64,000 nucleotides of DNA from an uncultured Prevotellaceae bacterium. Lineage in GTDB: Bacteria; Bacteroidota; Bacteroidia; Bacteroidales; Bacteroidaceae. Below the pieces are notes generated by a model. It saw nothing but the letters and a program-made list of their open reading frames with translations, was not told the origin of the DNA and made no database searches. Below, piece after piece: positions 1 through 64,000 of this stretch. How positions within the stretch are numbered: position 1 is the first letter of the stretch; every line of letters starts with the position of its first letter. Both the position numbers and the translations under genes were made by a program. The stretch spans positions 1 to 64,000 of the forward strand of contig CACYME010000019.1 of assembly GCA_902775475.1 (NCBI GenBank). Direction: 5' to 3'.

Positions 1-352
1 AGCAGGAAGGCAGCGGCCGCTGCCATTGTTTTTCCCGCCCGCTGCCATTATTGGCAGCGGCCGCTGCCAATATCGTCCCCGTCCGCTGCCAACGGAAAAT
101 GCGTGGCTTTTTTCCCGCTCCGGCATGGCCTGGTCCCCATTTGCCGCCGCCTTTTTCCTCTCATCCTACTCCTCCTTGCAAGACAAAACTGATGCAAGCA
201 TCGTTTTGTGCTTGCTTCGTTCGTCGTTCCGCTCGCCTTTCGTCACTTTTAACGGTAAAGCGCAACGATTATGCGAAAAAAGTTGTAATTTTGTAGCGGC
301 AATCGACTTTAATACGCTTTATGGTGGTAAATCCAATATAATGAGATATGTT
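1..352. other. Non-coding leader with GC-rich palindromes
   Basis: I see no supportable gene here. Positions 9-24 and 53-68 carry the same 16-base palindrome GGCAGCGGCCGCTGCC. The arms CCGCTGCCA (39-47) and TGGCAGCGG (52-60) form a perfect hairpin with loop TTAT, and another CCGCTGCCA copy lies at 83-91. A possible -7 promoter box TAATTTTG is at 286-293, with no clear -33 partner. Two overlapping open frames cross this region but have low-complexity, unrecognisable translations. Confidence 0.5.
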
Positions 353-566
353 ATGAAGAATTGTTTTTTTGCTTATTGCTTCAGCAATGATGCTTTTCTC
401 CTGTGCCAGACATGAACTGTAGAAGACAACTGCAGAACATCTGCTTGAACGCATGCAGAAGATGCAGGAGAAGGGTTACATGTGCGGACACATGGATGCC
501 ACGCTTTATGGCATACTATGGGAGTGGGACAGAAACCGTTGTGACATCAAGAAAAATGCTGAATAG
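353..566 (+). pseudogene. Relic of a secreted GH26-type beta-mannanase N-terminus
   Basis: An ATG at 353 starts a signal-peptide-like reading that shifts frame within the first few codons. From 360 the good frame reads IVFLLIASAMMLFSCARHEL, a lipoprotein-type leader ending in a TAG at 420-422. It then continues open to a TAG at 564-566. The second part contains LLERMQKMQEKGYMCGHMDA and TLYGILWEWDRNRCDIKK, which resemble the N-terminus of GH26 mannanases (FGHQDATLYGIGWE...RSDVK). The rest of the enzyme is missing because the acyltransferase ATG follows directly at 567. A frameshift, a nonsense codon and a 3' truncation argue for a decayed gene. The family match is from memory and moderately sure. 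Confidence 0.5.
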
Positions 567-1649
567 ATGAAAGAACGTATTGCATTTGTCGATTATATCC
601 GCGTCATCGCCTGTCTGCTGGTGATGATAGTACACGCCAGTGAGCAGTTCTATAACCTGGGACCGATATCCCAGGTTGTCAATGAGGACAACCGCCTTTG
701 GGTTTCCCTCTATGATGGTTTCTTCGGGCGTATATCCGTGCCGCTGTTTATGATTGTATCGGCATTCCTGCTGGTGCCGATGAAGGAGGGCATGACGATG
801 AGCCAGTTCTACCGTCGGCGATTCCTTCGCATCCTGCCACCGTTTGTCTGCTTCCTGGTGCTTTATGCCCTGTTGCCTGCCATTTGGGGTGGCTATACGT
901 GGGATGACGCCATCGAGCAGTTGAAGATGGTGCCCTTCAACTTCCCGCTGTGGGGCGGTCATTTGTGGTTCATGTATCCGCTCATTAGTCTCTACCTCAT
1001 CATCCCCGTGGTGTCGCCTTGGCTCGCAAAGGCCAGTGCGAAGGAAGAACGGATATTCCTCTGCTTCTTTGCCCTCTCAACGCTCACCCCCTGGCTGCAC
1101 CGCTTCGTGTCGCCCGAACTCTGGGGAGAATGCTTTTGGAATCAGTATTCCGCACTGTGGTACTGCTCTGGCTTTTTAGGCTATCTCGTGCTGGCTCACT
1201 ATATCCGTGTACACTTGAAATGGAGTCAGCAGAAGAAATTGACCATTGGGGCCATCTGCTTCGTCATGGGTGGCCTGTTCACTGCCTGGAGTTTCTGGTG
1301 GAAGGCCGTGCCTGGTGTGCAGATGGATACACCGACGATGGAATGGGCGTGGGAGTTCTGTACGCCCAATGTGCTGCTTGCCACCTTCGGGGCGTTTCTG
1401 CTGTTCAGTTGCATCCAGAAGGCTCCCCGGTGGATTAACGGTCTCGCCAAACTCTCCTTCGGTATGTATCTGATGCACATCTTCTTCCTCACGTTTATCG
1501 CAGAATGGATCATCGGGGGCGATGTGGCCCATCCGCAGCTGCCCGTATGGATGGCGATTCCCGTTATCGCATTGCTCACGTTCCTGTGTTGTGCTATCAC
1601 CACAAAGCTCCTTTCGTTGCTACCGGGCAGTAAATATATTGTAGGGTAA
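567..1649 (+). CDS. Acyltransferase 3 family integral membrane protein
   Basis: This 360-residue protein begins KERIAFVDYIRVIACLLVMI and continues VHASE. That is the acyltransferase_3 (OafA/NodX-like) opening, with the conserved Arg in helix 1 and the His thought to take part in acyl transfer. About ten hydrophobic helices follow to the C-terminus, the usual length and architecture. Members move acyl groups, often acetyl, onto surface or exported sugars from the inner membrane; the substrate cannot be told here. The start directly abuts the stop of the GH26 relic, so it was probably co-transcribed with that gene before decay. A role in mannan or glycan modification is inference only. Confidence 0.85.
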   Translation: MKERIAFVDYIRVIACLLVMIVHASEQFYNLGPISQVVNEDNRLWVSLYDGFFGRISVPLFMIVSAFLLVPMKEGMTMSQFYRRRFLRILPPFVCFLVLYALLPAIWGGYTWDDAIEQLKMVPFNFPLWGGHLWFMYPLISLYLIIPVVSPWLAKASAKEERIFLCFFALSTLTPWLHRFVSPELWGECFWNQYSALWYCSGFLGYLVLAHYIRVHLKWSQQKKLTIGAICFVMGGLFTAWSFWWKAVPGVQMDTPTMEWAWEFCTPNVLLATFGAFLLFSCIQKAPRWINGLAKLSFGMYLMHIFFLTFIAEWIIGGDVAHPQLPVWMAIPVIALLTFLCCAITTKLLSLLPGSKYIVG

Positions 1650-1679
1650 ACAGCGATTTTCAGCAAAACGTGATATTTT

Positions 1680-1709
1680 CCCCGAACATTTTATCAAAGG
1701 AGTTCGGGG
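1680..1709. terminator. Hairpin between convergent genes
   Basis: CCCCGAAC (1680-1687) pairs with GTTCGGGG (1702-1709) around a 14-base loop. It lies between the convergent acyltransferase and DUF4831 genes. Only a short T-rich stretch follows, so it is a likely but not ideal intrinsic terminator. Confidence 0.6.
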
Positions 1710-1781
1710 ATTATTGTGTAATTTTAGAAGAGAGGCGAGGAGCGCAGATTAGTCTTGTGATGAACGAGCTTTCCTTCTTCC

Positions 1782-2900
1782 CTATTTCGGCTGTTCGGCA
1801 TCGAGGCGCAGCAGGGCGCCGGTAAGCGGGTCGAGGAGCAGGTGCGTGGTGTAGCGCTTGTTGAACAGGCTGCCGCTGAGCAGCTCCGTCTGTCCGTACT
1901 GTGGGGCGGGCATCTCCTGCGACGCGATGGGGGTGATGCCTTCCATGATGGTGGCGCGCAGCCGTCCTGGCACGTTCACGTAGACGCCGGCTTCGGGCTG
2001 CTTGCGCTTCTTTGCGGCAGGCTGAGGGGCAGGCAGCTGCGTGATGTTCTCCACAATTATATAATAAGGAGCACCCGAAAGGTCGTCGGCCTCCACCAGT
2101 CCGCGCAGCTGCGACAGGCGGAAGAGCACTTCTTTCTCGGGCTTTGCCTGTGCCGATGTGTCGGCAGCCGCAGGCACGTACCAGAGCACGTGCTCAATGG
2201 TGTCGTGGCTGGTGACGCCGAGGAACATCGAGCTGAGCGAACGGTCTTGGCGGTCGAGCTCGTCGAGCATAATCTGCATCTGGCGACCGTCCTGCGGCAT
2301 GAAGTCGGCCTGCCCTTTGATGAGCAGCGAGCGGTTCTCGCGCAGGTCGTAAATCTCCTGGGCGGTCAGCTCGGCCATCTTCGCCGTGCTGCTGCACGAG
2401 AGGATTTCCTCGGTCATATACTGGCGGGGGTTCACCAGCGGCTGCTGCGGTGCGGCCACGAAGGGCGCGGGCACCTCGGCATCGTAGACGTCGTCCATGT
2501 TCAGCGCCAGCAGGCGTCCGTCGTCACTGAGTGTCATGCGCGAGGCCACGGTGGTGGGGTCGAACTTCACGCTGTAGACCTTTGACGAGTCGGGCACGGG
2601 CAGCGCATCCATCTGCACGTCAATCACCCGGTAGCCCATGCTTGGCTCCTGCTCCACGCCGTTCTGCCGCAGGTAGCGCTGGGCGTAGGGGGCGAAGTCG
2701 CCCGGCTGGTAGGTAGTCTTCTCCACCAGCACGCTGATGCGCAGCGCCGTCTTGGGCAGGAAGTAGACTGCCCCCTCCTGCGTCATGCCCGGCCGATAAT
2801 CACTTAACTGTGTCTGCGCCCCTGCGGAAATAAATTGAATAGAAAATAGTATAGCAAGTGCTATCCATTTGGGAAAGTATCGGTTGAATGACGGTCTCAT
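1782..2900 (-). CDS. DUF4831 family secreted protein
   Basis: This 372-residue protein has a signal peptide (FPKWIALAILFSIQFISAGA). The mature part contains YRPGMTQEGAVYFLPKTALR near the N-terminus and PQYGQTELLSGSLFNKRYTT near the C-terminus, as in the Bacteroidales DUF4831 family. The function is unknown; periplasmic or outer-membrane location is inferred from the signal sequence. The chosen Met at 2900 is the only start that puts a signal peptide at the front. The longer upstream open frame is the out-of-frame shadow of nnr. It lies 35 bases downstream of nnr on the same strand, so the two probably share a transcript. Confidence 0.8.
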   Translation of the reverse strand: MRPSFNRYFPKWIALAILFSIQFISAGAQTQLSDYRPGMTQEGAVYFLPKTALRISVLVEKTTYQPGDFAPYAQRYLRQNGVEQEPSMGYRVIDVQMDALPVPDSSKVYSVKFDPTTVASRMTLSDDGRLLALNMDDVYDAEVPAPFVAAPQQPLVNPRQYMTEEILSCSSTAKMAELTAQEIYDLRENRSLLIKGQADFMPQDGRQMQIMLDELDRQDRSLSSMFLGVTSHDTIEHVLWYVPAAADTSAQAKPEKEVLFRLSQLRGLVEADDLSGAPYYIIVENITQLPAPQPAAKKRKQPEAGVYVNVPGRLRATIMEGITPIASQEMPAPQYGQTELLSGSLFNKRYTTHLLLDPLTGALLRLDAEQPK

Positions 2901-2935
2901 ATAAAACAGAAGTCTTTTGTTGCTTCTCAGTCTTT

Positions 2936-4450
2936 TTAGGCGTGCAGAGCCGCAAACGCCTTTGGCAGATAGTTGATGATGTCGCTGGCGATGAGGCTTT
3001 CCTCGCCCAGCTCCTCGGCGGCCAGGTCGCCGGCGAGTCCGTGGAGATAGACGCCGAGCAGGCAGGCCTCTCGCTGCTGGTAGCCTCGTGCGAGTAGCCC
3101 GAGGAGGATGCCCGTGAGCACGTCGCCGCTGCCAGCGGTGGCCATGCCGGCGTTGCCCGTGGTGTTGAAGGCGATGTGTCCGTCGGGCATGCAGATGGCT
3201 GTATAGTGGCCCTTCAGCACCACGTAGCCCTGCAGTCGCTCGGCAAGCATGCGAGCCTTCGAGAGACGCTCGTAGCTGTCGGTGCACTGCCCCTCTAAAC
3301 GCTCTAGCTCCTTGGGGTGGGGGGTGATGATGATGCCCTTGGGCAGCTGCTGCATCCAGGCGTGCTTGGCGGCAAGGATGTTCAGTGCGTCGGCATCGGC
3401 CACCACGGGGCACTGTGCACGTCGCAGCTGGGCAATCATGGCGATGGCCGTCTGCTCGCTGGTGCCCAGTCCTGGCCCTATAGCCATGGCCTGGAAGGAC
3501 TCGGTGGGCACAGCCTCGGAGAAGATGGTCTCCTCGCGGTCGATGTGTAGCACGGCCTCGGGCACCGTCGACTGCACGATGGCCACGTTGCGGCGCGGCG
3601 TGTGCACCGTCAGCTTGCCCACTCCGGCACGCAGACAGGCCTTGGCGGCCAGCACGGCTGCACCGGCCATGCCATAGCTGCCAGCCACGAGCAGGGCGTT
3701 GCCCATGGTGCCCTTATGGGCAAAGGGGTCGCGGGGCAGCAGCAGGCTGCGTGCATCGTCATCGTCGATGAGGGTATAGGGGGCGTCGATGCGTGCGATG
3801 CCCTCCTCGCTCAACCCGATATCGAGCACTTGCAGCTCGCCCACGAACTGCTGGTGCTCGGCAAAGAGGAAGCTCAGCTTCTGGTGTTGCAGCGTCAGCG
3901 TCACGGTGGCCCGCATGATGTTGGCTCGCACGTTGTATGAGTTGTCCTCGGTCATCAGTCCCGACGGCATGTCGATGCTCACCACCTCGGCCCGCGAGGC
4001 GTTGACATATTTCACCAGCGAGGCGAAGCCTCCGGCCAGCGGCTTGCTGAGGCCCGAGCCGAAGAGACCGTCGACGACGAGCATGCCCGCTTCGAGGCGG
4101 GGCGGGTCGAACTCCTGCGTCACCTCCGTCAGCAGCGGGCGTCCTTTCTTCGTCACCAGTCGCTGGCGGTTCTCGGCACACTCGGCCGAGAGCTTTCCGC
4201 TGATGTTGAACAGGTAGGTCTGCACCTGATAGTTCCTGTCGCTGAGCATGCGAGCCACGGCCAGTGCGTCGCCGCCGTTGTTACCCGGTCCGGCAAACAC
4301 CACCACGGGCACGCTGTTGTCCCACCGCTCGACGATGGCTTCGGTCAGCGCATGCGCAGCCCGCTCCATGAGGTCGATTGACTTGATGGGCTCATGTTCT
4401 ATCGTATAATTGTCAAGCTCACGTATCTGAGCAGCTGTAAAGATCTTCAT
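2936..4450 (-). CDS. nnr: Bifunctional NAD(P)HX epimerase / ADP-dependent dehydratase
   Basis: This 504-residue protein repairs hydrated NADH and NADPH in the cytoplasm. The N-terminal YjeF_N epimerase part (about 1-210) opens MKIFTAAQIRELDNYTI and has FAGPGNNGGDALAVARML, the dinucleotide-binding loop. The C-terminal ribokinase-like dehydratase part (about 225-504) has VAGSYGMAGAAVLAAKACLR and the catalytic-type GNAGMATAGSGDVLTGIL. The two-domain length is normal. The start at 4450 is chosen by homology to the family; the longer open frame upstream would run through the promoter box at 4458-4465. It is divergent from hpt. Confidence 0.95.
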   Translation of the reverse strand: MKIFTAAQIRELDNYTIEHEPIKSIDLMERAAHALTEAIVERWDNSVPVVVFAGPGNNGGDALAVARMLSDRNYQVQTYLFNISGKLSAECAENRQRLVTKKGRPLLTEVTQEFDPPRLEAGMLVVDGLFGSGLSKPLAGGFASLVKYVNASRAEVVSIDMPSGLMTEDNSYNVRANIMRATVTLTLQHQKLSFLFAEHQQFVGELQVLDIGLSEEGIARIDAPYTLIDDDDARSLLLPRDPFAHKGTMGNALLVAGSYGMAGAAVLAAKACLRAGVGKLTVHTPRRNVAIVQSTVPEAVLHIDREETIFSEAVPTESFQAMAIGPGLGTSEQTAIAMIAQLRRAQCPVVADADALNILAAKHAWMQQLPKGIIITPHPKELERLEGQCTDSYERLSKARMLAERLQGYVVLKGHYTAICMPDGHIAFNTTGNAGMATAGSGDVLTGILLGLLARGYQQREACLLGVYLHGLAGDLAAEELGEESLIASDIINYLPKAFAALHA

Positions 4451-4457
4451 AGCGGTG

Positions 4458-4488
4458 CAAAAATACGAAGATTTTATAATTCTGACAA
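4458..4488 (-). promoter_or_regulatory. Bacteroidetes-type promoter of nnr
   Basis: On the minus strand the -7 box TATTTTTG covers 4458-4465. A TTG at 4486-4488 lies 20 bases upstream, matching the usual spacing. The box is immediately before the nnr start, so the leader would be very short. Confidence 0.6.
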
Positions 4489-4841
4489 AACTTTTTCCTC
4501 TTTTTTTTCGCCATATAGCGGGCAGAAGCATTAAATGATGTTAAACGCGGAGCGTTCCGGCCTTTGGAATGAACCTTGCTCCTGGCCGGAAAAGGAAAAA
4601 GCGCCGCCAAAACCAAAAGCAACGGCGTAATTTTTGTTTTTGGCGGCAGGAAAAAGGATTTCCCCGATGGCAACTTCATAGAAAGATTCTACCTTTTTTT
4701 CTTGTTGGTTTCGTGGTTTTTCACTACCTTTGCAAGCGATATTGACAAGGTGGAACCAAGCGGAATCGGCTCAATCAGGGCAGATTGCCCCTGGTGCCAG
4801 TTTGGCAAAAGAAGAAGTTGCCTCCATATTATCATTACAAA
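4466..4841. other. Divergent intergenic region between nnr and hpt with two hairpins
   Basis: The region holds two inverted repeats: TTCCGGCC (4555-4562) with GGCCGGAA (4584-4591), and a stem spanning 4603-4647 whose arms begin GCCGCCAAAA and end TTTTTGGCGGC. The hpt promoter lies at 4702-4732. I see no gene here; an upstream extension of hpt to 4785 is not supported by homology. Confidence 0.5.
4702..4732 (+). promoter_or_regulatory. Bacteroidetes-type promoter of hpt
   Basis: TTG at 4702-4704 is followed after 20 bases by TACCTTTG at 4725-4732. This is close to the Bacteroidetes primary sigma consensus and about 110 bases before the hpt ATG. Confidence 0.7.
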
Positions 4842-5381
4842 ATGATGGAAACAATACAAATAAAAGACAAGACCTTCCGCGTATCAATTGCGGAGGAGAA
4901 AATTAAGAAACGGGTGAAGGCGGTGGCCGAGCAGATCAGCCGCGACATGGCGGGCAAGAACCCGCTGCTGCTGGGCGTGCTCAACGGTGCGTTCATCTTC
5001 GCTGCCGACCTGATGCGCGAGATGAGCATCCCCTGCGAAATATCGTTTGTGAAGCTGGCCAGCTACCAGGGCACCACGTCGACTGGCAAGGTGAAGGAGG
5101 TGATGGGCATCAACGAGGACCTCGCCGGGCGCCATGTCATCATTGTGGAAGACATCGTGGACACGGGTCTGACGATGAAGCGCATGATTGAGCAGCTGGG
5201 CACCCGCAATCCTGCCAGCGTCAGCGTTTGCGCCCTGCTGGTGAAGCCCGAGAAGCTGAAGGTAGACCTCGACGTGAAGTACTGCGCCATGCAGATTCCC
5301 AACGACTTCATCGTGGGCTATGGTCTGGACTACGACCAGCAAGGCCGCGGACTGCGCGACATCTACACCGTTGTGGAGTGA
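4842..5381 (+). CDS. hpt: Hypoxanthine phosphoribosyltransferase
   Basis: This 179-residue purine salvage enzyme joins hypoxanthine (and guanine) to PRPP. The PRPP-binding motif VIIVEDIVDTGLT is clear, and FIVGYGLDYDQQGRGLRDIY is the C-terminal base-binding and closing segment typical of hpt. Of the tandem ATGs at 4842 and 4845, the first is used here; METIQIKDKTF is the family start. The gene is followed by adk, an order I recall from other Bacteroidales (hpt-adk-obgE). Confidence 0.95.
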   Translation: MMETIQIKDKTFRVSIAEEKIKKRVKAVAEQISRDMAGKNPLLLGVLNGAFIFAADLMREMSIPCEISFVKLASYQGTTSTGKVKEVMGINEDLAGRHVIIVEDIVDTGLTMKRMIEQLGTRNPASVSVCALLVKPEKLKVDLDVKYCAMQIPNDFIVGYGLDYDQQGRGLRDIYTVVE

Positions 5382-5549
5382 CGGTGGAGGCATTGATGAC
5401 AATCAATTTTTAGCATTATGAGAATCGTAAAACTGCCCCATCAGCCCAGCGACCAGACCGATGCACGGCCTGGTGACCTGCTGCCCGACGTGTGGTACAA
5501 GGGAAAGGAAGCACAAGTATTAACCAACGAGATAGAACAACGAGTAAAA

Positions 5550-6122
5550 ATGAAGAACATTGTGATATTCGGCGCTCCCGGCTCAGGCAAGGGAACGCAG
5601 AGCGACAAGCTCATCGAGCACTACGGGCTGGAGCACATCAGCACCGGCGACGTGCTTCGCGCAGAAATCAAGAAAGACTCGGAACTGGGAAAGACCGCCC
5701 AGCAGTACATCGACCAGGGGCAGCTCATCCCAGACGAGCTGATGGTGAGCATTCTCGCGTCGGTCTACGACTCCTTCGGCCGTTCCCACAAGGGTGTCAT
5801 CTTCGACGGCTTCCCCCGCACCATCCCGCAGGCCGAGGCCCTGAAGGCCATGCTCAGCGAGCGCGGCGACAAGGTGGCTGCCATGCTGGAGCTTGACGTG
5901 CCCGAGGACGAGCTGATGAAGCGCCTCCTGCTGCGCGGCCAGCAGAGCGGACGCGCCGACGACAACGAGGAGACCATCAAGAAGCGCCTCGTGGTCTATC
6001 ACCAGCAGACGCAGCCCCTCATCGAATGGTACCGCCAGGAGGGACTCCACCACCACATCGACGGCCTGGGCGACCTCGACCGCATCTTCCAGGACATCTG
6101 CCAGGTGGTAGACAGCCTGTAG
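5550..6122 (+). CDS. adk: Adenylate kinase
   Basis: This 190-residue enzyme interconverts ATP+AMP and 2 ADP. It starts MKNIVIFGAPGSGKGTQSDK, with the P-loop at residues 7-15, and has FDGFPRTIPQAEAL in the AMP-binding core. LLRGQQSGRADDNEETIKKR indicates the short-LID form without a zinc finger, consistent with the length. An in-frame ATG at 5418 would add 44 residues (MRIVKLPHQPSDQTDARPGD...) with no counterpart in the family that I know; I prefer the start at 5550. Transcription probably continues from hpt. Confidence 0.95.
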   Translation: MKNIVIFGAPGSGKGTQSDKLIEHYGLEHISTGDVLRAEIKKDSELGKTAQQYIDQGQLIPDELMVSILASVYDSFGRSHKGVIFDGFPRTIPQAEALKAMLSERGDKVAAMLELDVPEDELMKRLLLRGQQSGRADDNEETIKKRLVVYHQQTQPLIEWYRQEGLHHHIDGLGDLDRIFQDICQVVDSL

Positions 6123-6232
6123 GAGCAAAACCAATGGCACAGAAACGATTCTTGCGGGCTGAGTGCGATGCTGCGCCCGTAAGGGCCGAAGGACTTTGGC
6201 CATTACGCTGCGGCGGAAATTTATGCAACATC

Positions 6233-6388
6233 ATGAAAACGAACTACACCAAACCAACCACAGCAGTATTCCCCGTAACTGGAGAGAACCATTTGCTGGC
6301 GGCAAGTGCCGACGGGGTGAATGCAACCATCTCAGGCTATGAAGCTGCCGAGAGCAATGGCAGCGACGGTTTCACACAAGACGACTAA
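6233..6388 (+). CDS. Short 'MK.NYTKPTT' peptide of unknown function
   Basis: The peptide has 51 residues: it opens MKTNYTKPTTAVFPVTGENH, runs through a Ser/Gly/Asn-rich middle and ends GFTQDD. It resembles the short peptides starting MKKYTKPE with an acidic Asp-rich tail that occur beside secreted-protein genes in Prevotella; a second one is at 18886-19071 here. There is no signal peptide. It precedes the lipoprotein gene at 6402 by 13 bases, suggesting one transcript. The function is unknown. The call rests on resemblance of the N-terminus and tail to the second copy. Confidence 0.55.
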   Translation: MKTNYTKPTTAVFPVTGENHLLAASADGVNATISGYEAAESNGSDGFTQDD

Positions 6389-6401
6389 AGGAGGCAGAAT
6401 C

Positions 6402-7289
6402 ATGGAGAGAAGATTTTTTAAGGCAGGCCTCCCGTGGGGCCTTTGCCTGGTGTCGCTCAGCGTGGCTTTGACTGGCTGCTCCTCTGACAGCGACGAGACG
6501 GAGACCATCGGCAACGGAAGAAAGCTGCGACAGCTGACCATCAGCGAGGTGCCCCTCACCAGGGCTGTGCTCACCGACAACACCACTGCGCTGGGAGCAG
6601 CATGGAGTGCTGGCGACGAGGCCACGCTGCTGAACGTGAGCGCGATATCCCGCGAAATATTGTATGGCACTTTCGAGGCCAAGTCATCGGCAGCCGCCTC
6701 ATTGTTCACAGGCAGCATCGCTTGCGGCGTGTACGACAAGCTGGCACTCATCTATCCTAAGGCAGAGCCGACGTTGGCAGAGGGTGCCTTCACCATCAGC
6801 CTGAGCCGACAGAAGGGCACGCTCGACGATGTGGCCAAGCACTACCATTATATATATGGTGTGGGCGAGGTGACCTCGGCGACCGAGACTACGGCTACGG
6901 CCGTCATCTCTGAGATGCAGTCGCTGCTCGCCGTCTGCAAGTTCACGTTCAAGGACAAGGACAGCGGCGATGCCATTCCCGTGCAGACGCTGACCGTCAA
7001 CTATAACGATGCGAGCGTAGGCTACCCGACGACCGGCACAGTGACGCCAAGCGCCGATGCCTCTGCCGTGGCGGTAGTTCCGTCTAACAATCAGCAAGAG
7101 TGGCAGCCGCTCACCATCAGCTTCGACAGCGAGACTGCCAGCGGCGTTTACGTAGCCCTCTTCCCTATCAGCAACGACGATTTCCACTTTACCGTAACGA
7201 ACAACAACGGCACTTACACCGGCACGGCCCGTGCCACGCTGAAGGCCGCCAAGTACTATCCCGTCACGTTGACACTGACTAAACAGTAA
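6402..7289 (+). CDS. Fimbrillin-like surface lipoprotein
   Basis: This 295-residue protein has a lipoprotein signal (LCLVSLSVALTGCSSDSDE, lipobox LTGC). The mature part resembles Bacteroidales fimbrillin-family (FimA/Mfa-like) lipoproteins: AAWSAGDEATLL near the N-terminus, FTGSIACGVYDKLALIYPKA, and a C-terminal TARATLKAAKYYPVTLTLTK strand, which in fimbrillins can act as donor strand or anchor. The chosen Met at 6402 follows AAAGGAGGCAGAATC, a good ribosome site, and gives the signal peptide. It lies between the short peptide and the giant gene (24-base gap), so a surface complex of these products is plausible but inferred. Confidence 0.7.
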   Translation: MERRFFKAGLPWGLCLVSLSVALTGCSSDSDETETIGNGRKLRQLTISEVPLTRAVLTDNTTALGAAWSAGDEATLLNVSAISREILYGTFEAKSSAAASLFTGSIACGVYDKLALIYPKAEPTLAEGAFTISLSRQKGTLDDVAKHYHYIYGVGEVTSATETTATAVISEMQSLLAVCKFTFKDKDSGDAIPVQTLTVNYNDASVGYPTTGTVTPSADASAVAVVPSNNQQEWQPLTISFDSETASGVYVALFPISNDDFHFTVTNNNGTYTGTARATLKAAKYYPVTLTLTKQ

Positions 7290-7313
7290 TAACTATAAAT
7301 CCCGTAAGTAATC

Positions 7314-10300
7314 ATGAAAGCAAAACAATCACTCCGACTGCTCATCCTAGCCTTCATGCTCATGGGAGCGGCAACGCACACGCAGGCCCAGGAATACATC
7401 ACCGAAGTGACGACCATCGGTGCCGAGTTTGGCAAGGGCGGAAGCGTCATCAATGACTACCGCAACAAGGGGTGGACAGTCCTTGGCAACGACCTGAACA
7501 GTGGAGCCGGAGGCTGGGACATCTACATCGCCTACAAGACCAGCAGCACGGCCCATCCTGAGACGGGCTACATCACCGACATCTGCGCGTCGGACAAGGA
7601 TGTGAGCTCCTTCACCTTCGAAGGGCGCACCTACTACAAGGCTCCGACCAACAGTGGGTTCAACGGCGACCTGAACCGTGGTGCCGGAGGCGCCTGGATC
7701 TTTATCTATTACACGCGCGACCGTGGCCTGCTCGGCACTTACGGTGCCGACAAGCGCGTCATAACCAAGTTGTCGGTCAGCAGCCAGCACGAGGACGGCG
7801 ACTCGTGGACGGCAGCCATCTCGTGGCGCAACTCCGACAAGTACAGCGGCATCTGCGACGTAAACAAAGACGCCGGCGGCGACTACATCTACATTCATCA
7901 GCACTTCACCACGCAGACGCTGAAGTGGACCGAGGAGCCCGTGTTTGCCACCGGCATCACCTACAACGGCGAATATCAGTACCTGATAACCAAGGATCCG
8001 TGGAGTAAGAACTACGGCAAGCTGCAATACAGGCTGGACGGCGGCAGCTGGTCGTCAGCCAGGCCGACAGCCAAGGGTGTGGGCAACTACACGGTGGAGG
8101 CCCGCCTTGAGGGCGTCTCAGCCAACGACATCAACTTTGCCAACAACAGCAGCATCATCAGCAAGACCGTCACCATCAACCCGCCCATCGCCAGGGCCAT
8201 CAACCTGACCGGCGTGTTCAACCAGGGCGACAAGCGGGTGAACCTGACGTGGGACGCTCCCGCCATTGCGGGCAACTACACCGACTACAAGTGGGTGGTC
8301 TATCGCGACGGCACGAAGATTGCCGAGCTGTCGTCCAAGGTGCGTGCCTACGCCGACAGAGGCTACAGCAACGAGTCGATGCCCGTCTACGACGTCTACT
8401 ACGTGCCGAACTTCTGGGACGTGACGACGCAGCGCAATGACACAAAAGCCACCGTCACGGTGAGCACCACGCGCTCGGTGCCTGTCCGCGACCTGAAGGT
8501 TGAGCAGCAGGCCGACCGCATCGTCTTCACCTGGACGTCGGACGCCTACGCCGCAGGCTTCGGCAACGAGTTCCGCATCTACGTCGATGACGAGGAAGAC
8601 CCCATCTACACGCTGACGCCCACTGACATGCAGGGCACCCTGCAATGGGAGCACCGCACCACCGACCAGCACACCAACCGGCAGAACAAGGTAGACGGCG
8701 AGACGGGCGTGCCCTACACCGAGGAGCCCCTGAACGCCTGCGCCCCGCACACCTACCGCATAGAGGGCGTCATTGGCGACGTGGTGCTCAACACCTATAG
8801 CGTCAACCCGAAAGCCATCGGCGAGGGCACCAAGTTCTACAGTCTCGATGCCTCGAAGGGCGTCTACGAAGGGTCGGTGAAGCTGTCGTGGCACGTCGAC
8901 CAGCAAGGCTCGCCTCTGGCCAAGACCTACGTCGTGGAGCGCCGCCGCGCCGAGCAGGAGGGCGAGTCGTGGGAAGTGCTGACCCGCCTGTCGAGCAACG
9001 AAGACTATCTGTTTTACACCGACGAGACGGCGCTGCCCGGCGTCTACTACGACTACCGCATCACCGTCGAGGACAAATGTTCTGACGGCACCATCATCAA
9101 CAACGAAGTGACCAACATCGGCTTTGCCAAGAGCTCAGGCACCATGACGGGCCGCATAGCCTACGGCTCGACAGGCACCGCCGTGCGGGGCGTCGACGTG
9201 GTGATGGCCATGACCAGCAGCGACGGCAGCCCTGCGGAGCAGTTCCACTCCGTCTACTTTGCCGACACCAACGGTGCCGTGACGTGGCAATACCCCGCTG
9301 ACGACTATGCCGCAGGGAAGTTCGCCGAGGGCAACTTCTCGCTGCAGATGTGGCTCTATCCGGAAGCGTTCAGCGAAAGCCTCATTGCCGACTTCGGAGG
9401 CGGCATCGGCTTGGGCATGACAACCAGCGGAGAGCCCACCTTCTGCGACGGCACCACCACCCACACCTTCGCCGGCATCACCCTACACACAGAGACCTAC
9501 AACCACATGGTGCTGACCCGCAGCGGCACGACGCTCACCTGCTACGTGCTGAACGTCAGTGCGAACAGCAGCGAGCCTGACGTGCAGAAAGCCACGCTGA
9601 CACTTTCCAGCTCTCGCCTCGCTCTTTCCGCCACTCACTTCCACCTTGGCCACTTCAAGGGCGCCGTCGATGAGTTCCGCCTGTGGACGAAGTGCCTCAG
9701 CGAGGAAACCATCCTGGAGAACTACGACCACCTGCTCGTCGGCGACGAGCAACAGCTGGAGACCTACTGGACCTTCGACGAGGGTCTGCGCACGCAGTTC
9801 TTCGACTACTCGCGCGACGGCAGCAACTATCGCAAGCACCACGGACAGATGGGCAGCAACGCCCAGACATCGACGCTCACCCCCGGTGCACTGCGGCTGA
9901 AGGCCAAGACCGACGCCGACGGCAACTACATCATCCAGGGCATACCGTTCAGCGGCGAGGGCACCACCTACTCCGTCACCCCCCTCTATGGCATTCACGA
10001 GTTTAATCCCACCAAGAAGCTGCTCTTCATCGGAAGCAACGCACTCGTACATACTGCTGACTTCGAGGACGTGTCGGCCTTCCCCATGAGCGGCTACGTC
10101 TACTACGCCGGCACCAACATCCCGGCAGAGGGCATACAGTTCTATGTCGACGGAGAGCTCGTCACCGCCAACGGCGAGGTCAAGACTACCGACAGCCAGG
10201 GCTACTACCAATTCTCCGTGCCCATAGGACACCACTACGTGCAGGCCAAGATGGGCGGACACAAGATGGTGGCCAACGGGCGCTTCCCAACCGTGGGCAC

Positions 10301-13300
10301 CTTCAACTTCGACCGCGCCATGACTTACGACTTTGCCGACTCCACACTCGTCAACTTCGTAGGACGTATTGCCGGTGGACAGCGTAATGACACCCTCGCC
10401 GTGGGCTTTGCCGAGTCGAAGAACAACATCGGTATAGCCACCATCCGACTAGGGCTCCTCAACGAGTCGTTCTCGCTCAACACCATCGACAACCATGCAC
10501 AGCGCACATGGCAGAGCGACACCGCCAGCATTGCCAGCCGGGCCTGGACGGGCACCGACTACGACGCGAAGTACGTCTACATACGCACAGACTCGCTGAC
10601 GGGCGAGTTCTCCGCACTGCTGCCCCCGCTGAAATACATCACCAAGAGCATACGCATAGACAGCAACCCCGACATCGAGTTCTACACGCTGCCCGAGATT
10701 GACATGACCAACGCCCTGAAGCAGGTGAGCGACTCGCTGAAGCAGGCCACGGAGTTGGGCGACTCGGTGTTCCAATTCTATACGTACAACACGAAGATGG
10801 TGCAGACCTACTTCAGCAAACCCGTCGTAGAGCTGTCGCAGCCCGGCAGCGACCCCGGCGTGTTCGGCATCAATGAATACAAGGGCGAGGATGCACTTGG
10901 CAAGTTCACCGTCGAAAACCTGTGGACCAAGCAAGACGACGGCTCAGTGAAGTACACCTACGGCTTCCCCATCTACAACATGGGCGACAGCTACCGCATG
11001 ACATTCTTCGGCTATGAGCGCTATCTGAACAATGACAGCGGCCAGCCCGTGGAGCACATCATCCCCCTGAACGGCCAGGTGCTTACTATCGCCAACGAGA
11101 TGAGCGCCGACCAGAAAGTGGTATATGCTGCCGACGGCACGAACCCCGAATACCAGCCGGGGCAAGTGTACGACCTGAAAACCAATCAGATTGTGCTCGA
11201 CAGCCTGGGACGTTTCACCATGAAGTGGAACACCGGTGCTCCCAACGTGGTGACTCCCTTCACGCGACACCTCGGCGTGACGCTGCAGCGCAACGGGCAG
11301 ACCTACGTCCCCGCCACGCTTGATGCCGTCGTGGTGGGAAGTCTGCCCATGGGCAACAACTTCGTGACCAATGGTCCCGACAAGGTGCTCATGGTGCTGC
11401 GCGACCCACCAGGGGGCAAGTCGAAGACGGTGTGGAAGCGTGGCACTACGACCACCAAGGTGGAGACATCGGCTAACGGTGGCTATGGCGACGAGAAATT
11501 CACCTACTCCACCAGTGTCGGTGCCAAGACAGAGACATATGCCGGACTGGGCATCATGACGCTGACCCTGCAGAACGAGACCACCTTCGACACCAACGAC
11601 GGCATACACTACAAGTGGAGCAAGGAGTCGTCGAGCGAATCGAGCTGGTCCATGACCGCCACCCAGGACATCTCGACCAGCACCACGAAAGACTACTGCG
11701 GCTCGCGGGGCGACGTGTTCATAGGCGTCTCCACCAACCTGCTCATGGGCCAGTGCCGCAAGGTGGGCTTCTTCCGCGAGAACGAGAGTGCGCCCTTCGA
11801 GCTGACGGAGAACGTGGCTGTGAGCCTTGGCGACAGCGTGAAGACCAACTTCATGTACTCCACCTACGAGCTGGAAGAGGTGATGATGCCGAAATGGAAG
11901 GAGACGCGCAACAACTACCTGACGCAGCACTTCAATACCGAGGCAGAGGCACGCGCCTTTGTCAACAACACCAATGAGGTGCTCTATGCTACCTGGCTGA
12001 AGGAGGACGACGAGGACTACGGTAAAAAGGGCACCTACATACCCGTGGTTCCGGCAGCCTGGGAACAGCTGGAGGCGTATGTGGCCGACGACATGGTGCA
12101 GTGGTGCAACGACCAGATTGAAAGCTGGACAGAAGTGCTGGAGAACAACGAGCGCGACAAGGTAGAGTCGATGGCCGACCACGACAACTGGCGCCGCAAC
12201 ATCTCCTTCGACGGCGGCTCGAACTATACCTACACCAGCAAAGCCGACACCGTGAAGACTACCAAGGTGAGCTATTCGCACAACCTGGGCTACATGCTGA
12301 AGCTGGGCTACAGCAGCAAGACCAGCGCCTTCGTGACCTTCAAGAGCACGTTCTCACTGGACACCGAAAACGGGTGGTCGCACTCCGAGTCGGACGCTGA
12401 CAAGGAGAGCAGCTATGCCGAGTTCGACTACATCTTCGAAGACGGCAACAAGGGCACCGACTTCTCCGTCGACATCTACAAGTCGAAGGCCGGCTGGAGC
12501 GACATCTTCAGCCTCTTCGGCGGACAGTCGTACAATCCCTACCAGGGCGAGGAGCGGACCAAGTACTTCGAGAAAGGCCAGCACATCCTCAGCAACGGCA
12601 CGGTGCGCATGGAGCAGCCCGACATACAGATCAGCGTCGACGGCACGATTGCCGCTAAGGAAGCCACCCTCACCGACGTGCCTTCAGGACAGACGGGTCA
12701 GTTCACGCTGCACCTCTCGAACAACTCCACGACGACGCAGGGCTTTGACTTCAGCTATAACATCATGGTTCAGGAGATGGCCGACACGCTGGGACTGGAG
12801 ATTCTCATGGACGGCGTACCTGCCAACGGGCGCAGCGTCTTCGTGCCTGCCGGCGAGACGGTAAAGAAGATCATCACCGTGCGCCAGACGGACCAGAGCA
12901 TCCTCGACTACGAGGGTGTGGAGATATGGTTCCTCTCGCAGTACCAACCCATCAAGATCAACGACAAGTGCCGCCTCAACGTGCATTTCCGTCCGTCGTC
13001 GTCGGGCATCAACCTGGTCATCACCGACCCTGTGCTCAACATCGAGACGCTTAACCGCAACAAAGGCAACCTGGAGCTGACGGTGAAGAACTTCGACCGC
13101 CAGTTCAAGGGCATGAAGAAGGTGGGCGTGGAATACCGCTTCGAGGGAGCCACACAGTGGACGCAGCCCTCGGCGCTGACATTCCTCGTCAACCCCGCCG
13201 ACTCAACGAAGGAGGGCGACCATGTGCTGCCCGCCACGGGCGACCTGCGCCTGACCTACAACATGGCCGATGACAACATGTACCCGCAGGGCACCTACAC

Positions 13301-16300
13301 CTTCCGAGCCTACACCACCACGATGTACGACACCGAGCCCATCAACGTCTACAGCAGCGAGGTGACGGTGGTGAAGGACAACCAGCGCCCGCGCAACCTC
13401 ACCACGCCGCTGCCCGCCAACGGCATCCTGCGCTATGGCGACGACCTGGTGGTGGAGTTCAACGAGGACATCGTCCCCGGCTACGTCAGCGACAAGAACA
13501 TCATTGTCACGGCCAAGCTCAACGACCAGCCCGTGCAGCACGATGTGGCAAAGCTGCTGGCGCCTTTCGGCGACGACCAGGTCACCGTGAACCCCATCTT
13601 CCTCAACGGCGACTTCTCGGTCGACTTCTGGATGAAATGGCAGATGAGCGGCAGCATCCTGCGCTTGGGCTCAGGGAGCTTTGCCATCAGCGTCGATGAC
13701 GACGGGCACATCGTCATCGGCATCGGCGATGCACAGATTGTCAGCACTGGCACCGTGCCAAAGGACGAGTGGACCTTCTTCGTCATGAGCTACAAGTCGG
13801 CCGACAGGAAGCTCTCGGCACTCGCACAGCATGGCACCACCAGCCTGCCGCTCTTCACCGACTACTCCGTGGCCGAGCAGGTGGTGCAGCAGGTGCACTA
13901 CTACGACGACAACCACCTCTACTTAGGCAACATGGACGGAGCCATCCACGACCTGAGCCTCTTCAACATCTACCGCGACGTGAACGATGCCGCTGCCACG
14001 AAGAACCAGGAGAAGGACTACTACGTCTACGGACTGGTGAACTACTGGCCCATGAAGGAGGGCCACGGCACGGTGGCCACCGACGCGCGCCACACGCACG
14101 ACTTCAGGGTGAACGCCTCGTGGCTGCTCGACAACACGAACTACTCCCTGCGCTTAGACGACGGCGATGGTGTGACGGCCGACATCAGCCGCATCAACAC
14201 CACCCCTGCCGACAGCTACGCCGTAGAGATGTGGGCCAGCCCGGGATACATGACGCATGGCGGCGAGGGCACCATCTTCGAGACTGGCAGCAAGGCGTCG
14301 AACCAGCTGGGGCTCTATGTCACTCCACAGCGTGACTGGATTCTGCGCTATGGCGGCAAGGAGCAGATGGTGGTGAACCACGAGGACTTCAGCAACCAGC
14401 CCAGCTGGAACCATGTGGCACTCAATGTGGTGCGCGGGCAGGCGGCCAGCTTCTACTTCAACGGCCAGCGAACGGCAGTCATTGCCGAGCGCGACGTGCC
14501 CCAGCTCGAAGGAGCCGCTATCCGCCTGGGCTGCAACATCGGCCTGTTCAGCGTCATCGACGAGGTGCGCATCTGGCATGCCTCGCTCTCAGAGAGCCGT
14601 CTGCTGAACAATATGTACAACTGCATCGACACGGCGGAAGTCTACTCGCGAGGACTCGTGGCCTACTATCCCTTCGAGAAGCCCGGCACCGAGAACGGCG
14701 TCAGCACCAGGGTGCCCACGCTCGAAGACATGGCGCCGCGCAGCCTCACGGCACTGCCGCCCACAGCGGTCACGCCTCTGGGCGAGAACAGGCTCATTAA
14801 GAGTGCACCGCCGTTGAAGAATGCCCCCACCGAGCACCGCATCATTGCCAAGCCCGTGGCCTCGGAGCGCAAGGTCGTCGTCAGGCTCGAAGAGGGCAAC
14901 GGCGCCACGGCACGCAACCTGGAGGGCACGACGCTCAACATCACCGTCGACAAGATTCACGACATGCACGGCAACGAGTCGATGCCCATCCGCTGGACCA
15001 CCTACGTGCAGCTGAACACGCTGAAGTGGCTGAAAGACTCTGTGAACATCAATAAGCCCTACGGCGACGACTACACCTTCGACGTGAACATCGAGAACCG
15101 CAGCGGCAACATCGAGTACTATACATTATATAATATGCCGCAGTGGCTCACACTCGTCGACAGCGAGCGCACCGACGACATTGCGCCGCAGAAGACGAAG
15201 ACGCTGCGCTTCCACGTCAGCCCCCTGGTGGCCGTAGGCAACTACGACGTGACCATCGGCCTGCAGGGCAACAATGAGATCCTCGAACCTCTGCGCATAG
15301 TGATGAAGGTGCAGGGCCAGAAGCCGGCATGGGCCGTCGACCCCACTGACTACGAGAACACCATGAGCGTGGTGGGCCAAATCTACATCAACGGCATACT
15401 GATGAGCAACAGCGAGAGCATGCTGGCAGCCTTCATCGGCGACGAGTGCCGGGGCATAGCTCAGCCCAAGCCCATACGCGGAGCGGCATACTTGGCACTG
15501 AGCGTCTACGGAACGGCGCAGAAGAACGTGAACGGTGTGGCCACCGACCTGGACAAGGGGCAGCCCGTCACCTTCCGCATCTGGGACGCTACAACGGGCA
15601 TGACCTACACCAACGTGAACGTCATCGTGCCCGACAGCGCTGCCACCGACGCACTCATCTTCGACCCCACGACAAACTACGGCAACTTCGATGCACCGCT
15701 CGTCTTCACCAAGAGCAATCTCATCGAGCAGCAGCTCAACATTCGTCCCGGGTGGAACTGGATAGCATTGGGTGTAGAGCCGGGCAAGCCGAAGGTGTCG
15801 GTGGTGTTCAAGGACGTGGTGACATGGAACGCACAGCTGAAGGACAAGAGCAGCGGCGTGGCCTACAGCAGTGGCAACTACTGGGCCGGCACACTGAAGG
15901 AGGTGCATGCTAACACCATGTACAAGCTGCAGCTCACCCGCCTGGACAGCAGCAGTGACCTGCCCGAGGGCCTCGCCGTCAACGGTGAGCAGGTGAAGCT
16001 TGCCGAGATGCCGGTCACCATTGGCAAGGGCTGGAACTGGATAGCCTATACGCCCCTGACGACGATGACCTTGGGCCAGGCTTTGGCCAGTGCCAACCCG
16101 AAGGTGGGCGACCAGGTGAAGTCGCAGACAGGCTTCGCCTACTTCGGCTCCAACGGCTGGGAGGGCAACCTCGAGGCCCTGGAGAGCGGCCATGGCTACC
16201 TCTACCACAGCGTCGACACGGCGATGCAGAAGCAGTTCGTCTATCCCACGGTGGCAGCGGCTATGGCGCGCGGGCCCCGCTCAGGGGCATCGTCTGCCGC

Positions 16301-16790
16301 GAGGCGTGCTGCCTCGGCCTTCACGCCAGTGGAGCCTACCGACTACCCCGACAACATGGCCGTCGTCCTGCAGCTCACCGACGGTGGCACACCCGTCACC
16401 GACGCTGAGGTGGCTGCCTTCATTGACGGAGAATGCCGTGGTACGGCCTTTGCAGCCGACGAGGGCGACCTCTACTACCTGCTCGTGGCAGGCGAGGGCA
16501 GCGGACAGCCCATGGAGCTGCGGGCCAGCATCAACGGGGCTATCCTCACGCTGTGCACCACGCTCACCTACACCAGCGATGCAAGCATAGGCACGCCGTG
16601 GGAACCGCTCGTCATCGACATCAACGGCCCGTCGGGGGTCACCACCGTCGGGGTGCAGATGGCCGACGGAGTGTGGTACACCTTGCAGGGCATGCGTTAT
16701 GGCACCACCCGCCCCACCACACCAGGCGTCTACCTCTATAACGGCCAGAAAGTGGTCGTCAGACGCCGAGCCGCTTCGCCTGGTGAATAG
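7314..16790 (+). CDS. Giant secreted multidomain protein (MABP-like, LamG-like, stalk)
   Basis: This 3158-residue surface or secreted protein has a signal peptide at 1-26. Residues about 30-205 hold three copies of a D-N-x-GAGG-x-x-I-x-I motif (DLNSGAGGWDIYIAY about 60, DLNRGAGGAWIFIYY about 119, DVNKDAGGDYIYIH about 182), like the three-fold beta-prism MABP domain. A short MBG-like and FnIII-like region follows. LamG-like domains lie near 665-815, 2086-2221 and 2296-2443 (NFSLQMWLYP; VDEFRLW; IDEVRIW). A carboxypeptidase-regulatory-like fold is near 922. A Thr/Ser-rich segment at about 1373-1850 looks like an extended beta stalk. Near the C-terminus GWNWIA repeats (about 2810 and 2902) and AAFI..ECRG repeats flank each other. 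The end (WYTLQGMRY...GVYLYNGQKVVVR) looks like a sorting-type C-terminal domain. Adhesin or glycan-binding role is inference. Confidence 0.8.
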   Translation: MKAKQSLRLLILAFMLMGAATHTQAQEYITEVTTIGAEFGKGGSVINDYRNKGWTVLGNDLNSGAGGWDIYIAYKTSSTAHPETGYITDICASDKDVSSFTFEGRTYYKAPTNSGFNGDLNRGAGGAWIFIYYTRDRGLLGTYGADKRVITKLSVSSQHEDGDSWTAAISWRNSDKYSGICDVNKDAGGDYIYIHQHFTTQTLKWTEEPVFATGITYNGEYQYLITKDPWSKNYGKLQYRLDGGSWSSARPTAKGVGNYTVEARLEGVSANDINFANNSSIISKTVTINPPIARAINLTGVFNQGDKRVNLTWDAPAIAGNYTDYKWVVYRDGTKIAELSSKVRAYADRGYSNESMPVYDVYYVPNFWDVTTQRNDTKATVTVSTTRSVPVRDLKVEQQADRIVFTWTSDAYAAGFGNEFRIYVDDEEDPIYTLTPTDMQGTLQWEHRTTDQHTNRQNKVDGETGVPYTEEPLNACAPHTYRIEGVIGDVVLNTYSVNPKAIGEGTKFYSLDASKGVYEGSVKLSWHVDQQGSPLAKTYVVERRRAEQEGESWEVLTRLSSNEDYLFYTDETALPGVYYDYRITVEDKCSDGTIINNEVTNIGFAKSSGTMTGRIAYGSTGTAVRGVDVVMAMTSSDGSPAEQFHSVYFADTNGAVTWQYPADDYAAGKFAEGNFSLQMWLYPEAFSESLIADFGGGIGLGMTTSGEPTFCDGTTTHTFAGITLHTETYNHMVLTRSGTTLTCYVLNVSANSSEPDVQKATLTLSSSRLALSATHFHLGHFKGAVDEFRLWTKCLSEETILENYDHLLVGDEQQLETYWTFDEGLRTQFFDYSRDGSNYRKHHGQMGSNAQTSTLTPGALRLKAKTDADGNYIIQGIPFSGEGTTYSVTPLYGIHEFNPTKKLLFIGSNALVHTADFEDVSAFPMSGYVYYAGTNIPAEGIQFYVDGELVTANGEVKTTDSQGYYQFSVPIGHHYVQAKMGGHKMVANGRFPTVGTFNFDRAMTYDFADSTLVNFVGRIAGGQRNDTLAVGFAESKNNIGIATIRLGLLNESFSLNTIDNHAQRTWQSDTASIASRAWTGTDYDAKYVYIRTDSLTGEFSALLPPLKYITKSIRIDSNPDIEFYTLPEIDMTNALKQVSDSLKQATELGDSVFQFYTYNTKMVQTYFSKPVVELSQPGSDPGVFGINEYKGEDALGKFTVENLWTKQDDGSVKYTYGFPIYNMGDSYRMTFFGYERYLNNDSGQPVEHIIPLNGQVLTIANEMSADQKVVYAADGTNPEYQPGQVYDLKTNQIVLDSLGRFTMKWNTGAPNVVTPFTRHLGVTLQRNGQTYVPATLDAVVVGSLPMGNNFVTNGPDKVLMVLRDPPGGKSKTVWKRGTTTTKVETSANGGYGDEKFTYSTSVGAKTETYAGLGIMTLTLQNETTFDTNDGIHYKWSKESSSESSWSMTATQDISTSTTKDYCGSRGDVFIGVSTNLLMGQCRKVGFFRENESAPFELTENVAVSLGDSVKTNFMYSTYELEEVMMPKWKETRNNYLTQHFNTEAEARAFVNNTNEVLYATWLKEDDEDYGKKGTYIPVVPAAWEQLEAYVADDMVQWCNDQIESWTEVLENNERDKVESMADHDNWRRNISFDGGSNYTYTSKADTVKTTKVSYSHNLGYMLKLGYSSKTSAFVTFKSTFSLDTENGWSHSESDADKESSYAEFDYIFEDGNKGTDFSVDIYKSKAGWSDIFSLFGGQSYNPYQGEERTKYFEKGQHILSNGTVRMEQPDIQISVDGTIAAKEATLTDVPSGQTGQFTLHLSNNSTTTQGFDFSYNIMVQEMADTLGLEILMDGVPANGRSVFVPAGETVKKIITVRQTDQSILDYEGVEIWFLSQYQPIKINDKCRLNVHFRPSSSGINLVITDPVLNIETLNRNKGNLELTVKNFDRQFKGMKKVGVEYRFEGATQWTQPSALTFLVNPADSTKEGDHVLPATGDLRLTYNMADDNMYPQGTYTFRAYTTTMYDTEPINVYSSEVTVVKDNQRPRNLTTPLPANGILRYGDDLVVEFNEDIVPGYVSDKNIIVTAKLNDQPVQHDVAKLLAPFGDDQVTVNPIFLNGDFSVDFWMKWQMSGSILRLGSGSFAISVDDDGHIVIGIGDAQIVSTGTVPKDEWTFFVMSYKSADRKLSALAQHGTTSLPLFTDYSVAEQVVQQVHYYDDNHLYLGNMDGAIHDLSLFNIYRDVNDAAATKNQEKDYYVYGLVNYWPMKEGHGTVATDARHTHDFRVNASWLLDNTNYSLRLDDGDGVTADISRINTTPADSYAVEMWASPGYMTHGGEGTIFETGSKASNQLGLYVTPQRDWILRYGGKEQMVVNHEDFSNQPSWNHVALNVVRGQAASFYFNGQRTAVIAERDVPQLEGAAIRLGCNIGLFSVIDEVRIWHASLSESRLLNNMYNCIDTAEVYSRGLVAYYPFEKPGTENGVSTRVPTLEDMAPRSLTALPPTAVTPLGENRLIKSAPPLKNAPTEHRIIAKPVASERKVVVRLEEGNGATARNLEGTTLNITVDKIHDMHGNESMPIRWTTYVQLNTLKWLKDSVNINKPYGDDYTFDVNIENRSGNIEYYTLYNMPQWLTLVDSERTDDIAPQKTKTLRFHVSPLVAVGNYDVTIGLQGNNEILEPLRIVMKVQGQKPAWAVDPTDYENTMSVVGQIYINGILMSNSESMLAAFIGDECRGIAQPKPIRGAAYLALSVYGTAQKNVNGVATDLDKGQPVTFRIWDATTGMTYTNVNVIVPDSAATDALIFDPTTNYGNFDAPLVFTKSNLIEQQLNIRPGWNWIALGVEPGKPKVSVVFKDVVTWNAQLKDKSSGVAYSSGNYWAGTLKEVHANTMYKLQLTRLDSSSDLPEGLAVNGEQVKLAEMPVTIGKGWNWIAYTPLTTMTLGQALASANPKVGDQVKSQTGFAYFGSNGWEGNLEALESGHGYLYHSVDTAMQKQFVYPTVAAAMARGPRSGASSAARRAASAFTPVEPTDYPDNMAVVLQLTDGGTPVTDAEVAAFIDGECRGTAFAADEGDLYYLLVAGEGSGQPMELRASINGAILTLCTTLTYTSDASIGTPWEPLVIDINGPSGVTTVGVQMADGVWYTLQGMRYGTTRPTTPGVYLYNGQKVVVRRRAASPGE

Positions 16791-16819
16791 CGAAGCGCAG
16801 CGCGAATATCTGTGAACCA

Positions 16820-16869
16820 AACACGAGTTTCTCACGAATCATTTATGAGAAATTCGTGTTTGTTTTATG
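16820..16869. terminator. Terminator after the giant gene
   Basis: A 15-base arm at 16820-16834 (AACACGAGTTTCTCA) pairs with TGAGAAATTCGTGTT at 16846-16860 with one mismatch, followed by TGTTTT. It sits 30 bases after the giant gene's stop. Confidence 0.7.
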
Positions 16870-16910
16870 AGAATTCGTGCTTAAATGCTGGTTTTTAGGG
16901 ATAAAATGTG

Positions 16911-16918
16911 TACCTTTG
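16911..16918 (+). promoter_or_regulatory. -7 promoter box of obgE
   Basis: TACCTTTG lies 88 bases before the obgE ATG, in the sequence GTGTACCTTTGCAGCC. No exact TTG is found at the -33 spacing. Confidence 0.5.
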
Positions 16919-17005
16919 CAGCCACAAGTAGAGACGCCACACGTATGACGTCTCTGCACAAACGCCATAATTACTATAGTTATATAGCCGATAAGACGAA
17001 CAGAC

Positions 17006-18175
17006 ATGGCAGAATCTAATTTTGTTGACTATGTGAAGATTCTCTGCCGCTCGGGCAAGGGCGGCCGGGGCAGCATGCACCTGCGCCACGTGAAGTATAA
17101 CCCCAACGGCGGACCCGACGGCGGCGACGGCGGACGTGGCGGCGACATCATCCTGCGCGGCAACCACAACTACTGGACGCTGCTGCACCTGAAGTATGAG
17201 CGCCACATCTTCGCCGAGCACGGCGGCAACGGCGGCAAGGACAAATGCCACGGCACCGACGGACGGGACGTCTACATCGACGTACCCTGCGGCACCGTCG
17301 TCTACAACGCCGAGACGGGCAAGTACGTCTGCGACGTGACCTACGACGGCCAGGAAATCACGCTGCTCAAGGGCGGCCGCGGCGGACTGGGCAACTTCCA
17401 GTTCCGCTCAGCCACCAACCAGGCTCCGCGCTATGCCCAGCCTGGCGAGCCGATGCAGGAGATGACCATCATCATGGAGCTGAAGCTGCTGGCCGACGTG
17501 GGCCTGGTGGGCTTCCCCAACGCGGGCAAGTCGACGCTGGTCTCGGCGCTGTCGAACGCCCGGCCGAAGATTGCCAACTATCCGTTCACCACGATGGAGC
17601 CCTCGCTCGGCATTGTGGGCTACCGCGACGGCAAGTCGTTCGTCATGGCCGACATTCCCGGCATCATCGAGGGGGCTGCCGAGGGTCGCGGCCTGGGCCT
17701 GCGCTTCCTGCGACACATCGAGCGCAACTCGCTGCTGCTATTCATGGTGCCCGGCGACACCGACGACATCCTGCGCGAATACAACATCCTGCTCGACGAA
17801 CTGCGACGCTTCAACCCCGAGCTGCTGCAAAAGCAGCGCGTGCTGGCCGTCACGAAGTGCGACCTGCTCGACGACGAGCTGATGGAAATGCTGCGCGACG
17901 GACTGCCCCAGGACATCCCCGTGGTCTTCATCTCGGCCGTGACGGGCTTCCACCTCGACGAGCTGAAGGACGTGCTCTGGCGCGAGCTGAACGCCGAGAG
18001 CAACAAGCTGCAGACCATCGAGGCCGACGACCGTCTGGTGCACCGCGACAAGGACATGAGCGTCTTTGCTCAGGAGCTCATCGACGAGCAGGCCGACGAC
18101 GACATTGAATATGTTGACGAGGACGAGCTGGAGGACATCGACGACTTCGAATACGAGGACTTAGAGGAGGAGTGA
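17006..18175 (+). CDS. obgE: GTPase Obg
   Basis: This 389-residue ribosome-assembly and stress GTPase has the Gly-rich Obg fold at about 1-160 ([34 protein letters not shown]). The G domain follows, with G1 [12 protein letters not shown], the switch [13 protein letters not shown]3 [12 protein letters not shown] and G4 TKCD. The last 30 residues are almost all Asp and Glu, a tail common in Bacteroidetes and E. coli Obg. In other Bacteroidales the gene usually lies next to adk; here the 10.4-kb surface locus separates them. It has its own promoter and a strong terminator. Confidence 0.96.
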
Positions 18176-18237
18176 CCGCTTTTCCAACTCCTTTCACTCC
18201 TTAACTGAGGGACTTGTTTTTTCTTATCAACAACGAA

Positions 18238-18296
18238 TTTACGAATTACACGAATTTCTATGCGCAGGAATTGGTGTAATTCGTAAAATTTTTTTG
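18238..18296 (+). terminator. Intrinsic terminator of obgE
   Basis: Perfect 14-base arms TTTACGAATTACAC (18238-18251) and GTGTAATTCGTAAA (18274-18287) are followed by a run of T. The motif ACGAATTACACGAATTT also resembles the hairpin upstream of obgE at 16820. Confidence 0.85.
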
Positions 18297-18344
18297 TTAA
18301 AAAGACTATGTCCGTGTCCACTTAATTTTTGTTAATTTAGTTCC

Positions 18345-18750
18345 GAAAATGAACACTCAACCCCCTTCAAATTTTGAAAATTTCTGCGCGAGAAAATTTT
18401 TGGCCGAAAATAAGCGAATTTTGAGAGGTTTTGCTAAGTGGTTGTCAGATAGATATTTATACTCGTTTTGGAGAAAAAAGGCGGCGGAAGGCTGAAAAAA
18501 GTCAACGCCAAATTTTCAAAAGGCGTTGACTTTTGAAAATTTGGTGTGCTTACAGAAGCAGAGGTCGAGGCAAAAAAACAGCAAAAAAACGTCAAAAATT
18601 TGCACAGAATGGGGTGTGCTGTGCAAGATTTAACCTTTTTTAGTCCTCAACGAAGTGGCAAATTCGCTTCCGAAGGGTCGAAAAAGGGCGATTTTCGAGC
18701 CAGAATCACTCTTCAGGACGAACTTTTTTTAGTGGTAATTTTGAACACTA
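18345..18750 (-). repeat. Intergenic structured element, copy A (subfamily II)
   Basis: AT-rich non-coding element in minus orientation. Hairpin 1 is GTCAACGCC (18501-18509) with GGCGTTGAC (18522-18530), flanked by the conserved TGTAAGCAC-type block. Hairpin 2 is TTGCACAG (18600-18607) with CTGTGCAA (18619-18626). The far end carries the block that in other copies reads AAACCCTCTCAAAA and TTTTCGTCCAAAAG. It lies after the obgE terminator. The ends are approximate. Confidence 0.8.
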
Positions 18751-18885
18751 TTTTCAGGGTGAGCCGCAAGATTTACCCCCCAAAAAAAGAGGTTTTGGTG
18801 GTATTATTTCGGTTAATCAAGAGAGAAAAAAGCCCGACAGAACCGAGGCTGGCTCTATCGGGCTTTCCCTATGCGCTATGGGACG

Positions 18886-19071
18886 CTAAAAGTCGTCGTC
18901 GTCCCAAAGGCCGCGGCCGCGCGAGTTGGGGGTGTAGCCAGTGCCGCCGCCTTCTTCCACTCCGCCCTGCTGGCTCAAGTCGTTCGTCAACCGGTCGAGG
19001 TTGCTGTCGCTGAGCAGTGGCGGCAGCTGTGCGAGGACCACGCAGGTCTCAGGCTTAGTGTATTTCTTCAT
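18886..19071 (-). CDS. Short 'MKKYTKPE' peptide with acidic C-terminus
   Basis: This 61-residue peptide starts MKKYTKPETCVVLAQLPPLL. It has a Gly/Glu-rich middle (QQGGVEEGGGTGY) and ends SRGRGLWDDDDF. It has no signal peptide. An unusually strong AGGAGG ribosome site precedes the ATG. It begins 19 bases after the stop of the broken secreted-protein gene on the same strand, like other short peptides seen beside Prevotella surface genes. It is related in style to 6233-6388. The function is unknown, perhaps a cytoplasmic partner or a precursor peptide; both are guesses. Confidence 0.65.
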   Translation of the reverse strand: MKKYTKPETCVVLAQLPPLLSDSNLDRLTNDLSQQGGVEEGGGTGYTPNSRGRGLWDDDDF

Positions 19072-19090
19072 GATTCTTTCCTCCTTCTAT

Positions 19091-19684
19091 TTATTTAATG
19101 ATTACTTTCTTGTTGTTGATGATGTAGAGGCCCTTGCCGGGGTTCTCCACGCGGCGGCCCTGCAGGTCGAAGACGGGGCCGCTGACGGTGGCGTCGGCGT
19201 TGCCAGCGAAGGCGTCGTCGATGACGGTCATCTCCGAGTTGTCGCCGTCGAAGATGAGGCGGGCCTGGCTGGTGCTGCTGGGAACTCTGCCATCATAATT
19301 AAGAGGCTCGAAGTATGCTCGGAAGCCGTTTATGATGATGCTGCCGTCAGCGGTGCCAAAGTACAGGCCGTTGCGCTCGCCGTTCCAGGCGAGGAAAATG
19401 TTGTTATAACCCAGTGGTACCTTGATGTAGCTACCTTAGAATCTCATCGTTATTTTTGTACCATTCACTACGTAATCTGTCTCTTGGGTCTTGAAAAGAT
19501 TCCCATTGGTCCAGAGCGTCATCTTGATGTTTTTGGCAACAATCTTCTCCATGTCGTTCTTCACCGCAATCAGATAGGGGTGGCCGATCTCAATGGACTT
19601 AGCCAGAGAGAAGTGGAAGTTGCCGTCGGCATCAATGTTTTCAAAGTCGGCCAGCGTCACGCCTTCGCCGAACACCTCGGCCAT
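19091..19684 (-). pseudogene. Broken secreted protein with sorting-type C-terminus
   Basis: A 198-codon frame read on the minus strand begins ATGGCCGAGGTG at 19684. It has an in-frame TAA at 19436-19438, between ...NGTKITMRF and GSYIKVPLGYNNIFLAW. Past the stop the same frame stays open to TAA at 19091 and ends PVFDLQGRRVENPGKGLYII then NNKKVIIK, the C-terminal signature of many Bacteroidales secreted proteins. A TAG lies two codons before the ATG, so the 5' part, including any signal peptide, is also lost. The reading frame and the codon bias on both sides of the stop show this was one protein. The original function cannot be told. Confidence 0.7.
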
Positions 19685-20112
19685 CCTCTCCTAGCATACA
19701 AAAACAGTCCGTTTTGTTCGTTTTTCTGCATTTTCATGCACAATCGGCCAGTTCCTCAGCACTGGAAGTCGAACGATGGATGTGAGTCTTGGAACGTGTC
19801 GTGAGCGGGAAGAGGCGGATGGGAAAATACTATCGGTCTGCCACGCGATGCCACCCATGTTCACCACTTGGTGTACCATTTGTTTGGGAACATCAGAAAA
19901 AAGTTTGTAAATTTGCGGCAACAAAACGAACAGTACAGACGAAGAAACCGTTTGTCTATGGAATGTCAGTGGAAGGAGAAACTTTACTGACCTTTGAGCT
20001 ATGGTTCAGGCGGGAGATGATGTAGGAGGACTCTTCAGGACGTCAAGTCACTATTTTGGTGTTGTCATGAAAATAAAGTGATATAATATACACGTTTTTC
20101 AAAAAAATTAAT
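19685..20112. other. Intergenic region before the TonB-receptor-like gene
   Basis: No gene is supported. A promoter-like TAAATTTG at 19909-19916 (TTG at 19885-19887) points rightward but leads only to very short frames. Part of the stretch may be the decayed 5' portion of the broken gene at 19091-19684, but I recognise no family in its translations. Confidence 0.4.
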
Positions 20113-20120
20113 TAATTTTG
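20113..20120 (+). promoter_or_regulatory. -7 promoter box of the receptor operon
   Basis: TAATTTTG lies 39 bases before the ATG at 20160, within a very AT-rich leader (AATTAATTAATTTTGCAGCC). No clear -33 TTG. Confidence 0.5.
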
Positions 20121-20159
20121 CAGCCGAATATTAAAAACACTCAATTTTTATAATTAGTT

Positions 20160-23100
20160 ATGCAAAAGAGATTTTTTCTACTGGTAGCCATGTTGCTCAC
20201 ACTGACGATGAGCGCACTGGCACAGGTAACCACGTCGAGTATGGCCGGTAAGGTCACCCTCGAAGGCACCGAGGACGAAATCATCGGTGCCACGGTGCAG
20301 GCCGTGCACGAGCCTTCTGGCACGCGCTACACCGCAGTGACCAACGTGAAAGGTCTGTTCTCCATTCAGGGTATGCGCACCGGCGGCCCCTACAGCGTGA
20401 CGGTGAGCTACATCGGTCACCAGACGAAGACCTTCCGCAACATCACGCTGGAGCTGGCGCAGACCTACAACCTGCCCGTGTTCCTGTCGGAGAACACCAA
20501 CGACCTGGCCGAGATTGTGGTCACCGGCACCGCCTCGAAGTTCTCGCAGGAGAAGACGGGCGCTGCCACGAACATCAACTCGGCGCAGATCACGGCCATG
20601 CCTACGGTGAACCGCAGCATCACTGAGTTCACCCGCCTCTCGCCCTACGGCGGCAGCGGCATGAGCTTCGCCGGCACCGATGGCCGCACGGCCAACTTCA
20701 CCATCGACGGTTCGAACTTCAACAACAACTTCGGACTCTCGAGCAACCTGCCCGGCGGCGGCAACCCCGTCTCCATCGACGCCATCGAGGAGATGCAGGT
20801 GGTCATCTCGCCCTACGACGTTCGCCAGACCAACTTCATCGGCGGTGGCGTACACGCCATCACGAAGAGCGGTACGAACACCTTCCGCGGCTCGGCCTAC
20901 ATCTATCACCAGAATGAGAACCTGCGTGGCGACGCCGTGGAGCGCGAGCTCATCAGCGGTGGCCGCGAGAAGGACCAGACGACCACCTACGGCTTCACCC
21001 TCGGCGGCCCCATCATCAAGAACAAGCTGTTCTTCTTCGTCAACGGCGAAATGGTGAAGACGCCCACGGTGGTGAACCGCTGGCGCGGCTCCCTGCACGG
21101 CGAGCCCGATGCCGACGCCTTCCTCTCGCGCACCACGCTCGACGACCTGGAGGCCGTGAGCAAGTACATGGCCGAGCGCTACGGCTACAACACCGGCAGC
21201 TACAACAGCTTCCCCGCCGACGAGAACAACTACAAGGCGCTGGCCCGCCTGGACTGGAACATCAACGACCGTCATCACCTGGCCCTGCGCTATAACTACA
21301 CGAAGAACCGCTACTGGAGCTCGCCCAACGCCACGTCGATGGACGGCGGCACCCGCATGAGCGGAGCCCGCATGAGCCAGTACTCGATGTCGTTCGCCAA
21401 CTCCATGTATGCCATGGACAACCTGGTGCACTCGTTCTCCTTCGACCTGAACAGCCGCCTGAGCGACAACCTCTCGAACCAGTTCCTGGCCACCTACTCG
21501 AAGCTCGACGACGTGCGTGACTCGGAGTCGTCGCCCTTCCCCTTCATCGACATCACCCGCGACGGCAACAACTACATGGCCCTCGGCTATGAGCTGTTCA
21601 CCTGGAACAACGCCGTGCACAACACCATCTGGAACCTGAAGGACGACGTGACCTACTACGCCGGCAAGCACAAGATCACCGGCGGACTGATGTTCGAGCA
21701 CCAGATGGCCGACAACCAGTACATGCGCAACGGCACCGGCTACTACCGCTACGACTGGGCCGAGGGCATGAGCGTCGCCGACCTGTTCAACCAGACGCCC
21801 GAGGTGTTCTGCCTGACCTACGGCTACGACGGCGAGTCGAAGCCCGCTGCCCGTGTGCAGTTCAACAAGGCCGGCATCTACCTGCAGGACGAATGGGCCA
21901 TGACCGACCGCTTCAAGCTCAGCTTCGGCACCCGCGTCGACGGCCTCTTCTTCAACAACAGCGACCTGCTGACCAACAACGCCATCTACAACCTGAACTA
22001 CGGCGCCCGCCACATCGACACCGGCAAGTGGCCCGACAACAGCATCTCGCTCTCGCCGCGCCTGGGCTTCACCTGGGACGTGCTGGGCAACAAGCGGCTG
22101 AAGGTGCGCGGCGGAACGGGCATGTTCCTGGGCCGTCTGCCCCTGGTGTTCTTCACCAACATGCCCACCAACGGCGGTCTGGTGCAGTATCAGGCCCAGC
22201 TCAACGCCAAGACGAAGGTGTGGGACGGCAAGACCGGCAAGGCAGCCCGCGGCTATGAGAACTACTCCGGCGCCTACACCACCGATGCCAACGGCAACCG
22301 CTTCATTGACATGAGCCAGTTTGCCGGAGGCCCCATGACCACCATCCAGCAGATGCAGGAGAAGCTCTTCGCCATGGGCTTCCCCCAGACCGTCACCAGC
22401 GACATGGGCACCGTGCCCTCGGCCATCTCTGCCGTCGATCCTAAGTTCAAGCTTCCGCAGGTGTGGAAGTCATCGCTGGCCATCGACTATCAGTTCCCCG
22501 TCAGCTTCCCCCTCTCCATCACCGTCGAGGGCATCTTCAACAAGATGATTAACGATGTGTGCATCTCCGACTGGGCCATCCCCTCGGTGGGCGGCTTCTC
22601 GCGCTTCAACGGCCTCGACAACCGTCCCATCTATCCCACCGGCTTCCGCACCAACACCAAGGCCTTCGTGCTTGAGAACACCTCGAAGGGCTACGGCTGG
22701 ACCGGCAACGTCACCATCAATGCCCAGCCCGCCGAGTGGATCAGCCTGATGGCTGCCTACACCCACACGGTGAAGAAGGAAATCACCGGCATGCCCGGTT
22801 CGGCTGCCGAGAGCGCCTTCACCTACGTGCCCACCGTGGAAGGCCCGAACAACATCCGGCTGCACAACTCGCAGTATGTCACCCCTGACCGCATCGTGGC
22901 CAACGCCACCATCCACGACAAGTGCGGCAACCACTATTCGTTCATCTATGAGACCTGGCGCGGCGGCTACAACTACAGCTACATGCTCACCAACGACATG
23001 AACAGCGACGGCTATGCCTACGATGCCATCTACGTGCCCACCGACGCACAGGCTGCCACCAGCTACAACGGCAAGGTGTGGACGGGCAAGGGCGACTTCC

Positions 23101-24038
23101 GCTTCGTCAGCGAGGACGACCAGCAGCGCTTCATGGAGTTTGTCCACCAGGACGGCTACCTGAAGAAGCACCAGGGCGAATATGCCGAGGCCTACAGCGT
23201 CTACTCACCCTGGGTGCATCGCATCGACTTCAGCTATAAGCACGACTTCTGCCTGAACCTGGGCAACACGTCGCACCGCCTGCAGCTCTCTGCCGACATC
23301 AAGAACGTGCTCAACCTGTTCAACTCGTCGTGGGGCGTCAGCAAGTACCTCAACCCCGAAATCGGCAGCGAGGCCCGCATCCTGAAGTATGAGGGCGTGG
23401 ATGCCGACGGCTATGCCACCTTCTCGACCCCGAAGTCCATCAGCGGCGATACGAAGACCTTCGTGCCCTACCACTCGCTGGGCCAGTGCTGGTTTGCCAG
23501 CGTCGGCGTCAGGTACATGTTCGAGGGCAAGCGCAACGACGACTGCGGCTGCTCGCCGAAGACCGGCATCGAGCGCACCGTCTACGTGAAGGACAACGCC
23601 GAGCTGGAGCGCCTGAACGACGAGGTGAACCGCCTGCGTGCCCAGCTGGCCATGGTGCCCGACCGTCCTGACAACAGCAAGGTGGTCACGAAGTACGAGA
23701 AGGAGTACGTGACCTATCCCCACTACGTGAAGTTCAACATCAGCGATGCCAACGTGGCCGACGAGGACGTGGTGAACCTGCAGTATGTGGCCCAGATGAT
23801 TAAGTCTGTTCCCCAGAAGAAGTTCGCCGTCACCGGCTATGCCGACAAGCAGACGGGCAACGACGACATCAACGGCAAGCTCTCGGAGCAGCGTGCACAG
23901 AACGTCTACAACATCCTCACCCAGAAGTATGGCGTGCCCGCCAGCCAGCTGGCCCTCGGTGCCAAGGGTGGCGTGGACACCATGTTCCTCGGCAATCCCG
24001 ACCTCTCGCGCTCGGTTATCATTTCTGAAGTAAAGTAA
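20160..24038 (+). CDS. TonB-dependent-receptor-like outer-membrane protein with C-terminal OmpA domain
   Basis: This 1292-residue protein has a signal peptide (LLVAMLLTLTMSALA). Residues about 27-110 form a carboxypeptidase-regulatory-like domain (GKVTLEGTEDEIIGATVQAV). A plug-like region follows (TIDGSNFNNNFG; ISPYDVRQTNFIGGGVHAIT), then a long beta-barrel, as in Oar-like receptors. After barrel-like VGVRYMFEGKR, at about 1125, comes a Cys pair (DDCGC) and a short coiled coil (ELERLNDEVNRLRAQLAM). The last 100 residues are an OmpA-type peptidoglycan-binding domain (YVAQMIKSVPQKKFAVTGYA, LSEQRAQNVYNILTQKYGV). A receptor barrel tied to peptidoglycan by its own OmpA domain is unusual. The ligand is unknown. 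The downstream lipoprotein (22-base gap) may be its surface partner. Confidence 0.85.
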   Translation: MQKRFFLLVAMLLTLTMSALAQVTTSSMAGKVTLEGTEDEIIGATVQAVHEPSGTRYTAVTNVKGLFSIQGMRTGGPYSVTVSYIGHQTKTFRNITLELAQTYNLPVFLSENTNDLAEIVVTGTASKFSQEKTGAATNINSAQITAMPTVNRSITEFTRLSPYGGSGMSFAGTDGRTANFTIDGSNFNNNFGLSSNLPGGGNPVSIDAIEEMQVVISPYDVRQTNFIGGGVHAITKSGTNTFRGSAYIYHQNENLRGDAVERELISGGREKDQTTTYGFTLGGPIIKNKLFFFVNGEMVKTPTVVNRWRGSLHGEPDADAFLSRTTLDDLEAVSKYMAERYGYNTGSYNSFPADENNYKALARLDWNINDRHHLALRYNYTKNRYWSSPNATSMDGGTRMSGARMSQYSMSFANSMYAMDNLVHSFSFDLNSRLSDNLSNQFLATYSKLDDVRDSESSPFPFIDITRDGNNYMALGYELFTWNNAVHNTIWNLKDDVTYYAGKHKITGGLMFEHQMADNQYMRNGTGYYRYDWAEGMSVADLFNQTPEVFCLTYGYDGESKPAARVQFNKAGIYLQDEWAMTDRFKLSFGTRVDGLFFNNSDLLTNNAIYNLNYGARHIDTGKWPDNSISLSPRLGFTWDVLGNKRLKVRGGTGMFLGRLPLVFFTNMPTNGGLVQYQAQLNAKTKVWDGKTGKAARGYENYSGAYTTDANGNRFIDMSQFAGGPMTTIQQMQEKLFAMGFPQTVTSDMGTVPSAISAVDPKFKLPQVWKSSLAIDYQFPVSFPLSITVEGIFNKMINDVCISDWAIPSVGGFSRFNGLDNRPIYPTGFRTNTKAFVLENTSKGYGWTGNVTINAQPAEWISLMAAYTHTVKKEITGMPGSAAESAFTYVPTVEGPNNIRLHNSQYVTPDRIVANATIHDKCGNHYSFIYETWRGGYNYSYMLTNDMNSDGYAYDAIYVPTDAQAATSYNGKVWTGKGDFRFVSEDDQQRFMEFVHQDGYLKKHQGEYAEAYSVYSPWVHRIDFSYKHDFCLNLGNTSHRLQLSADIKNVLNLFNSSWGVSKYLNPEIGSEARILKYEGVDADGYATFSTPKSISGDTKTFVPYHSLGQCWFASVGVRYMFEGKRNDDCGCSPKTGIERTVYVKDNAELERLNDEVNRLRAQLAMVPDRPDNSKVVTKYEKEYVTYPHYVKFNISDANVADEDVVNLQYVAQMIKSVPQKKFAVTGYADKQTGNDDINGKLSEQRAQNVYNILTQKYGVPASQLALGAKGGVDTMFLGNPDLSRSVIISEVK

Positions 24039-24060
24039 AACATAACGACCCAAAGGAATT

Positions 24061-25827
24061 ATGAAAAAGAATATAGTAAGACTTTTCTGCGGCTGTCTCC
24101 TTGGCTGTGGCATCGCCACCGCAACCGTCAGCTGCTCTGACAACGACTATGAGCCGACGCTGCTCAGCGACCTGAAGGTGTCGTCGAGCTATGTGGGCAT
24201 CAGCCAGGACGGCGGTTCCAACGAGATTACCGTCACCGCCTCGGGCGAGTGGGCCTTCGTGGAGCAGACGTGGATAGCCGGCAAGGACACCACCGTGGCC
24301 GTGGCTCCCAGCTGGCTCACCGTCAGCACCGTCTCGGGCGCTGCCGGCACCACCACCGTCACCTTCACGGCTGAGAGCTCGCTCAACGGCCGCACCTGCG
24401 AGCTGCTCATCGGCAGCCGTGGGCAGAATCAGCACATCAACATCATCCAGGGCCTGAGCACCGTGAGCAATGCCACCTGCGCCGAGGTCATCGCCGGACC
24501 CGACTCGAAGTCCTATCGCGTCACTGGTACAGTGACCCGCATCGTCAACACCGACTACGGCAACTGGTACTTAGAGGACGAGACGGGCGAGATATATATC
24601 TATGGTACGCGCGACAAGAGCGGCAACAACGGTAAGAACAGCTCTATCGCTGCCTGGGGCATCGACGTGGGCGACGTCATCACCATTGAAGGCCCGAAGA
24701 CCACCTACAACGGCACCGTGGAGCTGGTCGACGTGACCGTCATCAACATCACGAAGGCCCTGCTGAAGGTTGAGAGCCCCGAGGCCAATGTGGGCATCGA
24801 AGGCGGCGAGGTGGAGGTGAAGGTGAGCTACAAGGGCAACGGCGCCTTCTGCAGCATTGCCGACGATGCCAAGTCGTGGGTGAACTACGACGGCGTGCGC
24901 TATATTGCCGGGGAGGAGGCTGCTGCCGACACGGCCGTCTTCCGCTTCAACGTGCTGCCCAACACCGCCGAGGGCCGTAAGGCCGAAATCACCTTCAGCT
25001 CCTACAGCGGAGCCACCAGCACCGAGATTGCCTACACCATCAAGCAGGCCGCCTATGCCCTGCCTCACGGACAGAGCGCCGAAGACCCGTTCACCGTGGC
25101 CGAGGCCATTGCCAAGTGCCAGCAGATTGGTGCCACCAGCGACGGCGAAATCTACTTCGCCAAGGGCCGCATCTCCAGCATCAAGGAGGTGTCCACCAGC
25201 TATGGCAACGCCACCTTCAACATCAGCGACGACGGCACTGACGCCAACGCCCTGACCTGCTTCCGCTCGCTCTTCCTCGACAACCAGAAGTTCACCGACG
25301 AGAACGCCATCGCCGTGGGCGACGTGGTCGTGGTCTGTGGCAAGTTGGTGAACTACACCAAGGACGACACTACGACGCCGGAGTTCTCGGGCAACGTCTA
25401 CATCGTCTCGCTGAAGAAGGGCGACGCTCCCGCTGAGGCCGGCACGCTCGACAACCCCTTCACGCCTGCACAGGCCAACGCCTTCTGCCAGAGCCTCGGC
25501 GAGGGCAACACCTCGGAGAAGGATGTCTACGTGAAGGGCAAGATCATCGAGATTACCGACAACAACCAGTTCGGCACGCAGTATGGCAACTGCACGTTCT
25601 ACCTCTCTGACGACGGCACCGACAAGGCCGACAAGTTCTACGTCTTCCGCACCCTCTACCTGGGCAACGTGAAGTACACCGACGACAGCTGGCTGAAGCC
25701 GAAGGCCGGCGACGAGGTGGTCGTCTGTGGCAAGCTGACGCTCTACAAGGACAAGAACGGCAACCTCGTGCCCGAGACGTCGGCCGGCAAATCTTACATC
25801 TACTCGCTCAACGGTAAGACGAAGTAA
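24061..25827 (+). CDS. BACON / OB-fold surface lipoprotein
   Basis: This 588-residue lipoprotein has a leader ending ATATVSCSDNDYEPT with the lipobox Cys. BACON-like Ig domains lie at about 40-135 (EWAFVEQTW..., VAPSWLTVSTVSGAAGTTTV) and about 240-335. OB-fold-like domains lie at about 140-235 (SYRVTGTVTRI, NWYLEDETGEIYIYG) and as two repeats toward the C-terminus (IYFAKGRISSI...GDVVVVCGKL; VYVKGKIIEI...GDEVVVCGKL). Such proteins are surface-exposed in Bacteroidetes; BACON is linked to mucin or glycan binding, while the OB folds have no settled role. It lies 22 bases after the receptor-OmpA gene in the same operon. Ligand inferred only in general terms. Confidence 0.75.
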   Translation: MKKNIVRLFCGCLLGCGIATATVSCSDNDYEPTLLSDLKVSSSYVGISQDGGSNEITVTASGEWAFVEQTWIAGKDTTVAVAPSWLTVSTVSGAAGTTTVTFTAESSLNGRTCELLIGSRGQNQHINIIQGLSTVSNATCAEVIAGPDSKSYRVTGTVTRIVNTDYGNWYLEDETGEIYIYGTRDKSGNNGKNSSIAAWGIDVGDVITIEGPKTTYNGTVELVDVTVINITKALLKVESPEANVGIEGGEVEVKVSYKGNGAFCSIADDAKSWVNYDGVRYIAGEEAAADTAVFRFNVLPNTAEGRKAEITFSSYSGATSTEIAYTIKQAAYALPHGQSAEDPFTVAEAIAKCQQIGATSDGEIYFAKGRISSIKEVSTSYGNATFNISDDGTDANALTCFRSLFLDNQKFTDENAIAVGDVVVVCGKLVNYTKDDTTTPEFSGNVYIVSLKKGDAPAEAGTLDNPFTPAQANAFCQSLGEGNTSEKDVYVKGKIIEITDNNQFGTQYGNCTFYLSDDGTDKADKFYVFRTLYLGNVKYTDDSWLKPKAGDEVVVCGKLTLYKDKNGNLVPETSAGKSYIYSLNGKTK

Positions 25828-25849
25828 GGCTGGCCCCCCTCTGAATGCC

Positions 25850-25887
25850 AATCCCATGACCTCTCAATCGGGGCCATGGGATTTTTT
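25850..25887 (+). terminator. Intrinsic terminator of the receptor-lipoprotein operon
   Basis: AATCCCATG (25850-25858) pairs with CATGGGATT (25875-25883), followed by a T run. It is 23 bases after the stop codon. Confidence 0.85.
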
Positions 25888-25917
25888 CATGCAGAAATGT
25901 CAAAAAACTTTTACAGA

Positions 25918-26333
25918 AATGTCAAAATATTTCACAGAATATTTTGTTCACGGCGACGAAGCAATTTTGAGTGAAAAATGGCCGTTTTCGAGCCTTGGGG
26001 AGGCTTTGCCCGATGAAAAATCGGGCTGCAAACGACGAAGTTTTGCACACATCCCCTACTTTTGTGCACGTTTTTTGCGCAAATTTTGCCCCTTTTCGCG
26101 TTTTTGTAAGCACGCGAAATTTTCAAAAGTCAACGCCAAATTTTCAAAAGTCGTTGACTTTTTTTTCTAAACGAAGCCCCTTTTTTGCCAAAATCAAACC
26201 AACCTACTGACAGTCAACCATTTAGCAAACCCTCAAAAAACAGGCGTTTTTTCGTCCAAAAGTTGTTTTCGTGGAGAATTTTCAAAATATGGAGGCCAAA
26301 AATGGCCATTTTGTCAATATTGTTCAAAAAAAT
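25918..26333 (+). repeat. Intergenic structured element, copy B (subfamily I)
   Basis: AT-rich element in plus orientation, beginning AATGTCAAAATATTTCACAG and ending in a GGCCATTTTGTCAA block. Hairpins: GCCCGAT (26008-26014) with ATCGGGC (26020-26026); TGCACA (26044-26049) with TGTGCA (26063-26068); AAAAGTCAACG (26125-26135) with CGTTGACTTTT (26152-26162). It is nearly identical over its whole length to copy D (51290-51720). Both strands contain open frames of 60-100 codons, judged non-coding (see rejected items). Confidence 0.85.
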
Positions 26334-26477
26334 GAGCCTAATGGGAGCTGCGAAAGTAAGAGGTCTGTGGCGCAACTTAAAATGGCCTTTATCGACGATG
26401 GCGAGTAGCAAAATCGCCATAAACGGGCCGTTTTCCGTTAAGGAGTGTTAATGTTTTGCAGTTTTTGGCCGAAAAGT

Positions 26478-26508
26478 TTGGCTGGTACGCCAGATCGTTG
26501 TACTTTTG
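26478..26508 (+). promoter_or_regulatory. Bacteroidetes-type promoter of the ABC/GntR operon
   Basis: TTG at 26478-26480 and TACTTTTG at 26501-26508 are separated by 20 bases, an excellent match. It lies 68 bases before the ABC ATPase start and 145 bases after element B. Confidence 0.75.
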
Positions 26509-26575
26509 CGGTGTACTATTCAACTAATACACCACAACGGTATAAAAAGTAGTAATTCTTAAACATAAAAACAGT

Positions 26576-27397
26576 ATGATTGACATCAAAAACATCACCT
26601 ACAGCTACCCCGGCCAGAAGCAGCCGGTGTTTAGCGACTTCAGCCTGCAGCTGCCCGAGAACCGCATCTATGGCTTGCTGGGCAAGAACGGCACGGGCAA
26701 ATCGACCCTGCTCTATCTCATCTCCGGTCTGCTGCGTCCGCGCCAGGGTTCAGTATGTTGCAATGGCATTGCAACCTACAAGCGCCTGGCTGAGCAGCTC
26801 AGCGACATTTTTCTCGTCTCCGAGGAGTTCGACCTGCCCGCTGTTGAGCTCGATGCCTACGTGGCCCTCGTCGAGTCGTTCTATCCGCGCTTCAGCCGCG
26901 ACATTCTGAAGCGCTGCCTCGAAGCCTTCGAGCTGCCCACGGAGTTGCAGCTCAATGCCCTCTCGATGGGTCAGAAGAAGAAGGTGTACATGAGCGTAGC
27001 ACTCGCTGCCGGCACCCGCCTGCTGCTGATGGACGAGCCCACAAACGGCCTTGACATCCCCTCAAAGAGCCAATTCCGCAAGGTGGTGGCCGAGAACATG
27101 ACCGCCGACCGCACCCTCATCATCTCCACCCATCAGGTGCACGACGTGGAGCAGCTGCTCGACCACGTGCTCTTCCTCTCTGAGCGCTCGCTGCTCATGG
27201 ACACGTCGATGGCCGACATCACTGAGCGCTTCGCCTTCGAGGTGCGCACGCCGCAGGAGATGGACGACACCGTCATCTACGCCGAGCCCTCGCTGCAGGG
27301 CAACATGGTGATGGCCCGCCGCCAGGAAGGCCAGCCTGAGACACTTGTGAACCTGGAACTGTTGTTTAACGCCGTAACGAAAGGACTTGTAAAATGA
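26576..27397 (+). CDS. ABC transporter ATP-binding protein
   Basis: This 273-residue ATPase has Walker A GLLGKNGTGKSTLL, signature LSMGQKKKV, Walker B LLLMDEPTNGLD and a switch His in ISTHQVHDVEQLL. It belongs to the small ABC-2-like exporter type found with GntR/YtrA regulators. It overlaps the next gene by 4 bases (ATGA), so the two are translationally coupled. The exported substrate is unknown; related YtrA-linked systems respond to cell-wall antibiotics, which is only a hint. Confidence 0.92.
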   Translation: MIDIKNITYSYPGQKQPVFSDFSLQLPENRIYGLLGKNGTGKSTLLYLISGLLRPRQGSVCCNGIATYKRLAEQLSDIFLVSEEFDLPAVELDAYVALVESFYPRFSRDILKRCLEAFELPTELQLNALSMGQKKKVYMSVALAAGTRLLLMDEPTNGLDIPSKSQFRKVVAENMTADRTLIISTHQVHDVEQLLDHVLFLSERSLLMDTSMADITERFAFEVRTPQEMDDTVIYAEPSLQGNMVMARRQEGQPETLVNLELLFNAVTKGLVK

Positions 27398-28218
27398 AAA
27401 CCAATGCATTCGATACCCGCCGCTTCTGGCAGACCCTGAAGTGGACCGTGCTCACTGAGAAGAAAAGCATCCTCACCGCCTTCGCCGCCTTCCTGGTGGC
27501 CTTCCTCGCCATCCAGCTGTTCTCGTGCTTCACCATCTTCGACATCTCGCATGGACTGGGTCCCGGTGCCACCTTCGCCGGCATGATGGTGTGCAACGTC
27601 ATCATGGGCGTCATGATGCTCTATTATGCCAGTGGCATACTGGGCAATGCCAGGACCAGCCAGCAGCGCGTCACCGCACTGATGCTGCCCGCCTCGAACG
27701 TTGAGAAATTCCTGGCCCGACTCGTCTATTGCTGCATCCTCATGCCCGTGCTCATCTTTGCTGCCGCCTATGCCGCCACCGGTCTGCGCGTGCTTTTAGA
27801 GATGATTGCTGGCCACGACGACATCACCAAGGGCTTCTCGCTCATCTTGGGCGGTGGTATGGAAGAGATGGCCAAGACCCTGGTGTTCAGCACCTTCTTC
27901 GACATATCGCAGACATGCTTCAACTTCAGCATCTTTGTGCTCGGCGGCGTGTTCTTCCACCAGCGTCCCTTCGTCTGGACAACGGTAACGGTGGTGGCGG
28001 GCAGCATCCTGCTCTCCACACTGTTGTACTATATCGGCGTGATGATTGGCGAGGACAACTTGCAGGACTTCTTCCATCACTTCAAGGGCATGACGTTCGA
28101 GACCTTCGACCTCATCATGAGCATCGTCTTCACCGCGCTCACCATTCTCAACATCTGGCTCAGCTATTGGCTCTACCGTCGCTTGCAGGTGGTGCAGCAT
28201 AAATGGTTCAATGTATGA
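27394..28218 (+). CDS. ABC transporter membrane subunit
   Basis: This 274-residue protein has about six hydrophobic segments (for example ILTAFAAFLVAFLAIQLFSC, FAGMMVCNVIMGVMMLYYAS, ILMPVLIFAAAYAATGL, WTTVTVVAGSILLSTLLYYI). It overlaps both the ATPase gene and the GntR gene by four bases each, so it is the permease of this exporter. It matches no family that I can name precisely. Confidence 0.8.
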   Translation: MKTNAFDTRRFWQTLKWTVLTEKKSILTAFAAFLVAFLAIQLFSCFTIFDISHGLGPGATFAGMMVCNVIMGVMMLYYASGILGNARTSQQRVTALMLPASNVEKFLARLVYCCILMPVLIFAAAYAATGLRVLLEMIAGHDDITKGFSLILGGGMEEMAKTLVFSTFFDISQTCFNFSIFVLGGVFFHQRPFVWTTVTVVAGSILLSTLLYYIGVMIGEDNLQDFFHHFKGMTFETFDLIMSIVFTALTILNIWLSYWLYRRLQVVQHKWFNV

Positions 28219-28571
28219 TGTTCACCAACGACAAACCCATCTTCCAGCAGATGGCCGACCGCCTGTGCGACGAGATTCTGGCTGGAACCTACAAGGACGA
28301 CGACCGCATCCCCTCGGTACGCGAGTATGCCGTGGCGCTGGAGGTGAATGCCAACACTGCCGTGAAGGCCTACGAGCTGCTGGCCCGCGACAATATTATA
28401 TATAACAGGCGCGGCATGGGCTACTTCGTCACCGCCGGTGCCCGCGAGCAGATTCTTCAGGAGCGCCGCAAGGCGTTCCTGGAGAAGACACTCCCCGAGG
28501 TGTTCCGCCAGATGCGGCTGCTCGGGCTGGGACTCGGCGACGTTAGTCAGGCATGGGAAAAGCAAGCGTAG
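28215..28571 (+). CDS. GntR family (YtrA-type) transcriptional regulator
   Basis: This 118-residue regulator has the GntR winged-helix in its first 75 residues (KPIFQQMADRLCDEILAGTY, RIPSVREYAVALEVNANTAV, RRGMGYFVTAGAREQIL). The short C-terminus without an effector domain is typical of YtrA members. Tandem ATGs at 28215 and 28218 overlap the TGA of the permease gene; the first is used. It usually represses its own ABC operon; here it is the last gene rather than the first. Confidence 0.9.
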   Translation: MMFTNDKPIFQQMADRLCDEILAGTYKDDDRIPSVREYAVALEVNANTAVKAYELLARDNIIYNRRGMGYFVTAGAREQILQERRKAFLEKTLPEVFRQMRLLGLGLGDVSQAWEKQA

Positions 28572-28692
28572 AACACCGGCAGCTGACCGTTCTGCCGGGC
28601 AGAGAATGTAAATATGTCTAAAAAGTAGACATTATTCTTCTAATAATTCTAATTTCTTGTCTGGAAAGTATCAATGAGTAAGATTTTCTTCC

Positions 28693-28700
28693 TACCTTTG
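28693..28700 (+). promoter_or_regulatory. -7 promoter box of the export operon
   Basis: TACCTTTG is 58 bases before the TTG start of the ATPase gene. The -33 region is not a good match. The leader is almost entirely the tandem repeat at 28706-28755. Confidence 0.5.
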
Positions 28701-28705
28701 CACGC

Positions 28706-28755
28706 AAATCGTCAATCCGTCAATCGGTAAATCGTCAATCCGTAAATCGTCAATA
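28706..28755. repeat. Tandem AATCGTCAATCCGT-type repeat in the leader
   Basis: About four imperfect copies of AATCGTCAATCCGT / CGGTAAATCGTCAAT fill the space between promoter box and start codon. Short oligomer runs of this kind recur in several gene junctions in this window, with a different unit in each. Confidence 0.7.
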
Positions 28756-28758
28756 AAC

Positions 28759-29418
28759 TTGATTCACCTACAGGACATCAACAAGACCTATCAGGGTGCC
28801 CAGCCGCTGCACGTGCTGAAGGGCATCAACCTCGACATCGACGAGGGCGAGTTCGTCAGCATCATGGGCGCCAGCGGCTCGGGCAAGTCGACGCTGCTCA
28901 ACATCCTGGGCATCCTCGACAACTACGACACGGGCGTCTACGAGCTGGGCGGCGTGCTCATCAAGAACCTCAGCGAGCGCCGAGCCGCCGAGTACCGCAA
29001 CAAGATGATAGGCTTCATCTTCCAGAGCTTCAACCTCATCGGCTTCAAGACCGCCGTGGAGAACGTGGAGCTGCCCCTGTTCTACCAGGGCGTCAGCAGG
29101 AAGAAGCGCCACCAGCTGGCCCTGGAATACCTGGAGCGGCTGGGCCTGCTCGACTGGGCCACCCACTATCCCAACGAGCTGTCCGGCGGACAGAAGCAGC
29201 GCGTGGCCATCGCCAGGGCCCTCATCACGCGGCCGAAGCTCATCCTGGCCGACGAGCCCACCGGCGCCCTCGACTCGAAGACCTCGGTGGAGGTGATGCA
29301 GCTGCTGAAGGACCTCAACGCCCAGGAGCACATCACGCAGATTATCGTCACCCACGACCCGACGGTGGCACAGCAGACGAACAGGGTCATCAGGATTAAG
29401 GATGGAGTTATTGAATGA
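28759..29418 (+). CDS. MacB/LolD-type ABC ATP-binding protein
   Basis: This 219-residue ATPase has Walker A GASGSGKSTLL, signature LSGGQKQRVAIARAL and Walker B LILADEPTGALD. The family start MI.LQDINKTYQGA fits a TTG codon at 28759; there is no in-frame ATG upstream that could replace it. No strong ribosome site is visible. It is the first gene of a five-gene operon (ATPase, two FtsX permeases, HlyD adaptor, TolC), the layout of a MacAB-TolC type tripartite exporter of peptides, antibiotics or lipoprotein-linked substrates. Confidence 0.92.
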   Translation: MIHLQDINKTYQGAQPLHVLKGINLDIDEGEFVSIMGASGSGKSTLLNILGILDNYDTGVYELGGVLIKNLSERRAAEYRNKMIGFIFQSFNLIGFKTAVENVELPLFYQGVSRKKRHQLALEYLERLGLLDWATHYPNELSGGQKQRVAIARALITRPKLILADEPTGALDSKTSVEVMQLLKDLNAQEHITQIIVTHDPTVAQQTNRVIRIKDGVIE

Positions 29419-30682
29419 GATATGGCAGACGGCGCGGCGCAACAAGCTGCGCACCTCGCTGACGGGCTTCGCCGTGGCGTGGGGCATCTTCATGCTCATC
29501 GTGCTGCTCGGCGCCGGCAACGGGCTCATCAACGCGCAGCTGAAGCAGAGCGACCGCTTCCTCTCCAGCTCGATGGTAGTCTTCGGCGGAGAGACGTCGA
29601 TGGCCTACCAGGGACTGCAGGAGGGGCGCTGGATTCGACTGCAGGAGCGCGACATCAAGACCACCGCCGCCCCGGAGTTCAGCAACCACGTCGACGAGGT
29701 GGGCGCGCAATATCGCACCATGGCCACCATCACCCTGGGCCAGCAGTACCTCTCCTCCGACATCTGCGGCGTCTACCCCAACCATACGAAGATAGACAAG
29801 GTGGAGATGCTCCACGGGCGCTTCATCAACGACATCGACATCCGCGAGAAGCGCAAGGTCCTCGTCCTGAGCAACAAGCAGGCCGAGGAGCTGCTGGCCG
29901 TTGGGCCTGTTGCTGTACCACAGCAACAAACGGGACGGCTCATCGGGCGCTACGTCAACGTGGGCAGCTTCGCCTTCCAGGTGGTGGGCATCTACAAGGA
30001 GAACGAGAACGGCCGTGCCGACGCCTTCTCGAGCTACACCGCCATCAAGAGCATCTACGGCGCCAACACCGACGACGCCGGACGCATCGAGTTCACCTTC
30101 CACGGCCTGCCCACCGAGGCCGCCAACGAGCAGTTCGAGGCCGACTACCGCCAGCGCCTGAACGCCAACCACCAGGCCCATCCCGACGACGAGAGCGCCG
30201 TGTGGCTCTGGAACCGTTTCACGCAGAACCTGCAGATGGAGACGGGCATCGGCATCATCCGCACCGCCCTCTGGATTGTGGGACTCTTCACGCTGCTCAG
30301 CGGCATCGTCGGCGTGTCGAACATCATGCTCATCACCGTGAAGGAGCGCACCCACGAGTTCGGAATAAGAAAAGCCATCGGCGCCAAGCCGTGGAACATC
30401 CTGCGCCTCATCATCGTCGAGAGCGTCATCATCACCACCTTCTTCGGCTACATCGGCATGGTGCTCGGCGTGGCCGCCAACGAGTGGATGGACGCCACGC
30501 TCGGCCACACCAAGGTGGATGCCGGCCTGTTCAAGGCCACCATGTTCGTTGACCCCACCGTGGGCATCGATGTCTGCATCGAGGCCACGCTGGTCATGGT
30601 CATCGCCGGCACCATCGCCGGACTCATCCCCGCCTACAAGGCATCGCGCATACGACCTATCGAAGCATTAAGAGCAGACTGA
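29402..30682 (+). CDS. MacB-type FtsX ABC permease 1
   Basis: This 426-residue permease has an N-terminal membrane helix (RTSLTGFAVAWGIFMLIVLL), a periplasmic MacB_PCD domain (about 45-275) and three C-terminal FtsX helices. The motif NIMLITVKERTHEFGIRKAI marks the FtsX domain. It overlaps the ATPase gene by 17 bases. It is paralogous to the next gene; the two probably form a heterodimer. Confidence 0.92.
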   Translation: MELLNEIWQTARRNKLRTSLTGFAVAWGIFMLIVLLGAGNGLINAQLKQSDRFLSSSMVVFGGETSMAYQGLQEGRWIRLQERDIKTTAAPEFSNHVDEVGAQYRTMATITLGQQYLSSDICGVYPNHTKIDKVEMLHGRFINDIDIREKRKVLVLSNKQAEELLAVGPVAVPQQQTGRLIGRYVNVGSFAFQVVGIYKENENGRADAFSSYTAIKSIYGANTDDAGRIEFTFHGLPTEAANEQFEADYRQRLNANHQAHPDDESAVWLWNRFTQNLQMETGIGIIRTALWIVGLFTLLSGIVGVSNIMLITVKERTHEFGIRKAIGAKPWNILRLIIVESVIITTFFGYIGMVLGVAANEWMDATLGHTKVDAGLFKATMFVDPTVGIDVCIEATLVMVIAGTIAGLIPAYKASRIRPIEALRAD

Positions 30683-30686
30683 CACC

Positions 30687-31931
30687 ATGAGAATAGACTT
30701 AGACTCCTACCGCGAAATCCTCGACACGCTGACGAGGAACAAGAGCAGAAGCTTCCTCACGGGCTTCGGCGTCTTCTGGGGCGTGTTCATGCTCGTGGCG
30801 CTCATTGGCGGCGGCAACGGCATGAAGGAGATGCTGAACCAGAACTTCGAGGGCTTCGCCACCAACTCCGCCATGGTGTGGGCACAGCCCACGACGAAGG
30901 CCTACAAGGGCTTCCGCAAGGGCCGCATGTGGGAGATGAACTACAAGGACGTGGAGCGGCTGCGGCAGCGCATCCCCGAGCTCGACGTCATCTCGCCCGT
31001 GCTCTTCAGCAATGGCGGCACGGCCTACTACGGCGACCGCAAGAGCACCGTCGGCGTGAATGGCGTGCAGCCCGACTACCAGCGGGTGAACGAGCCGAAG
31101 ATTCGCTATGGCCGCTTCCTCAACGAGATGGACCTGGCGCAGAAGCGCAAGGTGTGCGTCATCGGCAAGAAGACCTACAAGGACCTCTTCCCCGGTGGCG
31201 GCGACCCCTGCGGACGGTTCATCAGGGTCGACAGCATCTACTACCAGATTGTCGGCGTAGACTATAACGTGTCGAACATCAACTTCGGAGGCGAGGCGGG
31301 CACCACGATGCTGCTGCCCATCACGCTGATGCAGCAGGCTTACAACATGGGCAACGACGTGCACATGATAGCCGTCACTGGCCGCAAGGGCGTGGTGATG
31401 AGCAACGTGGCACCCCGCATCCGCGAGACCGTCGCCCGGGCACACAGCGTGGACCCGACCGACGAGCAGGGCCTGATGGTGTTCAACACCGAGGTGCTCT
31501 TCCAGCTGCTCGACAACCTCTTCAGCGGCGTCAACTTCCTCATCTGGCTCGTCGGCCTCGGCACGCTGCTGGCCGGTGCCATCGGCGTGTCGAACATCAT
31601 GATGGTTACCGTGCGCGAACGCACCACCGAGATTGGCATCCGCCGTGCCATCGGCGCCACGCCGCGCAACATCCTTTCGCAAATCATCTCTGAGAGCATC
31701 GTCCTCACCCTCGTGGCGGGCATGAGCGGCATCCTCTTTGCCGTGGCCATCCTGCAGATGCTCGAGCTGTCGCAGACCGAGGACGGCATCGTCAGCGCCC
31801 ACTTCCAGGTATCGTTCTGGACCGCCATCCTCGCCGCGCTCGTCATCAGCATCATGGGCGTCCTCGCCGGACTGGCCCCTGCCGCCCGTGCCATGAGCAT
31901 CAAGCCCGTCGATGCCATGCGCGATGAGTAA
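30687..31931 (+). CDS. MacB-type FtsX ABC permease 2
   Basis: This 414-residue permease has the same layout as its upstream neighbour: first helix SFLTGFGVFWGVFMLVALIG, periplasmic MacB_PCD domain, and FtsX helices with NIMMVTVRERTTEIGIRRAI. Four bases separate it from permease 1. The second member of the heterodimeric exporter pair. Confidence 0.92.
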   Translation: MRIDLDSYREILDTLTRNKSRSFLTGFGVFWGVFMLVALIGGGNGMKEMLNQNFEGFATNSAMVWAQPTTKAYKGFRKGRMWEMNYKDVERLRQRIPELDVISPVLFSNGGTAYYGDRKSTVGVNGVQPDYQRVNEPKIRYGRFLNEMDLAQKRKVCVIGKKTYKDLFPGGGDPCGRFIRVDSIYYQIVGVDYNVSNINFGGEAGTTMLLPITLMQQAYNMGNDVHMIAVTGRKGVVMSNVAPRIRETVARAHSVDPTDEQGLMVFNTEVLFQLLDNLFSGVNFLIWLVGLGTLLAGAIGVSNIMMVTVRERTTEIGIRRAIGATPRNILSQIISESIVLTLVAGMSGILFAVAILQMLELSQTEDGIVSAHFQVSFWTAILAALVISIMGVLAGLAPAARAMSIKPVDAMRDE

Positions 31932-31939
31932 ACATAAAG

Positions 31940-31995
31940 AAGTATCGTGATAACGTAATAACGTGATAACGTAATAACGAAATAACGAAAAAAGA
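31940..31995. repeat. ATAACG-type short repeat
   Basis: GTGATAACGTAATAACGTG and related units (GATAACGTAATAACGAAATA) run through the gap between permease 2 and the HlyD gene. The complementary CGTTAT-type repeat occurs again at 53516-53606 between rseP and dxr. Confidence 0.7.
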
Positions 31996-31999
31996 TAAT

Positions 32000-33148
32000 A
32001 TGAAAAAGTACATTAAACTTGTAGTCGCAGCCATTGTGGCGCTGATCTTCATCGGCACCTTCGTCTTCCTCTGGCAGAAGAGCCAGCCCAAGGAGGTGAG
32101 TTACCAGGATCTGGCGGCCTCGCAGCAGGACATCCGCAAGACCACCATCATCACGGGCAAGATAGAGCCCCGCAACGAGGTGAACGTGAAGCCGCAAATC
32201 AGCGGCATCATCGCTGAGCTGATGAAGGAGCCGGGTCAGACCGTGCAGCAGGGCGAGGTCATTGCCCGCGTGAAAGTCATCCCCGACATGGGGCAGCTCT
32301 CTTCCGCTGAGAGCCGAGTGCGACTGGCCGACATCAACCTGCGGCAGGTGGAGGCCGACTATGCCCGCACCGAGCAGCTGCATCGCCAGCAGCTGGTGAG
32401 CGACGAGGACTTCGAGAAGGCCCGCCAGCAGCTGCACCAGGCCCAGGAGGAGAAGGCCGCTGCCGTGGATGCCCTGCAAGTGGTGCGCGACGGCGTGTCG
32501 AAGTCGAACGCCTCGGCATCGTCGACGCTCATCCGCAGCACCATCAGCGGCGTCATCCTCGACATCCCCGTGAAGGTGGGCAACTCGGTCATCAACTCGA
32601 ACACCTTCAACGACGGTACCACCATCGCCACCGTGGCCAACATGCAGGACCTCATCTTCCGCGGCAACATCGACGAGACTGAGGTGGGACAGCTCATCAT
32701 CGGCATCCCGATGAAGATTACCATCGGCGCCCTGCAGGACCTTTCCTTCGACGCTACGCTGGAATACATCTCGCCGAAGGCCACCGAGAGCAACGGCGCC
32801 AACCAGTTCGAGATCAAGGCCGCCGTGGCCATCCCCACGGATAGCCTGTCGGGCGGTGCTGCCAGTGGAAGGACGCTCCGTGCCGGCTACTCTGCCAACG
32901 CCGAGATCGTCCTCGCACAGGTGACGCAGGTGCTCAGCGTCCCTGAGAGCGCCATCGAGTTCGAGGGCGACAGCACCTTCGTCTATGTCCTGACAGGCAC
33001 CTCCACGAAGCAGACGCCCCAGTACGAGCGCCGACCCGTGGTCACCGGCCTCTCCGACGGCGTGAACATCGAAATCCGCTCCGGCCTCACCGCCAAGGAC
33101 CACGTGCGCGGCCCGCAAATCATCACCGACGATAACTCCAACGAATAG
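32000..33148 (+). CDS. HlyD/MacA-type periplasmic adaptor
   Basis: This 382-residue adaptor has an N-terminal membrane anchor (LVVAAIVALIFIGTFVFLWQ). A biotinyl-lipoyl-like half follows (TGKIEPRNEVNVKPQISGII, EPGQTVQQGEVIARVKV), then a coiled-coil hairpin at about 95-165 (RLADINLRQVEADYARTEQL and DEDFEKARQQLHQAQEEKAA) and beta-barrel and proximal domains. It bridges the FtsX permeases and the TolC channel. Four bases separate it from the TolC gene. Confidence 0.93.
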   Translation: MKKYIKLVVAAIVALIFIGTFVFLWQKSQPKEVSYQDLAASQQDIRKTTIITGKIEPRNEVNVKPQISGIIAELMKEPGQTVQQGEVIARVKVIPDMGQLSSAESRVRLADINLRQVEADYARTEQLHRQQLVSDEDFEKARQQLHQAQEEKAAAVDALQVVRDGVSKSNASASSTLIRSTISGVILDIPVKVGNSVINSNTFNDGTTIATVANMQDLIFRGNIDETEVGQLIIGIPMKITIGALQDLSFDATLEYISPKATESNGANQFEIKAAVAIPTDSLSGGAASGRTLRAGYSANAEIVLAQVTQVLSVPESAIEFEGDSTFVYVLTGTSTKQTPQYERRPVVTGLSDGVNIEIRSGLTAKDHVRGPQIITDDNSNE

Positions 33149-33152
33149 CCCC

Positions 33153-34526
33153 ATGAAAAAGCTGCTTATATCATTTATCATTTTCCATTTATCATTCTGC
33201 CCCGCAGGGGCGCAGGAGCCGTGGTCGCTGGAGCGCTGCATCGACTATGCCGTGAGCCACAACATCAGCATCGAGCAGTATCGCCTGCGACTGGAGCAGC
33301 AGCAGATACAGCTCTCCAACGCCCGCAACCAGCGCCTCCCCGACCTGAATGCCTCGGCCAGCCAGAACTTCTCTTTCGGTCGAGGTCTCACCGCCGAGAA
33401 CACCTATACGAACACCAACACCTCGTCGACCTCCTTCTCCGTAGGCACTGGCGTCCCCCTCTTCACCGGCTTTCAGATTCCGAACCAGATTAAGCTGAGT
33501 CGGCTGAACCTTGAGGCCGCCACGCAGGACCTGGAGAAGGCGAAGAACGACATCCGCACGCAGGTGGCCCAGCAGTATGTGCAGGCACTCTACGACATGG
33601 AGTTGCTCGGCGTGGCCCGTCGCCAGGTCAGCATCGACAGTGCGCAGGTGGCCCGTCTGCAGGCCCTGCTCGACGTGGGGCGTGCCTCGCGTGCCGAGCT
33701 CTCGCAGCAGCAGGCCACCCTCGCCCAGAGCCAGCTCACCGTCACCCAGGCCGACAACAACCTGCGCCTGGCCCTGCTCAGCCTCAGTCAGCTGCTGGAG
33801 CTGGACAGCCCCGAGGGATTTACCGTCGAGGCCCCGGCCAACCTTTCCCAACTGGGGGAGACGGTCCCCTCCAACCTCCCCCAACTGGGAGAGGCTTTAG
33901 AAGTTACCTCTGCCGCAGGGGCTGTTCCTTCCAGTTGGGGGAGGTTGGAGGGGGCCTTGCGCCCCGAGGTGCAGGCCGAGGAAATCCGCCTGCGTGCCAC
34001 CGAGAACAGCATCAAGATTGCGCAGGCAGGCCTCTATCCCACGCTTAGCTTCAGCGCCGGTCTCGGCACGAACTACTACACCACATCCGGCTTCCGCTCC
34101 GACCCCTTCGGCAAGCAGCTCAAGAACAACTTCAGCCAGTACCTGGGTCTGAACCTTTCCATCCCCATCTTCAACCGCTTCCAGACGCGCAACAGCATCC
34201 GTCAGGCCAAGCTGGAGCGCGTGAACCAGCAGCTGCAGCTCGACCAGACGAAGAAGACGGTCTATAAGGAGATTCAGACGGCCTACTACAACACCGTGGC
34301 GGCACAGGAGAAGCTGCGCAGCAGCGACGAGGCCCGGCGCGCCAGCGAAGACGCCTTCCAGCTCGTGCAGGCTAAGTACGAGCAGGGCAAGGCCACCATC
34401 ACGGAGTTCAACGAGGCGAAGAACAACTACCTGAAGACCGAGAGCGACCTCACGCAGGCCCGCTACGAATACCTCTACCAGCGTGCCCTGCTGCGGTTCT
34501 ACCAGGGCGAGCCACTGCGCTTTTAG
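33153..34526 (+). CDS. TolC family outer-membrane channel with an in-frame palindromic insert
   Basis: This 457-residue protein is the outer-membrane exit duct of the operon. The signal peptide is KKLLISFIIFHLSFCPAGAQ; its coding bases are a TTTATCATTTTCCATTTATC-type repeat. Two TolC helical repeats follow (LERCIDYAVSHNISIEQYRL; RPEVQAEEIRLRATENSIKI). Residues about 229-268 (ANLSQLGETVPSNLPQLGEA..., SSWGRLEGA) are encoded by the GC-rich palindromic element at 33838-33956. It sits between the two halves, where homologues have a short linker, and does not break the frame. Confidence 0.92.
   Translation: MKKLLISFIIFHLSFCPAGAQEPWSLERCIDYAVSHNISIEQYRLRLEQQQIQLSNARNQRLPDLNASASQNFSFGRGLTAENTYTNTNTSSTSFSVGTGVPLFTGFQIPNQIKLSRLNLEAATQDLEKAKNDIRTQVAQQYVQALYDMELLGVARRQVSIDSAQVARLQALLDVGRASRAELSQQQATLAQSQLTVTQADNNLRLALLSLSQLLELDSPEGFTVEAPANLSQLGETVPSNLPQLGEALEVTSAAGAVPSSWGRLEGALRPEVQAEEIRLRATENSIKIAQAGLYPTLSFSAGLGTNYYTTSGFRSDPFGKQLKNNFSQYLGLNLSIPIFNRFQTRNSIRQAKLERVNQQLQLDQTKKTVYKEIQTAYYNTVAAQEKLRSSDEARRASEDAFQLVQAKYEQGKATITEFNEAKNNYLKTESDLTQARYEYLYQRALLRFYQGEPLRF
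33838..33956 (+). repeat. GC-rich palindromic element inserted in frame (tolC-like gene)
   Basis: A perfect 23-base inverted repeat covers 33866-33888 and 33931-33953 (arms begin CCCCTCCAACCTCCC and end GGAGGTTGGAGGGG). The 42-base loop holds GAGGCTTTAGAAGTTACCTC. A second partial left arm precedes it (33838-33860). It is read SNLPQLGEALEVTSAAGAVP then SSWGRLEGA. The same element is in murA, the GH3 gene and the intergenic region near 63500. Confidence 0.9.
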
Positions 34527-34558
34527 CCACGGTTTTGCACGGTTGAAAACGGGCGGTG
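34527..34558. repeat. CCACGGTTTT-type short repeat between convergent genes
   Basis: The whole gap reads CCACGGTTTTGCACGGTTG and AAAACGGGCGG. It is the same oligomer family as the repeats inside the sigma-barrel fusion gene (46598-46661 and 46819-46935). Confidence 0.55.
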
Positions 34559-35596
34559 CTAAAGATAGTCGTAGTGGCCTGAGATTTTCCTCAGGCGCTG
34601 CTTGACGGCTTGGCCGATGTTCCGGAAGCAGCCATAGCGCAGGTTGCGAAACAGCTCCTCTACAGAGCGGCAAAGCTTTATCCACGGGTGTTCCCATGCC
34701 ATGATGCGGAACACCCGTTTTTTGTAGTCCACGTCCTCCATCACGAAGTGCGGATGCCGCAGGGGGAAGGCCTGCTCGTGGGCAGGCATCGTCAGCAGCT
34801 GCTGCATGCGGCGGGGCAGCGTCTTCAGCTCCGCCTGATAGTGGGCCGACTCGGCCGAGACGGCTGCGTTGTGTATCTGGTTCTGCGTCGGCACGATGGT
34901 CAGGCCGCTGTTCAGCGTGATGGCCGACCAGAACACCGTCTCGTAGATGGGCCTCCCCGCGCTGCGGTGCCGTCGCATCTTCTTCACCATCTCCTTCCAG
35001 CCCTGCGGGCGGTGGCCCACGTAGGCCTCCAGCTGGTGCAGGTTGAACGGGTCGTCGAGCACGCTGTATTGCTCGTCCCACTGGCTGACGACGCGCCGCC
35101 ACGATGCCCAGCCCCAGATGGGGAAGACGGTGGTGAACATATAGTCGAAGGGCGAGGCCGTGAGCTCCTCGTGGTTGAAGCCCGCAATCATCCAGATGCG
35201 CTGGTCGTCGGCATAGCGCTCCAGCAGCTCCTCGCAGAAGCGGAAGAACGAGAGGGCGGGCGTGGAGTCGTCCTCGAGCACGATGCAGCGGTCGCTGAGG
35301 CTGAAGGCCCACCGCTGGGCATCGTAGGTAGAGGCCCAGGCGCCGCTGTTCGTGTAGTGGTAGCTGCGGCGCACGTCGCACTGCCAGTCTATCTGCTCGT
35401 CGGCCACTATCTGCCGTGCGGCCTCTATCTTGCTGAGTTCGTCAGCGCTGCGTGGCCCGTCCTGATAGAGAAACAGACGGGCAGGACGTGCCCGGCGTAT
35501 GACGTCGAACGTCTGCCGCAGCGTCTCTGTGCGGGTGAAGAACGTCAGCAGCACCGCCACGTTGGTTGCTGCTGGCGCTAAGTTTTCTTTCTGCAT
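34559..35596 (-). CDS. Glycosyltransferase (GT-A type, HlpA-like)
   Basis: This 345-residue cytoplasmic enzyme begins VAVLLTFFTRTETLRQTFDV and has RLFLYQDGPR, typical of a Bacteroidales GT-A family often named hemolysin HlpA-like. CIVLEDDSTPALSFFRFCEE includes the acidic metal-binding EDD at 108-110. PIWGWASWRRVVSQWD is a conserved acceptor-side motif of this group. No membrane segment is visible. The sugar and acceptor are unknown; surface-glycan synthesis is inferred. It is convergent with the exporter operon and same-strand with the GH2 gene 66 bases upstream. Confidence 0.75.
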   Translation of the reverse strand: MQKENLAPAATNVAVLLTFFTRTETLRQTFDVIRRARPARLFLYQDGPRSADELSKIEAARQIVADEQIDWQCDVRRSYHYTNSGAWASTYDAQRWAFSLSDRCIVLEDDSTPALSFFRFCEELLERYADDQRIWMIAGFNHEELTASPFDYMFTTVFPIWGWASWRRVVSQWDEQYSVLDDPFNLHQLEAYVGHRPQGWKEMVKKMRRHRSAGRPIYETVFWSAITLNSGLTIVPTQNQIHNAAVSAESAHYQAELKTLPRRMQQLLTMPAHEQAFPLRHPHFVMEDVDYKKRVFRIMAWEHPWIKLCRSVEELFRNLRYGCFRNIGQAVKQRLRKISGHYDYL

Positions 35597-35662
35597 CTTT
35601 TGGCTGTTTGCTATCTGTCAAGATGCAAACAGCCCCCTGATGACTGCACGCGCCAACAATCT

Positions 35663-38161
35663 TTAACGCGGTGCGGCAGTGCTGGCAGTGATGCTGATGC
35701 TGGCTTCGGCCAGTGCTTCCGAGGTGCACGTCAGCGCGATGTCGCCCGCAGTGTGTCCGCTCTGTATCAGCACCTGAGCCCGTCCGTTGAAGGCGGGGAT
35801 GCTGAACTCCCGGCAGTCCTTCTGCTTCGGATGGTCCTCGCCGAGGTAGGCAGGGTCGCCATTGCCACAGCCGAGGATTCGCCCATCGCCTTCAAGGCGG
35901 AAGGTCAGCACGGGGCAGGCATCGGGCACGAAGCGGCCCTTGCCGTCCTGTATCTCGATGTTCACCACGGCCACGTCGCGTCCGTCGGCGGCTATCGTCC
36001 GTCGGTCAGCGTTCAGCACCATCTTCGAGGCCGCCTTGGTGGTCTCTATGACCTCGGTCAGGATGCGCTTGCCGTTCTTGTAGCCCGTCGCCACGACCTT
36101 GCCCGGCTGGTAGACGGCCTTCCACTTCAGGTGTCCGTTGCGGGGCATCTGCTGCCGTCCGAGTTTCTTGCCGTTCACCGTCAGCTCCACCTCGTCGCAG
36201 TTGCTGTAGGCCCAGAGGTCTATCTCCTCGCCCTCGTGTCCCTGCAGGTTCCAGTGGGGGAAGACGTGCAGCGTGGGCTCGTCGGTCCACCACGACTTCA
36301 GATACCAGGCTTCGTCTTTCCAGAAGCCGCAGTAGTCGAGCAGTCCAAACTCCGACTCATGGGCAGGGTAGGCCAGCGGGTTAGGCTCTCCGCGATAGTC
36401 GAAGCCCGTCCAGTAGAAGAGTCCTGCTGCCCAGGGGCGGTCGGCATAGAACTGCCAGCCGCGCTCGATGCGGTTCTCCGTGCCATCCTTGTCGGGGGCG
36501 AGATTCATGGAGCGCATGTGGCCGCGGTCGTCGGGGGAGTCGAAGTAGACGCCTCGCGTGCCACAGCCCGTCGTCTCCTCGGTGCCCACAATCTTCCACG
36601 TCGGATGAGCCTTCTTGCGGTTGTCCACATCGTTCTGGAGGATATAGTTGAAGCCCACCACGTCGAGGCCCTTGATCATCTCGGCGCCACCGGCATTGGC
36701 GATGGTCGACGAGCGCGTCGGGTCGAGCAGCCGGGCATATTCGCACATGGCGGCGGCGATGCGCCTGCCCTGCACGGTGTTCTCCATTCCCCACTCCTCG
36801 TTGCCGTTGCTCCAGAGGATGACGCTGGGGTGGTTGCGGTCGCGCTTAATCATCCGCTCCAGCAGTCGCAGATGCTCGTCGTTGATGCCCGTGAGGCGGT
36901 TCTCGTCGATGACGAGGATGCCCTCGCGGTCGCAGATGTCGAGCAGCACAGGCGTCATCGGGTTGTGCGACGAGCGGTAGGCGTTGCAGCCCAGCGCCTT
37001 CAGCTGCCTGATGCGCCACGCCAGCAGCGCCTCGGGGATGGCAGCCCCCACGCCGGCATGGTCCTGGTGCATGTTCACGCCCTTCAGCTTCAGCGGCTCG
37101 CCGTTCAGCAGGAAGCCACGGTCGGCATCGAAGACACAGTCACGGATTCCCGTGGTGGTCTCGTAGACATCGGTCACCTGTCCGCCAACCTTCACCGTCG
37201 TCTGCACCTTATATAGATAGGGGTCAGTGGTGCTCCACAGATGGGGATTGTCTAAGTGAAGCGTGAAAAGTGAAGAGTGAAGCGTTTGCTTCGCCTTCAG
37301 GGTGAGGGTCGAGGGTGCCGACTTGGCGACCTCCTGGCCGCTGGCATCGAGCAGGCGGTGACTGACTTCACACTGTTGCGTGGTCAGCGAGTGGTTGCTC
37401 ACCTCCGTCTCCACATGGATGGTGGCCTGGTCGTAAGGCGCCTTCAGGTCGGCATAGACGAACGTGCCGAAGGGAGCCACGCTGACGGCCGCCGTCTTCA
37501 CCAGCCATGCGTCGCGGTAGATGCCAGCACCCTCGTAGAACCAGCCCTCCTCGAGCGTCGCGTCAGCCCGCACGCATATCAGGTTCTCGCCGCCATAGTT
37601 GGCATATTCCGTCACGTCGTACACCTGCGTGGCATAGCCGCTCGGCTCCTCGCCCATCCAGAACCCGTTGAACCACACCTGCGCATGGCGGAAGATGCCG
37701 TCGAACTGCAGATAGAGGTGCTTGCCCAGGTCCTCGGCGGGGATGGTGATGACCTTCCTGTACCAGCCGACGCTCGTCTCGGGGTATTTGTAGCCCACGG
37801 TCTTGTAGCCGTGCGAGTGGCTGGCCTGGCTGGCGAAGGGCAGCGTCGTCACCCAGTCGTGTGGCACGCTGACGTGCTGCCATCCATCGTCGTTGAACTT
37901 CATCGCGTAGGGGCCCTCGTTGTGGATGGAGTTAGCCTTCGTCAGGTAGTTAAAGTACTCCGTGCCGCAGCCGAAGTCCTTCTTCGGGTCGGCGGCGTGT
38001 CCGAGTGCGAACTTCCAGCCCTCGTCAAGCCGTGTCACCTCGCGTACGCCGTCCGCGTGGCTGACGTTGTCGCTGGCAGTGGCGGGATGACCGTTGTTAA
38101 GTGCCGACACGTTTAGCAGGCTGGCGGTCAGCAGGCAAAGGAAAAATAGGTTCTTTTTCAT
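35663..38161 (-). CDS. Glycoside hydrolase family 2 (beta-galactosidase-like)
   Basis: This 832-residue enzyme has a signal peptide (MKKNLFFLCLLTASLLNVSA). The sugar-binding domain is at about 50-220, the Ig-like domain at about 225-330, the catalytic barrel at about 335-610 (LKGVNMHQDHAGVGAAI; HPSVILWSNGNEEWG with the acid/base Glu; YWTGFDYRGEPNPLAYP with the likely nucleophile Glu), and a DUF4982-type and Ig-like tail. It is probably periplasmic or surface located and removes beta-galactosyl or related residues. HSSLFTLHL at about residue 297 is coded by a GTGAAGAGTGAAG-type repeat. Exact specificity is uncertain. Confidence 0.9.
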   Translation of the reverse strand: MKKNLFFLCLLTASLLNVSALNNGHPATASDNVSHADGVREVTRLDEGWKFALGHAADPKKDFGCGTEYFNYLTKANSIHNEGPYAMKFNDDGWQHVSVPHDWVTTLPFASQASHSHGYKTVGYKYPETSVGWYRKVITIPAEDLGKHLYLQFDGIFRHAQVWFNGFWMGEEPSGYATQVYDVTEYANYGGENLICVRADATLEEGWFYEGAGIYRDAWLVKTAAVSVAPFGTFVYADLKAPYDQATIHVETEVSNHSLTTQQCEVSHRLLDASGQEVAKSAPSTLTLKAKQTLHSSLFTLHLDNPHLWSTTDPYLYKVQTTVKVGGQVTDVYETTTGIRDCVFDADRGFLLNGEPLKLKGVNMHQDHAGVGAAIPEALLAWRIRQLKALGCNAYRSSHNPMTPVLLDICDREGILVIDENRLTGINDEHLRLLERMIKRDRNHPSVILWSNGNEEWGMENTVQGRRIAAAMCEYARLLDPTRSSTIANAGGAEMIKGLDVVGFNYILQNDVDNRKKAHPTWKIVGTEETTGCGTRGVYFDSPDDRGHMRSMNLAPDKDGTENRIERGWQFYADRPWAAGLFYWTGFDYRGEPNPLAYPAHESEFGLLDYCGFWKDEAWYLKSWWTDEPTLHVFPHWNLQGHEGEEIDLWAYSNCDEVELTVNGKKLGRQQMPRNGHLKWKAVYQPGKVVATGYKNGKRILTEVIETTKAASKMVLNADRRTIAADGRDVAVVNIEIQDGKGRFVPDACPVLTFRLEGDGRILGCGNGDPAYLGEDHPKQKDCREFSIPAFNGRAQVLIQSGHTAGDIALTCTSEALAEASISITASTAAPR

Positions 38162-38193
38162 GTTTTCTGTAGTTTGTTATCGGAATATGGTTG

Positions 38194-38201
38194 CAAAGGT
38201 A
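38194..38201 (-). promoter_or_regulatory. -7 promoter box of the GH2 gene
   Basis: TACCTTTG on the minus strand lies 32 bases before the GH2 ATG, in the context GTACCTTTGCAACC. No clear -33 TTG. Confidence 0.5.
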
Positions 38202-38244
38202 CGAAATAAAGAGAAAAAACGAAGAAAAAATGTCTATAAAAATC

Positions 38245-38275
38245 TTGTGGCTTTCATAATATTATCGTAATTTTG
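38245..38275 (+). promoter_or_regulatory. Bacteroidetes-type promoter of the orphan gene at 38317
   Basis: TTG at 38245-38247 and TAATTTTG at 38268-38275 are 20 bases apart, a very good match. It lies 41 bases before the ATG at 38317. Confidence 0.75.
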
Positions 38276-38316
38276 CAGTATATTCAAAAAACTAAAAGGC
38301 TTCATGGAGGACAACA

Positions 38317-38838
38317 ATGAGAAAAATTGAAGGATATAGTATTGAGTACGATTTTAGCAGTTTCAAAAAGATTGCTGATTTGCTCTATTTCGATGGCCCT
38401 TTCCTGTCACACTATGTCAGCGGGAAGGGTGATGACTACCTTTTTTATTGGGCAGACCGCGACGACCAAGACAACCGTTGGCTGGTGCTTCGTGTCAGTC
38501 TGTCAAGCCTCCAGAAATATGTTGGAAAGGAACTAACTCTTCTTGAACTCATCAAGAATCCTAATGACGGGTATCTTTATTCGGTGGATGTGGATAGCGA
38601 TTTGCACTATCACAACATAAAGCTTGTTCAGCCTTCAGCCATTCCTGTCGATTATCTGCCCGATGCTGATTCATACTACGAGTTTGAACCCGTTCCAGCT
38701 GAAGATGCAGAAGAACTGATGACCTACGAGCTGACAATCCCTTATAAGGAACGAAATCGGTTTGAAGAGTTTCTCCACAAAATTGGCATTCCTGTCTCAG
38801 CCTTGAAAAAGGTTGTCAATCATGCGGCGGTGTTCTAA
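38317..38838 (+). CDS. Hypothetical cytoplasmic protein, DUF6575-like
   Basis: This 173-residue protein has no signal or membrane segment. The layout (FDGPFLSHYVSGKGDDYLFY, then WADRDDQDNRWLVLRVS, LLELIKNPNDGYLYSVDVDS, and a C-terminal helical end) recalls the DUF6575 family, whose function is unknown to me. The coding sequence is visibly more AT-rich and uses different codons from its neighbours, which suggests acquisition from elsewhere. It has its own strong promoter and is followed at once by element C. It could be half of a small accessory module; no partner gene is seen. Confidence 0.6.
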   Translation: MRKIEGYSIEYDFSSFKKIADLLYFDGPFLSHYVSGKGDDYLFYWADRDDQDNRWLVLRVSLSSLQKYVGKELTLLELIKNPNDGYLYSVDVDSDLHYHNIKLVQPSAIPVDYLPDADSYYEFEPVPAEDAEELMTYELTIPYKERNRFEEFLHKIGIPVSALKKVVNHAAVF

Positions 38839-38847
38839 TTCCCTGCA

Positions 38848-39263
38848 TTTGTCAAAATATTTCACAAAAAATTTAGCTCACGGCGACGAAGCATTCTGGA
38901 GTGAAAAATGGGCGATTTCGGGCCTTGGGGAGGCGTTGCCCGATGAAAAATTGGGCCGCAAACGACGAAATTTTGCACACATCCCCTACTTTTGTGCACG
39001 TTTTTCTCGCAATTTTTGCTCCTTTTCGCGTTTCTGCAAGCACGCCAAAAAAATAAAAAGTCAACGCCAAATTTTTCTGCGGCGTTGACTTTTGAAAACC
39101 AGCGAACGCCAATTTTGGCCAAAATTGGCTCAAACACCTGATACACAACTATTTATCTAACCCTCTCAAAATTGGCTATTTTTCGTCCAAAAGTTCTTTC
39201 GCGCAGAATTTTCGAAATATGGAGGCCTAAAACGGCCATTTTGTCAAAATCTTTCAAAAAAAG
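38848..39263 (+). repeat. Intergenic structured element, copy C (subfamily I)
   Basis: Plus orientation, from TTTGTCAAAATATTTCAC to the GGCCATTTTGTCAAAA block. Hairpins: GCCCGAT (38938-38944) with ATTGGGC (38950-38956, one G-U pair); TGCACA (38974-38979) with TGTGCA (38993-38998); GTCAACGCC (39060-39068) with GGCGTTGAC (39081-39089). It starts 10 bases after the stop of the orphan gene. Confidence 0.85.
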
Positions 39264-39345
39264 CATAGCCCCGTTCAGACAATTTAGTTCCCTTTTAAGC
39301 AATTATTAAAGGCAATGAAATAGCAGTGTCACTCGTATCCATCTA

Positions 39346-39402
39346 CCGGGGGTACTATATACCCTCGGCTATTGAAAGGAGACGCTTTCAGCGTCTTTTC
39401 AA
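39346..39402. promoter_or_regulatory. Two consecutive hairpins upstream of the sigma operon
   Basis: CCGGGGGTA (39346-39354) pairs with TACCCTCGG (39360-39368) with one mismatch. TTGAAAGGAGACGC (39372-39385) pairs with GCGTCTTTTCAA (39391-39402) imperfectly, followed by no T run. They lie between element C and the promoter of the sigma gene. Role unknown. Confidence 0.45.
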
Positions 39403-39426
39403 CCGTACACGTCGAAAAATTTTGCT

Positions 39427-39496
39427 CCCCTTTTAGGCATTATCAGATTATCTTCGTATCTTTGTCGCTGATTACCTAAAAAAATGCCTTTAGGGG
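39427..39496 (+). promoter_or_regulatory. Promoter of the sigma operon enclosed in an inverted repeat
   Basis: A -7 box TATCTTTG is at 39457-39464. It is enclosed by arms CCCCTTTTAGGCATT (39427-39441) and AATGCCTTTAGGGG (39483-39496), which match with one extra base. This could be an operator for autoregulation or a leader structure. Confidence 0.5.
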
Positions 39497-39546
39497 TGAT
39501 GATTTCCTTTGCTCATCTGTATAGATAAGTAGAAACAACCCAAAAA

Positions 39547-40092
39547 ATGCAAGACAGCGCAATCGGCACAAAGACACTCGCCTGGCGAGAACAGCAATTC
39601 AAGGAGCTCTTCCTTTCGGAGTATGGCAGGATGTACAAGGCAGCCTACATCCTGCTTGGCGACGAGGACGAGGCCAAGGATGCTGTGCAGGATGTCTTTG
39701 CTATGCTATGGGCGGGTGGCACCCTGCTGCGCGAAGAGGGTCGGCGCACCTTCCTGCTCACTTGCGTCCGTAACCGCTGTCTCAACATCATCGCTCGAAA
39801 ACGTGAGGAGCTGAAGGTGAAGCATGAAAAAACTTCGATGGCGAATGCCGATTCTTCGTTCTTCACGCTTCATCCTTCGCTTACTGACGAAGAGATTATT
39901 GATGCTGTGAACCGCTATGTTGACGAAAGACTAACGCCCCAGACCAGTCGCATCATCAAGATGCATTTCGACGAGGACCGGTCGTACAAGGAAATCTCGG
40001 GGAAGCTGGGCATCAGCCTTTCAGCCGTCAACAAGCACATCGTGCAGGGGTTGAAGAAACTACGTTCCACTTTTCAAAACAGAGAGGCATGA
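39547..40092 (+). CDS. ECF-type RNA polymerase sigma factor
   Basis: This 181-residue protein has sigma-2 at about 15-85 (KELFLSEYGRMYKAAYILLG, DEDEAKDAVQDVFAMLW) and sigma-4 at about 120-175 (LTPQTSRIIKMHFDEDRSYK, EISGKLGISLSAVNKHIVQG). It overlaps the anti-sigma gene by 4 bases. Between the two domains the linker reads ANADSSFFTLHPSLTDEE, coded by a TTCTTCACGCTTCAT-type repeat seen elsewhere as an insert. With the next two genes it forms a trans-envelope signalling operon. Confidence 0.93.
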   Translation: MQDSAIGTKTLAWREQQFKELFLSEYGRMYKAAYILLGDEDEAKDAVQDVFAMLWAGGTLLREEGRRTFLLTCVRNRCLNIIARKREELKVKHEKTSMANADSSFFTLHPSLTDEEIIDAVNRYVDERLTPQTSRIIKMHFDEDRSYKEISGKLGISLSAVNKHIVQGLKKLRSTFQNREA

Positions 40093-40661
40093 GGAGAGAA
40101 GACCAAATCAGGATGCTGCTGCATCCGGAGGAATATGGCGAAGAGCAAGTCGGCCAGATGTTGGACGAGGCGAACATACCCGCCCCTGATGCGGACGAGG
40201 CATGGGCGAGATGGAGCAAACGGACAAGGGGCGACAGTGTTTCCACGCTTCGTCCTTTGCTAAAAAAGCTGGCCGCCATGTTTGCTGGGGTGCTGATGCT
40301 GTCGGGTATCGCATACGCCGCCTATCATCTAGTGCAGGGTGGCAGCGTTGGGGACGATTTGCAATCGCCGCCTCAGGCGGTACGCGTGCCCAGTTCGCAC
40401 GAACAGGCTGCCGTTGAGACTCCCCAAGACAGCACCTTGTGGAAACCCGTGGTCTATGAGAATGCGGAACTGGCAACGATTCTGGATGATATCGCCGCGT
40501 TCCATCGCGTTGAGACGGTCTATAGAAGCGAGGCCACGAAGCACGTTCGCCTCTACTTCACCTGGGACAAGGCCGCCAAGCTGAACGATGTCATCAGCAC
40601 TTTCAACAAGTTCGACCGCATCCACATAGCGCAGGAGAACCAGAAACTGATTGTAGAATAA
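40089..40661 (+). CDS. FecR-like anti-sigma factor, shortened
   Basis: This 190-residue protein has a cytoplasmic N-terminus (about 1-55), one membrane helix (LAAMFAGVLMLSGIAYAAYH) and a periplasmic C-terminus resembling DUF4974 (NAELATILDDIAAFHRVETV, LNDVISTFNKFDRIHIAQEN). The central FecR domain of full-length family members (usually above 300 residues) is missing. It should hold the upstream sigma factor at the membrane and sense the STN domain of the outer-membrane protein encoded next. It overlaps the sigma gene by 4 bases; gap to the next gene is 18 bases. Confidence 0.8.
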   Translation: MRREDQIRMLLHPEEYGEEQVGQMLDEANIPAPDADEAWARWSKRTRGDSVSTLRPLLKKLAAMFAGVLMLSGIAYAAYHLVQGGSVGDDLQSPPQAVRVPSSHEQAAVETPQDSTLWKPVVYENAELATILDDIAAFHRVETVYRSEATKHVRLYFTWDKAAKLNDVISTFNKFDRIHIAQENQKLIVE

Positions 40662-40679
40662 TCCTAAAGGCTTCCTAAC

Positions 40680-43229
40680 ATGAAGAAGATTCTATTCACA
40701 ACACTGCTCTGTTGTGGTCTGACGCTGTGTGTGCATGCTCAGAAGATAACCCGCAACTATCAGAACGAGTCGCTATCGAGAGTTCTCGAGGACCTAAATG
40801 GCGCCACCAGCGAAAAGACCGTCTATTTCATCTACGACGAGCTGGAAGACTTCACGGTGACCAGCAACTTCAGCAACCTGTCCATTGAAGAGGCCATACG
40901 CGAGGTGATTGGCTTCTATCCGATGAAGGTGACCTACGACGATGACCGCATCTTCATCGAGTGCACGCAGAAAGAGGACACGAAGGTCATAGGGCGCATC
41001 GTCGATGATAGCGGCTCGCCCGTTGCGTTCGCCAACGTCGCGCTGCTGAAGGATGATGCCTTTGTCAACGGTGGCGTGAGCAATGAGAACGGCGACTTCG
41101 TCATCCCCTGCAGCCTGCAGCACGTCGTCGTCAAGGTGTCGTACGTCGGCTACAGGACAGTGACAAGAGCCGTCAGCGTAGGCCACGTCGGCACCATTAC
41201 CCTCCAGCCTGAGACCTACACCGTGGAAGGCATTGAGGTGAAGGGGCAGATTCCGCAGTACAAGATGGTGCAGGGCGGCCTGACGGTGGATGTGGAGCAC
41301 TCCATCCTGCACGACGTAGGAACGGCCAACGACCTGCTCGCAATGATACCGATGGTGCAGTTGGGCAGCGATGGCCAATTCAACGTGCTGGCCAAGGGTG
41401 AGCCCGAAATCTATATCAATAATAAAAAGGTACGCGATGCGAGCGAGCTGAAGCGGCTGAAATCGGTTGACATCAAAAGCGTGGATGTCATCACGTCGCC
41501 TGGTGCCAAGTATAGTGCCGAGGTGAATGCCGTCATACGCATCAGGACGCTGAAGCCTCAGGGCGACGGATTCAGCCTGATGGTCACCAGTCAGATGTGG
41601 AAGAACAACAAGTGGAACAACTACGACGACCTGACGCTGAAATATCGCGTGGGCGGGCTTGAAGCTTTTGCCAACGTGGCTCTCGACAATGGGCATTACA
41701 GCACCGACCAGGAACTGGAGCAGGAGCTGCATATCAAGAAAGATCGGTTCCATATTTTAGCTGAGCTACCCAATAGGAGCAGTTGGACGGAACTTCTGTA
41801 CCAGGCCGGTCTGAGCTACGACTTCAATGCCGACCATTCCGTCGGCGTGAGTGTCTCGTCGCAAAGCTTGCTGTATAGCTTTTACCAGTCTGAAATGATG
41901 CAGGACTATCAAAAGAACGGAGCCTATTACGGCAATGTCCGTCTGAAGACAGACAACGACGAGCCCGACAAACCTGTATGGGAACTCAACACGTATTATG
42001 TGGGTAAGGCAGGCAAACTGGGTATCGACCTGAACGCCACCATGCTGCGACGCGAGTCGGAAAACCATCTTGACCAGACAGAACAAAGCAAGGAACTGGG
42101 CGACCGTACCATCACCACCCTCAATAATGATGACCGCAGGATGATAGCCGGCAAGCTGGTGCTGACTTATCCCGTGTGGAAAGGTGTGCTGAGTGGAGGT
42201 TCGGAAGCCACAAGTACGAAGAGCTATGGTTGCAATGTCAATCAGGAAGGCATCATTCCTGAATCTGACAACGAGATGAAAGAAAAGAATACCGCCGGCT
42301 TTGCTGAATACGAAATGCTGTTGGGACAGTGGCGTCTGAATGCCGGACTGCGCTATGAACACGTAGCTGCCGACTACTATTCGTTTGGCGTCAGGCAGGA
42401 AGAACCCAGCCGCACCTATAACGACTGGTTCCCCAACCTGTCAGCAGCATGGCAGAAGGGCAAGTGGAGCGCACAGCTCAGTTACGGCAAGCGTATCACC
42501 CGTCCGCCCTATCGCATGCTGACTTCAATAATTGTCTACGACAGCCGCATGCTCTACGAAGGGGGTAACCCGCTGTTGCGCCCATCGGTACGTCAGAGCA
42601 TCGACCTCCATCTGACCTACTCGTGGCTGACTTTCGTCGCTGGCTTTACCCGCGAGAACGACCTGTTCACCCACATTGGAAGGGTGTATGATGAAGAGAA
42701 GGAAATCGCCATCTTCCAGCCCGTCAACTTCGACCATCAAGACCGCGTCTATGCCACACTCGTAGCGTCGCCGAAGTTAGGCTTCTGGCAACCCAACGTC
42801 ACACTGCACTACTACCAACAGAAATTTGATGCAGAGAAATATGGCGCGCCAAAGAAACTGAACAAGCCCGAATTCAGCTTCGACTTGAAGAGCTGGTTCG
42901 TCATCGACCCAACTACGAAAGCGCTGGTGCAGGCCAGTTACACGGGTAGCAACCACTGGGGATTCATGTATCGCGGCAGCAGCTTTGCGCTGAATGCCCG
43001 ACTGCAGAAGAGTTTCTTGAAAGAGCAGCTGACGGCTACGCTCTATGCCAACGACATCTTACGCACGGCGAATAGCGATATGACCACCTACTATGCCATC
43101 GGCCAGACAGCTCAGGATGTCTATAGCTTTACCCAGTGCGTGGGAGTGACGCTCAGCTACAACTTCAACATCAGCAGTTCGAAGTATAAGGGTGTTGGTG
43201 CCGGTAACGACGAGAAGAGCCGACTCTGA
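40680..43229 (+). CDS. Outer-membrane beta-barrel signalling receptor with STN domain
   Basis: This 849-residue protein has a signal peptide (LFTTLLCCGLTLCVHA) and an STN domain at about 25-100 (YQNESLSRVLEDLNGATSEK, SIEEAIREVIGFYPMKVTYD), which contacts the anti-sigma factor in such systems. A carboxypeptidase-regulatory-like domain lies at about 105-180, a plug-like region at about 185-280 (DVGTANDLLAMIPMVQLGSD), and an outer-membrane barrel (OMP_b-brl_3 type) to the end (VTLSYNFNIS). The ligand is unknown. It completes the sigma / anti-sigma / receptor operon. Confidence 0.87.
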   Translation: MKKILFTTLLCCGLTLCVHAQKITRNYQNESLSRVLEDLNGATSEKTVYFIYDELEDFTVTSNFSNLSIEEAIREVIGFYPMKVTYDDDRIFIECTQKEDTKVIGRIVDDSGSPVAFANVALLKDDAFVNGGVSNENGDFVIPCSLQHVVVKVSYVGYRTVTRAVSVGHVGTITLQPETYTVEGIEVKGQIPQYKMVQGGLTVDVEHSILHDVGTANDLLAMIPMVQLGSDGQFNVLAKGEPEIYINNKKVRDASELKRLKSVDIKSVDVITSPGAKYSAEVNAVIRIRTLKPQGDGFSLMVTSQMWKNNKWNNYDDLTLKYRVGGLEAFANVALDNGHYSTDQELEQELHIKKDRFHILAELPNRSSWTELLYQAGLSYDFNADHSVGVSVSSQSLLYSFYQSEMMQDYQKNGAYYGNVRLKTDNDEPDKPVWELNTYYVGKAGKLGIDLNATMLRRESENHLDQTEQSKELGDRTITTLNNDDRRMIAGKLVLTYPVWKGVLSGGSEATSTKSYGCNVNQEGIIPESDNEMKEKNTAGFAEYEMLLGQWRLNAGLRYEHVAADYYSFGVRQEEPSRTYNDWFPNLSAAWQKGKWSAQLSYGKRITRPPYRMLTSIIVYDSRMLYEGGNPLLRPSVRQSIDLHLTYSWLTFVAGFTRENDLFTHIGRVYDEEKEIAIFQPVNFDHQDRVYATLVASPKLGFWQPNVTLHYYQQKFDAEKYGAPKKLNKPEFSFDLKSWFVIDPTTKALVQASYTGSNHWGFMYRGSSFALNARLQKSFLKEQLTATLYANDILRTANSDMTTYYAIGQTAQDVYSFTQCVGVTLSYNFNISSSKYKGVGAGNDEKSRL

Positions 43230-43298
43230 CAAGTTAAATAGTCCTAAAAATGGAGTTCGCCATGCAGTCTTTTGCCCTTTCTTCGTATCTTTACATTT

Positions 43299-44279
43299 AT
43301 GAACACGACGAAACGACTGCTGGCGCTGGTCGCCCTCTGTCTGGTCATCGGGCTGTGCTGCGCCGAGGCGGCGGTCTATGCCGTCGTCATCAGCGGCGGG
43401 CGCAGCAAGATGTACAACCACGAGCGCTACTGGAACGACTGCGCCTTTCTCTACCGCACGCTGCGCCACGACTATGCCCTCCCGGCAGAGCGCATCACCC
43501 TGCTGATGGCCGACGGCGACGACCCCGCCACCGACCTGCTGCTCGACGGGGCCACGGGCTTTGCCTCGTCATCCACCGACCTCGATGGCGACGGACAGCC
43601 CGACCTGCACCTTGCCTGCACACGCCAGAACCTTGATGACACTTTCCAACGGCTGGCCAGCGGCCTCACCGCCGCCGACCAGATGCTGCTGTTTGTGGTG
43701 AACCATGCCGAGCTCGACGAGCGTGGCGAGGCCTTCCTCTGGCTGTGGCGCGGCGAGCGGCTGCTGGCCACAGAGCTGGCGGCGCTGCTCGGCACGGTGC
43801 AGGCCGGCTCGGTGGCCGTGGTGCTGGGGCCGTGCTATGCCGGAGCCTTCGCCGAGGCGCTGCAGGGCGAGGGCCGCGTGGTGATGGCGGCCTGCGGGCC
43901 CACTCAGCTGTCGTGGCGCTGTGCCGAACGGCCCTACGACGAGTTCGTCTACCACTGGACCTGCGCCGTGGCCCGCCACGACGAGCGGGGACTGCCCGTG
44001 GCCTCCGATGCCGATGGCGACGGGCGCGTCAGCATGGCCGAGGCCTTCAGCTATGCCCGCCAGCACGACCGTCGGCCCGAGACGCCCATGCTCCTTTCCT
44101 GCCCCGAAACACTCGCTGCCCAGCTGACGCTGAGCGGTGCTGGTACGCCATCAGCCATCGGCACCGTCGGCGCTGATGCCGTGCCCCTCGGCCCCGTCTT
44201 CGACCTCCGGGGACGGCGCCTGGGCCCGTATTTTTTTTCCGCCCCGTGCAGTCATCGCCCCTGCCCGTGCATCTATTAA
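43299..44279 (+). CDS. C13/caspase-like secreted peptidase, C-terminus degraded
   Basis: This 326-residue protein has a signal peptide (LLALVALCLVIGLCCAEAA). It resembles the C13 (legumain-like) group of Bacteroidetes: VYAVVISGGRSKMYNHERYW, candidate catalytic His136 in LLFVVNHAELDERG (the usual Gly after His is Ala), and candidate Cys179 in VVLGPCYAGAF. Two EF-hand-like loops (DLDGDGQPD; DADGDGRVSMAEAF) are present. The end starts like a sorting C-terminus (VFDLRGRRLGP) but runs into eight T at 44231-44238 and finishes FFSAPCSHRPCPCIY, so a slippage frameshift has probably removed it. The following gene is same-strand after 24 bases. Confidence 0.7.
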   Translation: MNTTKRLLALVALCLVIGLCCAEAAVYAVVISGGRSKMYNHERYWNDCAFLYRTLRHDYALPAERITLLMADGDDPATDLLLDGATGFASSSTDLDGDGQPDLHLACTRQNLDDTFQRLASGLTAADQMLLFVVNHAELDERGEAFLWLWRGERLLATELAALLGTVQAGSVAVVLGPCYAGAFAEALQGEGRVVMAACGPTQLSWRCAERPYDEFVYHWTCAVARHDERGLPVASDADGDGRVSMAEAFSYARQHDRRPETPMLLSCPETLAAQLTLSGAGTPSAIGTVGADAVPLGPVFDLRGRRLGPYFFSAPCSHRPCPCIY

Positions 44280-44303
44280 TATGTAACCAAACTGAAAACA
44301 GAT

Positions 44304-46019
44304 ATGAAGAAGAAACTGCTACTCTGCTGCCTCGCCCTGCTACTGGGGCTGGTGGCGCGTGCTGCCGGTCCGCTGCGGGTGGACTCCATCAGCATCAACG
44401 GCAATGGCATGGCCATGCTGACGCAGCATGCCATCGTAGATTTCATGAACCCCACGAGCGAAGCCTTCGAGGGACGCGTCTTCCTGCTGGCCCACGATGC
44501 AGACACGGGTGCGCTGACCTTCAGGGCCGACACGCTCATCAGCGCTCCAGCCGCCAATGGCACCAACGTCTGCTTTGACTATCAGCTGCCAGAGGGGCGC
44601 CACCTGCTGACGGCGGCTACCGATGCCGAGGGCCGCGAGCCGCTCTGCACCCGCGAGGTGACCATCCTGCCGCTCCGCAAGCTCGACTTCACCGCCACCT
44701 TCGCCCTCGACATGCTGAGCGAGGAGGCCGACGGCAACGTGCTCTATGGCAGCCGGGTCTGCGGAAGCGTCCTCGTCAGGAGTCAGGATGAGGCCTACTT
44801 CGGCGCTGGCGGCGAGCGCGACGACGACGGCATCGTCGTCTTGCTGGAGGATGAGGACAGCGGCCAGCAGCTCTACCATGAGGTGGTGGCTACTCAGTTG
44901 CTGTTCCACCACTATTTTACTGCCATGTTCAGCCACGATGCCGCGTTCCGCGATGGCGGGCGCTACGTTCTCCGCGTGGGCTATGCCGTGCCCGGTGGCC
45001 GCGAGGTCATCGCGTCGCTCCGCTTCACCATGCGCTCCGGCGCCGGCACCTACTGGACGGCTGACGGCCGCGTGCTGCCCCTGCCCGTGGGCGACGATGC
45101 CCGTCTGACGGTGCCCGCCGAGGCTGTGGCCGTCGACCTGCGCGGACAGGGGGCACCCGCTGCCGCCCTCGACGTGAGCGGGGCCAACCCCAACTGCCTC
45201 TACTACCTCGACCTGCTGGCCTCTCTGCCGCAGGGCCTCAGCGACGACCAGAACGTCATTCGAGGCCTGCAGGCTGGGCGCATCCGCCTTGCTGAGGGTC
45301 ACGACTACTTCTGTCCGCTGGCCTTCCAGGCGCAGTTCATCTCCTATCTGCTGACGCCAGTCTACGACAGCACCGACGACCTGCTGGTGGGACGGGGCTA
45401 CTCTGAGACCATCGTCCTGCCCTTCGACGTGAGCCAGGCCTGCCTCTACGACGTCAACGGCGACGAGGGCGAGATGATTCACGGCGACATGCTGAAAGTG
45501 CTGCAATACGGAGGTCATGTGGGCGACTCGCTCGTGGTCAGCCAGATTAGCTCTCCACAGGAGATGAGGGCCTACACCCCCTACGTGCTGGGCGTCTTCG
45601 TGGGCTCCAGCCTTCTCTTCATGGGCGAGAACACCGTGGTGCCCGCCACCCACGCCGCCGAGAGCCTCGGCACCGACTTCCACTTCGTGGGCACCACCGT
45701 GGAGCGCCGCCTGCCTGCCGGGTCCTACGTCTACCATCCCGCCGACAACAGCTTCTATGCCGCTCAGGACGAGGTGCTCATCGCGCCCTTCCACGCCTAT
45801 ATCGATGGCAGCGGCGACTACGACCGGCTGAACATATCGGTCACCGCCTGGGGAGGGCAGGGCAATCCCAGCGACGCCACGGCCATCGAGACGCTGCCGT
45901 CTTCGGCCTCGCGCTATCCGACTGCTAAGGTGAGCGACCTCACGGGCCGCAGGGTGGACAGCCGACAGCTGCCGAAGGGTATCTACATCGTGGGAGGTCG
46001 CAAGGTCATCGTGAAGTAA
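44304..46019 (+). CDS. Secreted protein of unknown function with sorting-type C-terminus
   Basis: This 571-residue protein has a signal peptide (LLLCCLALLLGLVARAA). The body is beta-rich (VDSISINGNGMAMLTQHAIV, VRSQDEAYFGAGGERDDDGI) and matches no family that I know. The end, VSDLTGRRVDSRQLPKGIYI then VGGRKVIVK, is the Bacteroidales secretion-type C-terminus. It lies between the peptidase gene and the sigma-barrel fusion (7-base gap), so the three may be one unit. A substrate or partner of the peptidase is a guess. Confidence 0.7.
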   Translation: MKKKLLLCCLALLLGLVARAAGPLRVDSISINGNGMAMLTQHAIVDFMNPTSEAFEGRVFLLAHDADTGALTFRADTLISAPAANGTNVCFDYQLPEGRHLLTAATDAEGREPLCTREVTILPLRKLDFTATFALDMLSEEADGNVLYGSRVCGSVLVRSQDEAYFGAGGERDDDGIVVLLEDEDSGQQLYHEVVATQLLFHHYFTAMFSHDAAFRDGGRYVLRVGYAVPGGREVIASLRFTMRSGAGTYWTADGRVLPLPVGDDARLTVPAEAVAVDLRGQGAPAAALDVSGANPNCLYYLDLLASLPQGLSDDQNVIRGLQAGRIRLAEGHDYFCPLAFQAQFISYLLTPVYDSTDDLLVGRGYSETIVLPFDVSQACLYDVNGDEGEMIHGDMLKVLQYGGHVGDSLVVSQISSPQEMRAYTPYVLGVFVGSSLLFMGENTVVPATHAAESLGTDFHFVGTTVERRLPAGSYVYHPADNSFYAAQDEVLIAPFHAYIDGSGDYDRLNISVTAWGGQGNPSDATAIETLPSSASRYPTAKVSDLTGRRVDSRQLPKGIYIVGGRKVIVK

Positions 46020-46026
46020 AGAAGGG

Positions 46027-47556
46027 ATGATGCATCTGCAGCAGATTGCTGAACGCTGTCAGCAGGGCGACCGCGATGCCTTCGCCCTGCTCTATACGGC
46101 CAGTCATGATCGGCTGCGGTCGCTCTGCCTGCGCTATGTGGGCAGCGAGACCGTGGCCGATGATCTGCTGCACGATGCCTTCGTCCTCATCCTGACGCGC
46201 ATCGGCGAACTGAAGCACACGGAGCGCGTGGAGGCCTGGATGCAGCGGGTGGTGCGCAACGTGGCGCTGGTCTACCTGCGGCAGCAGAAGCAGTGGCGGC
46301 AGGTGCCCGTGGAGGCTGCCGAGGCCGTGCCGGCGGCATCCTCGTCGGCGTTGGCCTACGACGAGCTGTTGTCGGTTGTCAACGCGCTACCCGACGGCTA
46401 TCGGCAAGTGTTCCGCCTGTCGGTGTTCGAGGGCATGAGCCACCAGCAGATTGCTGCGCTGCTCGGCATCGAGCCGCACAGCTCCTCCTCGCAGCTCTTC
46501 CGGGCCAGGATGCTGCTGCGCCGGTGGCTACGGCCCGTGTTGCTCCTCGTCGTCGTCATCGGTGCCTCCTATTTCCTCCTCTCCCCCGAAGAGGCCCGCC
46601 ACGGACTTCCACGGTCTTCTTCTGCCACGGTTTCTCACGGTTCTGCACGGTCTTCTGCTACCGATGACCACGAGGTTGAACAGACGAAGAATAAGGGAGA
46701 AGAGGGCCGCCACGGTCGATGCCTGTCTGTGCCTGTGACACAACACTGTTGCGTCATAGAGGACAGGAGGGAGACGATAGCCCAAAAAGAAGACCATGAC
46801 GGTCCGTCAAAGCCCGTTGAAAAAGAAAACCGTGAAAAACCGTGGGAAACCGTGGCTAAGAAAGAAGACCGTGAAGAACCGTGGGAAACCGTGGCTAAGA
46901 AAGAAGACCGTGAAGAACCGTGGAAAACCGTGGCAGAAGATGGCCGTGGCTGGGGGATGGCCGTGGCCTACAGCGGCATGAGCAACGGTGGCCCCGGACG
47001 GCTGCCCTATGGCGACGGCTCGACCAGCGAGACCACCTACGACTCCATCAGCCACCACAGGCTGCCGCTCACCGTGGCCCTCTCGCTGCGCTATGGCCTC
47101 GACCGCCACTGGCAGGTGGGGGTAGGCGTGCAGTACACCCGCCTGACGTCGGAGCTGCTGTCGGGCAACACGTATGTGTCGTTGCAGCAGCACCAGACCG
47201 TGCAGTACCTCGGCCTGCCCGTCAGCCTGTCGTGGCGCACGCAGCTGCTCCCCCGCCTCGATGGCTACGCCTCGGCCAGCGTCAGCGTGCAGCTGCCCCT
47301 GCGCTCCACGCTCTCCAGCCACTATTTGCTGCCCGGCGGCACCGTGGCCGAGCCCACAACGGAGCGCCTCCATCCCGGCGTGCAGTGGTCGGCAGGCGTT
47401 GGCCTCGGCGTGCAGTACAACCTCGCGCCCCATGTCAGCTTCTTCGTGGAGCCGTCGCTGCAGCACTATTTCCGTAACGGCAGCACCGTCAGCACCTGGA
47501 ACACCGAGCACCCCTTCGTCCTCAGCGTTCCTTTCGGCCTGCGCATATCGTTCTGA
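46027..47556 (+). CDS. Fusion of ECF sigma factor, membrane helix and outer-membrane-type beta-barrel
   Basis: This 509-residue single frame has sigma-2 at about 10-80 (IAERCQQGDRDAFALLYTAS, ADDLLHDAFVLILTRI) and sigma-4 at about 108-165 (ALPDGYRQVFRLSVFEGMSH, QQIAALLGIEPHSSSSQLFR). One hydrophobic helix at 169-186 follows (RPVLLLVVVIGASYFLLSP). A repeat-rich linker covers about 190-307 with three 13-residue units KKEDREEPWETVA. Residues 308-509 alternate like an eight- to ten-strand barrel (VGVGVQYTRLTSELLSGN, SLQHYFRNGSTV, LSVPFGLRISF). In related organisms I recall sigma and membrane-barrel proteins as separate neighbours. A single chain would link DNA-side transcription machinery to the envelope unless it is cleaved. 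No stop or frameshift is visible at the junction. Confidence 0.8.
   Translation: MMHLQQIAERCQQGDRDAFALLYTASHDRLRSLCLRYVGSETVADDLLHDAFVLILTRIGELKHTERVEAWMQRVVRNVALVYLRQQKQWRQVPVEAAEAVPAASSSALAYDELLSVVNALPDGYRQVFRLSVFEGMSHQQIAALLGIEPHSSSSQLFRARMLLRRWLRPVLLLVVVIGASYFLLSPEEARHGLPRSSSATVSHGSARSSATDDHEVEQTKNKGEEGRHGRCLSVPVTQHCCVIEDRRETIAQKEDHDGPSKPVEKENREKPWETVAKKEDREEPWETVAKKEDREEPWKTVAEDGRGWGMAVAYSGMSNGGPGRLPYGDGSTSETTYDSISHHRLPLTVALSLRYGLDRHWQVGVGVQYTRLTSELLSGNTYVSLQQHQTVQYLGLPVSLSWRTQLLPRLDGYASASVSVQLPLRSTLSSHYLLPGGTVAEPTTERLHPGVQWSAGVGLGVQYNLAPHVSFFVEPSLQHYFRNGSTVSTWNTEHPFVLSVPFGLRISF
46598..46661 (-). repeat. CCACGGTTTCTCACGG-type repeat (inverted copy)
   Basis: Within the linker of the fusion gene the plus strand reads CCACGGACTTCCACGG and CCACGGTTTCTCACGG. 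This is the reverse complement of the ACCGTGAAGAACCGTGG unit repeated at 46819-46935, so the two tracts can form a large hairpin. Coding reads RSSSATVSHGSARSSATD. Confidence 0.75.
46819..46935 (+). repeat. Three tandem 39-base units in the fusion gene
   Basis: Units at 46819-46857, 46858-46896 and 46897-46935 each code for 13 residues of the type KKEDREEPWETVA, with ACCGTGGGAAACCGTGG in the bases. They are in frame and make a charged linker between the membrane helix and the barrel. Confidence 0.85.
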
Positions 47557-47650
47557 TTCAGTCCGTAAGCCAGTTCCGTTAGGGAACCGTTAATCCGATG
47601 ACTGCGGACTTCTGCGGACGATGGGCTGGGAAAGGAAAGGCGAGGCGCTG

Positions 47651-48604
47651 TCAGTACTCTACGTAGGGCCGCAGGCGCTCGATGGCCTCCGACGGGAAAT
47701 CGGGCAGCAGACGCAGGTCGCTGAGGTCGCTGATGGCACCGTGCTGGCGCCGGAAGTCGGTGATGGCACGGGCCTGATAGAAATTGATGTAGGGGTGGCG
47801 CTTCAGCTCGTTGAGCGAAAGCGTGTTGACGTTCAGACGGCGCACGACGGTGTTGCTGAGCGTCAGATAGGGGAGGGCTTCCTGCGGGAAGTCCTCTATC
47901 TCGTTGAGCTGGCTGAGGCTGACGTAGCCGCCGAGGCGGTCGCGGTAGTCGGCGATGCGCCGGGCGTAGTAGGAGCCGATGCCGGGGATGCGCTTCAGGT
48001 CGGCGGTGTCGGCGGTGCTGAGGTCGATGGTCTCGCCGGGGGAGAGCTTGTAGGCCCGGCCGTGGGAATCGGCTGGCGTGACCGCCGACTGGCCGACGGG
48101 TGCAGGCTCAGAGGCCGGCGCAGCGCTTTCAGCAGAGGGACGAGAGGGGGAAAAGAGCGAGGCGGCTGGCTGGTAGTCGGCGGAAATATGGATGTAAGGC
48201 TCCAGCTCGCGGTACTGTTTCACGGTGAGGCCATAGAGGCGGGCGAAGTCCTCCTTCTTACGGTAGATGCCCCCTCGGGCGCGGTATTTGTAGATGTTCT
48301 GAACCTGCCACGGCTGAAGGCCGAGGCGCAGCAGGGCGGTGCTGTCGGCGGTGTTCGGGTCGAAGGCGAAGCGCTCAGGGCGCGCCTCGGGCTGGGCATA
48401 GTAGGGGGAAGGCGACGAGGGGGGAGCCGCTGAGGGCGCTGAGGGGGCGATGGCATCGCCCCATACTCCAACAGAAGATACTGGAGCCTCGGAATCGCCG
48501 CCGCCCACCAGCGTGATGGCGACGACGGCCACCACCGCCACCGTCAGCAGCGCCAGGATGACGCGGCGGTCGCTCTTGTGCATGTAGAAAAACTCCCGAA
48601 ACAT
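47651..48604 (-). CDS. Helix-hairpin-helix protein (ComEA-like, three HhH units)
   Basis: This 317-residue protein has an N-terminal membrane helix at about 15-34 (VILALLTVAVVAVVAITLVG). A Pro/Ser-rich linker follows, then three HhH units at about 93-140, 190-235 and 255-305 (DLKRIPGIGSYYARRIADYR; ELKRHPYINFYQARAITDFR). ComEA-type proteins bind double-stranded DNA on the outer face of the inner membrane during uptake. A DNA-uptake or nuclease-free DNA-binding role is inferred. Two start codons fit (48604 and 48583); the first is used. It lies 37 bases after the transporter gene on the same strand. Confidence 0.85.
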   Translation of the reverse strand: MFREFFYMHKSDRRVILALLTVAVVAVVAITLVGGGDSEAPVSSVGVWGDAIAPSAPSAAPPSSPSPYYAQPEARPERFAFDPNTADSTALLRLGLQPWQVQNIYKYRARGGIYRKKEDFARLYGLTVKQYRELEPYIHISADYQPAASLFSPSRPSAESAAPASEPAPVGQSAVTPADSHGRAYKLSPGETIDLSTADTADLKRIPGIGSYYARRIADYRDRLGGYVSLSQLNEIEDFPQEALPYLTLSNTVVRRLNVNTLSLNELKRHPYINFYQARAITDFRRQHGAISDLSDLRLLPDFPSEAIERLRPYVEY

Positions 48605-48641
48605 CGCCAGCGGTCTATAGTCTGAAGTCTAAGGTCTATGG

Positions 48642-50000
48642 TCAAATCACCCCGAACTGATTGAGGAAGATGAGCAGGATGCACAGCGGACAGACGAAGC
48701 GCACGCAGAACAGATAGGCGCTGAAGAAGCGTCCGCGCAGCGTGCCCTGGTTGGTGAACTCCTCGTGGAGAATCTTCTTCGGCACATACCAGCCCACGAA
48801 CAGGCAGGTGAGGAAACCGCCCACGGGCAGGAAAACCTGACCCGTGACGAAGTCGAACAGGTCGAAGAGCGTCAGCCCGAAGAGCGAGATGTCGCTGTTG
48901 TAGAACGACAGCGAGCAGAACACGCCGATAATGGAGCAGAGCACGGTGACGATGGTGGCTCCCCGCTGGCGCGAGATGTTCAGCTCCTCGTGGAAGAAGG
49001 CCGTGCTCACCTCGTGCAGCGAGATGAGCGACGTGAGCGCTGCCATCGACAGCAGGGCGTAGAACAGCAGGGCGATGACGTGGCCCACGAGCGGCATGGC
49101 CGAGAACGCCTGGTTGAAGACGTTTGGCAGCGTGATGAACACCAGCGAGGCTCCGGCGTCGACCTTTCCGCCCACGCTGAACACGGCGGGGAAAATCATC
49201 AGTCCGGCAAGGATGGCGATGAGCGTGTCGATGGAGACAATCTGCACGGCCGACTTCGTCAGGTGGGTGTCACGGCTGAAATAGCTGGCGTAGGTACACA
49301 GGCAGCCCATGCCCAATGAGAGCGAATAGAACGCCTGCCCCAGGGCGCCGAGCAGCGTGCTGGAGTCGACCTTCGAGAAGTCGGGGCTGAACAGGAACGA
49401 GATGCCGCGACTGGCATCGGGCAGCAGGCACGCTGCCACGGCGATGACGATGAGCAGGATGAAGAGCAGCGGCATCATCAGCTTCGACGCCCGCTCGATG
49501 CCCTTCTCCACACCGCGCACGATGACCACGTGGGTGATGAGCATGAAGGCGAGCATCGTCACGATGGGCTTCCACGGGTTCGACGAGAACTCCTCGAAAT
49601 AGCCCGCCACCGCCTCGGGACTGCCGTCGAGCTGCCCCGTGAGCGAAGTGAAGGTGTACTGCATGCACCAGCCGGCCACCACCACGTAGTAGCCCGTGAT
49701 GAGGAAGCCGGTGAAGACGCCGAAATAGCCGATGAAGCGCCACGGCGTGTTGCCGGCCAGTCGCTCGTAGGCCCGTGCCGTGTTGGCCTGCGCCCGCCGG
49801 CCGATGATGAACTCGTTGAGCATGCAGGGCACGCCGAGCAGCAGCACGCACACCACATATATCAGGATGAAGGCGGCACCGCCATGCTCGCCCGTCATCG
49901 TGGGGAAGCGCCACACGTTGCCCAGTCCCACGGCCGAACCTGCCGTGGCCAGCACGATGCCTAAGCGGCTTCCGAAATTGGCTCTCTCTGTCTGTTTCAT
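48642..50000 (-). CDS. Sodium-dependent transporter, SNF/NSS family
   Basis: This 452-residue inner-membrane protein has about eleven to twelve helices. It begins RANFGSRLGIVLATAGSAVG and continues LGNVWRFP, the NSS helix 1 motif that binds sodium and substrate. Members import amino acids or related solutes with Na+; the substrate is not evident. The stop codon lies within a GTCTAAGGTCTATGG-type short repeat (48612-48643). Confidence 0.93.
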   Translation of the reverse strand: MKQTERANFGSRLGIVLATAGSAVGLGNVWRFPTMTGEHGGAAFILIYVVCVLLLGVPCMLNEFIIGRRAQANTARAYERLAGNTPWRFIGYFGVFTGFLITGYYVVVAGWCMQYTFTSLTGQLDGSPEAVAGYFEEFSSNPWKPIVTMLAFMLITHVVIVRGVEKGIERASKLMMPLLFILLIVIAVAACLLPDASRGISFLFSPDFSKVDSSTLLGALGQAFYSLSLGMGCLCTYASYFSRDTHLTKSAVQIVSIDTLIAILAGLMIFPAVFSVGGKVDAGASLVFITLPNVFNQAFSAMPLVGHVIALLFYALLSMAALTSLISLHEVSTAFFHEELNISRQRGATIVTVLCSIIGVFCSLSFYNSDISLFGLTLFDLFDFVTGQVFLPVGGFLTCLFVGWYVPKKILHEEFTNQGTLRGRFFSAYLFCVRFVCPLCILLIFLNQFGVI

Positions 50001-50025
50001 GTCGATAGTTCCTGTTGTTTGGCTG

Positions 50026-50033
50026 CAAAATTA
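50026..50033 (-). promoter_or_regulatory. -7 promoter box of the transporter gene
   Basis: TAATTTTG on the minus strand lies 25 bases before the start codon at 50000. No clear -33 TTG. Confidence 0.45.
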
Positions 50034-50107
50034 CTATTTTTTTTCCTTTTAGTGTTAAAAGTACAGAAAAAATTTGGCCATTTCGCTTTTAGTTCCATAT
50101 AATTTTG

Positions 50108-50115
50108 TAACTTTG
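50108..50115 (+). promoter_or_regulatory. -7 promoter box of the M23 peptidase gene
   Basis: TAACTTTG in GTAACTTTGCACCG lies 53 bases before the ATG at 50169. No clear -33 TTG. Confidence 0.5.
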
Positions 50116-50168
50116 CACCGTATTTTTGCTTCCGAAGCACCTAACAACGCCAGTTATACATCAACAAC

Positions 50169-51149
50169 ATGCTGAAAAACTTCAAGAAAATCGCTCTGAT
50201 GGCCCTCTCGCTGATGGCAATGATGCCCGCTTCTGCCCAAGACCTGCTGGCCAATCAGGCACCCATCGACCGCAAGATGCGCGCAGTAGACTCCATCCAG
50301 TTGCACCAGATGCTGGAAAGCGAAATGATGCAACCCTCAGCAGCCTCGCAGCTCTACGACGACTGGAACAACATGTACGCACACAAGCAGACCACGCTGC
50401 CCGACAGCTTCCTCATAGACCTGCGCGGCTTCGCCATGCCCACGCCGAGCAGGCAGATTACCTCGAACTTCGGTGCCCGCTGGGGCCGCCAGCACAAGGG
50501 CTTGGACATCAAGCTGAACACCGGCGACACCATCTACGCTGCCTTCAACGGCAAGGTGCGCATCGTGCGCTACGAGCCGAAGGGATATGGTAAGTATGTG
50601 GTCATCCGCCACGACAACGGCCTGGAGACCATCTATGGCCACATGTCGAAGCACCTCTGCCAGGAGAACCAGGACATCCGCGCCGGCGAGCCCATCGGTC
50701 TGGGTGGCTCCACGGGTCGCAGCACCGGTTCGCACCTGCACTTCGAGACACGCCTCTGCGGCACGGCCCTGAACCCCGCACTGATGTTCGACTTCTACAA
50801 TCAGGACGTCGTGGGCGACTACTACATGTTCCGCAAGGCTACCTACAACCAGGAGAGCATCGTGGCCACCCGCCTGCGCGGCGTTGGCGGTCAGGGCGGT
50901 GAGGACAACACCGACTATGCCCAGCTGGCACAGAAGAAGCAGACGCAGCCAAAGGCTCAGCAGCAGACCAAGCGCACCTCGCGTCGCCAGCAGGCCCAGG
51001 GTTCGGGTGGCTATCACAAGGTGCAGAGCGGCGAGACCCTCTCGGCCATCGCCCGCAAGCACGGCACCACCGTCTCGGCCATCTGCCGTCTGAACCGCAT
51101 CCGCCAGAACTCGACGATTCGTCCCGGACAGATTCTGCGCTACAACTAA
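50169..51149 (+). CDS. M23 family metallopeptidase with LysM domain
   Basis: This 326-residue secreted or periplasmic cell-wall enzyme has a signal peptide (IALMALSLMAMMPASA). The peptidase domain at about 90-215 contains the zinc ligands in RQHKGLDIKLNTGD and GSHLHFETR, so it looks active. The C-terminal LysM domain (YHKVQSGETLSAIARKHGTT, RQNSTIRPGQILRYN) binds peptidoglycan. It probably cuts peptide cross-links. It has its own promoter and terminator and is convergent with rseP. Confidence 0.92.
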   Translation: MLKNFKKIALMALSLMAMMPASAQDLLANQAPIDRKMRAVDSIQLHQMLESEMMQPSAASQLYDDWNNMYAHKQTTLPDSFLIDLRGFAMPTPSRQITSNFGARWGRQHKGLDIKLNTGDTIYAAFNGKVRIVRYEPKGYGKYVVIRHDNGLETIYGHMSKHLCQENQDIRAGEPIGLGGSTGRSTGSHLHFETRLCGTALNPALMFDFYNQDVVGDYYMFRKATYNQESIVATRLRGVGGQGGEDNTDYAQLAQKKQTQPKAQQQTKRTSRRQQAQGSGGYHKVQSGETLSAIARKHGTTVSAICRLNRIRQNSTIRPGQILRYN

Positions 51150-51194
51150 GCCTCTTGAATTGATTTCCCCCCCGTTCTATTCTTATAGAACCCC

Positions 51195-51235
51195 GCAGAT
51201 GAATGGACATCCCCTTCCGTTCATCTGCTTTTTTT
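51195..51235 (+). terminator. Intrinsic terminator of the M23 gene
   Basis: GCAGATGAATGG (51195-51206) pairs with CCGTTCATCTGC (51217-51228) with one mismatch, followed by seven T. Confidence 0.85.
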
Positions 51236-51289
51236 GGCGGTAATGAGATATAGCAGTTGACCCTGTCGCTTTCTATTTTCATCTTCTTT

Positions 51290-51720
51290 TTTTTGAACAA
51301 AATTGACAAAATGGCCATTTTTGGCCTCCATATTTTGAAAATTCTCCACGAAAACAACTTTTGGACGAAAAAACGCCTGTTTTAAAAAACGCCTGTTTTT
51401 TTGAGGGTTTGCTAAATCGTTGGCTGTCAGCGGATTGGCTTGATTTTGGCAAAAAAGGGGCTTCGTTGAGAAAAAAAAGTCAACGACTTTTGAAAATTTG
51501 GCGTTGACTTTTGAAAATTTCGCGTGCTTACAAAAACGCGAAAAGGGGCAAAATTTGAGCAAAAAACGTGCACAAAAGTAGGGTATGTGTGCAAAACTTC
51601 GTCGTTTGCGGCCCGATTTTTCATCGGGCAACGCCTCCCCAAGGCTCGAAAACGGGCATTTTTCACTCAAAACTGCTTCGCCACCGTGAACAAAATTTTC
51701 TGTGAAATATTTTGACATTT
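51290..51720 (-). repeat. Intergenic structured element, copy D (subfamily I)
   Basis: Minus orientation and nearly identical to copy B, with one internal duplication of AAACAGGCGTTTTTT. Hairpins on the plus strand: GTCAACG (51479-51485) with CGTTGAC (51502-51508); TGCACA (51569-51574) with TGTGCA (51588-51593); GCCCGAT (51611-51617) with ATCGGGC (51623-51629). It lies between the convergent M23 and rseP genes. Confidence 0.88.
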
Positions 51721-51730
51721 TTTTAAGAAA

Positions 51731-51991
51731 AAGCCCCCTCAAGCCCCTCCAGCCTCACCCCCGACCCCTCTCCAACTGGAGAGGGGAGCATATATAGACC
51801 TGAAGGATGAGAGGAAAGTGAAATGGAAAATGAGAAATGAGAAATGAGAAATGGATAGACTTGTCTCGCAGGTTCTTCGCCCGTAGGCTCGGGTCTATCC
51901 ATTTCTCATTTTCCATTTCTCATTTCTCATCCCTCATCCCTCATTTCTTACTCTCCCCTCCCTTGGGAGAGGCTGGGAGTGGCCGGGGCTG
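51731..51991. repeat. Nested inverted repeats between convergent genes
   Basis: Outer arms are GC-rich (AGCCCCTCCAGCC... at the left; GGCTGGGAGTGGCCGGGGCT at the right). A palindrome CCCCTCTCCAACTGGAGAGG lies in the left part. The inner arms 51808-51860 and 51892-51943 are built of AAATGAGAAATGAG-type units; the innermost 20 bases (GAAATGAGAAATGGATAGAC) match at 19 of 20. The end overlaps the rseP stop region. It looks like a repeat inserted inside another repeat. Confidence 0.7.
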
Positions 51992-51995
51992 GGCT

Positions 51996-53495
51996 TTACA
52001 TGTAGCCCAGCCAGCGGAGGATGTCGTTGAGGTTGGCCACCACCATGAGCAGGATGAGGATGCCGAAGCCCACATATTCAGCGCGAATCATGAACTGGTC
52101 AGAGGGCTTGCGGCGCGTAATCATCTCGTAGAGAAGGAAGAGCACGTGGCCGCCGTCGAGTGCCGGGATGGGCAGGATGTTCATGAAGGCAAGAATGATG
52201 CTCAGGAAGGCCGTCATCTCCCAGAAGCGGTGCCAGTCCCACACCTCGGGGAAGAGGCTGCCGATGGCCCCGAAGCCACCGAGCGACTTGGCGCCCTCGC
52301 TGGTGAAGACATACTTCATGTCGCTGACGTAGCCCGAGAGCTTGTGCCATCCGTAGCTGATGCCGGCGGGGATGCTTTCGAGGAAGCCGTAGCGGAACGT
52401 GGTGGGCTCGTACTTCGACATGGTGACGAAGCCCAGCTGCAGCTCAGGCGTGAGGACGGCCTGCAGGGTGTCACCCACGTAGGGCACGCTGTCGGTGGCC
52501 AGTGCAGCTTGTTCGGCTCGCCAGATGACAAGGTCGATGCTGCGCACCTTCAGGCTGTCGGCAGCGGTCTTCGCCGTGGCGAGCACGTCGCTGAGGCGCT
52601 CAATCTCGTAGGTAAACTCGTTGTGCGAGTCTACGGTCTTGCCGTTGATGGCCAGGATGGAGTCGCCAGGCTGCAGGCCAATCTCGGCGGCCGGGGTGCC
52701 GGGCATCACGCTGTCGACAACGGCAGGCAGGAAGGGGCGCATGAACATGGGCGTGGCCTTGAACATGTTGAGCAGGTTCAGGTCGGCCGACTCGGGGATG
52801 TTGATGGTGAAGGGCTGTCCCTGGCGGATGACGTTCACCTGCCGGGCCTTCGACACCTGGCGGAAGAGGTCGTCGTCGAACTTCTTCAGCGGGCCGCGGT
52901 CGGTGCTGACGAGGATGTCGTGGTCCTCGAAGCCCAGCGCCTTCGCCTCGGCGTTGAACTTCATGCCGTCGGTCATCTTCTCCACGGGGATGTAGGTCTC
53001 GCCCCAGTGGAAGAGAATCATCGAGTAGATGAACAGGGCCAGCAGGAAGTTCACCAGCACGCCGCCAATCATGATGAGCAGGCGCTGCCACGTGGGCTTC
53101 GTGCGGAACTCCCAGGGATGCGTCTCCTCCGAGAGCTTCTGGTTGGTCTCGTCGATCATGCCGTCGATGGCGCAGTAGCCGCCCAGCGGCAGCCAGCCGA
53201 GGCCATACTCCGTGCCGACATATTCTTTCACGGTCTCCTTCTTGGGTTCCTCGCCCTCCTTCTGCTCCACCGTCACTTCCTTGGTGGGCACCACTTCGGG
53301 CTTCATCTTGAACAGGCGGCGCACCCACGTGTCGTAGGTGCTGAGGATGTGGAACTTCGGGTTGAAGAAGAGATAGAACTTGGTGACGCGCACCTTGAAG
53401 ATTTTGGCGAAGGTGAAGTGGCCAAGCTCGTGGAGCAGCACCAGCAGCGAGATGGCCAGCAGGAACTGCAGCAGTCTTATCAGAAATACTTCCAT
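51996..53495 (-). CDS. rseP: Site-2 intramembrane protease RseP
   Basis: This 499-residue inner-membrane zinc protease has HELGH at residues 22-26 in the first helix, a central PDZ region (TPAAEIGLQPGDSILAINGK) and the second catalytic motif NILPIPALDGGHVLF near the C-terminus. It cleaves anti-sigma factors or signal peptide remnants in the membrane and could act on the anti-sigma protein encoded in this window; that link is inference. Residues about 68-95 form a Lys/Glu-rich loop. It lies downstream of dxr, the usual Bacteroidales order. Confidence 0.95.
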   Translation of the reverse strand: MEVFLIRLLQFLLAISLLVLLHELGHFTFAKIFKVRVTKFYLFFNPKFHILSTYDTWVRRLFKMKPEVVPTKEVTVEQKEGEEPKKETVKEYVGTEYGLGWLPLGGYCAIDGMIDETNQKLSEETHPWEFRTKPTWQRLLIMIGGVLVNFLLALFIYSMILFHWGETYIPVEKMTDGMKFNAEAKALGFEDHDILVSTDRGPLKKFDDDLFRQVSKARQVNVIRQGQPFTINIPESADLNLLNMFKATPMFMRPFLPAVVDSVMPGTPAAEIGLQPGDSILAINGKTVDSHNEFTYEIERLSDVLATAKTAADSLKVRSIDLVIWRAEQAALATDSVPYVGDTLQAVLTPELQLGFVTMSKYEPTTFRYGFLESIPAGISYGWHKLSGYVSDMKYVFTSEGAKSLGGFGAIGSLFPEVWDWHRFWEMTAFLSIILAFMNILPIPALDGGHVLFLLYEMITRRKPSDQFMIRAEYVGFGILILLMVVANLNDILRWLGYM

Positions 53496-53515
53496 TGTTG
53501 ATTAATTATTCTTTT

Positions 53516-53606
53516 TTTTCGTTATCTCGTTATGACGTTATGACGTTATTTCGTTATAACGCTGTTTCGCTATGATGTTATCTCGTTATAACGCTGTTTC
53601 GCTATG
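53516..53606. repeat. CGTTAT-type repeat overlapping the 3' end of dxr
   Basis: The 24-base unit TCGTTATAACGCTGTTTCGC + TATG occurs at 53551-53574 and 53583-53606, preceded by CGTTATGACGTTATGACG. The second copy includes the stop codon and the last five sense codons of dxr. The same oligomer in the other orientation is at 31940-31995. Confidence 0.75.
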
Positions 53607-54758
53607 CAATAGCTCTCCGGCGATGCGGCGGGCTTCATGGTCGGTCTGCACGTAGACGTCGTAGTCGGGCGTGGCCGAGAAGGTGGCGCGCTGCATGGTC
53701 TGGGCAATAACGTCGGCCATCTGGGGGAACGAGCAGTGGTCCTCGAGGAAGGCACGGTTGACGATTTCGTTGGCCGCATTGACGATGCAGGGCATGTTGC
53801 CGCCTCGGTGGATGGCCTCGAAGGCCAGGGCCAGACAGCGGAACTTCCCGAGGTCGGGCTCGAAGAACTCCAGGTGCTGCGCCTTGAACAGGTCGAGACG
53901 CTCGCCGCTGAGGGGCAGGCGCCGGGGGAAGGAGAGGGCATACTGGATGGGCAGCCGCATGTCGGGCACGCCGAGCTGGGCCTTCACGCTACCGTCGGCA
54001 AACTGCACGGCGCTGTGGACGATGCTCTGCGGGTGCACCAGCACCTGAATCTGCTCGGCGCTGACACCGAAGAGCCACTTCGCCTCGATGACCTCGAAGC
54101 CCTTGTTCATCATCGTGGCCGAGTCGATGGTGATTTTCGCACCCATGTCCCACGTGGGGTGGCGCAGGGCGTCGGCCTTCGTCACCGTGGCCAGCTGCTC
54201 TTGTGGCATCAGGCGGAAGGGGCCTCCGCTGGCCGTGAGCAGAATCTTGTCGATGGGGTTCTGGTCCTCGCCGACGAGGCTCTGGAAGATGGCAGAGTGC
54301 TCGCTGTCGACGGGCAGGATGGGCACGTGGTACTGCTGGGCGAGCTGCAGGATGAGCTCGCCGGCCACCACGAGCGTCTCCTTGTTGGCCAGGGCGATGG
54401 CCTTGCGGGCCTTGATGGCGTGGATGGTGGGTGAGAGTCCGGCGAAGCCCACCATGGCGGTGAGCACCATGTCGATGGGCCCGGCCTCCACAATCTCGTC
54501 GAGGGCACGCGCTCCGGCATATACCTTCACGTCGGGCAGGTCGGCCATCAGGCTTTTCAGCTCGTCGTAGCGGCGCTCGTCGGCAATGACCACGGCGGCG
54601 GGCTTGAACTTGTGGGCCTGCTCGGCCAGCAGCTGCGTGCGGGTGTTGGCGGTGAGGCAATAGACCTCGAAGAGGTCGCTGTGCTCCTCGATGACCTGCA
54701 GGGCCTGTGTGCCGATGCTCCCCGTGGAGCCGAGGATGGCTATTTGTCGTTTTGGCAT
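53586..54758 (-). CDS. dxr: 1-deoxy-D-xylulose 5-phosphate reductoisomerase
   Basis: This 390-residue cytoplasmic enzyme makes 2-C-methyl-D-erythritol 4-phosphate for isoprenoids. The NADPH site is ILGSTGSIGTQALQVI, the metal and substrate region is PVDSEHSAIFQSLVGEDQNP, and TWDMGAKITIDSATMMNKGF with HPQSIVHSAVQF completes the core. The last residues LLHSETAL are encoded by the short repeat at 53583-53606. It sits in the rimM-dxr-rseP run; in other Bacteroidales an M23 gene commonly lies between rimM and dxr, but not here. Confidence 0.96.
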   Translation of the reverse strand: MPKRQIAILGSTGSIGTQALQVIEEHSDLFEVYCLTANTRTQLLAEQAHKFKPAAVVIADERRYDELKSLMADLPDVKVYAGARALDEIVEAGPIDMVLTAMVGFAGLSPTIHAIKARKAIALANKETLVVAGELILQLAQQYHVPILPVDSEHSAIFQSLVGEDQNPIDKILLTASGGPFRLMPQEQLATVTKADALRHPTWDMGAKITIDSATMMNKGFEVIEAKWLFGVSAEQIQVLVHPQSIVHSAVQFADGSVKAQLGVPDMRLPIQYALSFPRRLPLSGERLDLFKAQHLEFFEPDLGKFRCLALAFEAIHRGGNMPCIVNAANEIVNRAFLEDHCSFPQMADVIAQTMQRATFSATPDYDVYVQTDHEARRIAGELLHSETAL

Positions 54759-54759
54759 G

Positions 54760-54835
54760 TTGACTTTAGTTGTTTTGACTTCAGGTCTTAGACTTTAGAG
54801 GGGCGATGGTCAGAGGTCTAAGAGTCCTTCAGGGA
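54760..54835. repeat. GTCTAAGACTTTAG-type short repeat
   Basis: GACTTTAGTTGTTTTGACTT, GGTCTTAGACTTTAG and GAGGTCTAAGAGTC fill the gap between rimM and dxr. It is the same kind as GGTCTATAGTCTGAAGTCTA at 48612-48643. Confidence 0.55.
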
Positions 54836-55322
54836 GAGTCATTCGTATCTGTTTCTTTTCATTGTCTATGTCTGCAATCAGCTCCTCGGCGGCGGGGATG
54901 AGACGGCCGTCGCTGAGTTCAAAGAGAATGTTGCTGGTGCTGTCGTCGACGGCGGCGATGGTGCCGACGGTGGTGCCGGTGGTGGCTTCTACGATGGTGA
55001 AGCCCACGAGGTAGGCCCAGGTGTAGTCGCCTTCAGCATCGTCATCGGCCATGCTGCGGAGGAAGAACACCTCGGTGTTGGTCAGCTCACGGGCTTGCTC
55101 CACGGTGTCCACGTCCTCGAACTTGATGAGGGCAGTGGTATCAGAGCGGAAGCGGTATTCCTCCATGTAGAAGGGCACGAGGATGCCGTCGACCTTGAGG
55201 ATAAGGAAGTCAGCCTCCACGCGGTCGAACACGTCGTCGTCGACCTGCATCGAGATCTCGCCCTTCACGCCGTGGGGCTTCCCCAGACGGCCAATCTTGT
55301 AGACTTCGTCGTCGCGTATCAT
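54810..55322 (-). CDS. rimM: 16S rRNA processing protein RimM
   Basis: This 170-residue protein aids maturation of the 30S head. It begins MIRDDEVYKIGRLGKPHGVK, the RimM N-domain signature, and has a PRC-barrel-like C-domain (YTWAYLVGFTIVEATTGTTV, GRLIPAAEELIADIDNEKKQ). Length is normal. Six bases separate it from the murA stop. Confidence 0.95.
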   Translation of the reverse strand: MIRDDEVYKIGRLGKPHGVKGEISMQVDDDVFDRVEADFLILKVDGILVPFYMEEYRFRSDTTALIKFEDVDTVEQARELTNTEVFFLRSMADDDAEGDYTWAYLVGFTIVEATTGTTVGTIAAVDDSTSNILFELSDGRLIPAAEELIADIDNEKKQIRMTLPEGLLDL

Positions 55323-55328
55323 GGTGTG

Positions 55329-56693
55329 TTAAGTCATTCGGGTGATGTGTGCGCCGAGGGCATTGAGGCGGTGCTCGATGTTCTCGTAGCCACGGTCAAT
55401 CTGCTCGATGTTGTCGATGCGGCTGGTGCCGCGGGCGCTGAGGGCCGCGATGAGCAGGGCAATGCCGGCGCGGATGTCGGGGCTCGACATGCGCCCACCG
55501 CGCAGCTGCAGCTTGCGGTCGTGGCCCACGACGACGGCCCGGTGGGGGTCGCAGAGGATAATCTGTGCACCCATGTCGATGAGCTTGTCGACGAAGAACA
55601 GCCGGCTCTCGAACATCTTCTGGTGGAAGAGCACCGAGCCGCGGGCCTGCGTGGCCACGGTGATGAGCACCGAGAGCAGGTCGGGCGTCAGGCCCGGCCA
55701 CGGCGCGTCGGCCAGCGTCATGATGGTGCCGTCGATGAACGACTGTATCTCGTAGTGGCGCATGCGGGGGATGAAGAGGTCGTCGCCCTCCTCCTTCACC
55801 TTGATGCCCATGCGGCGGAAGGTGTTGGGGATGATGCCCAAGTTCCTGAGCGACACGTCCTTGATGCGGATGCCGTCGCCCACCATGGCCGCCATGCCGA
55901 TGAACGAGCCCACCTCGATCATGTCGGGCAGGATGCGGTGCGTGGTGCCGTGCAGGCTGTCGACGCCCTCGATGGTGAGCAGGTTCGAGGCGATGCCGCT
56001 GATGCGTGCGCCCATGTTGTTGAGCATGAGGCAGAGCTGCTGCACGTAGGGCTCGCAGGCGGCGTTGTAGATGGTGGTGGTGCCCTTGGCCATCACGGCG
56101 GCCATCACGATGTTGGCCGTGCCGGTGACGCTGGCCTCGTCGAGCAGCATGTAGCTGCCCTTGAGGCGCTGGGCCGACAGCTCGTAGACGCCGCGCTCAG
56201 GCACGTGGCCGAAGTGGGCCCCGAGGCGCTCGAAGCCCAGGAAATGGGTGTCCAGGCGCCGGCGTCCAATCTTGTCGCCGCCAGGCTTAGCCACGACGGC
56301 CTTGCCCATGCGCGTCAGCAGCGGGCCAATCATCATCACCGAGCCGCGCAGCTGTGCGCACTTCTTCACGAACTCGTCGCTCTGCAGATAGTCGAGGTTC
56401 AGCTCGTCGGCCTGGAAGGTAGCTCCCCTCAATTCCCCCCACTGGGGGGAAGTCTCCGCCGCAGGAGCCTCTCCCAGTCGGGGGAGGTTAGAGGGGGCTG
56501 TCACTTTCACCCCGATGTCGCGGAGCAGGCTGATGAGGTTGTTGACGTCGCGGATGTTGGGAATGTTGCTGATGGTGACAGGCTCGGCAGTGAGCAGCGT
56601 GGCACAGATGACCTGCAGGGCCTCGTTCTTCGCTCCCTGCGGCGTGATGGTTCCACTAAGCTGGTGTCCGCCTTCGATGATAAATGCAGCCAT
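55329..56693 (-). CDS. murA: UDP-N-acetylglucosamine 1-carboxyvinyltransferase, Asp variant, with palindromic insert
   Basis: This 454-residue enzyme adds enolpyruvate to UDP-GlcNAc, the first committed step of peptidoglycan synthesis. The core (LSGTITPQGAKNEALQVICA; SVTGTANIVMAAVMAKGTTT; LPDMIEVGSFIGMAAM) is intact. In the loop that normally carries the fosfomycin-target Cys (PGGC.IG), this protein has VVAKPGGDKIGRRRLD with Asp140. Such Asp variants work but are naturally fosfomycin-resistant in other bacteria. Residues about 66-91 (APSNLPRLGEAPAAETSPQW then GELRGA) are encoded by the palindromic element at 56421-56499 and lengthen a loop that is short in relatives. Confidence 0.96.
   Translation of the reverse strand: MAAFIIEGGHQLSGTITPQGAKNEALQVICATLLTAEPVTISNIPNIRDVNNLISLLRDIGVKVTAPSNLPRLGEAPAAETSPQWGELRGATFQADELNLDYLQSDEFVKKCAQLRGSVMMIGPLLTRMGKAVVAKPGGDKIGRRRLDTHFLGFERLGAHFGHVPERGVYELSAQRLKGSYMLLDEASVTGTANIVMAAVMAKGTTTIYNAACEPYVQQLCLMLNNMGARISGIASNLLTIEGVDSLHGTTHRILPDMIEVGSFIGMAAMVGDGIRIKDVSLRNLGIIPNTFRRMGIKVKEEGDDLFIPRMRHYEIQSFIDGTIMTLADAPWPGLTPDLLSVLITVATQARGSVLFHQKMFESRLFFVDKLIDMGAQIILCDPHRAVVVGHDRKLQLRGGRMSSPDIRAGIALLIAALSARGTSRIDNIEQIDRGYENIEHRLNALGAHITRMT
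56421..56499 (-). repeat. GC-rich palindromic element inserted in frame (murA)
   Basis: Arms at 56421-56446 (AGCTCCCCTCAATTCC...) and 56473-56499 (...GGGGGAGGTTAGAGGGGGCT) are inverted with several mismatches. Read in the murA direction it codes for SNLPRLGEAPAAETSPQWGE then LRGA, the same frame as in the tolC-like and GH3 genes. Confidence 0.88.
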
Positions 56694-56704
56694 GGTGTAG
56701 CCCC

Positions 56705-57307
56705 CTATCTTTTCTTCTTCATGCGCTTCTGCGGCATCTCGTCGGTAGGAACGAAGCGCTCAAACGAGAACTTGTTCAGGTTCAGCTGTACCTTGCCGTC
56801 GGTGAAGCGTGCCAGGTCGTCGGCCACCTTCTCGTCGTCGATGGAGCCGTGCCCCCAGAGGATGAGGTCGCGCTTCATCTGGTTGGCCGTCTGGCGCGTC
56901 AGCTCGTCGCGCTCCGGGCCTTCGGGCATGGTCTTCAGCCGTTCCCACAGCTCCTCCACCAGTCGGCCGTAGTGGCGCAGCCCGATGCTGTTCGACGGGC
57001 GCGGCATGGGCTGTGGCTTGGCGTGAATGCGCTCGGCGTTGTTCACGTCGAAGGGCCAGTCGATGTCGAGCTGCTTGCCGCTCATCAAGTAGAGGTGGTC
57101 CCAGAGCGTCTGCTGGTAGTTGGCGTTGTCACGAATCTGGGGCACCTTCGTCTCCATCAGCTTCACGATGGTCTTGGCGCAGCGCAGTCGCTCCTCGCGG
57201 TCGGGCAGGCTCACGGCGTGGTCAATCATCTTCTGTATCTCCCGTCCGTATTCGGGCAGCAGCAGCTTCTGGCGCTGGGTGTTGTAGTCTAATCCTTTTA
57301 TTTCCAC
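56705..57307 (-). CDS. DUF4290 family protein
   Basis: This 200-residue cytoplasmic protein of unknown function begins GLDYNTQRQKLLLPEYGREI and contains QKMIDHAVSLPDREERLRCA, the DUF4290 signature. It ends in a basic run (EMPQKRMKKKR). It is conserved in Bacteroidetes directly upstream of murA, as here (11-base gap). Its role is probably linked to the housekeeping cluster, but nothing more specific can be said. Confidence 0.92.
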   Translation of the reverse strand: MEIKGLDYNTQRQKLLLPEYGREIQKMIDHAVSLPDREERLRCAKTIVKLMETKVPQIRDNANYQQTLWDHLYLMSGKQLDIDWPFDVNNAERIHAKPQPMPRPSNSIGLRHYGRLVEELWERLKTMPEGPERDELTRQTANQMKRDLILWGHGSIDDEKVADDLARFTDGKVQLNLNKFSFERFVPTDEMPQKRMKKKR

Positions 57308-57326
57308 TATATTCAGTTTTAACGGT

Positions 57327-58028
57327 TTAACGATTCAGCAGGTCGCGCGGCATCTTCGCTACGAAGTCCTTCAGGTAGAACGGCTCATAGTAGGCCACGT
57401 CCTCGGTCTCTCCGCGCAGTAGCCTTCGCTCGGCCAGCGGCTGCATCCAGCGCGCCAGCGGCTCGATGCCCTCCAGCAGGTGGGCGTTGGGGTGGTCGAT
57501 GACGCTGATGCACTTGGCTGCGCCGGGTCCGAAGAAGTAGACGGGGCGCTCGTCGAGCCACTGCCGGTAGGTGTCGCCGTCCACCACGTCGGCCTGCGTC
57601 TGGCGAACGGTCTTCAGTCCGCGGTCGAAGATGGCTGCATAGACCTCCATGCGGCGGGCGTCGAGCATCGGGCAGAGCAGTGCGCCCTCGGGCACCTTCT
57701 CGCCCAGCAGCACCGGCACGCAGAGCACCTCGAGCGTGGGCACGCTGATGAGCTTCAGGTCACGCCCGTAACAGATGCCCTTCGCCATCGACACGCCGAT
57801 GCGCAGACCCGTGTAAGAGCCGGGACCACCGCTGACGGCCACCGCGTCGAAGGGGATGGCATGGCTGTCGGTGAACGACAGCGCCTCGTCGACCAGCGTT
57901 CCCAGCTGTTCGGCGCTGCTGCCCTTGTGGTCGTTCTGTCGTTCTTCGTGAAAAATCACCTGCGAGTCCTCGCTCACAGCCACCGAGCACACCTGCGTGC
58001 TCGTCTCAATATGCAGTATGCAAGCCAT
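57327..58028 (-). CDS. tsaB: tRNA threonylcarbamoyladenosine biosynthesis protein TsaB
   Basis: This 233-residue protein is needed with TsaD and TsaE for t6A at position 37 of tRNAs. It begins ACILHIETSTQVCSVAVSED and contains FDAVAVSGGPGSYTGLRIGV, the TsaB signature, followed by GICYGRDLKLISVPTLEVLC. It is first in the run tsaB, DUF4290, murA, rimM, dxr, rseP and has a good promoter upstream. Confidence 0.95.
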   Translation of the reverse strand: MACILHIETSTQVCSVAVSEDSQVIFHEERQNDHKGSSAEQLGTLVDEALSFTDSHAIPFDAVAVSGGPGSYTGLRIGVSMAKGICYGRDLKLISVPTLEVLCVPVLLGEKVPEGALLCPMLDARRMEVYAAIFDRGLKTVRQTQADVVDGDTYRQWLDERPVYFFGPGAAKCISVIDHPNAHLLEGIEPLARWMQPLAERRLLRGETEDVAYYEPFYLKDFVAKMPRDLLNR

Positions 58029-58057
58029 TTGCTTTCACATTATCTATAAATAGGGTG

Positions 58058-58087
58058 CAAAGTTACGAAAAAACGAGGGAAATGCAA
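58058..58087 (-). promoter_or_regulatory. Bacteroidetes-type promoter of the tsaB-rseP run
   Basis: On the minus strand TAACTTTG covers 58058-58065 and TTG covers 58085-58087, 19 bases upstream. It is 29 bases before the tsaB start codon. Confidence 0.7.
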
Positions 58088-58189
58088 AAGGAAAACCAGT
58101 TTTTCTTTTGCATTTCCGATGGTGAATGAATTTTGAGAGCAATAGAAATGCGAGAACCATGTTAGGAAAAACGCAGGGACGGCAGTGTT

Positions 58190-58640
58190 CAAAATTTCCT
58201 CGAATTTTGGGCCTTTTTCGGCCGTTAACCCCCTCCAAAACTCGAAAATTTTGCGCGAAGAATTTTTTTCGTGAAAATGAGCGAATTTTGAGCGATTTTA
58301 GCAATGTGCTGATTGTTAGGGTGTTAACGAAAATTTTGAAGAAAAACGCGGCGGCGGGCTTTCAAAAGTCAACGCCGCAGAAAAATTTGGCGTTGACTTT
58401 TGAAAATTTGGCGTGCTTACAGCGAGCGCATTTGGCGCAAAATTTGGGCAAAAAATGTGCACAAAAGCCCCTCTTGTGTGCAAAAAAGAGCTTTTTGGGC
58501 ACTTTTTCCCGTTCGCCAACGTTGCACAAATAGCAAGAAATGTGCAGATTTTGCTTCCAATTCGTTCCAGAAAGAGAAATTTTCCCTGCAAAAATTTTAC
58601 CCCCCCCAACGCACTTTTTTGGCGACATTTTGAACACTCG
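58190..58640 (-). repeat. Intergenic structured element, copy E (subfamily II)
   Basis: Minus orientation. On the plus strand: GTCAACGCC (58368-58376) with GGCGTTGAC (58389-58397); TGCACAAAAG (58458-58467) with CTTGTGTGCA (58473-58482), nine of ten paired. Its right end shares TTTTGAACACT with copy A. It lies between the divergent tsaB and GH3 promoters. The ends are approximate. Confidence 0.8.
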
Positions 58641-58680
58641 TTTCTGATGGGTTTCAAGAGAAAAAACAATCGCATTTGTT

Positions 58681-58710
58681 TTGTTCTTCGCTCGTTTTTT
58701 CGTAACTTTG
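58681..58710 (+). promoter_or_regulatory. Bacteroidetes-type promoter of the GH3 gene
   Basis: TTG at 58681-58683 and TAACTTTG at 58703-58710 are 19 bases apart. It lies 28 bases before the ATG at 58739. Confidence 0.75.
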
Positions 58711-58738
58711 CGCCCTGTAGACAACTAACACCTAAAAC

Positions 58739-60961
58739 ATGATACGACAAATGATTGCAGCAACACTCTTGGCCGCCTCGACCCCTGCCGTGGCGCAAGA
58801 CCGTCTGGCCCAGCTGGAGGAGCAGGCCGACAACCTGATAGCACAGATGACGCTGGAGGAGAAGTTCTCGCAGCTGATGAACGAGACGCCCGGCATTCCC
58901 CGCTTAGGCATCGAGCCCTACGACTGGTGGAACGAGGGCCTGCACGGCGTGGGCCGCAGCGGACGCGCCACCGTCTTCCCCCAGCCCATCGGCCTGGCCG
59001 CCACGTTCGACACCGAGGCGGTGCAGCAGATTGGCGACGCCATTGCCACCGAGGCGCGAGCCAAGTATGTGGTGGCCCGCCGCAACAAGAACTACTCGCG
59101 CTATACGGGCCTTACGTTCTGGAGCCCGAACGTGAACATCTTCCGCGACCCGCGCTGGGGGCGTGGCATGGAGACCTGGGGCGAGGACCCCTTCCTCACC
59201 GGCACCATGGGCAGCGCCTTCGTGCGCGGCATGCAGGGCGATGACCCCGTCTACCTGAAGGTGGCGGCCTGCGGCAAGCACTACGCCGTGCACAGCGGAC
59301 CGGAGGCCACGCGCCACGAGGCCAATGTGGAGCCTTCGAAGCACGACCTCTGGGAGACCTACCTGCCTGCCTTCGAGATGCTGGTGAAGGAGGCGAAGGT
59401 GGAAATCATCATGGGGGCCTACAACCGCGTCTACGGCGAGAGCGCCTCGGGCAGCAAGCTGCTGCTCACCGACATCCTGCGCCAGCAGTGGGGCTTCAAG
59501 GGGCACATCGTCTCCGACTGCGGCGCCGTCACCGACATCTACTACGGCCACAAGATAGCGAAGAGCGAGGCCGAGGCCTGCGCCATCGCCATCAAGGCGG
59601 GCCTGAACGTGGAGTGCGGCACCACCTTCCGCGCCCTGAAGGACGCCCTCAGCCAGCAGCTGCTCACCGAGGACGACATCAACCGCGCCCTGAAGCCGCT
59701 GATGATGACGCGCCTGAAGCTGGGCATCATCAACGACGACCCGCAGTGCCCCTACAACCACGTGGGCGAGGAGCAGATAGGCTCCGAGGAGCACATCGCC
59801 CTGGCCCGCCGCGCCGCCCAGGAGGGCATGGTGCTGCTGAAGAACGAGCGCGGCGCACTGCCCATCGACAAGAACATCCACACGCTCTTCGTCAGCGGTG
59901 CCGGCGCTGCCGACGCCTTCTGGCTGATGGGCAACTACTTCGGCATCAGCGACCGCTACTGCACCTACCTGCAGGGCATCGTGTCGAAGGTGTCTAACGG
60001 CACCGCGGTGAACTATCGGCCCGGCGTACTGGAGAACGCTCCCACGCGCAACGCCATCAACTGGGCCGTCGACGAGGCCGCCGGGGCCGAGAAGAGCATC
60101 ATCGTGATGGGCAACAACGGCAACCTGGAGGGCGAAGAGGGCGAGGCCATCGACAGCGAGCGCGGCGACCGCTCGGACATCAGCATCCCCGAGAGCCAGA
60201 TGAACTTCCTGCGCCAGGTGTGCCGCCGCAAGAAGCAGGGCGTCATCGTGGTGCTCACCGGCGGCAGCCCCGTCGACGTGCGCGAGGTGTGCCAGCTGGC
60301 CGACGCCGTGGTCATGGCCTGGTATCCCGGTCAGGAGGGCGGCTACGCCCTGGCCGACGTGCTCTTCGGCGACGCCAACTTCTCGGGCCGTCTGCCGGTC
60401 ACCTTCCCCGAGGACGGCAACCGCCTGCCCCCCTTCGACGACTATTCCATGCGCGGACGCACCTATAAATATATGGTGGACAACATCTACTTCCCCTTCG
60501 GCTTCGGACTGAGCTATGGCCACGTGGGCTACTCTGGCCTGAGCGTGAAGGCCGACAAGAAGACGGGTGCCACGGTGACCCTGCAGCTGACCAACGAGGG
60601 CGACCGCGCCATCACCGAGACGCCGCAGGTCTACGTGACGCCTCCGGCCCCCTCCAACCTCCCCCAACAGGGGAAGGCTTCCCACGCGGAGAATCCCGGC
60701 GCTGCCACCCCCTCCAGCTGGAGGGGACAGGGGGAGGCCCTCCTGCAGCAGCTGGTGGCCTTCCGCCGCGTCACGGTGGCTCCCGGCGAGACGGTCACCG
60801 TCAGCTTCGACATCCCCGTGGAGCGACTGATGACCGTGCAGGACGACGGCTCGCGGAAGCTGGTCAAGGGCGAGTACACCATCAGCGCCGCCAGCGCAGC
60901 ACCCTCGCCCCGCAGCGAGGCCCTCGGCGTGCAGGTGCTGTCGGCCAAGGTGAAACTATAA
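58739..60961 (+). CDS. Glycoside hydrolase family 3 (beta-xylosidase/glucosidase type) with palindromic insert
   Basis: This 740-residue enzyme has a signal peptide (MIAATLLAASTPAVAQ). The N-terminal barrel includes WNEGLHGVGRSGRATVFPQP and KHYAVHSGPEATRH; the nucleophile is Asp260 in HIVSDCGAVTDIYYG. The second sugar-binding domain (VVLTGGSPVDVREV, AWYPGQEGGYALADVLFGDA) and an FnIII-like end (GLSYG..., GETVTVSFDIPVERLM) follow. The pattern resembles Prevotella xylan or oligosaccharide beta-xylosidases. Residues about 637-667 (APSNLPQQGKASHAENPGAA then TPSSWRGQGEA) come from the palindromic element at 60647-60740 within the FnIII-like domain. Confidence 0.92.
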   Translation: MIRQMIAATLLAASTPAVAQDRLAQLEEQADNLIAQMTLEEKFSQLMNETPGIPRLGIEPYDWWNEGLHGVGRSGRATVFPQPIGLAATFDTEAVQQIGDAIATEARAKYVVARRNKNYSRYTGLTFWSPNVNIFRDPRWGRGMETWGEDPFLTGTMGSAFVRGMQGDDPVYLKVAACGKHYAVHSGPEATRHEANVEPSKHDLWETYLPAFEMLVKEAKVEIIMGAYNRVYGESASGSKLLLTDILRQQWGFKGHIVSDCGAVTDIYYGHKIAKSEAEACAIAIKAGLNVECGTTFRALKDALSQQLLTEDDINRALKPLMMTRLKLGIINDDPQCPYNHVGEEQIGSEEHIALARRAAQEGMVLLKNERGALPIDKNIHTLFVSGAGAADAFWLMGNYFGISDRYCTYLQGIVSKVSNGTAVNYRPGVLENAPTRNAINWAVDEAAGAEKSIIVMGNNGNLEGEEGEAIDSERGDRSDISIPESQMNFLRQVCRRKKQGVIVVLTGGSPVDVREVCQLADAVVMAWYPGQEGGYALADVLFGDANFSGRLPVTFPEDGNRLPPFDDYSMRGRTYKYMVDNIYFPFGFGLSYGHVGYSGLSVKADKKTGATVTLQLTNEGDRAITETPQVYVTPPAPSNLPQQGKASHAENPGAATPSSWRGQGEALLQQLVAFRRVTVAPGETVTVSFDIPVERLMTVQDDGSRKLVKGEYTISAASAAPSPRSEALGVQVLSAKVKL
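60647..60740 (+). repeat. GC-rich palindromic element inserted in frame (GH3)
   Basis: Arms GGCCCCCTCCAACCTCCCCC (60647-60666) and CAGGGGGAGGCCC at the right end are inverted imperfectly. The middle holds CACCCCCTCCAGCTGGAGGG, itself palindromic. It is read SNLPQQGKASHAENPGAATP then SSWRGQGEA. The frame matches the tolC-like and murA insertions. Confidence 0.85.
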
Positions 60962-60963
60962 AA

Positions 60964-60995
60964 ATCAGGAGGGCGCATCGCTGCGGCCTCCTGAT
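60964..60995. terminator. Hairpin after the GH3 gene
   Basis: ATCAGGAGG (60964-60972) pairs with CCTCCTGAT (60987-60995). No T run follows, so it may only assist the stronger terminator downstream. Confidence 0.45.
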
Positions 60996-61040
60996 GATCC
61001 CGGGCTATTTACTAACTTTACTCGAGTTTCGCTTATGGGG

Positions 61041-61080
61041 GGAGTTAAAGGAGTTCAGGAAGCTCCTTTAACTCCTTTTT
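61041..61080 (+). terminator. Intrinsic terminator between convergent genes
   Basis: Perfect arms GGAGTTAAAGGAG (61041-61053) and CTCCTTTAACTCC (61063-61075) are followed by five T. It serves the GH3 gene and possibly the DUF4488 gene from the other side. Confidence 0.85.
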
Positions 61081-61088
61081 CCATACTC

Positions 61089-61586
61089 CTACTTGAACAG
61101 GCTCTGCTTGATGCTCTGCTGAATGTCGGCAGGCACATCCCTGTATTTGCAGCAGTTCACGATGTACTGCACCACCTTGTCGGGCAGGGCCACCTTTTTC
61201 CAAATGTCGTGGCGGTTCATCCAGCGGCCCTTGAATGTGGTGGCATCCACGAGCATCATTTCATCGGGCTTCACGGCCGGGCGACCCATCTCGCTGTACA
61301 CCCCGTTCTTGAAGGTGTACGTGCCGTACTCATGAGGCATCACCACAATCTTCCCCTCCTTCGACAGGACAAGCTCGGCACAGGCATACTCGCCGTCGGC
61401 ACCATAGTACTTGAACTGGCCGTAGCCACTTTCCTTGCCGCACACCACTTTCTTCTCGCCTTCAAACTGCATCGACTCCATCATCCATGCACCGATGAGT
61501 TCCTTGTCGGCCACCTTCGTGGTCTGCGCACTCAGCTGAACGGCGCTCATGAGCGCCACAGCCATCACCAACAATGCTTTCTTCAT
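61089..61586 (-). CDS. DUF4488 family secreted lipocalin-like protein
   Basis: This 165-residue protein has a signal peptide (ALLVMAVALMSAVQLSAQ). The body includes DKELIGAWMMESMQFEGEKK and YKYRDVPADIQQSIKQSLFK, as in the DUF4488 family of Bacteroidales, a small lipocalin-like group. The function is unknown. The theme 'GAW + beta-strands' recurs in the sensor half of the next upstream gene, which suggests the two work together. It has its own good promoter. Confidence 0.8.
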   Translation of the reverse strand: MKKALLVMAVALMSAVQLSAQTTKVADKELIGAWMMESMQFEGEKKVVCGKESGYGQFKYYGADGEYACAELVLSKEGKIVVMPHEYGTYTFKNGVYSEMGRPAVKPDEMMLVDATTFKGRWMNRHDIWKKVALPDKVVQYIVNCCKYRDVPADIQQSIKQSLFK

Positions 61587-61636
61587 AGTTTTACGTTTTG
61601 TTTTGTAGGGTTAGACATTTGTTTGAATTGTCGGTG

Positions 61637-61667
61637 CAAAGTTACGGGCTTTCTGCCTCACCGCCAA
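61637..61667 (-). promoter_or_regulatory. Bacteroidetes-type promoter of the DUF4488 gene
   Basis: On the minus strand TAACTTTG covers 61637-61644 and TTG covers 61665-61667, with 20 bases between. Confidence 0.7.
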
Positions 61668-61726
61668 GAAAACGGCTTTGCATTTCCTTTGCATTTGCGG
61701 TGCAAACCGTTTGCAAACTCCGCAGC

Positions 61727-62752
61727 CTACACGCCGATGGAGAGGACGAAGTCGTCCCACTCCTTCGTTCCGCCCTTGCGGCCGAACACCTTCTTGTAGA
61801 GTCGGCTGCGCACGGTGCTGATGGTGCTGGTGTCGCGGGCCAGCACGGCGGCGATGTCCTTCGGCTGTATGCGCAGCTTGATGAGCAGGCACACCTGATA
61901 CTCCAGCTCCGACATGGGATAGAGGCTACGCAACTGACTGGCGAAGCCGGGGTAGACGGCCATCAGCTGCCGCTCCACCTGCTGCCAGTCGTCCTCATCC
62001 AGCCGCTGTCCGCTGGCAACGCGTCGCCGCAGGGCGGCATAGTCGTCGGAGGCGAAGTAGTCGTTCTCCACCGTGGCCACGGCCTGGCGCACGCTGGGCT
62101 GACGGTTGGCCTGCACCTCCTGAATCTGCTGCAGCTGCAGCTGCAACTGCCTCTTCGCCCGTCGGTAGCCGATGGCCAGATAGACCACGAGCAGCAGGAT
62201 GACGACGATGGAAGCGGAGAAATAGCCATACCACATGATGGTCTTCTCCTGCTGCCGCTCCTTCTCCGAGAGCACGAAGCGGTCGCCGCTATGTCGGTCG
62301 GCCTCACGGCTGATGATGGTCGTCAGCTCGGCTCCCCACTGGCGATAGAGGTCGTCGGCCCGCCGATAGTAATAGTGCGAGCCCATGCGCTGGATGACGA
62401 TGGCCGAGTCGCCCTCGATGGTGAGCGGATGGGGGTCGTCGCCCTCTAAGTAGAGCCGTTCGCCGCCGCCCTTGTCAATGAGCGTCACGCCGGCCTTCTC
62501 CGTCGGGATGAGCACCAGGCCCGTGGGCGTCGTGGCGAGGTGGCATCCATAGAGGGTGCTGTCGCGGTCGTAGAGCAGGCAGTAGGTGCCGTCGCCCTCC
62601 ATAGCATAATCATAGCGACTGCCGCCGGGATAGACACGGTGCTCCAACAGCCATGCTCCCTGCAGCGGGAAAGAGGGCCGCTCCTCCTGTTGCCGCTCGC
62701 CGCAGGCTGCCAGCAGGAGCACCAGCATCGATAGTGTCATCAGTTTCTTCAT
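61727..62752 (-). CDS. Lipoprotein-type membrane-anchored HTH regulator
   Basis: This 341-residue protein has a lipobox leader (LSMLVLLLAACGERQQ, Cys17). Residues about 28-130 form a beta-rich lipocalin-like sensor (LQGAWLLEHRVYPGGSRYDY, GTYCLLYDRDSTLYGCHL). A single membrane helix lies at 172-196 (IMWYGYFSASIVVILLLVVY), followed by a coiled-coil-like segment and a LuxR-like helix-turn-helix end at about 278-341 (YQVCLLIKLRIQPKDIAAVL, TSTISTVRSRLYKKVFG). Acylation would anchor the sensor in the periplasm while the DNA-binding half is in the cytoplasm. The DUF4488 gene lies downstream. Tandem ATGs at 62755 and 62752 both fit. Confidence 0.78.
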   Translation of the reverse strand: MKKLMTLSMLVLLLAACGERQQEERPSFPLQGAWLLEHRVYPGGSRYDYAMEGDGTYCLLYDRDSTLYGCHLATTPTGLVLIPTEKAGVTLIDKGGGERLYLEGDDPHPLTIEGDSAIVIQRMGSHYYYRRADDLYRQWGAELTTIISREADRHSGDRFVLSEKERQQEKTIMWYGYFSASIVVILLLVVYLAIGYRRAKRQLQLQLQQIQEVQANRQPSVRQAVATVENDYFASDDYAALRRRVASGQRLDEDDWQQVERQLMAVYPGFASQLRSLYPMSELEYQVCLLIKLRIQPKDIAAVLARDTSTISTVRSRLYKKVFGRKGGTKEWDDFVLSIGV

Positions 62753-62773
62753 CATTGCTTTTCCATTTTGCTG

Positions 62774-62781
62774 CAAAGTTA
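62774..62781 (-). promoter_or_regulatory. -7 promoter box of the HTH regulator gene
   Basis: TAACTTTG on the minus strand, in CGTAACTTTGCAGC, lies 21 bases before the start codon at 62752. No good -33 TTG. Confidence 0.5.
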
Positions 62782-62929
62782 CGGTTTTCCTGGCAAAAAA
62801 GGCTGTAAACTGAGTTTGCAAATTGTTTGCAACCTGTTTTCTGGCATATTTTGCACAGCATTTTTGAACATTTGCGCAATAAAACGAGCCTTCCAGACGA
62901 CAGCCAAAACAATTAAAGAGCGCTTAAAA

Positions 62930-63340
62930 ATGCAAACGAACGCTAAAATAATTTTCTTGATTTTTTACAAAAAAAATTTCAATTTAGAACGAGAAAATGC
63001 ACATTTCCGCCCGTTTGTGCAGCTTTTTGCGATGATGCGAAAACGGTTCCCGACGCGAAAACTGCACAAACAAGGTGGTTTTGTGCAGGATTTTGGCCGA
63101 TTTTGGCAAAATTTTGCGCGATTTTTGGGTCGTTTTCCGTTTCTGTAAGCACGCCAAATTTTCAAAAGTCAACTCCAAATTTTTCTGCGGCGTTGACTTT
63201 TTCAAGCCATCGAAGGGCTATTTTCGCCGATTTAGCGATAAACTACTGAGTATCAGCACTTTGGCAAACCCTCTCAAAACTCGCGTATTTTCGTCCAAAA
63301 GTTTTTTCGTGCAGAATTTTTAAAATATGAGGCCCTTTAA
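62930..63340 (+). repeat. Intergenic structured element, copy F (subfamily II)
   Basis: Plus orientation. CTGCACAAA (63062-63070) pairs perfectly with TTTGTGCAG (63080-63088); GTCAACTCC (63168-63176) pairs with GGCGTTGAC (63189-63197) with one mismatch. The blocks AAACCCTCTCAAAA and TTTTCGTCCAAAAG follow near the right end. It lies between the divergent HTH regulator and kduI. The left end is approximate. Confidence 0.8.
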
Positions 63341-63463
63341 CACTTTTTAATCCCCTCCTGATTTAACATATTTTTATCCTTTGTGCCTCCTCCAGTAACT
63401 ACTCAGTTGCCACAAGTAGAGACGCAGAGGGCGCAGCGTCTCAGCGCGAGTCCAAAGGTGGCC

Positions 63464-63563
63464 ACCTCCAACCTCCCCCAACTGGGGGAGGCTTTAGAAG
63501 TTACTTCCAGCCGCGGAATCCGGCGCAGCCACTCCCCCCCTGTTGGGGGATTGAGGGGGCCCG
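63464..63563 (+). repeat. GC-rich palindromic element, intergenic copy
   Basis: Left arm ACCTCCAACCTCCCCCAACT, loop with GAGGCTTTAGAAGTTACTTC, and right arm CTGTTGGGGGATTGAGGGGG. The same frame used in the three genes would read SNLPQLGEALEVTSSRGIRR here, but no gene surrounds it. It shows that the element also exists outside coding sequence. Confidence 0.85.
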
Positions 63564-63645
63564 TAAGTCTATAGAAAACGTGGGGGCAACCGCAACAGCT
63601 TGAACTTTTTCCTGCAAAGCATATCGGAATATCAGAAAAAAGTTG

Positions 63646-63653
63646 TAACTTTG
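63646..63653 (+). promoter_or_regulatory. -7 promoter box of kduI
   Basis: TAACTTTG in GTAACTTTGCAACCG lies 28 bases before the kduI ATG. No clear -33 TTG. Confidence 0.55.
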
Positions 63654-63681
63654 CAACCGAACTAATCGAAACAAACAAAAT

Positions 63682-64000
63682 ATGAAAACCAACTATGAAC
63701 TGCGCTATGCCGCACATCCCGACGATGCACGCCACTACGACACTGGGCGCCTGCGCCGCGACTTCCTGATAGAACGGTTGTTCGTGGCCGACGAGGTGCA
63801 GATGGTGTACTCGATGTACGACCGCATGGTCGTGGGCGGCGCCATGCCCGTCGGCGAGGAGCTGCCCTTAGAGGCCATCGACCCGCTGAAGGCCCCCTAC
63901 TTCACCACGCGCCGCGAGGTGGGCATCTACAACGTCGGCGGTTCGGGCCGCGTCATCGTGGGTGACGAGACCTTCGAGCTCGACTACAAGGAGGCGCTCT
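63682..64000 (+). CDS. kduI: 5-keto-4-deoxyuronate isomerase (5' part)
   Basis: The first 106 codons are present and the gene runs off the window. It begins KTNYELRYAAHPDDARHYDT and contains VADEVQMVYSMYDRMVVGGA and EAIDPLKAPYFTTRREVGIY, the KduI signature. The enzyme converts 5-keto-4-deoxyuronate from pectin or glycosaminoglycan breakdown into the next intermediate for central metabolism. Partner genes of the pathway, such as kduD, would be expected downstream. Confidence 0.93.
   Translation, partial: MKTNYELRYAAHPDDARHYDTGRLRRDFLIERLFVADEVQMVYSMYDRMVVGGAMPVGEELPLEAIDPLKAPYFTTRREVGIYNVGGSGRVIVGDETFELDYKEAL

Follow-up and report, generated by a model that had tools for sequence, protein, structure and literature searches.

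A palindromic element in frame within a tolC-like gene

The 64,000-nt window analysed here belongs to a 3.73 Mb draft genome (99% complete, 69 contigs) of an uncultured Prevotellaceae bacterium. On its forward strand lies a gene for a TolC/OEP-family outer membrane protein (33153..34526, 457 aa), in which PF02321 matches two stretches (E 6.9e-62). A palindromic element of what we call family A occupies ~33828..33958 of this gene on the same strand, as delineated by a profile-search cluster, its translation and an AlphaFold model. Its core is the perfect 23-bp inverted repeat that had been predicted: the left arm (33866..33888, forward strand) falls within SNLPQLGE and the right arm (33931..33953, forward strand) within SSWGRLEGA, with a loop of 42 nt between them. 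Upstream is an additional, degenerate unit A that reads ANLSQLGET (33830..33860, forward strand; 87% by BLAST to consensus positions 1-31), giving the composite architecture A(partial)-A-spacer-A'. When folded as RNA, positions 33863-33956 are predicted to form a hairpin of -71.1 kcal/mol, compared with -41.9 for shuffled sequences (z = -8.1).

The reading frame is free of stops over its whole length, and the element becomes approximately residues 227-266, in the linker joining the two OEP halves. The original prediction of extra in-frame residues in this linker was right about frame and place, but the insert is not a clean addition. It takes the place of a portion of a variable linker, which ends up a net ~17 to 20 aa longer than in those orthologues where it is shortest (a hand count on the alignment). 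The AlphaFold model, which had 15 orthologues as input, has a mean pLDDT of 74 and a pTM of 0.60. The insert is modelled as a low-confidence loop, with pLDDT <50 at residues 230-266 and likewise at 1-5, 11-20 and 308-313.

Related DNA occurs at three other places in the window. The murA gene (UDP-GlcNAc enolpyruvyl transferase; 55329..56693, reverse strand; PF00275, E 2.3e-61), named from its Pfam family and an alignment of orthologues, carries an in-frame copy of the A-B' form (APSNLPRLGEAPAAETSPQWGELRGA; 56417..56503, reverse strand), identified by profile search, translation and comparison of filled and empty orthologues. In the MurA model (mean pLDDT 71, 15 sequences as input) the insert, residues 68-88, is below 50 and lies between strands 63-65 and 90-94; five further stretches are also <50. 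A GH3 gene (58739..60961, forward strand; PF00933/PF01915/PF14310) hosts a degenerate copy, recognised by profile search and translation, that is likewise in frame (APSNLPQQGKASHAENPGAATPSSWRGQGEA; 60643..60739, forward strand). The last copy (63456..63566, forward strand) is intergenic, near-full-length and 94% identical to the consensus. The expectation that both the DNA and its reading frame would recur is borne out for the DNA at all three places and for the codon register in murA and GH3, which is also that of the tolC copy, but not for the frame of the intergenic copy, where indels relative to the consensus disrupt it.

Several other repeats were noted in the window. An inverted repeat at 51828-51925, with 33-bp arms (2 mismatches) composed of AAATGAG repeats, overlaps the start of the ORF at 51837-53501 and is possibly another coding palindrome, of a low-complexity type. 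A repeat of up to ~380 nt, designated families D1, D4 and D12, occurs at 25920-26302, 38850-39233 and 63112-63341 (66-90% alike), mostly between listed ORFs, and an AT-rich repeat (AAAAGTCAACG...GGCGTTGACTTTT) at 18497-18554, 51475-51532 and 58364-58421 (78-88% alike). Tandem repeats of 8 bp (GTTATGAC-like) lie immediately 3' of ORFs at 53505-53605 and 31939-31983, and repeats of 39 bp lie inside the ORF at 46027-47556 (46786-46948). Close to the window start (9-91) there are GGCAGCGGCCGCTGCCA repeats; GGCAGCGGCCGCTGCC was also found near an element in L028.

Family A is dispersed through the genome and its relatives

Across the genome, TCCCCCAACTGG occurs 68 times with at most one mismatch, against 14 occurrences of a reversed-pattern control, so family A is not a product of chance. 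The 102-nt consensus gave at least 84 overlapping BLAST matches (E up to 1) at 40 of 45 candidate places, and at least 16 matches span nearly the full length with identity of at least 88%. A profile search (nhmmer) of the window and 32 further stretches, all picked around BLAST matches except one taken around a Y1 gene, resolved family A into 42 clusters, whose boundaries are approximate. A full element consists of two slightly different hairpin units, inverted relative to each other, that flank a spacer (A-spacer-B'), and measures ~102 nt; A-spacer-A' pairs and single units exist as well.

The hosts are functionally diverse. In a Pfam scan of 30 proteins (among them the products of the Y1 gene and of one ORF without assignment; 4/30 without a match), the families represented were OEP, MurA (EPSP_synthase family), GH3, GH2, GH43, GH92, M16, TamB, FeoAB, GATase_3/CbiA, CvfB, Na/H exchanger, subtilase, HAD, PAP2 and others.

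The search of the genome and its relatives that the original prediction had recommended thus yielded, besides the 42 clusters at home, family A matches (E up to 1e-3) in 16 of the 60 genomes of the genus, own genome included; those beyond our genome mostly comprise one 30-40-nt unit only. Order-wide, family A was detected in at least 5 of 295 genomes (our own and four of other families) and F2, a second family described below, in at least one (our own). Both figures are lower bounds based on the best three candidates per genome, with a single other genome of the genus included. Exact matches to unit A in GTDB contigs, a scan that may omit our own genome, comprised 30 stretches in 16 genomes, of which 14 are titled Prevotella or Prevotellaceae, one bacterium UBA3734 and one Dysgonomonas sp. 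25; no Rickettsia record was among these matches. Several of the MAGs with unit A are, by their titles, of ruminant stomach origin, and one MAG titled Prevotella, RGIG8062, has unit A and a MurA fragment with 87% identity to ours. Together, the occurrence of unit A and this identity suggest that our genome belongs to a relative of Prevotella.

The exact unit A of Dysgonomonas sp. 25 (L202) is in another genus of the order and has no long ORF around it. Either transfer or a wider family could account for it.

The elements keep the reading frame of their hosts

F2 (GCCCCCC...GGGGGGC, ~87 nt) is a palindrome unrelated to family A. It is present in at least 9 of the 60 genus genomes, own included (best 15 candidates per genome), and was studied in five genomes/species through 43 fetched stretches with 50 hits. 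In our genome it resides in ligA, dxs and rsgA, and overall its hosts comprise LigA, DXS, RsgA, a PPDK-domain protein, an OPT transporter, NAGLU, an M3 peptidase and GH32. In one genome (G034), F2 lies inside an OEP protein, ahead of the second OEP stretch.

We called strand and frame from the 180 nt on either side of each element, skipping the element itself. Among 131 clusters, 70 were undecidable or at an edge; 60 of the 61 decidable ones keep the host frame. The ratios of same to other frame are 33/0 for F2 (50 clusters), 18/1 for family A in our genome (42) and 9/0 for family A in other genomes (39). The sole exception (L082:3017-3193) sits between two ORFs, and no host in this set has a frameshift at the element. 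As a control, 513 random element-free positions in the stretches from our genome gave 294 with the same frame, 15 with another frame and 4 with opposite strands. The test indicates that the elements reside in gene interiors without breaking the genes.

The elements are also read in a preferred codon register. Codon usage assigned hosts to 32 of the 42 clusters in our genome, in 28 ORFs; these run from stop to stop, so copies near the N-terminus may lie 5' of the actual start codon. On visual inspection, 28 of these 32 are read alike (APSNLPQLGEA... forward, ...SPSWGRLEGA reverse), and two of the four exceptions are a different palindrome, F3. A stricter automatic caller, which was trained on the window and so overlooks coding copies where a relative's composition differs, classed as coding 17 of 32 unit-A elements from our genome and 14 of 31 from others (63 elements in all). 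The preferred register was used in 15 of these 17 and 12 of these 14, that is, in 27 of 31 coding calls; 4 of 31 differ. Because unit A is stop-free in all six frames, stop avoidance alone is insufficient to explain its register. The binomial probability against an expectation of 1/3 (9e-10) is overstated, since some copies are orthologous. In the full-length A consensus two frames are open on the forward strand and one on the reverse, and the register of full-length copies read backwards is therefore mostly stop avoidance. Constant register could instead reflect a target preference.

F3 (PTPTPPQGKGLGS...) was seen at L071:1792-1904 and L078:2317-2428, where it reads PTPTPPQG(K/R)GL...; one copy lies within a helicase-like ORF and the other where a HAD ORF begins. 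The helicase-like ORF carries only the F3 copy and no A. Low-complexity stretches of the AACTCC type make up a further kind of palindrome.

For F2, 43 of the 50 hits are called coding; 40 of these use one register, 37 in one orientation, and three read another frame. The peptide in the main register is APPSAPEGATID..KTIEAPSGAVGGA. In the common orientation one translated copy has a single open frame. The F2 register is weaker evidence, since stop avoidance accounts for most of it. Among 33 aligned F2 copies, of 25, 27, 28 or 29 codons, the spacer varies in length by whole codons, although these copies were selected as coding, which favours open frames.

These spacers bear on whether the hairpins enter the protein at all. 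Some mitochondrial hairpin inserts are bypassed by the ribosome or spliced, and the hairpins here, in ligA, murA and other genes, are very stable, at -64 to -71 kcal/mol in the three that were folded. Yet the frames remain open and F2 spacers vary by whole codons, neither of which bypass would require, and we consider bypass or splicing highly improbable.

Single-base variants in 33 of the 37 main-register F2 copies (four partial ones left out) include 74 synonymous and 87 nonsynonymous changes, a ratio of 1.18 against an expected 2.33 that is confounded by stem pairing and shared ancestry. The changes within elements in four pairs of orthologues (synonymous/nonsynonymous 1/1, 6/4, 1/2 and 3/6) reveal no clear synonymous bias and lend no support to strong constraint. 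Selection on the F2 peptide was accordingly set aside as an explanation, and the encoded peptide is probably tolerated rather than useful.

Filled and empty sites in orthologues

All comparisons of filled and empty sites are between species. The family A residues are absent from all 14 aligned tolC orthologues (0/14); the outcome that would have counted against the original prediction, the same residues in distant orthologues, was not seen for tolC. In at least three of these orthologues (G077, G086 and G095) the linker has other repeat-like stretches, and in several it is short. At the MurA site, which follows GVKV, 15 species were compared: the sequence is A-like in five (G000, G090, G092, G094 and G096), F2-like in G059 and occupied by other palindromes in G077 and G087, and none was recognised in the remaining seven. 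The A copy of MurA is thus common to relatives.

The zinc-finger loop of LigA reads RYEGE in five of eight aligned species, and three unrelated palindromes occupy it in G000, G059 and G064. The last of these (L382, G064:C77), AGCCTCACCCCC...GGGGGTGAGGCT, is unlike A and F2 in sequence. Among eight aligned M3 peptidases, F2 is found only in G000 and G059, and two of the six species without it (G018 and G086) have repeat-like stretches. RsgA contains F2 in G000 and G090, and five other species lack it. The inserts in tolC, M16 and MurA stand in place of native loop residues, reflecting either insertion plus deletion or gradual replacement.

Where two species share an element at the same site, identity within the element slightly exceeds that of the flanks in three of four pairs and roughly matches it in the fourth (element versus flank identities of 85/87 and 552/600 in the M3 peptidase, and 72/84 and 460/591, 99/102 and 495/507, and 74/87 and 456/564 at the other sites). 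These identities fit inheritance, and homogenisation or repeated insertion are possible alternatives.

It is also conceivable that no mobile element is involved, and that quasi-palindromes arise locally in flexible loops through template switching during replication and repeat slippage. The same loops do hold short tandem words, some of them on both arms of a palindrome (TolC of G086, LigA of G059 and M16 of G090), and some F2 copies are nested in a further inverted repeat (5/35, against 1.25 expected). This excess is also suggestive, but only suggestive, of elements landing in older palindromes. Local growth may well account for the low-complexity palindromes. However, it cannot yield an 87-105-nt sequence, spacer included, that is common to many unlinked places, and for A and F2 we judge it very unlikely.

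The M16 peptidase of G090 (L256, G090:C83) contains a long in-frame GVKGSEKGVKGSE...SLPLHSSFTPLSLPL, with seemingly tandem repeats on both arms of the inverted repeat. A scan for any palindrome in 37 orthologue stretches (113,937 nt) found eight, three of them within ORFs of at least 200 aa.

Translated selfish palindromes as the probable explanation

We consider it probable that the elements are selfish palindromes that their hosts translate. Such short repeats, ~35-105 nt long and non-autonomous, would multiply by copying to new places in the chromosome and survive within genes. Their arms and spacer can be read as a stop-free, polar peptide rich in Pro, Gly and Ala, so protein loops would tolerate them. 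Movement would proceed via a hairpin, and hence single-stranded, intermediate, driven by an enzyme and with no target duplication. Selection would remove copies that break frame or fold, and slow decay would follow. The distribution among orthologues is consistent with vertical inheritance of some copies.

So, what moves the palindromes? No mobilising enzyme was found in a search directed at Y1_Tnp. None of 35 F2 sites (from 50 hits, with ~5 ends mis-set on a neighbouring repeat) is flanked by direct repeats of at least 3 nt. This absence weighs against miniature inverted-repeat elements (MITEs) of a DDE-type insertion sequence, which would have terminal inverted repeats and be moved in trans by the parental IS. 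Family A and F2 do have ends in common, (A/G)GCCCCC ... GGGGGC(T/C), and their length and copy number are compatible with MITEs, but given the F2 sites such an origin seems distinctly unlikely.

Absence of target duplication is compatible with REPINs or BIMEs, pairs of inverted REP units moved by a RAYT (Y1) transposase, which here would be unusual only in residing mostly within genes. The organisation of family A, with two hairpin units in inverted orientation and with both singlets and inverted pairs, resembles REP doublets. Among the 33 genus genomes with completeness of 90% or more and contamination of 5% or less, 6 of the 7 with family A and 11 of the 26 without it have Y1_Tnp (Fisher p 0.085), but the association is gone when all 60 are counted (8/16 versus 20/44, p 0.78). 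The only Y1_Tnp found in our draft genome scores as IS200 (67.8, cut-off 55) and falls short as RAYT (23.8, cut-off 80), and no element flanks it. At 30 Y1 loci, from the 51 Y1 matches listed, there were two weak element matches (E 0.0014 and 0.28). Moreover, the ends of the A alignment lack a GTAG/CGTC tag, and the GTAG of F2 is internal and on one side only. A REPIN origin is therefore unlikely, and RAYT/IS200 was rejected as the mover, given no link over the 60 genomes, an own gene of IS200 type and no flanking copies.

If the elements are translated selfish palindromes, a possible mover, which we name tentatively, is a HUH-type enzyme that cuts hairpins and either acts in trans or has disappeared from the genome. 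Recombination, template-switch copying or another transposase may serve instead.

A more far-reaching version, which we regard as rather doubtful, is that these palindromes arose independently of Rickettsia and are a standing source of new protein segments in Prevotella. Several unrelated families would repeatedly colonise the same loops at the surface of core enzymes, selection would act on both codon register and peptide, and the elements would spread as a mobile protein module and not as non-coding DNA.

Whatever the mover, the Prevotella relatives offer many species, loci and filled and empty orthologues in which insertion, tolerance and decay are measurable. The elements also matter for annotation and structural work, where such inserts otherwise pass for odd lineage-specific loops.

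Comparison with known systems

In-frame palindromes have been regarded as a peculiarity of Rickettsia and Wolbachia, intracellular bacteria with small genomes. The original prediction took this behaviour as not known to be described for Bacteroidales. The open-access literature matches listed include no report of translated palindromes in Prevotella or Bacteroidales proteins, but related repeats in Bacteroidetes are on record. PMC3733652 describes REPs within genes of other phyla and, in Bacteroidetes, repeats that bear a CGTC tag; some REPs lie in ORFs, among them a DNA ligase of O. terrae. PMC9769881 describes a MITE from Cardinium, a member of the Bacteroidetes, whose ends are palindromic.

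With REPs, REPINs and BIMEs, as portrayed in PMC3733652, the elements share hairpin units that occur as singlets and as inverted pairs with a spacer, and an intragenic location in some cases. They differ in that no RAYT was found, family A lacks terminal GTAG/CGTC, many copies are intragenic and one register is used. Coding palindromes with both arms of the inverted repeat translated are also reported, in PMC6649704, from nematomorph mitochondria. There the arms are conserved native residues, whereas here the residues are missing in many orthologues and the sequence is dispersed.

The closest parallel is with the Rickettsia palindromic elements (RPEs) and those of Wolbachia. According to PMC3767692 and PMC10969869, RPEs are palindromic repeats of 100-150 bp that form several families, are inserted in frame in unrelated genes and encode a conserved peptide. 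They are solvent-exposed, and orthologues may carry a different RPE group nearby or have a longer insert in that position. The elements described here are similarly dispersed and palindromic, in several families, in frame and with a conserved peptide, and orthologues have different palindromes in the same loop of MurA and LigA. As to surface position, the MurA and TolC inserts are modelled as low-confidence loops, whose exposure would be putative. In contrast to RPEs, the present elements come from a different phylum and from a genome of larger size (3.7 Mb), with different sequences and with lengths (A ~102 nt, F2 ~87 nt) at or slightly below the RPE range. RPE-like behaviour, as originally predicted, thus holds within the window and beyond it, in palindromic form, dispersal, preferred register and predicted loops, and the comparison supports an analogy of behaviour rather than homology or descent. 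That several in-frame families are found, seemingly independently, in so distant a group with larger genomes suggests that functional proteins can gain residues from selfish DNA by a general route.
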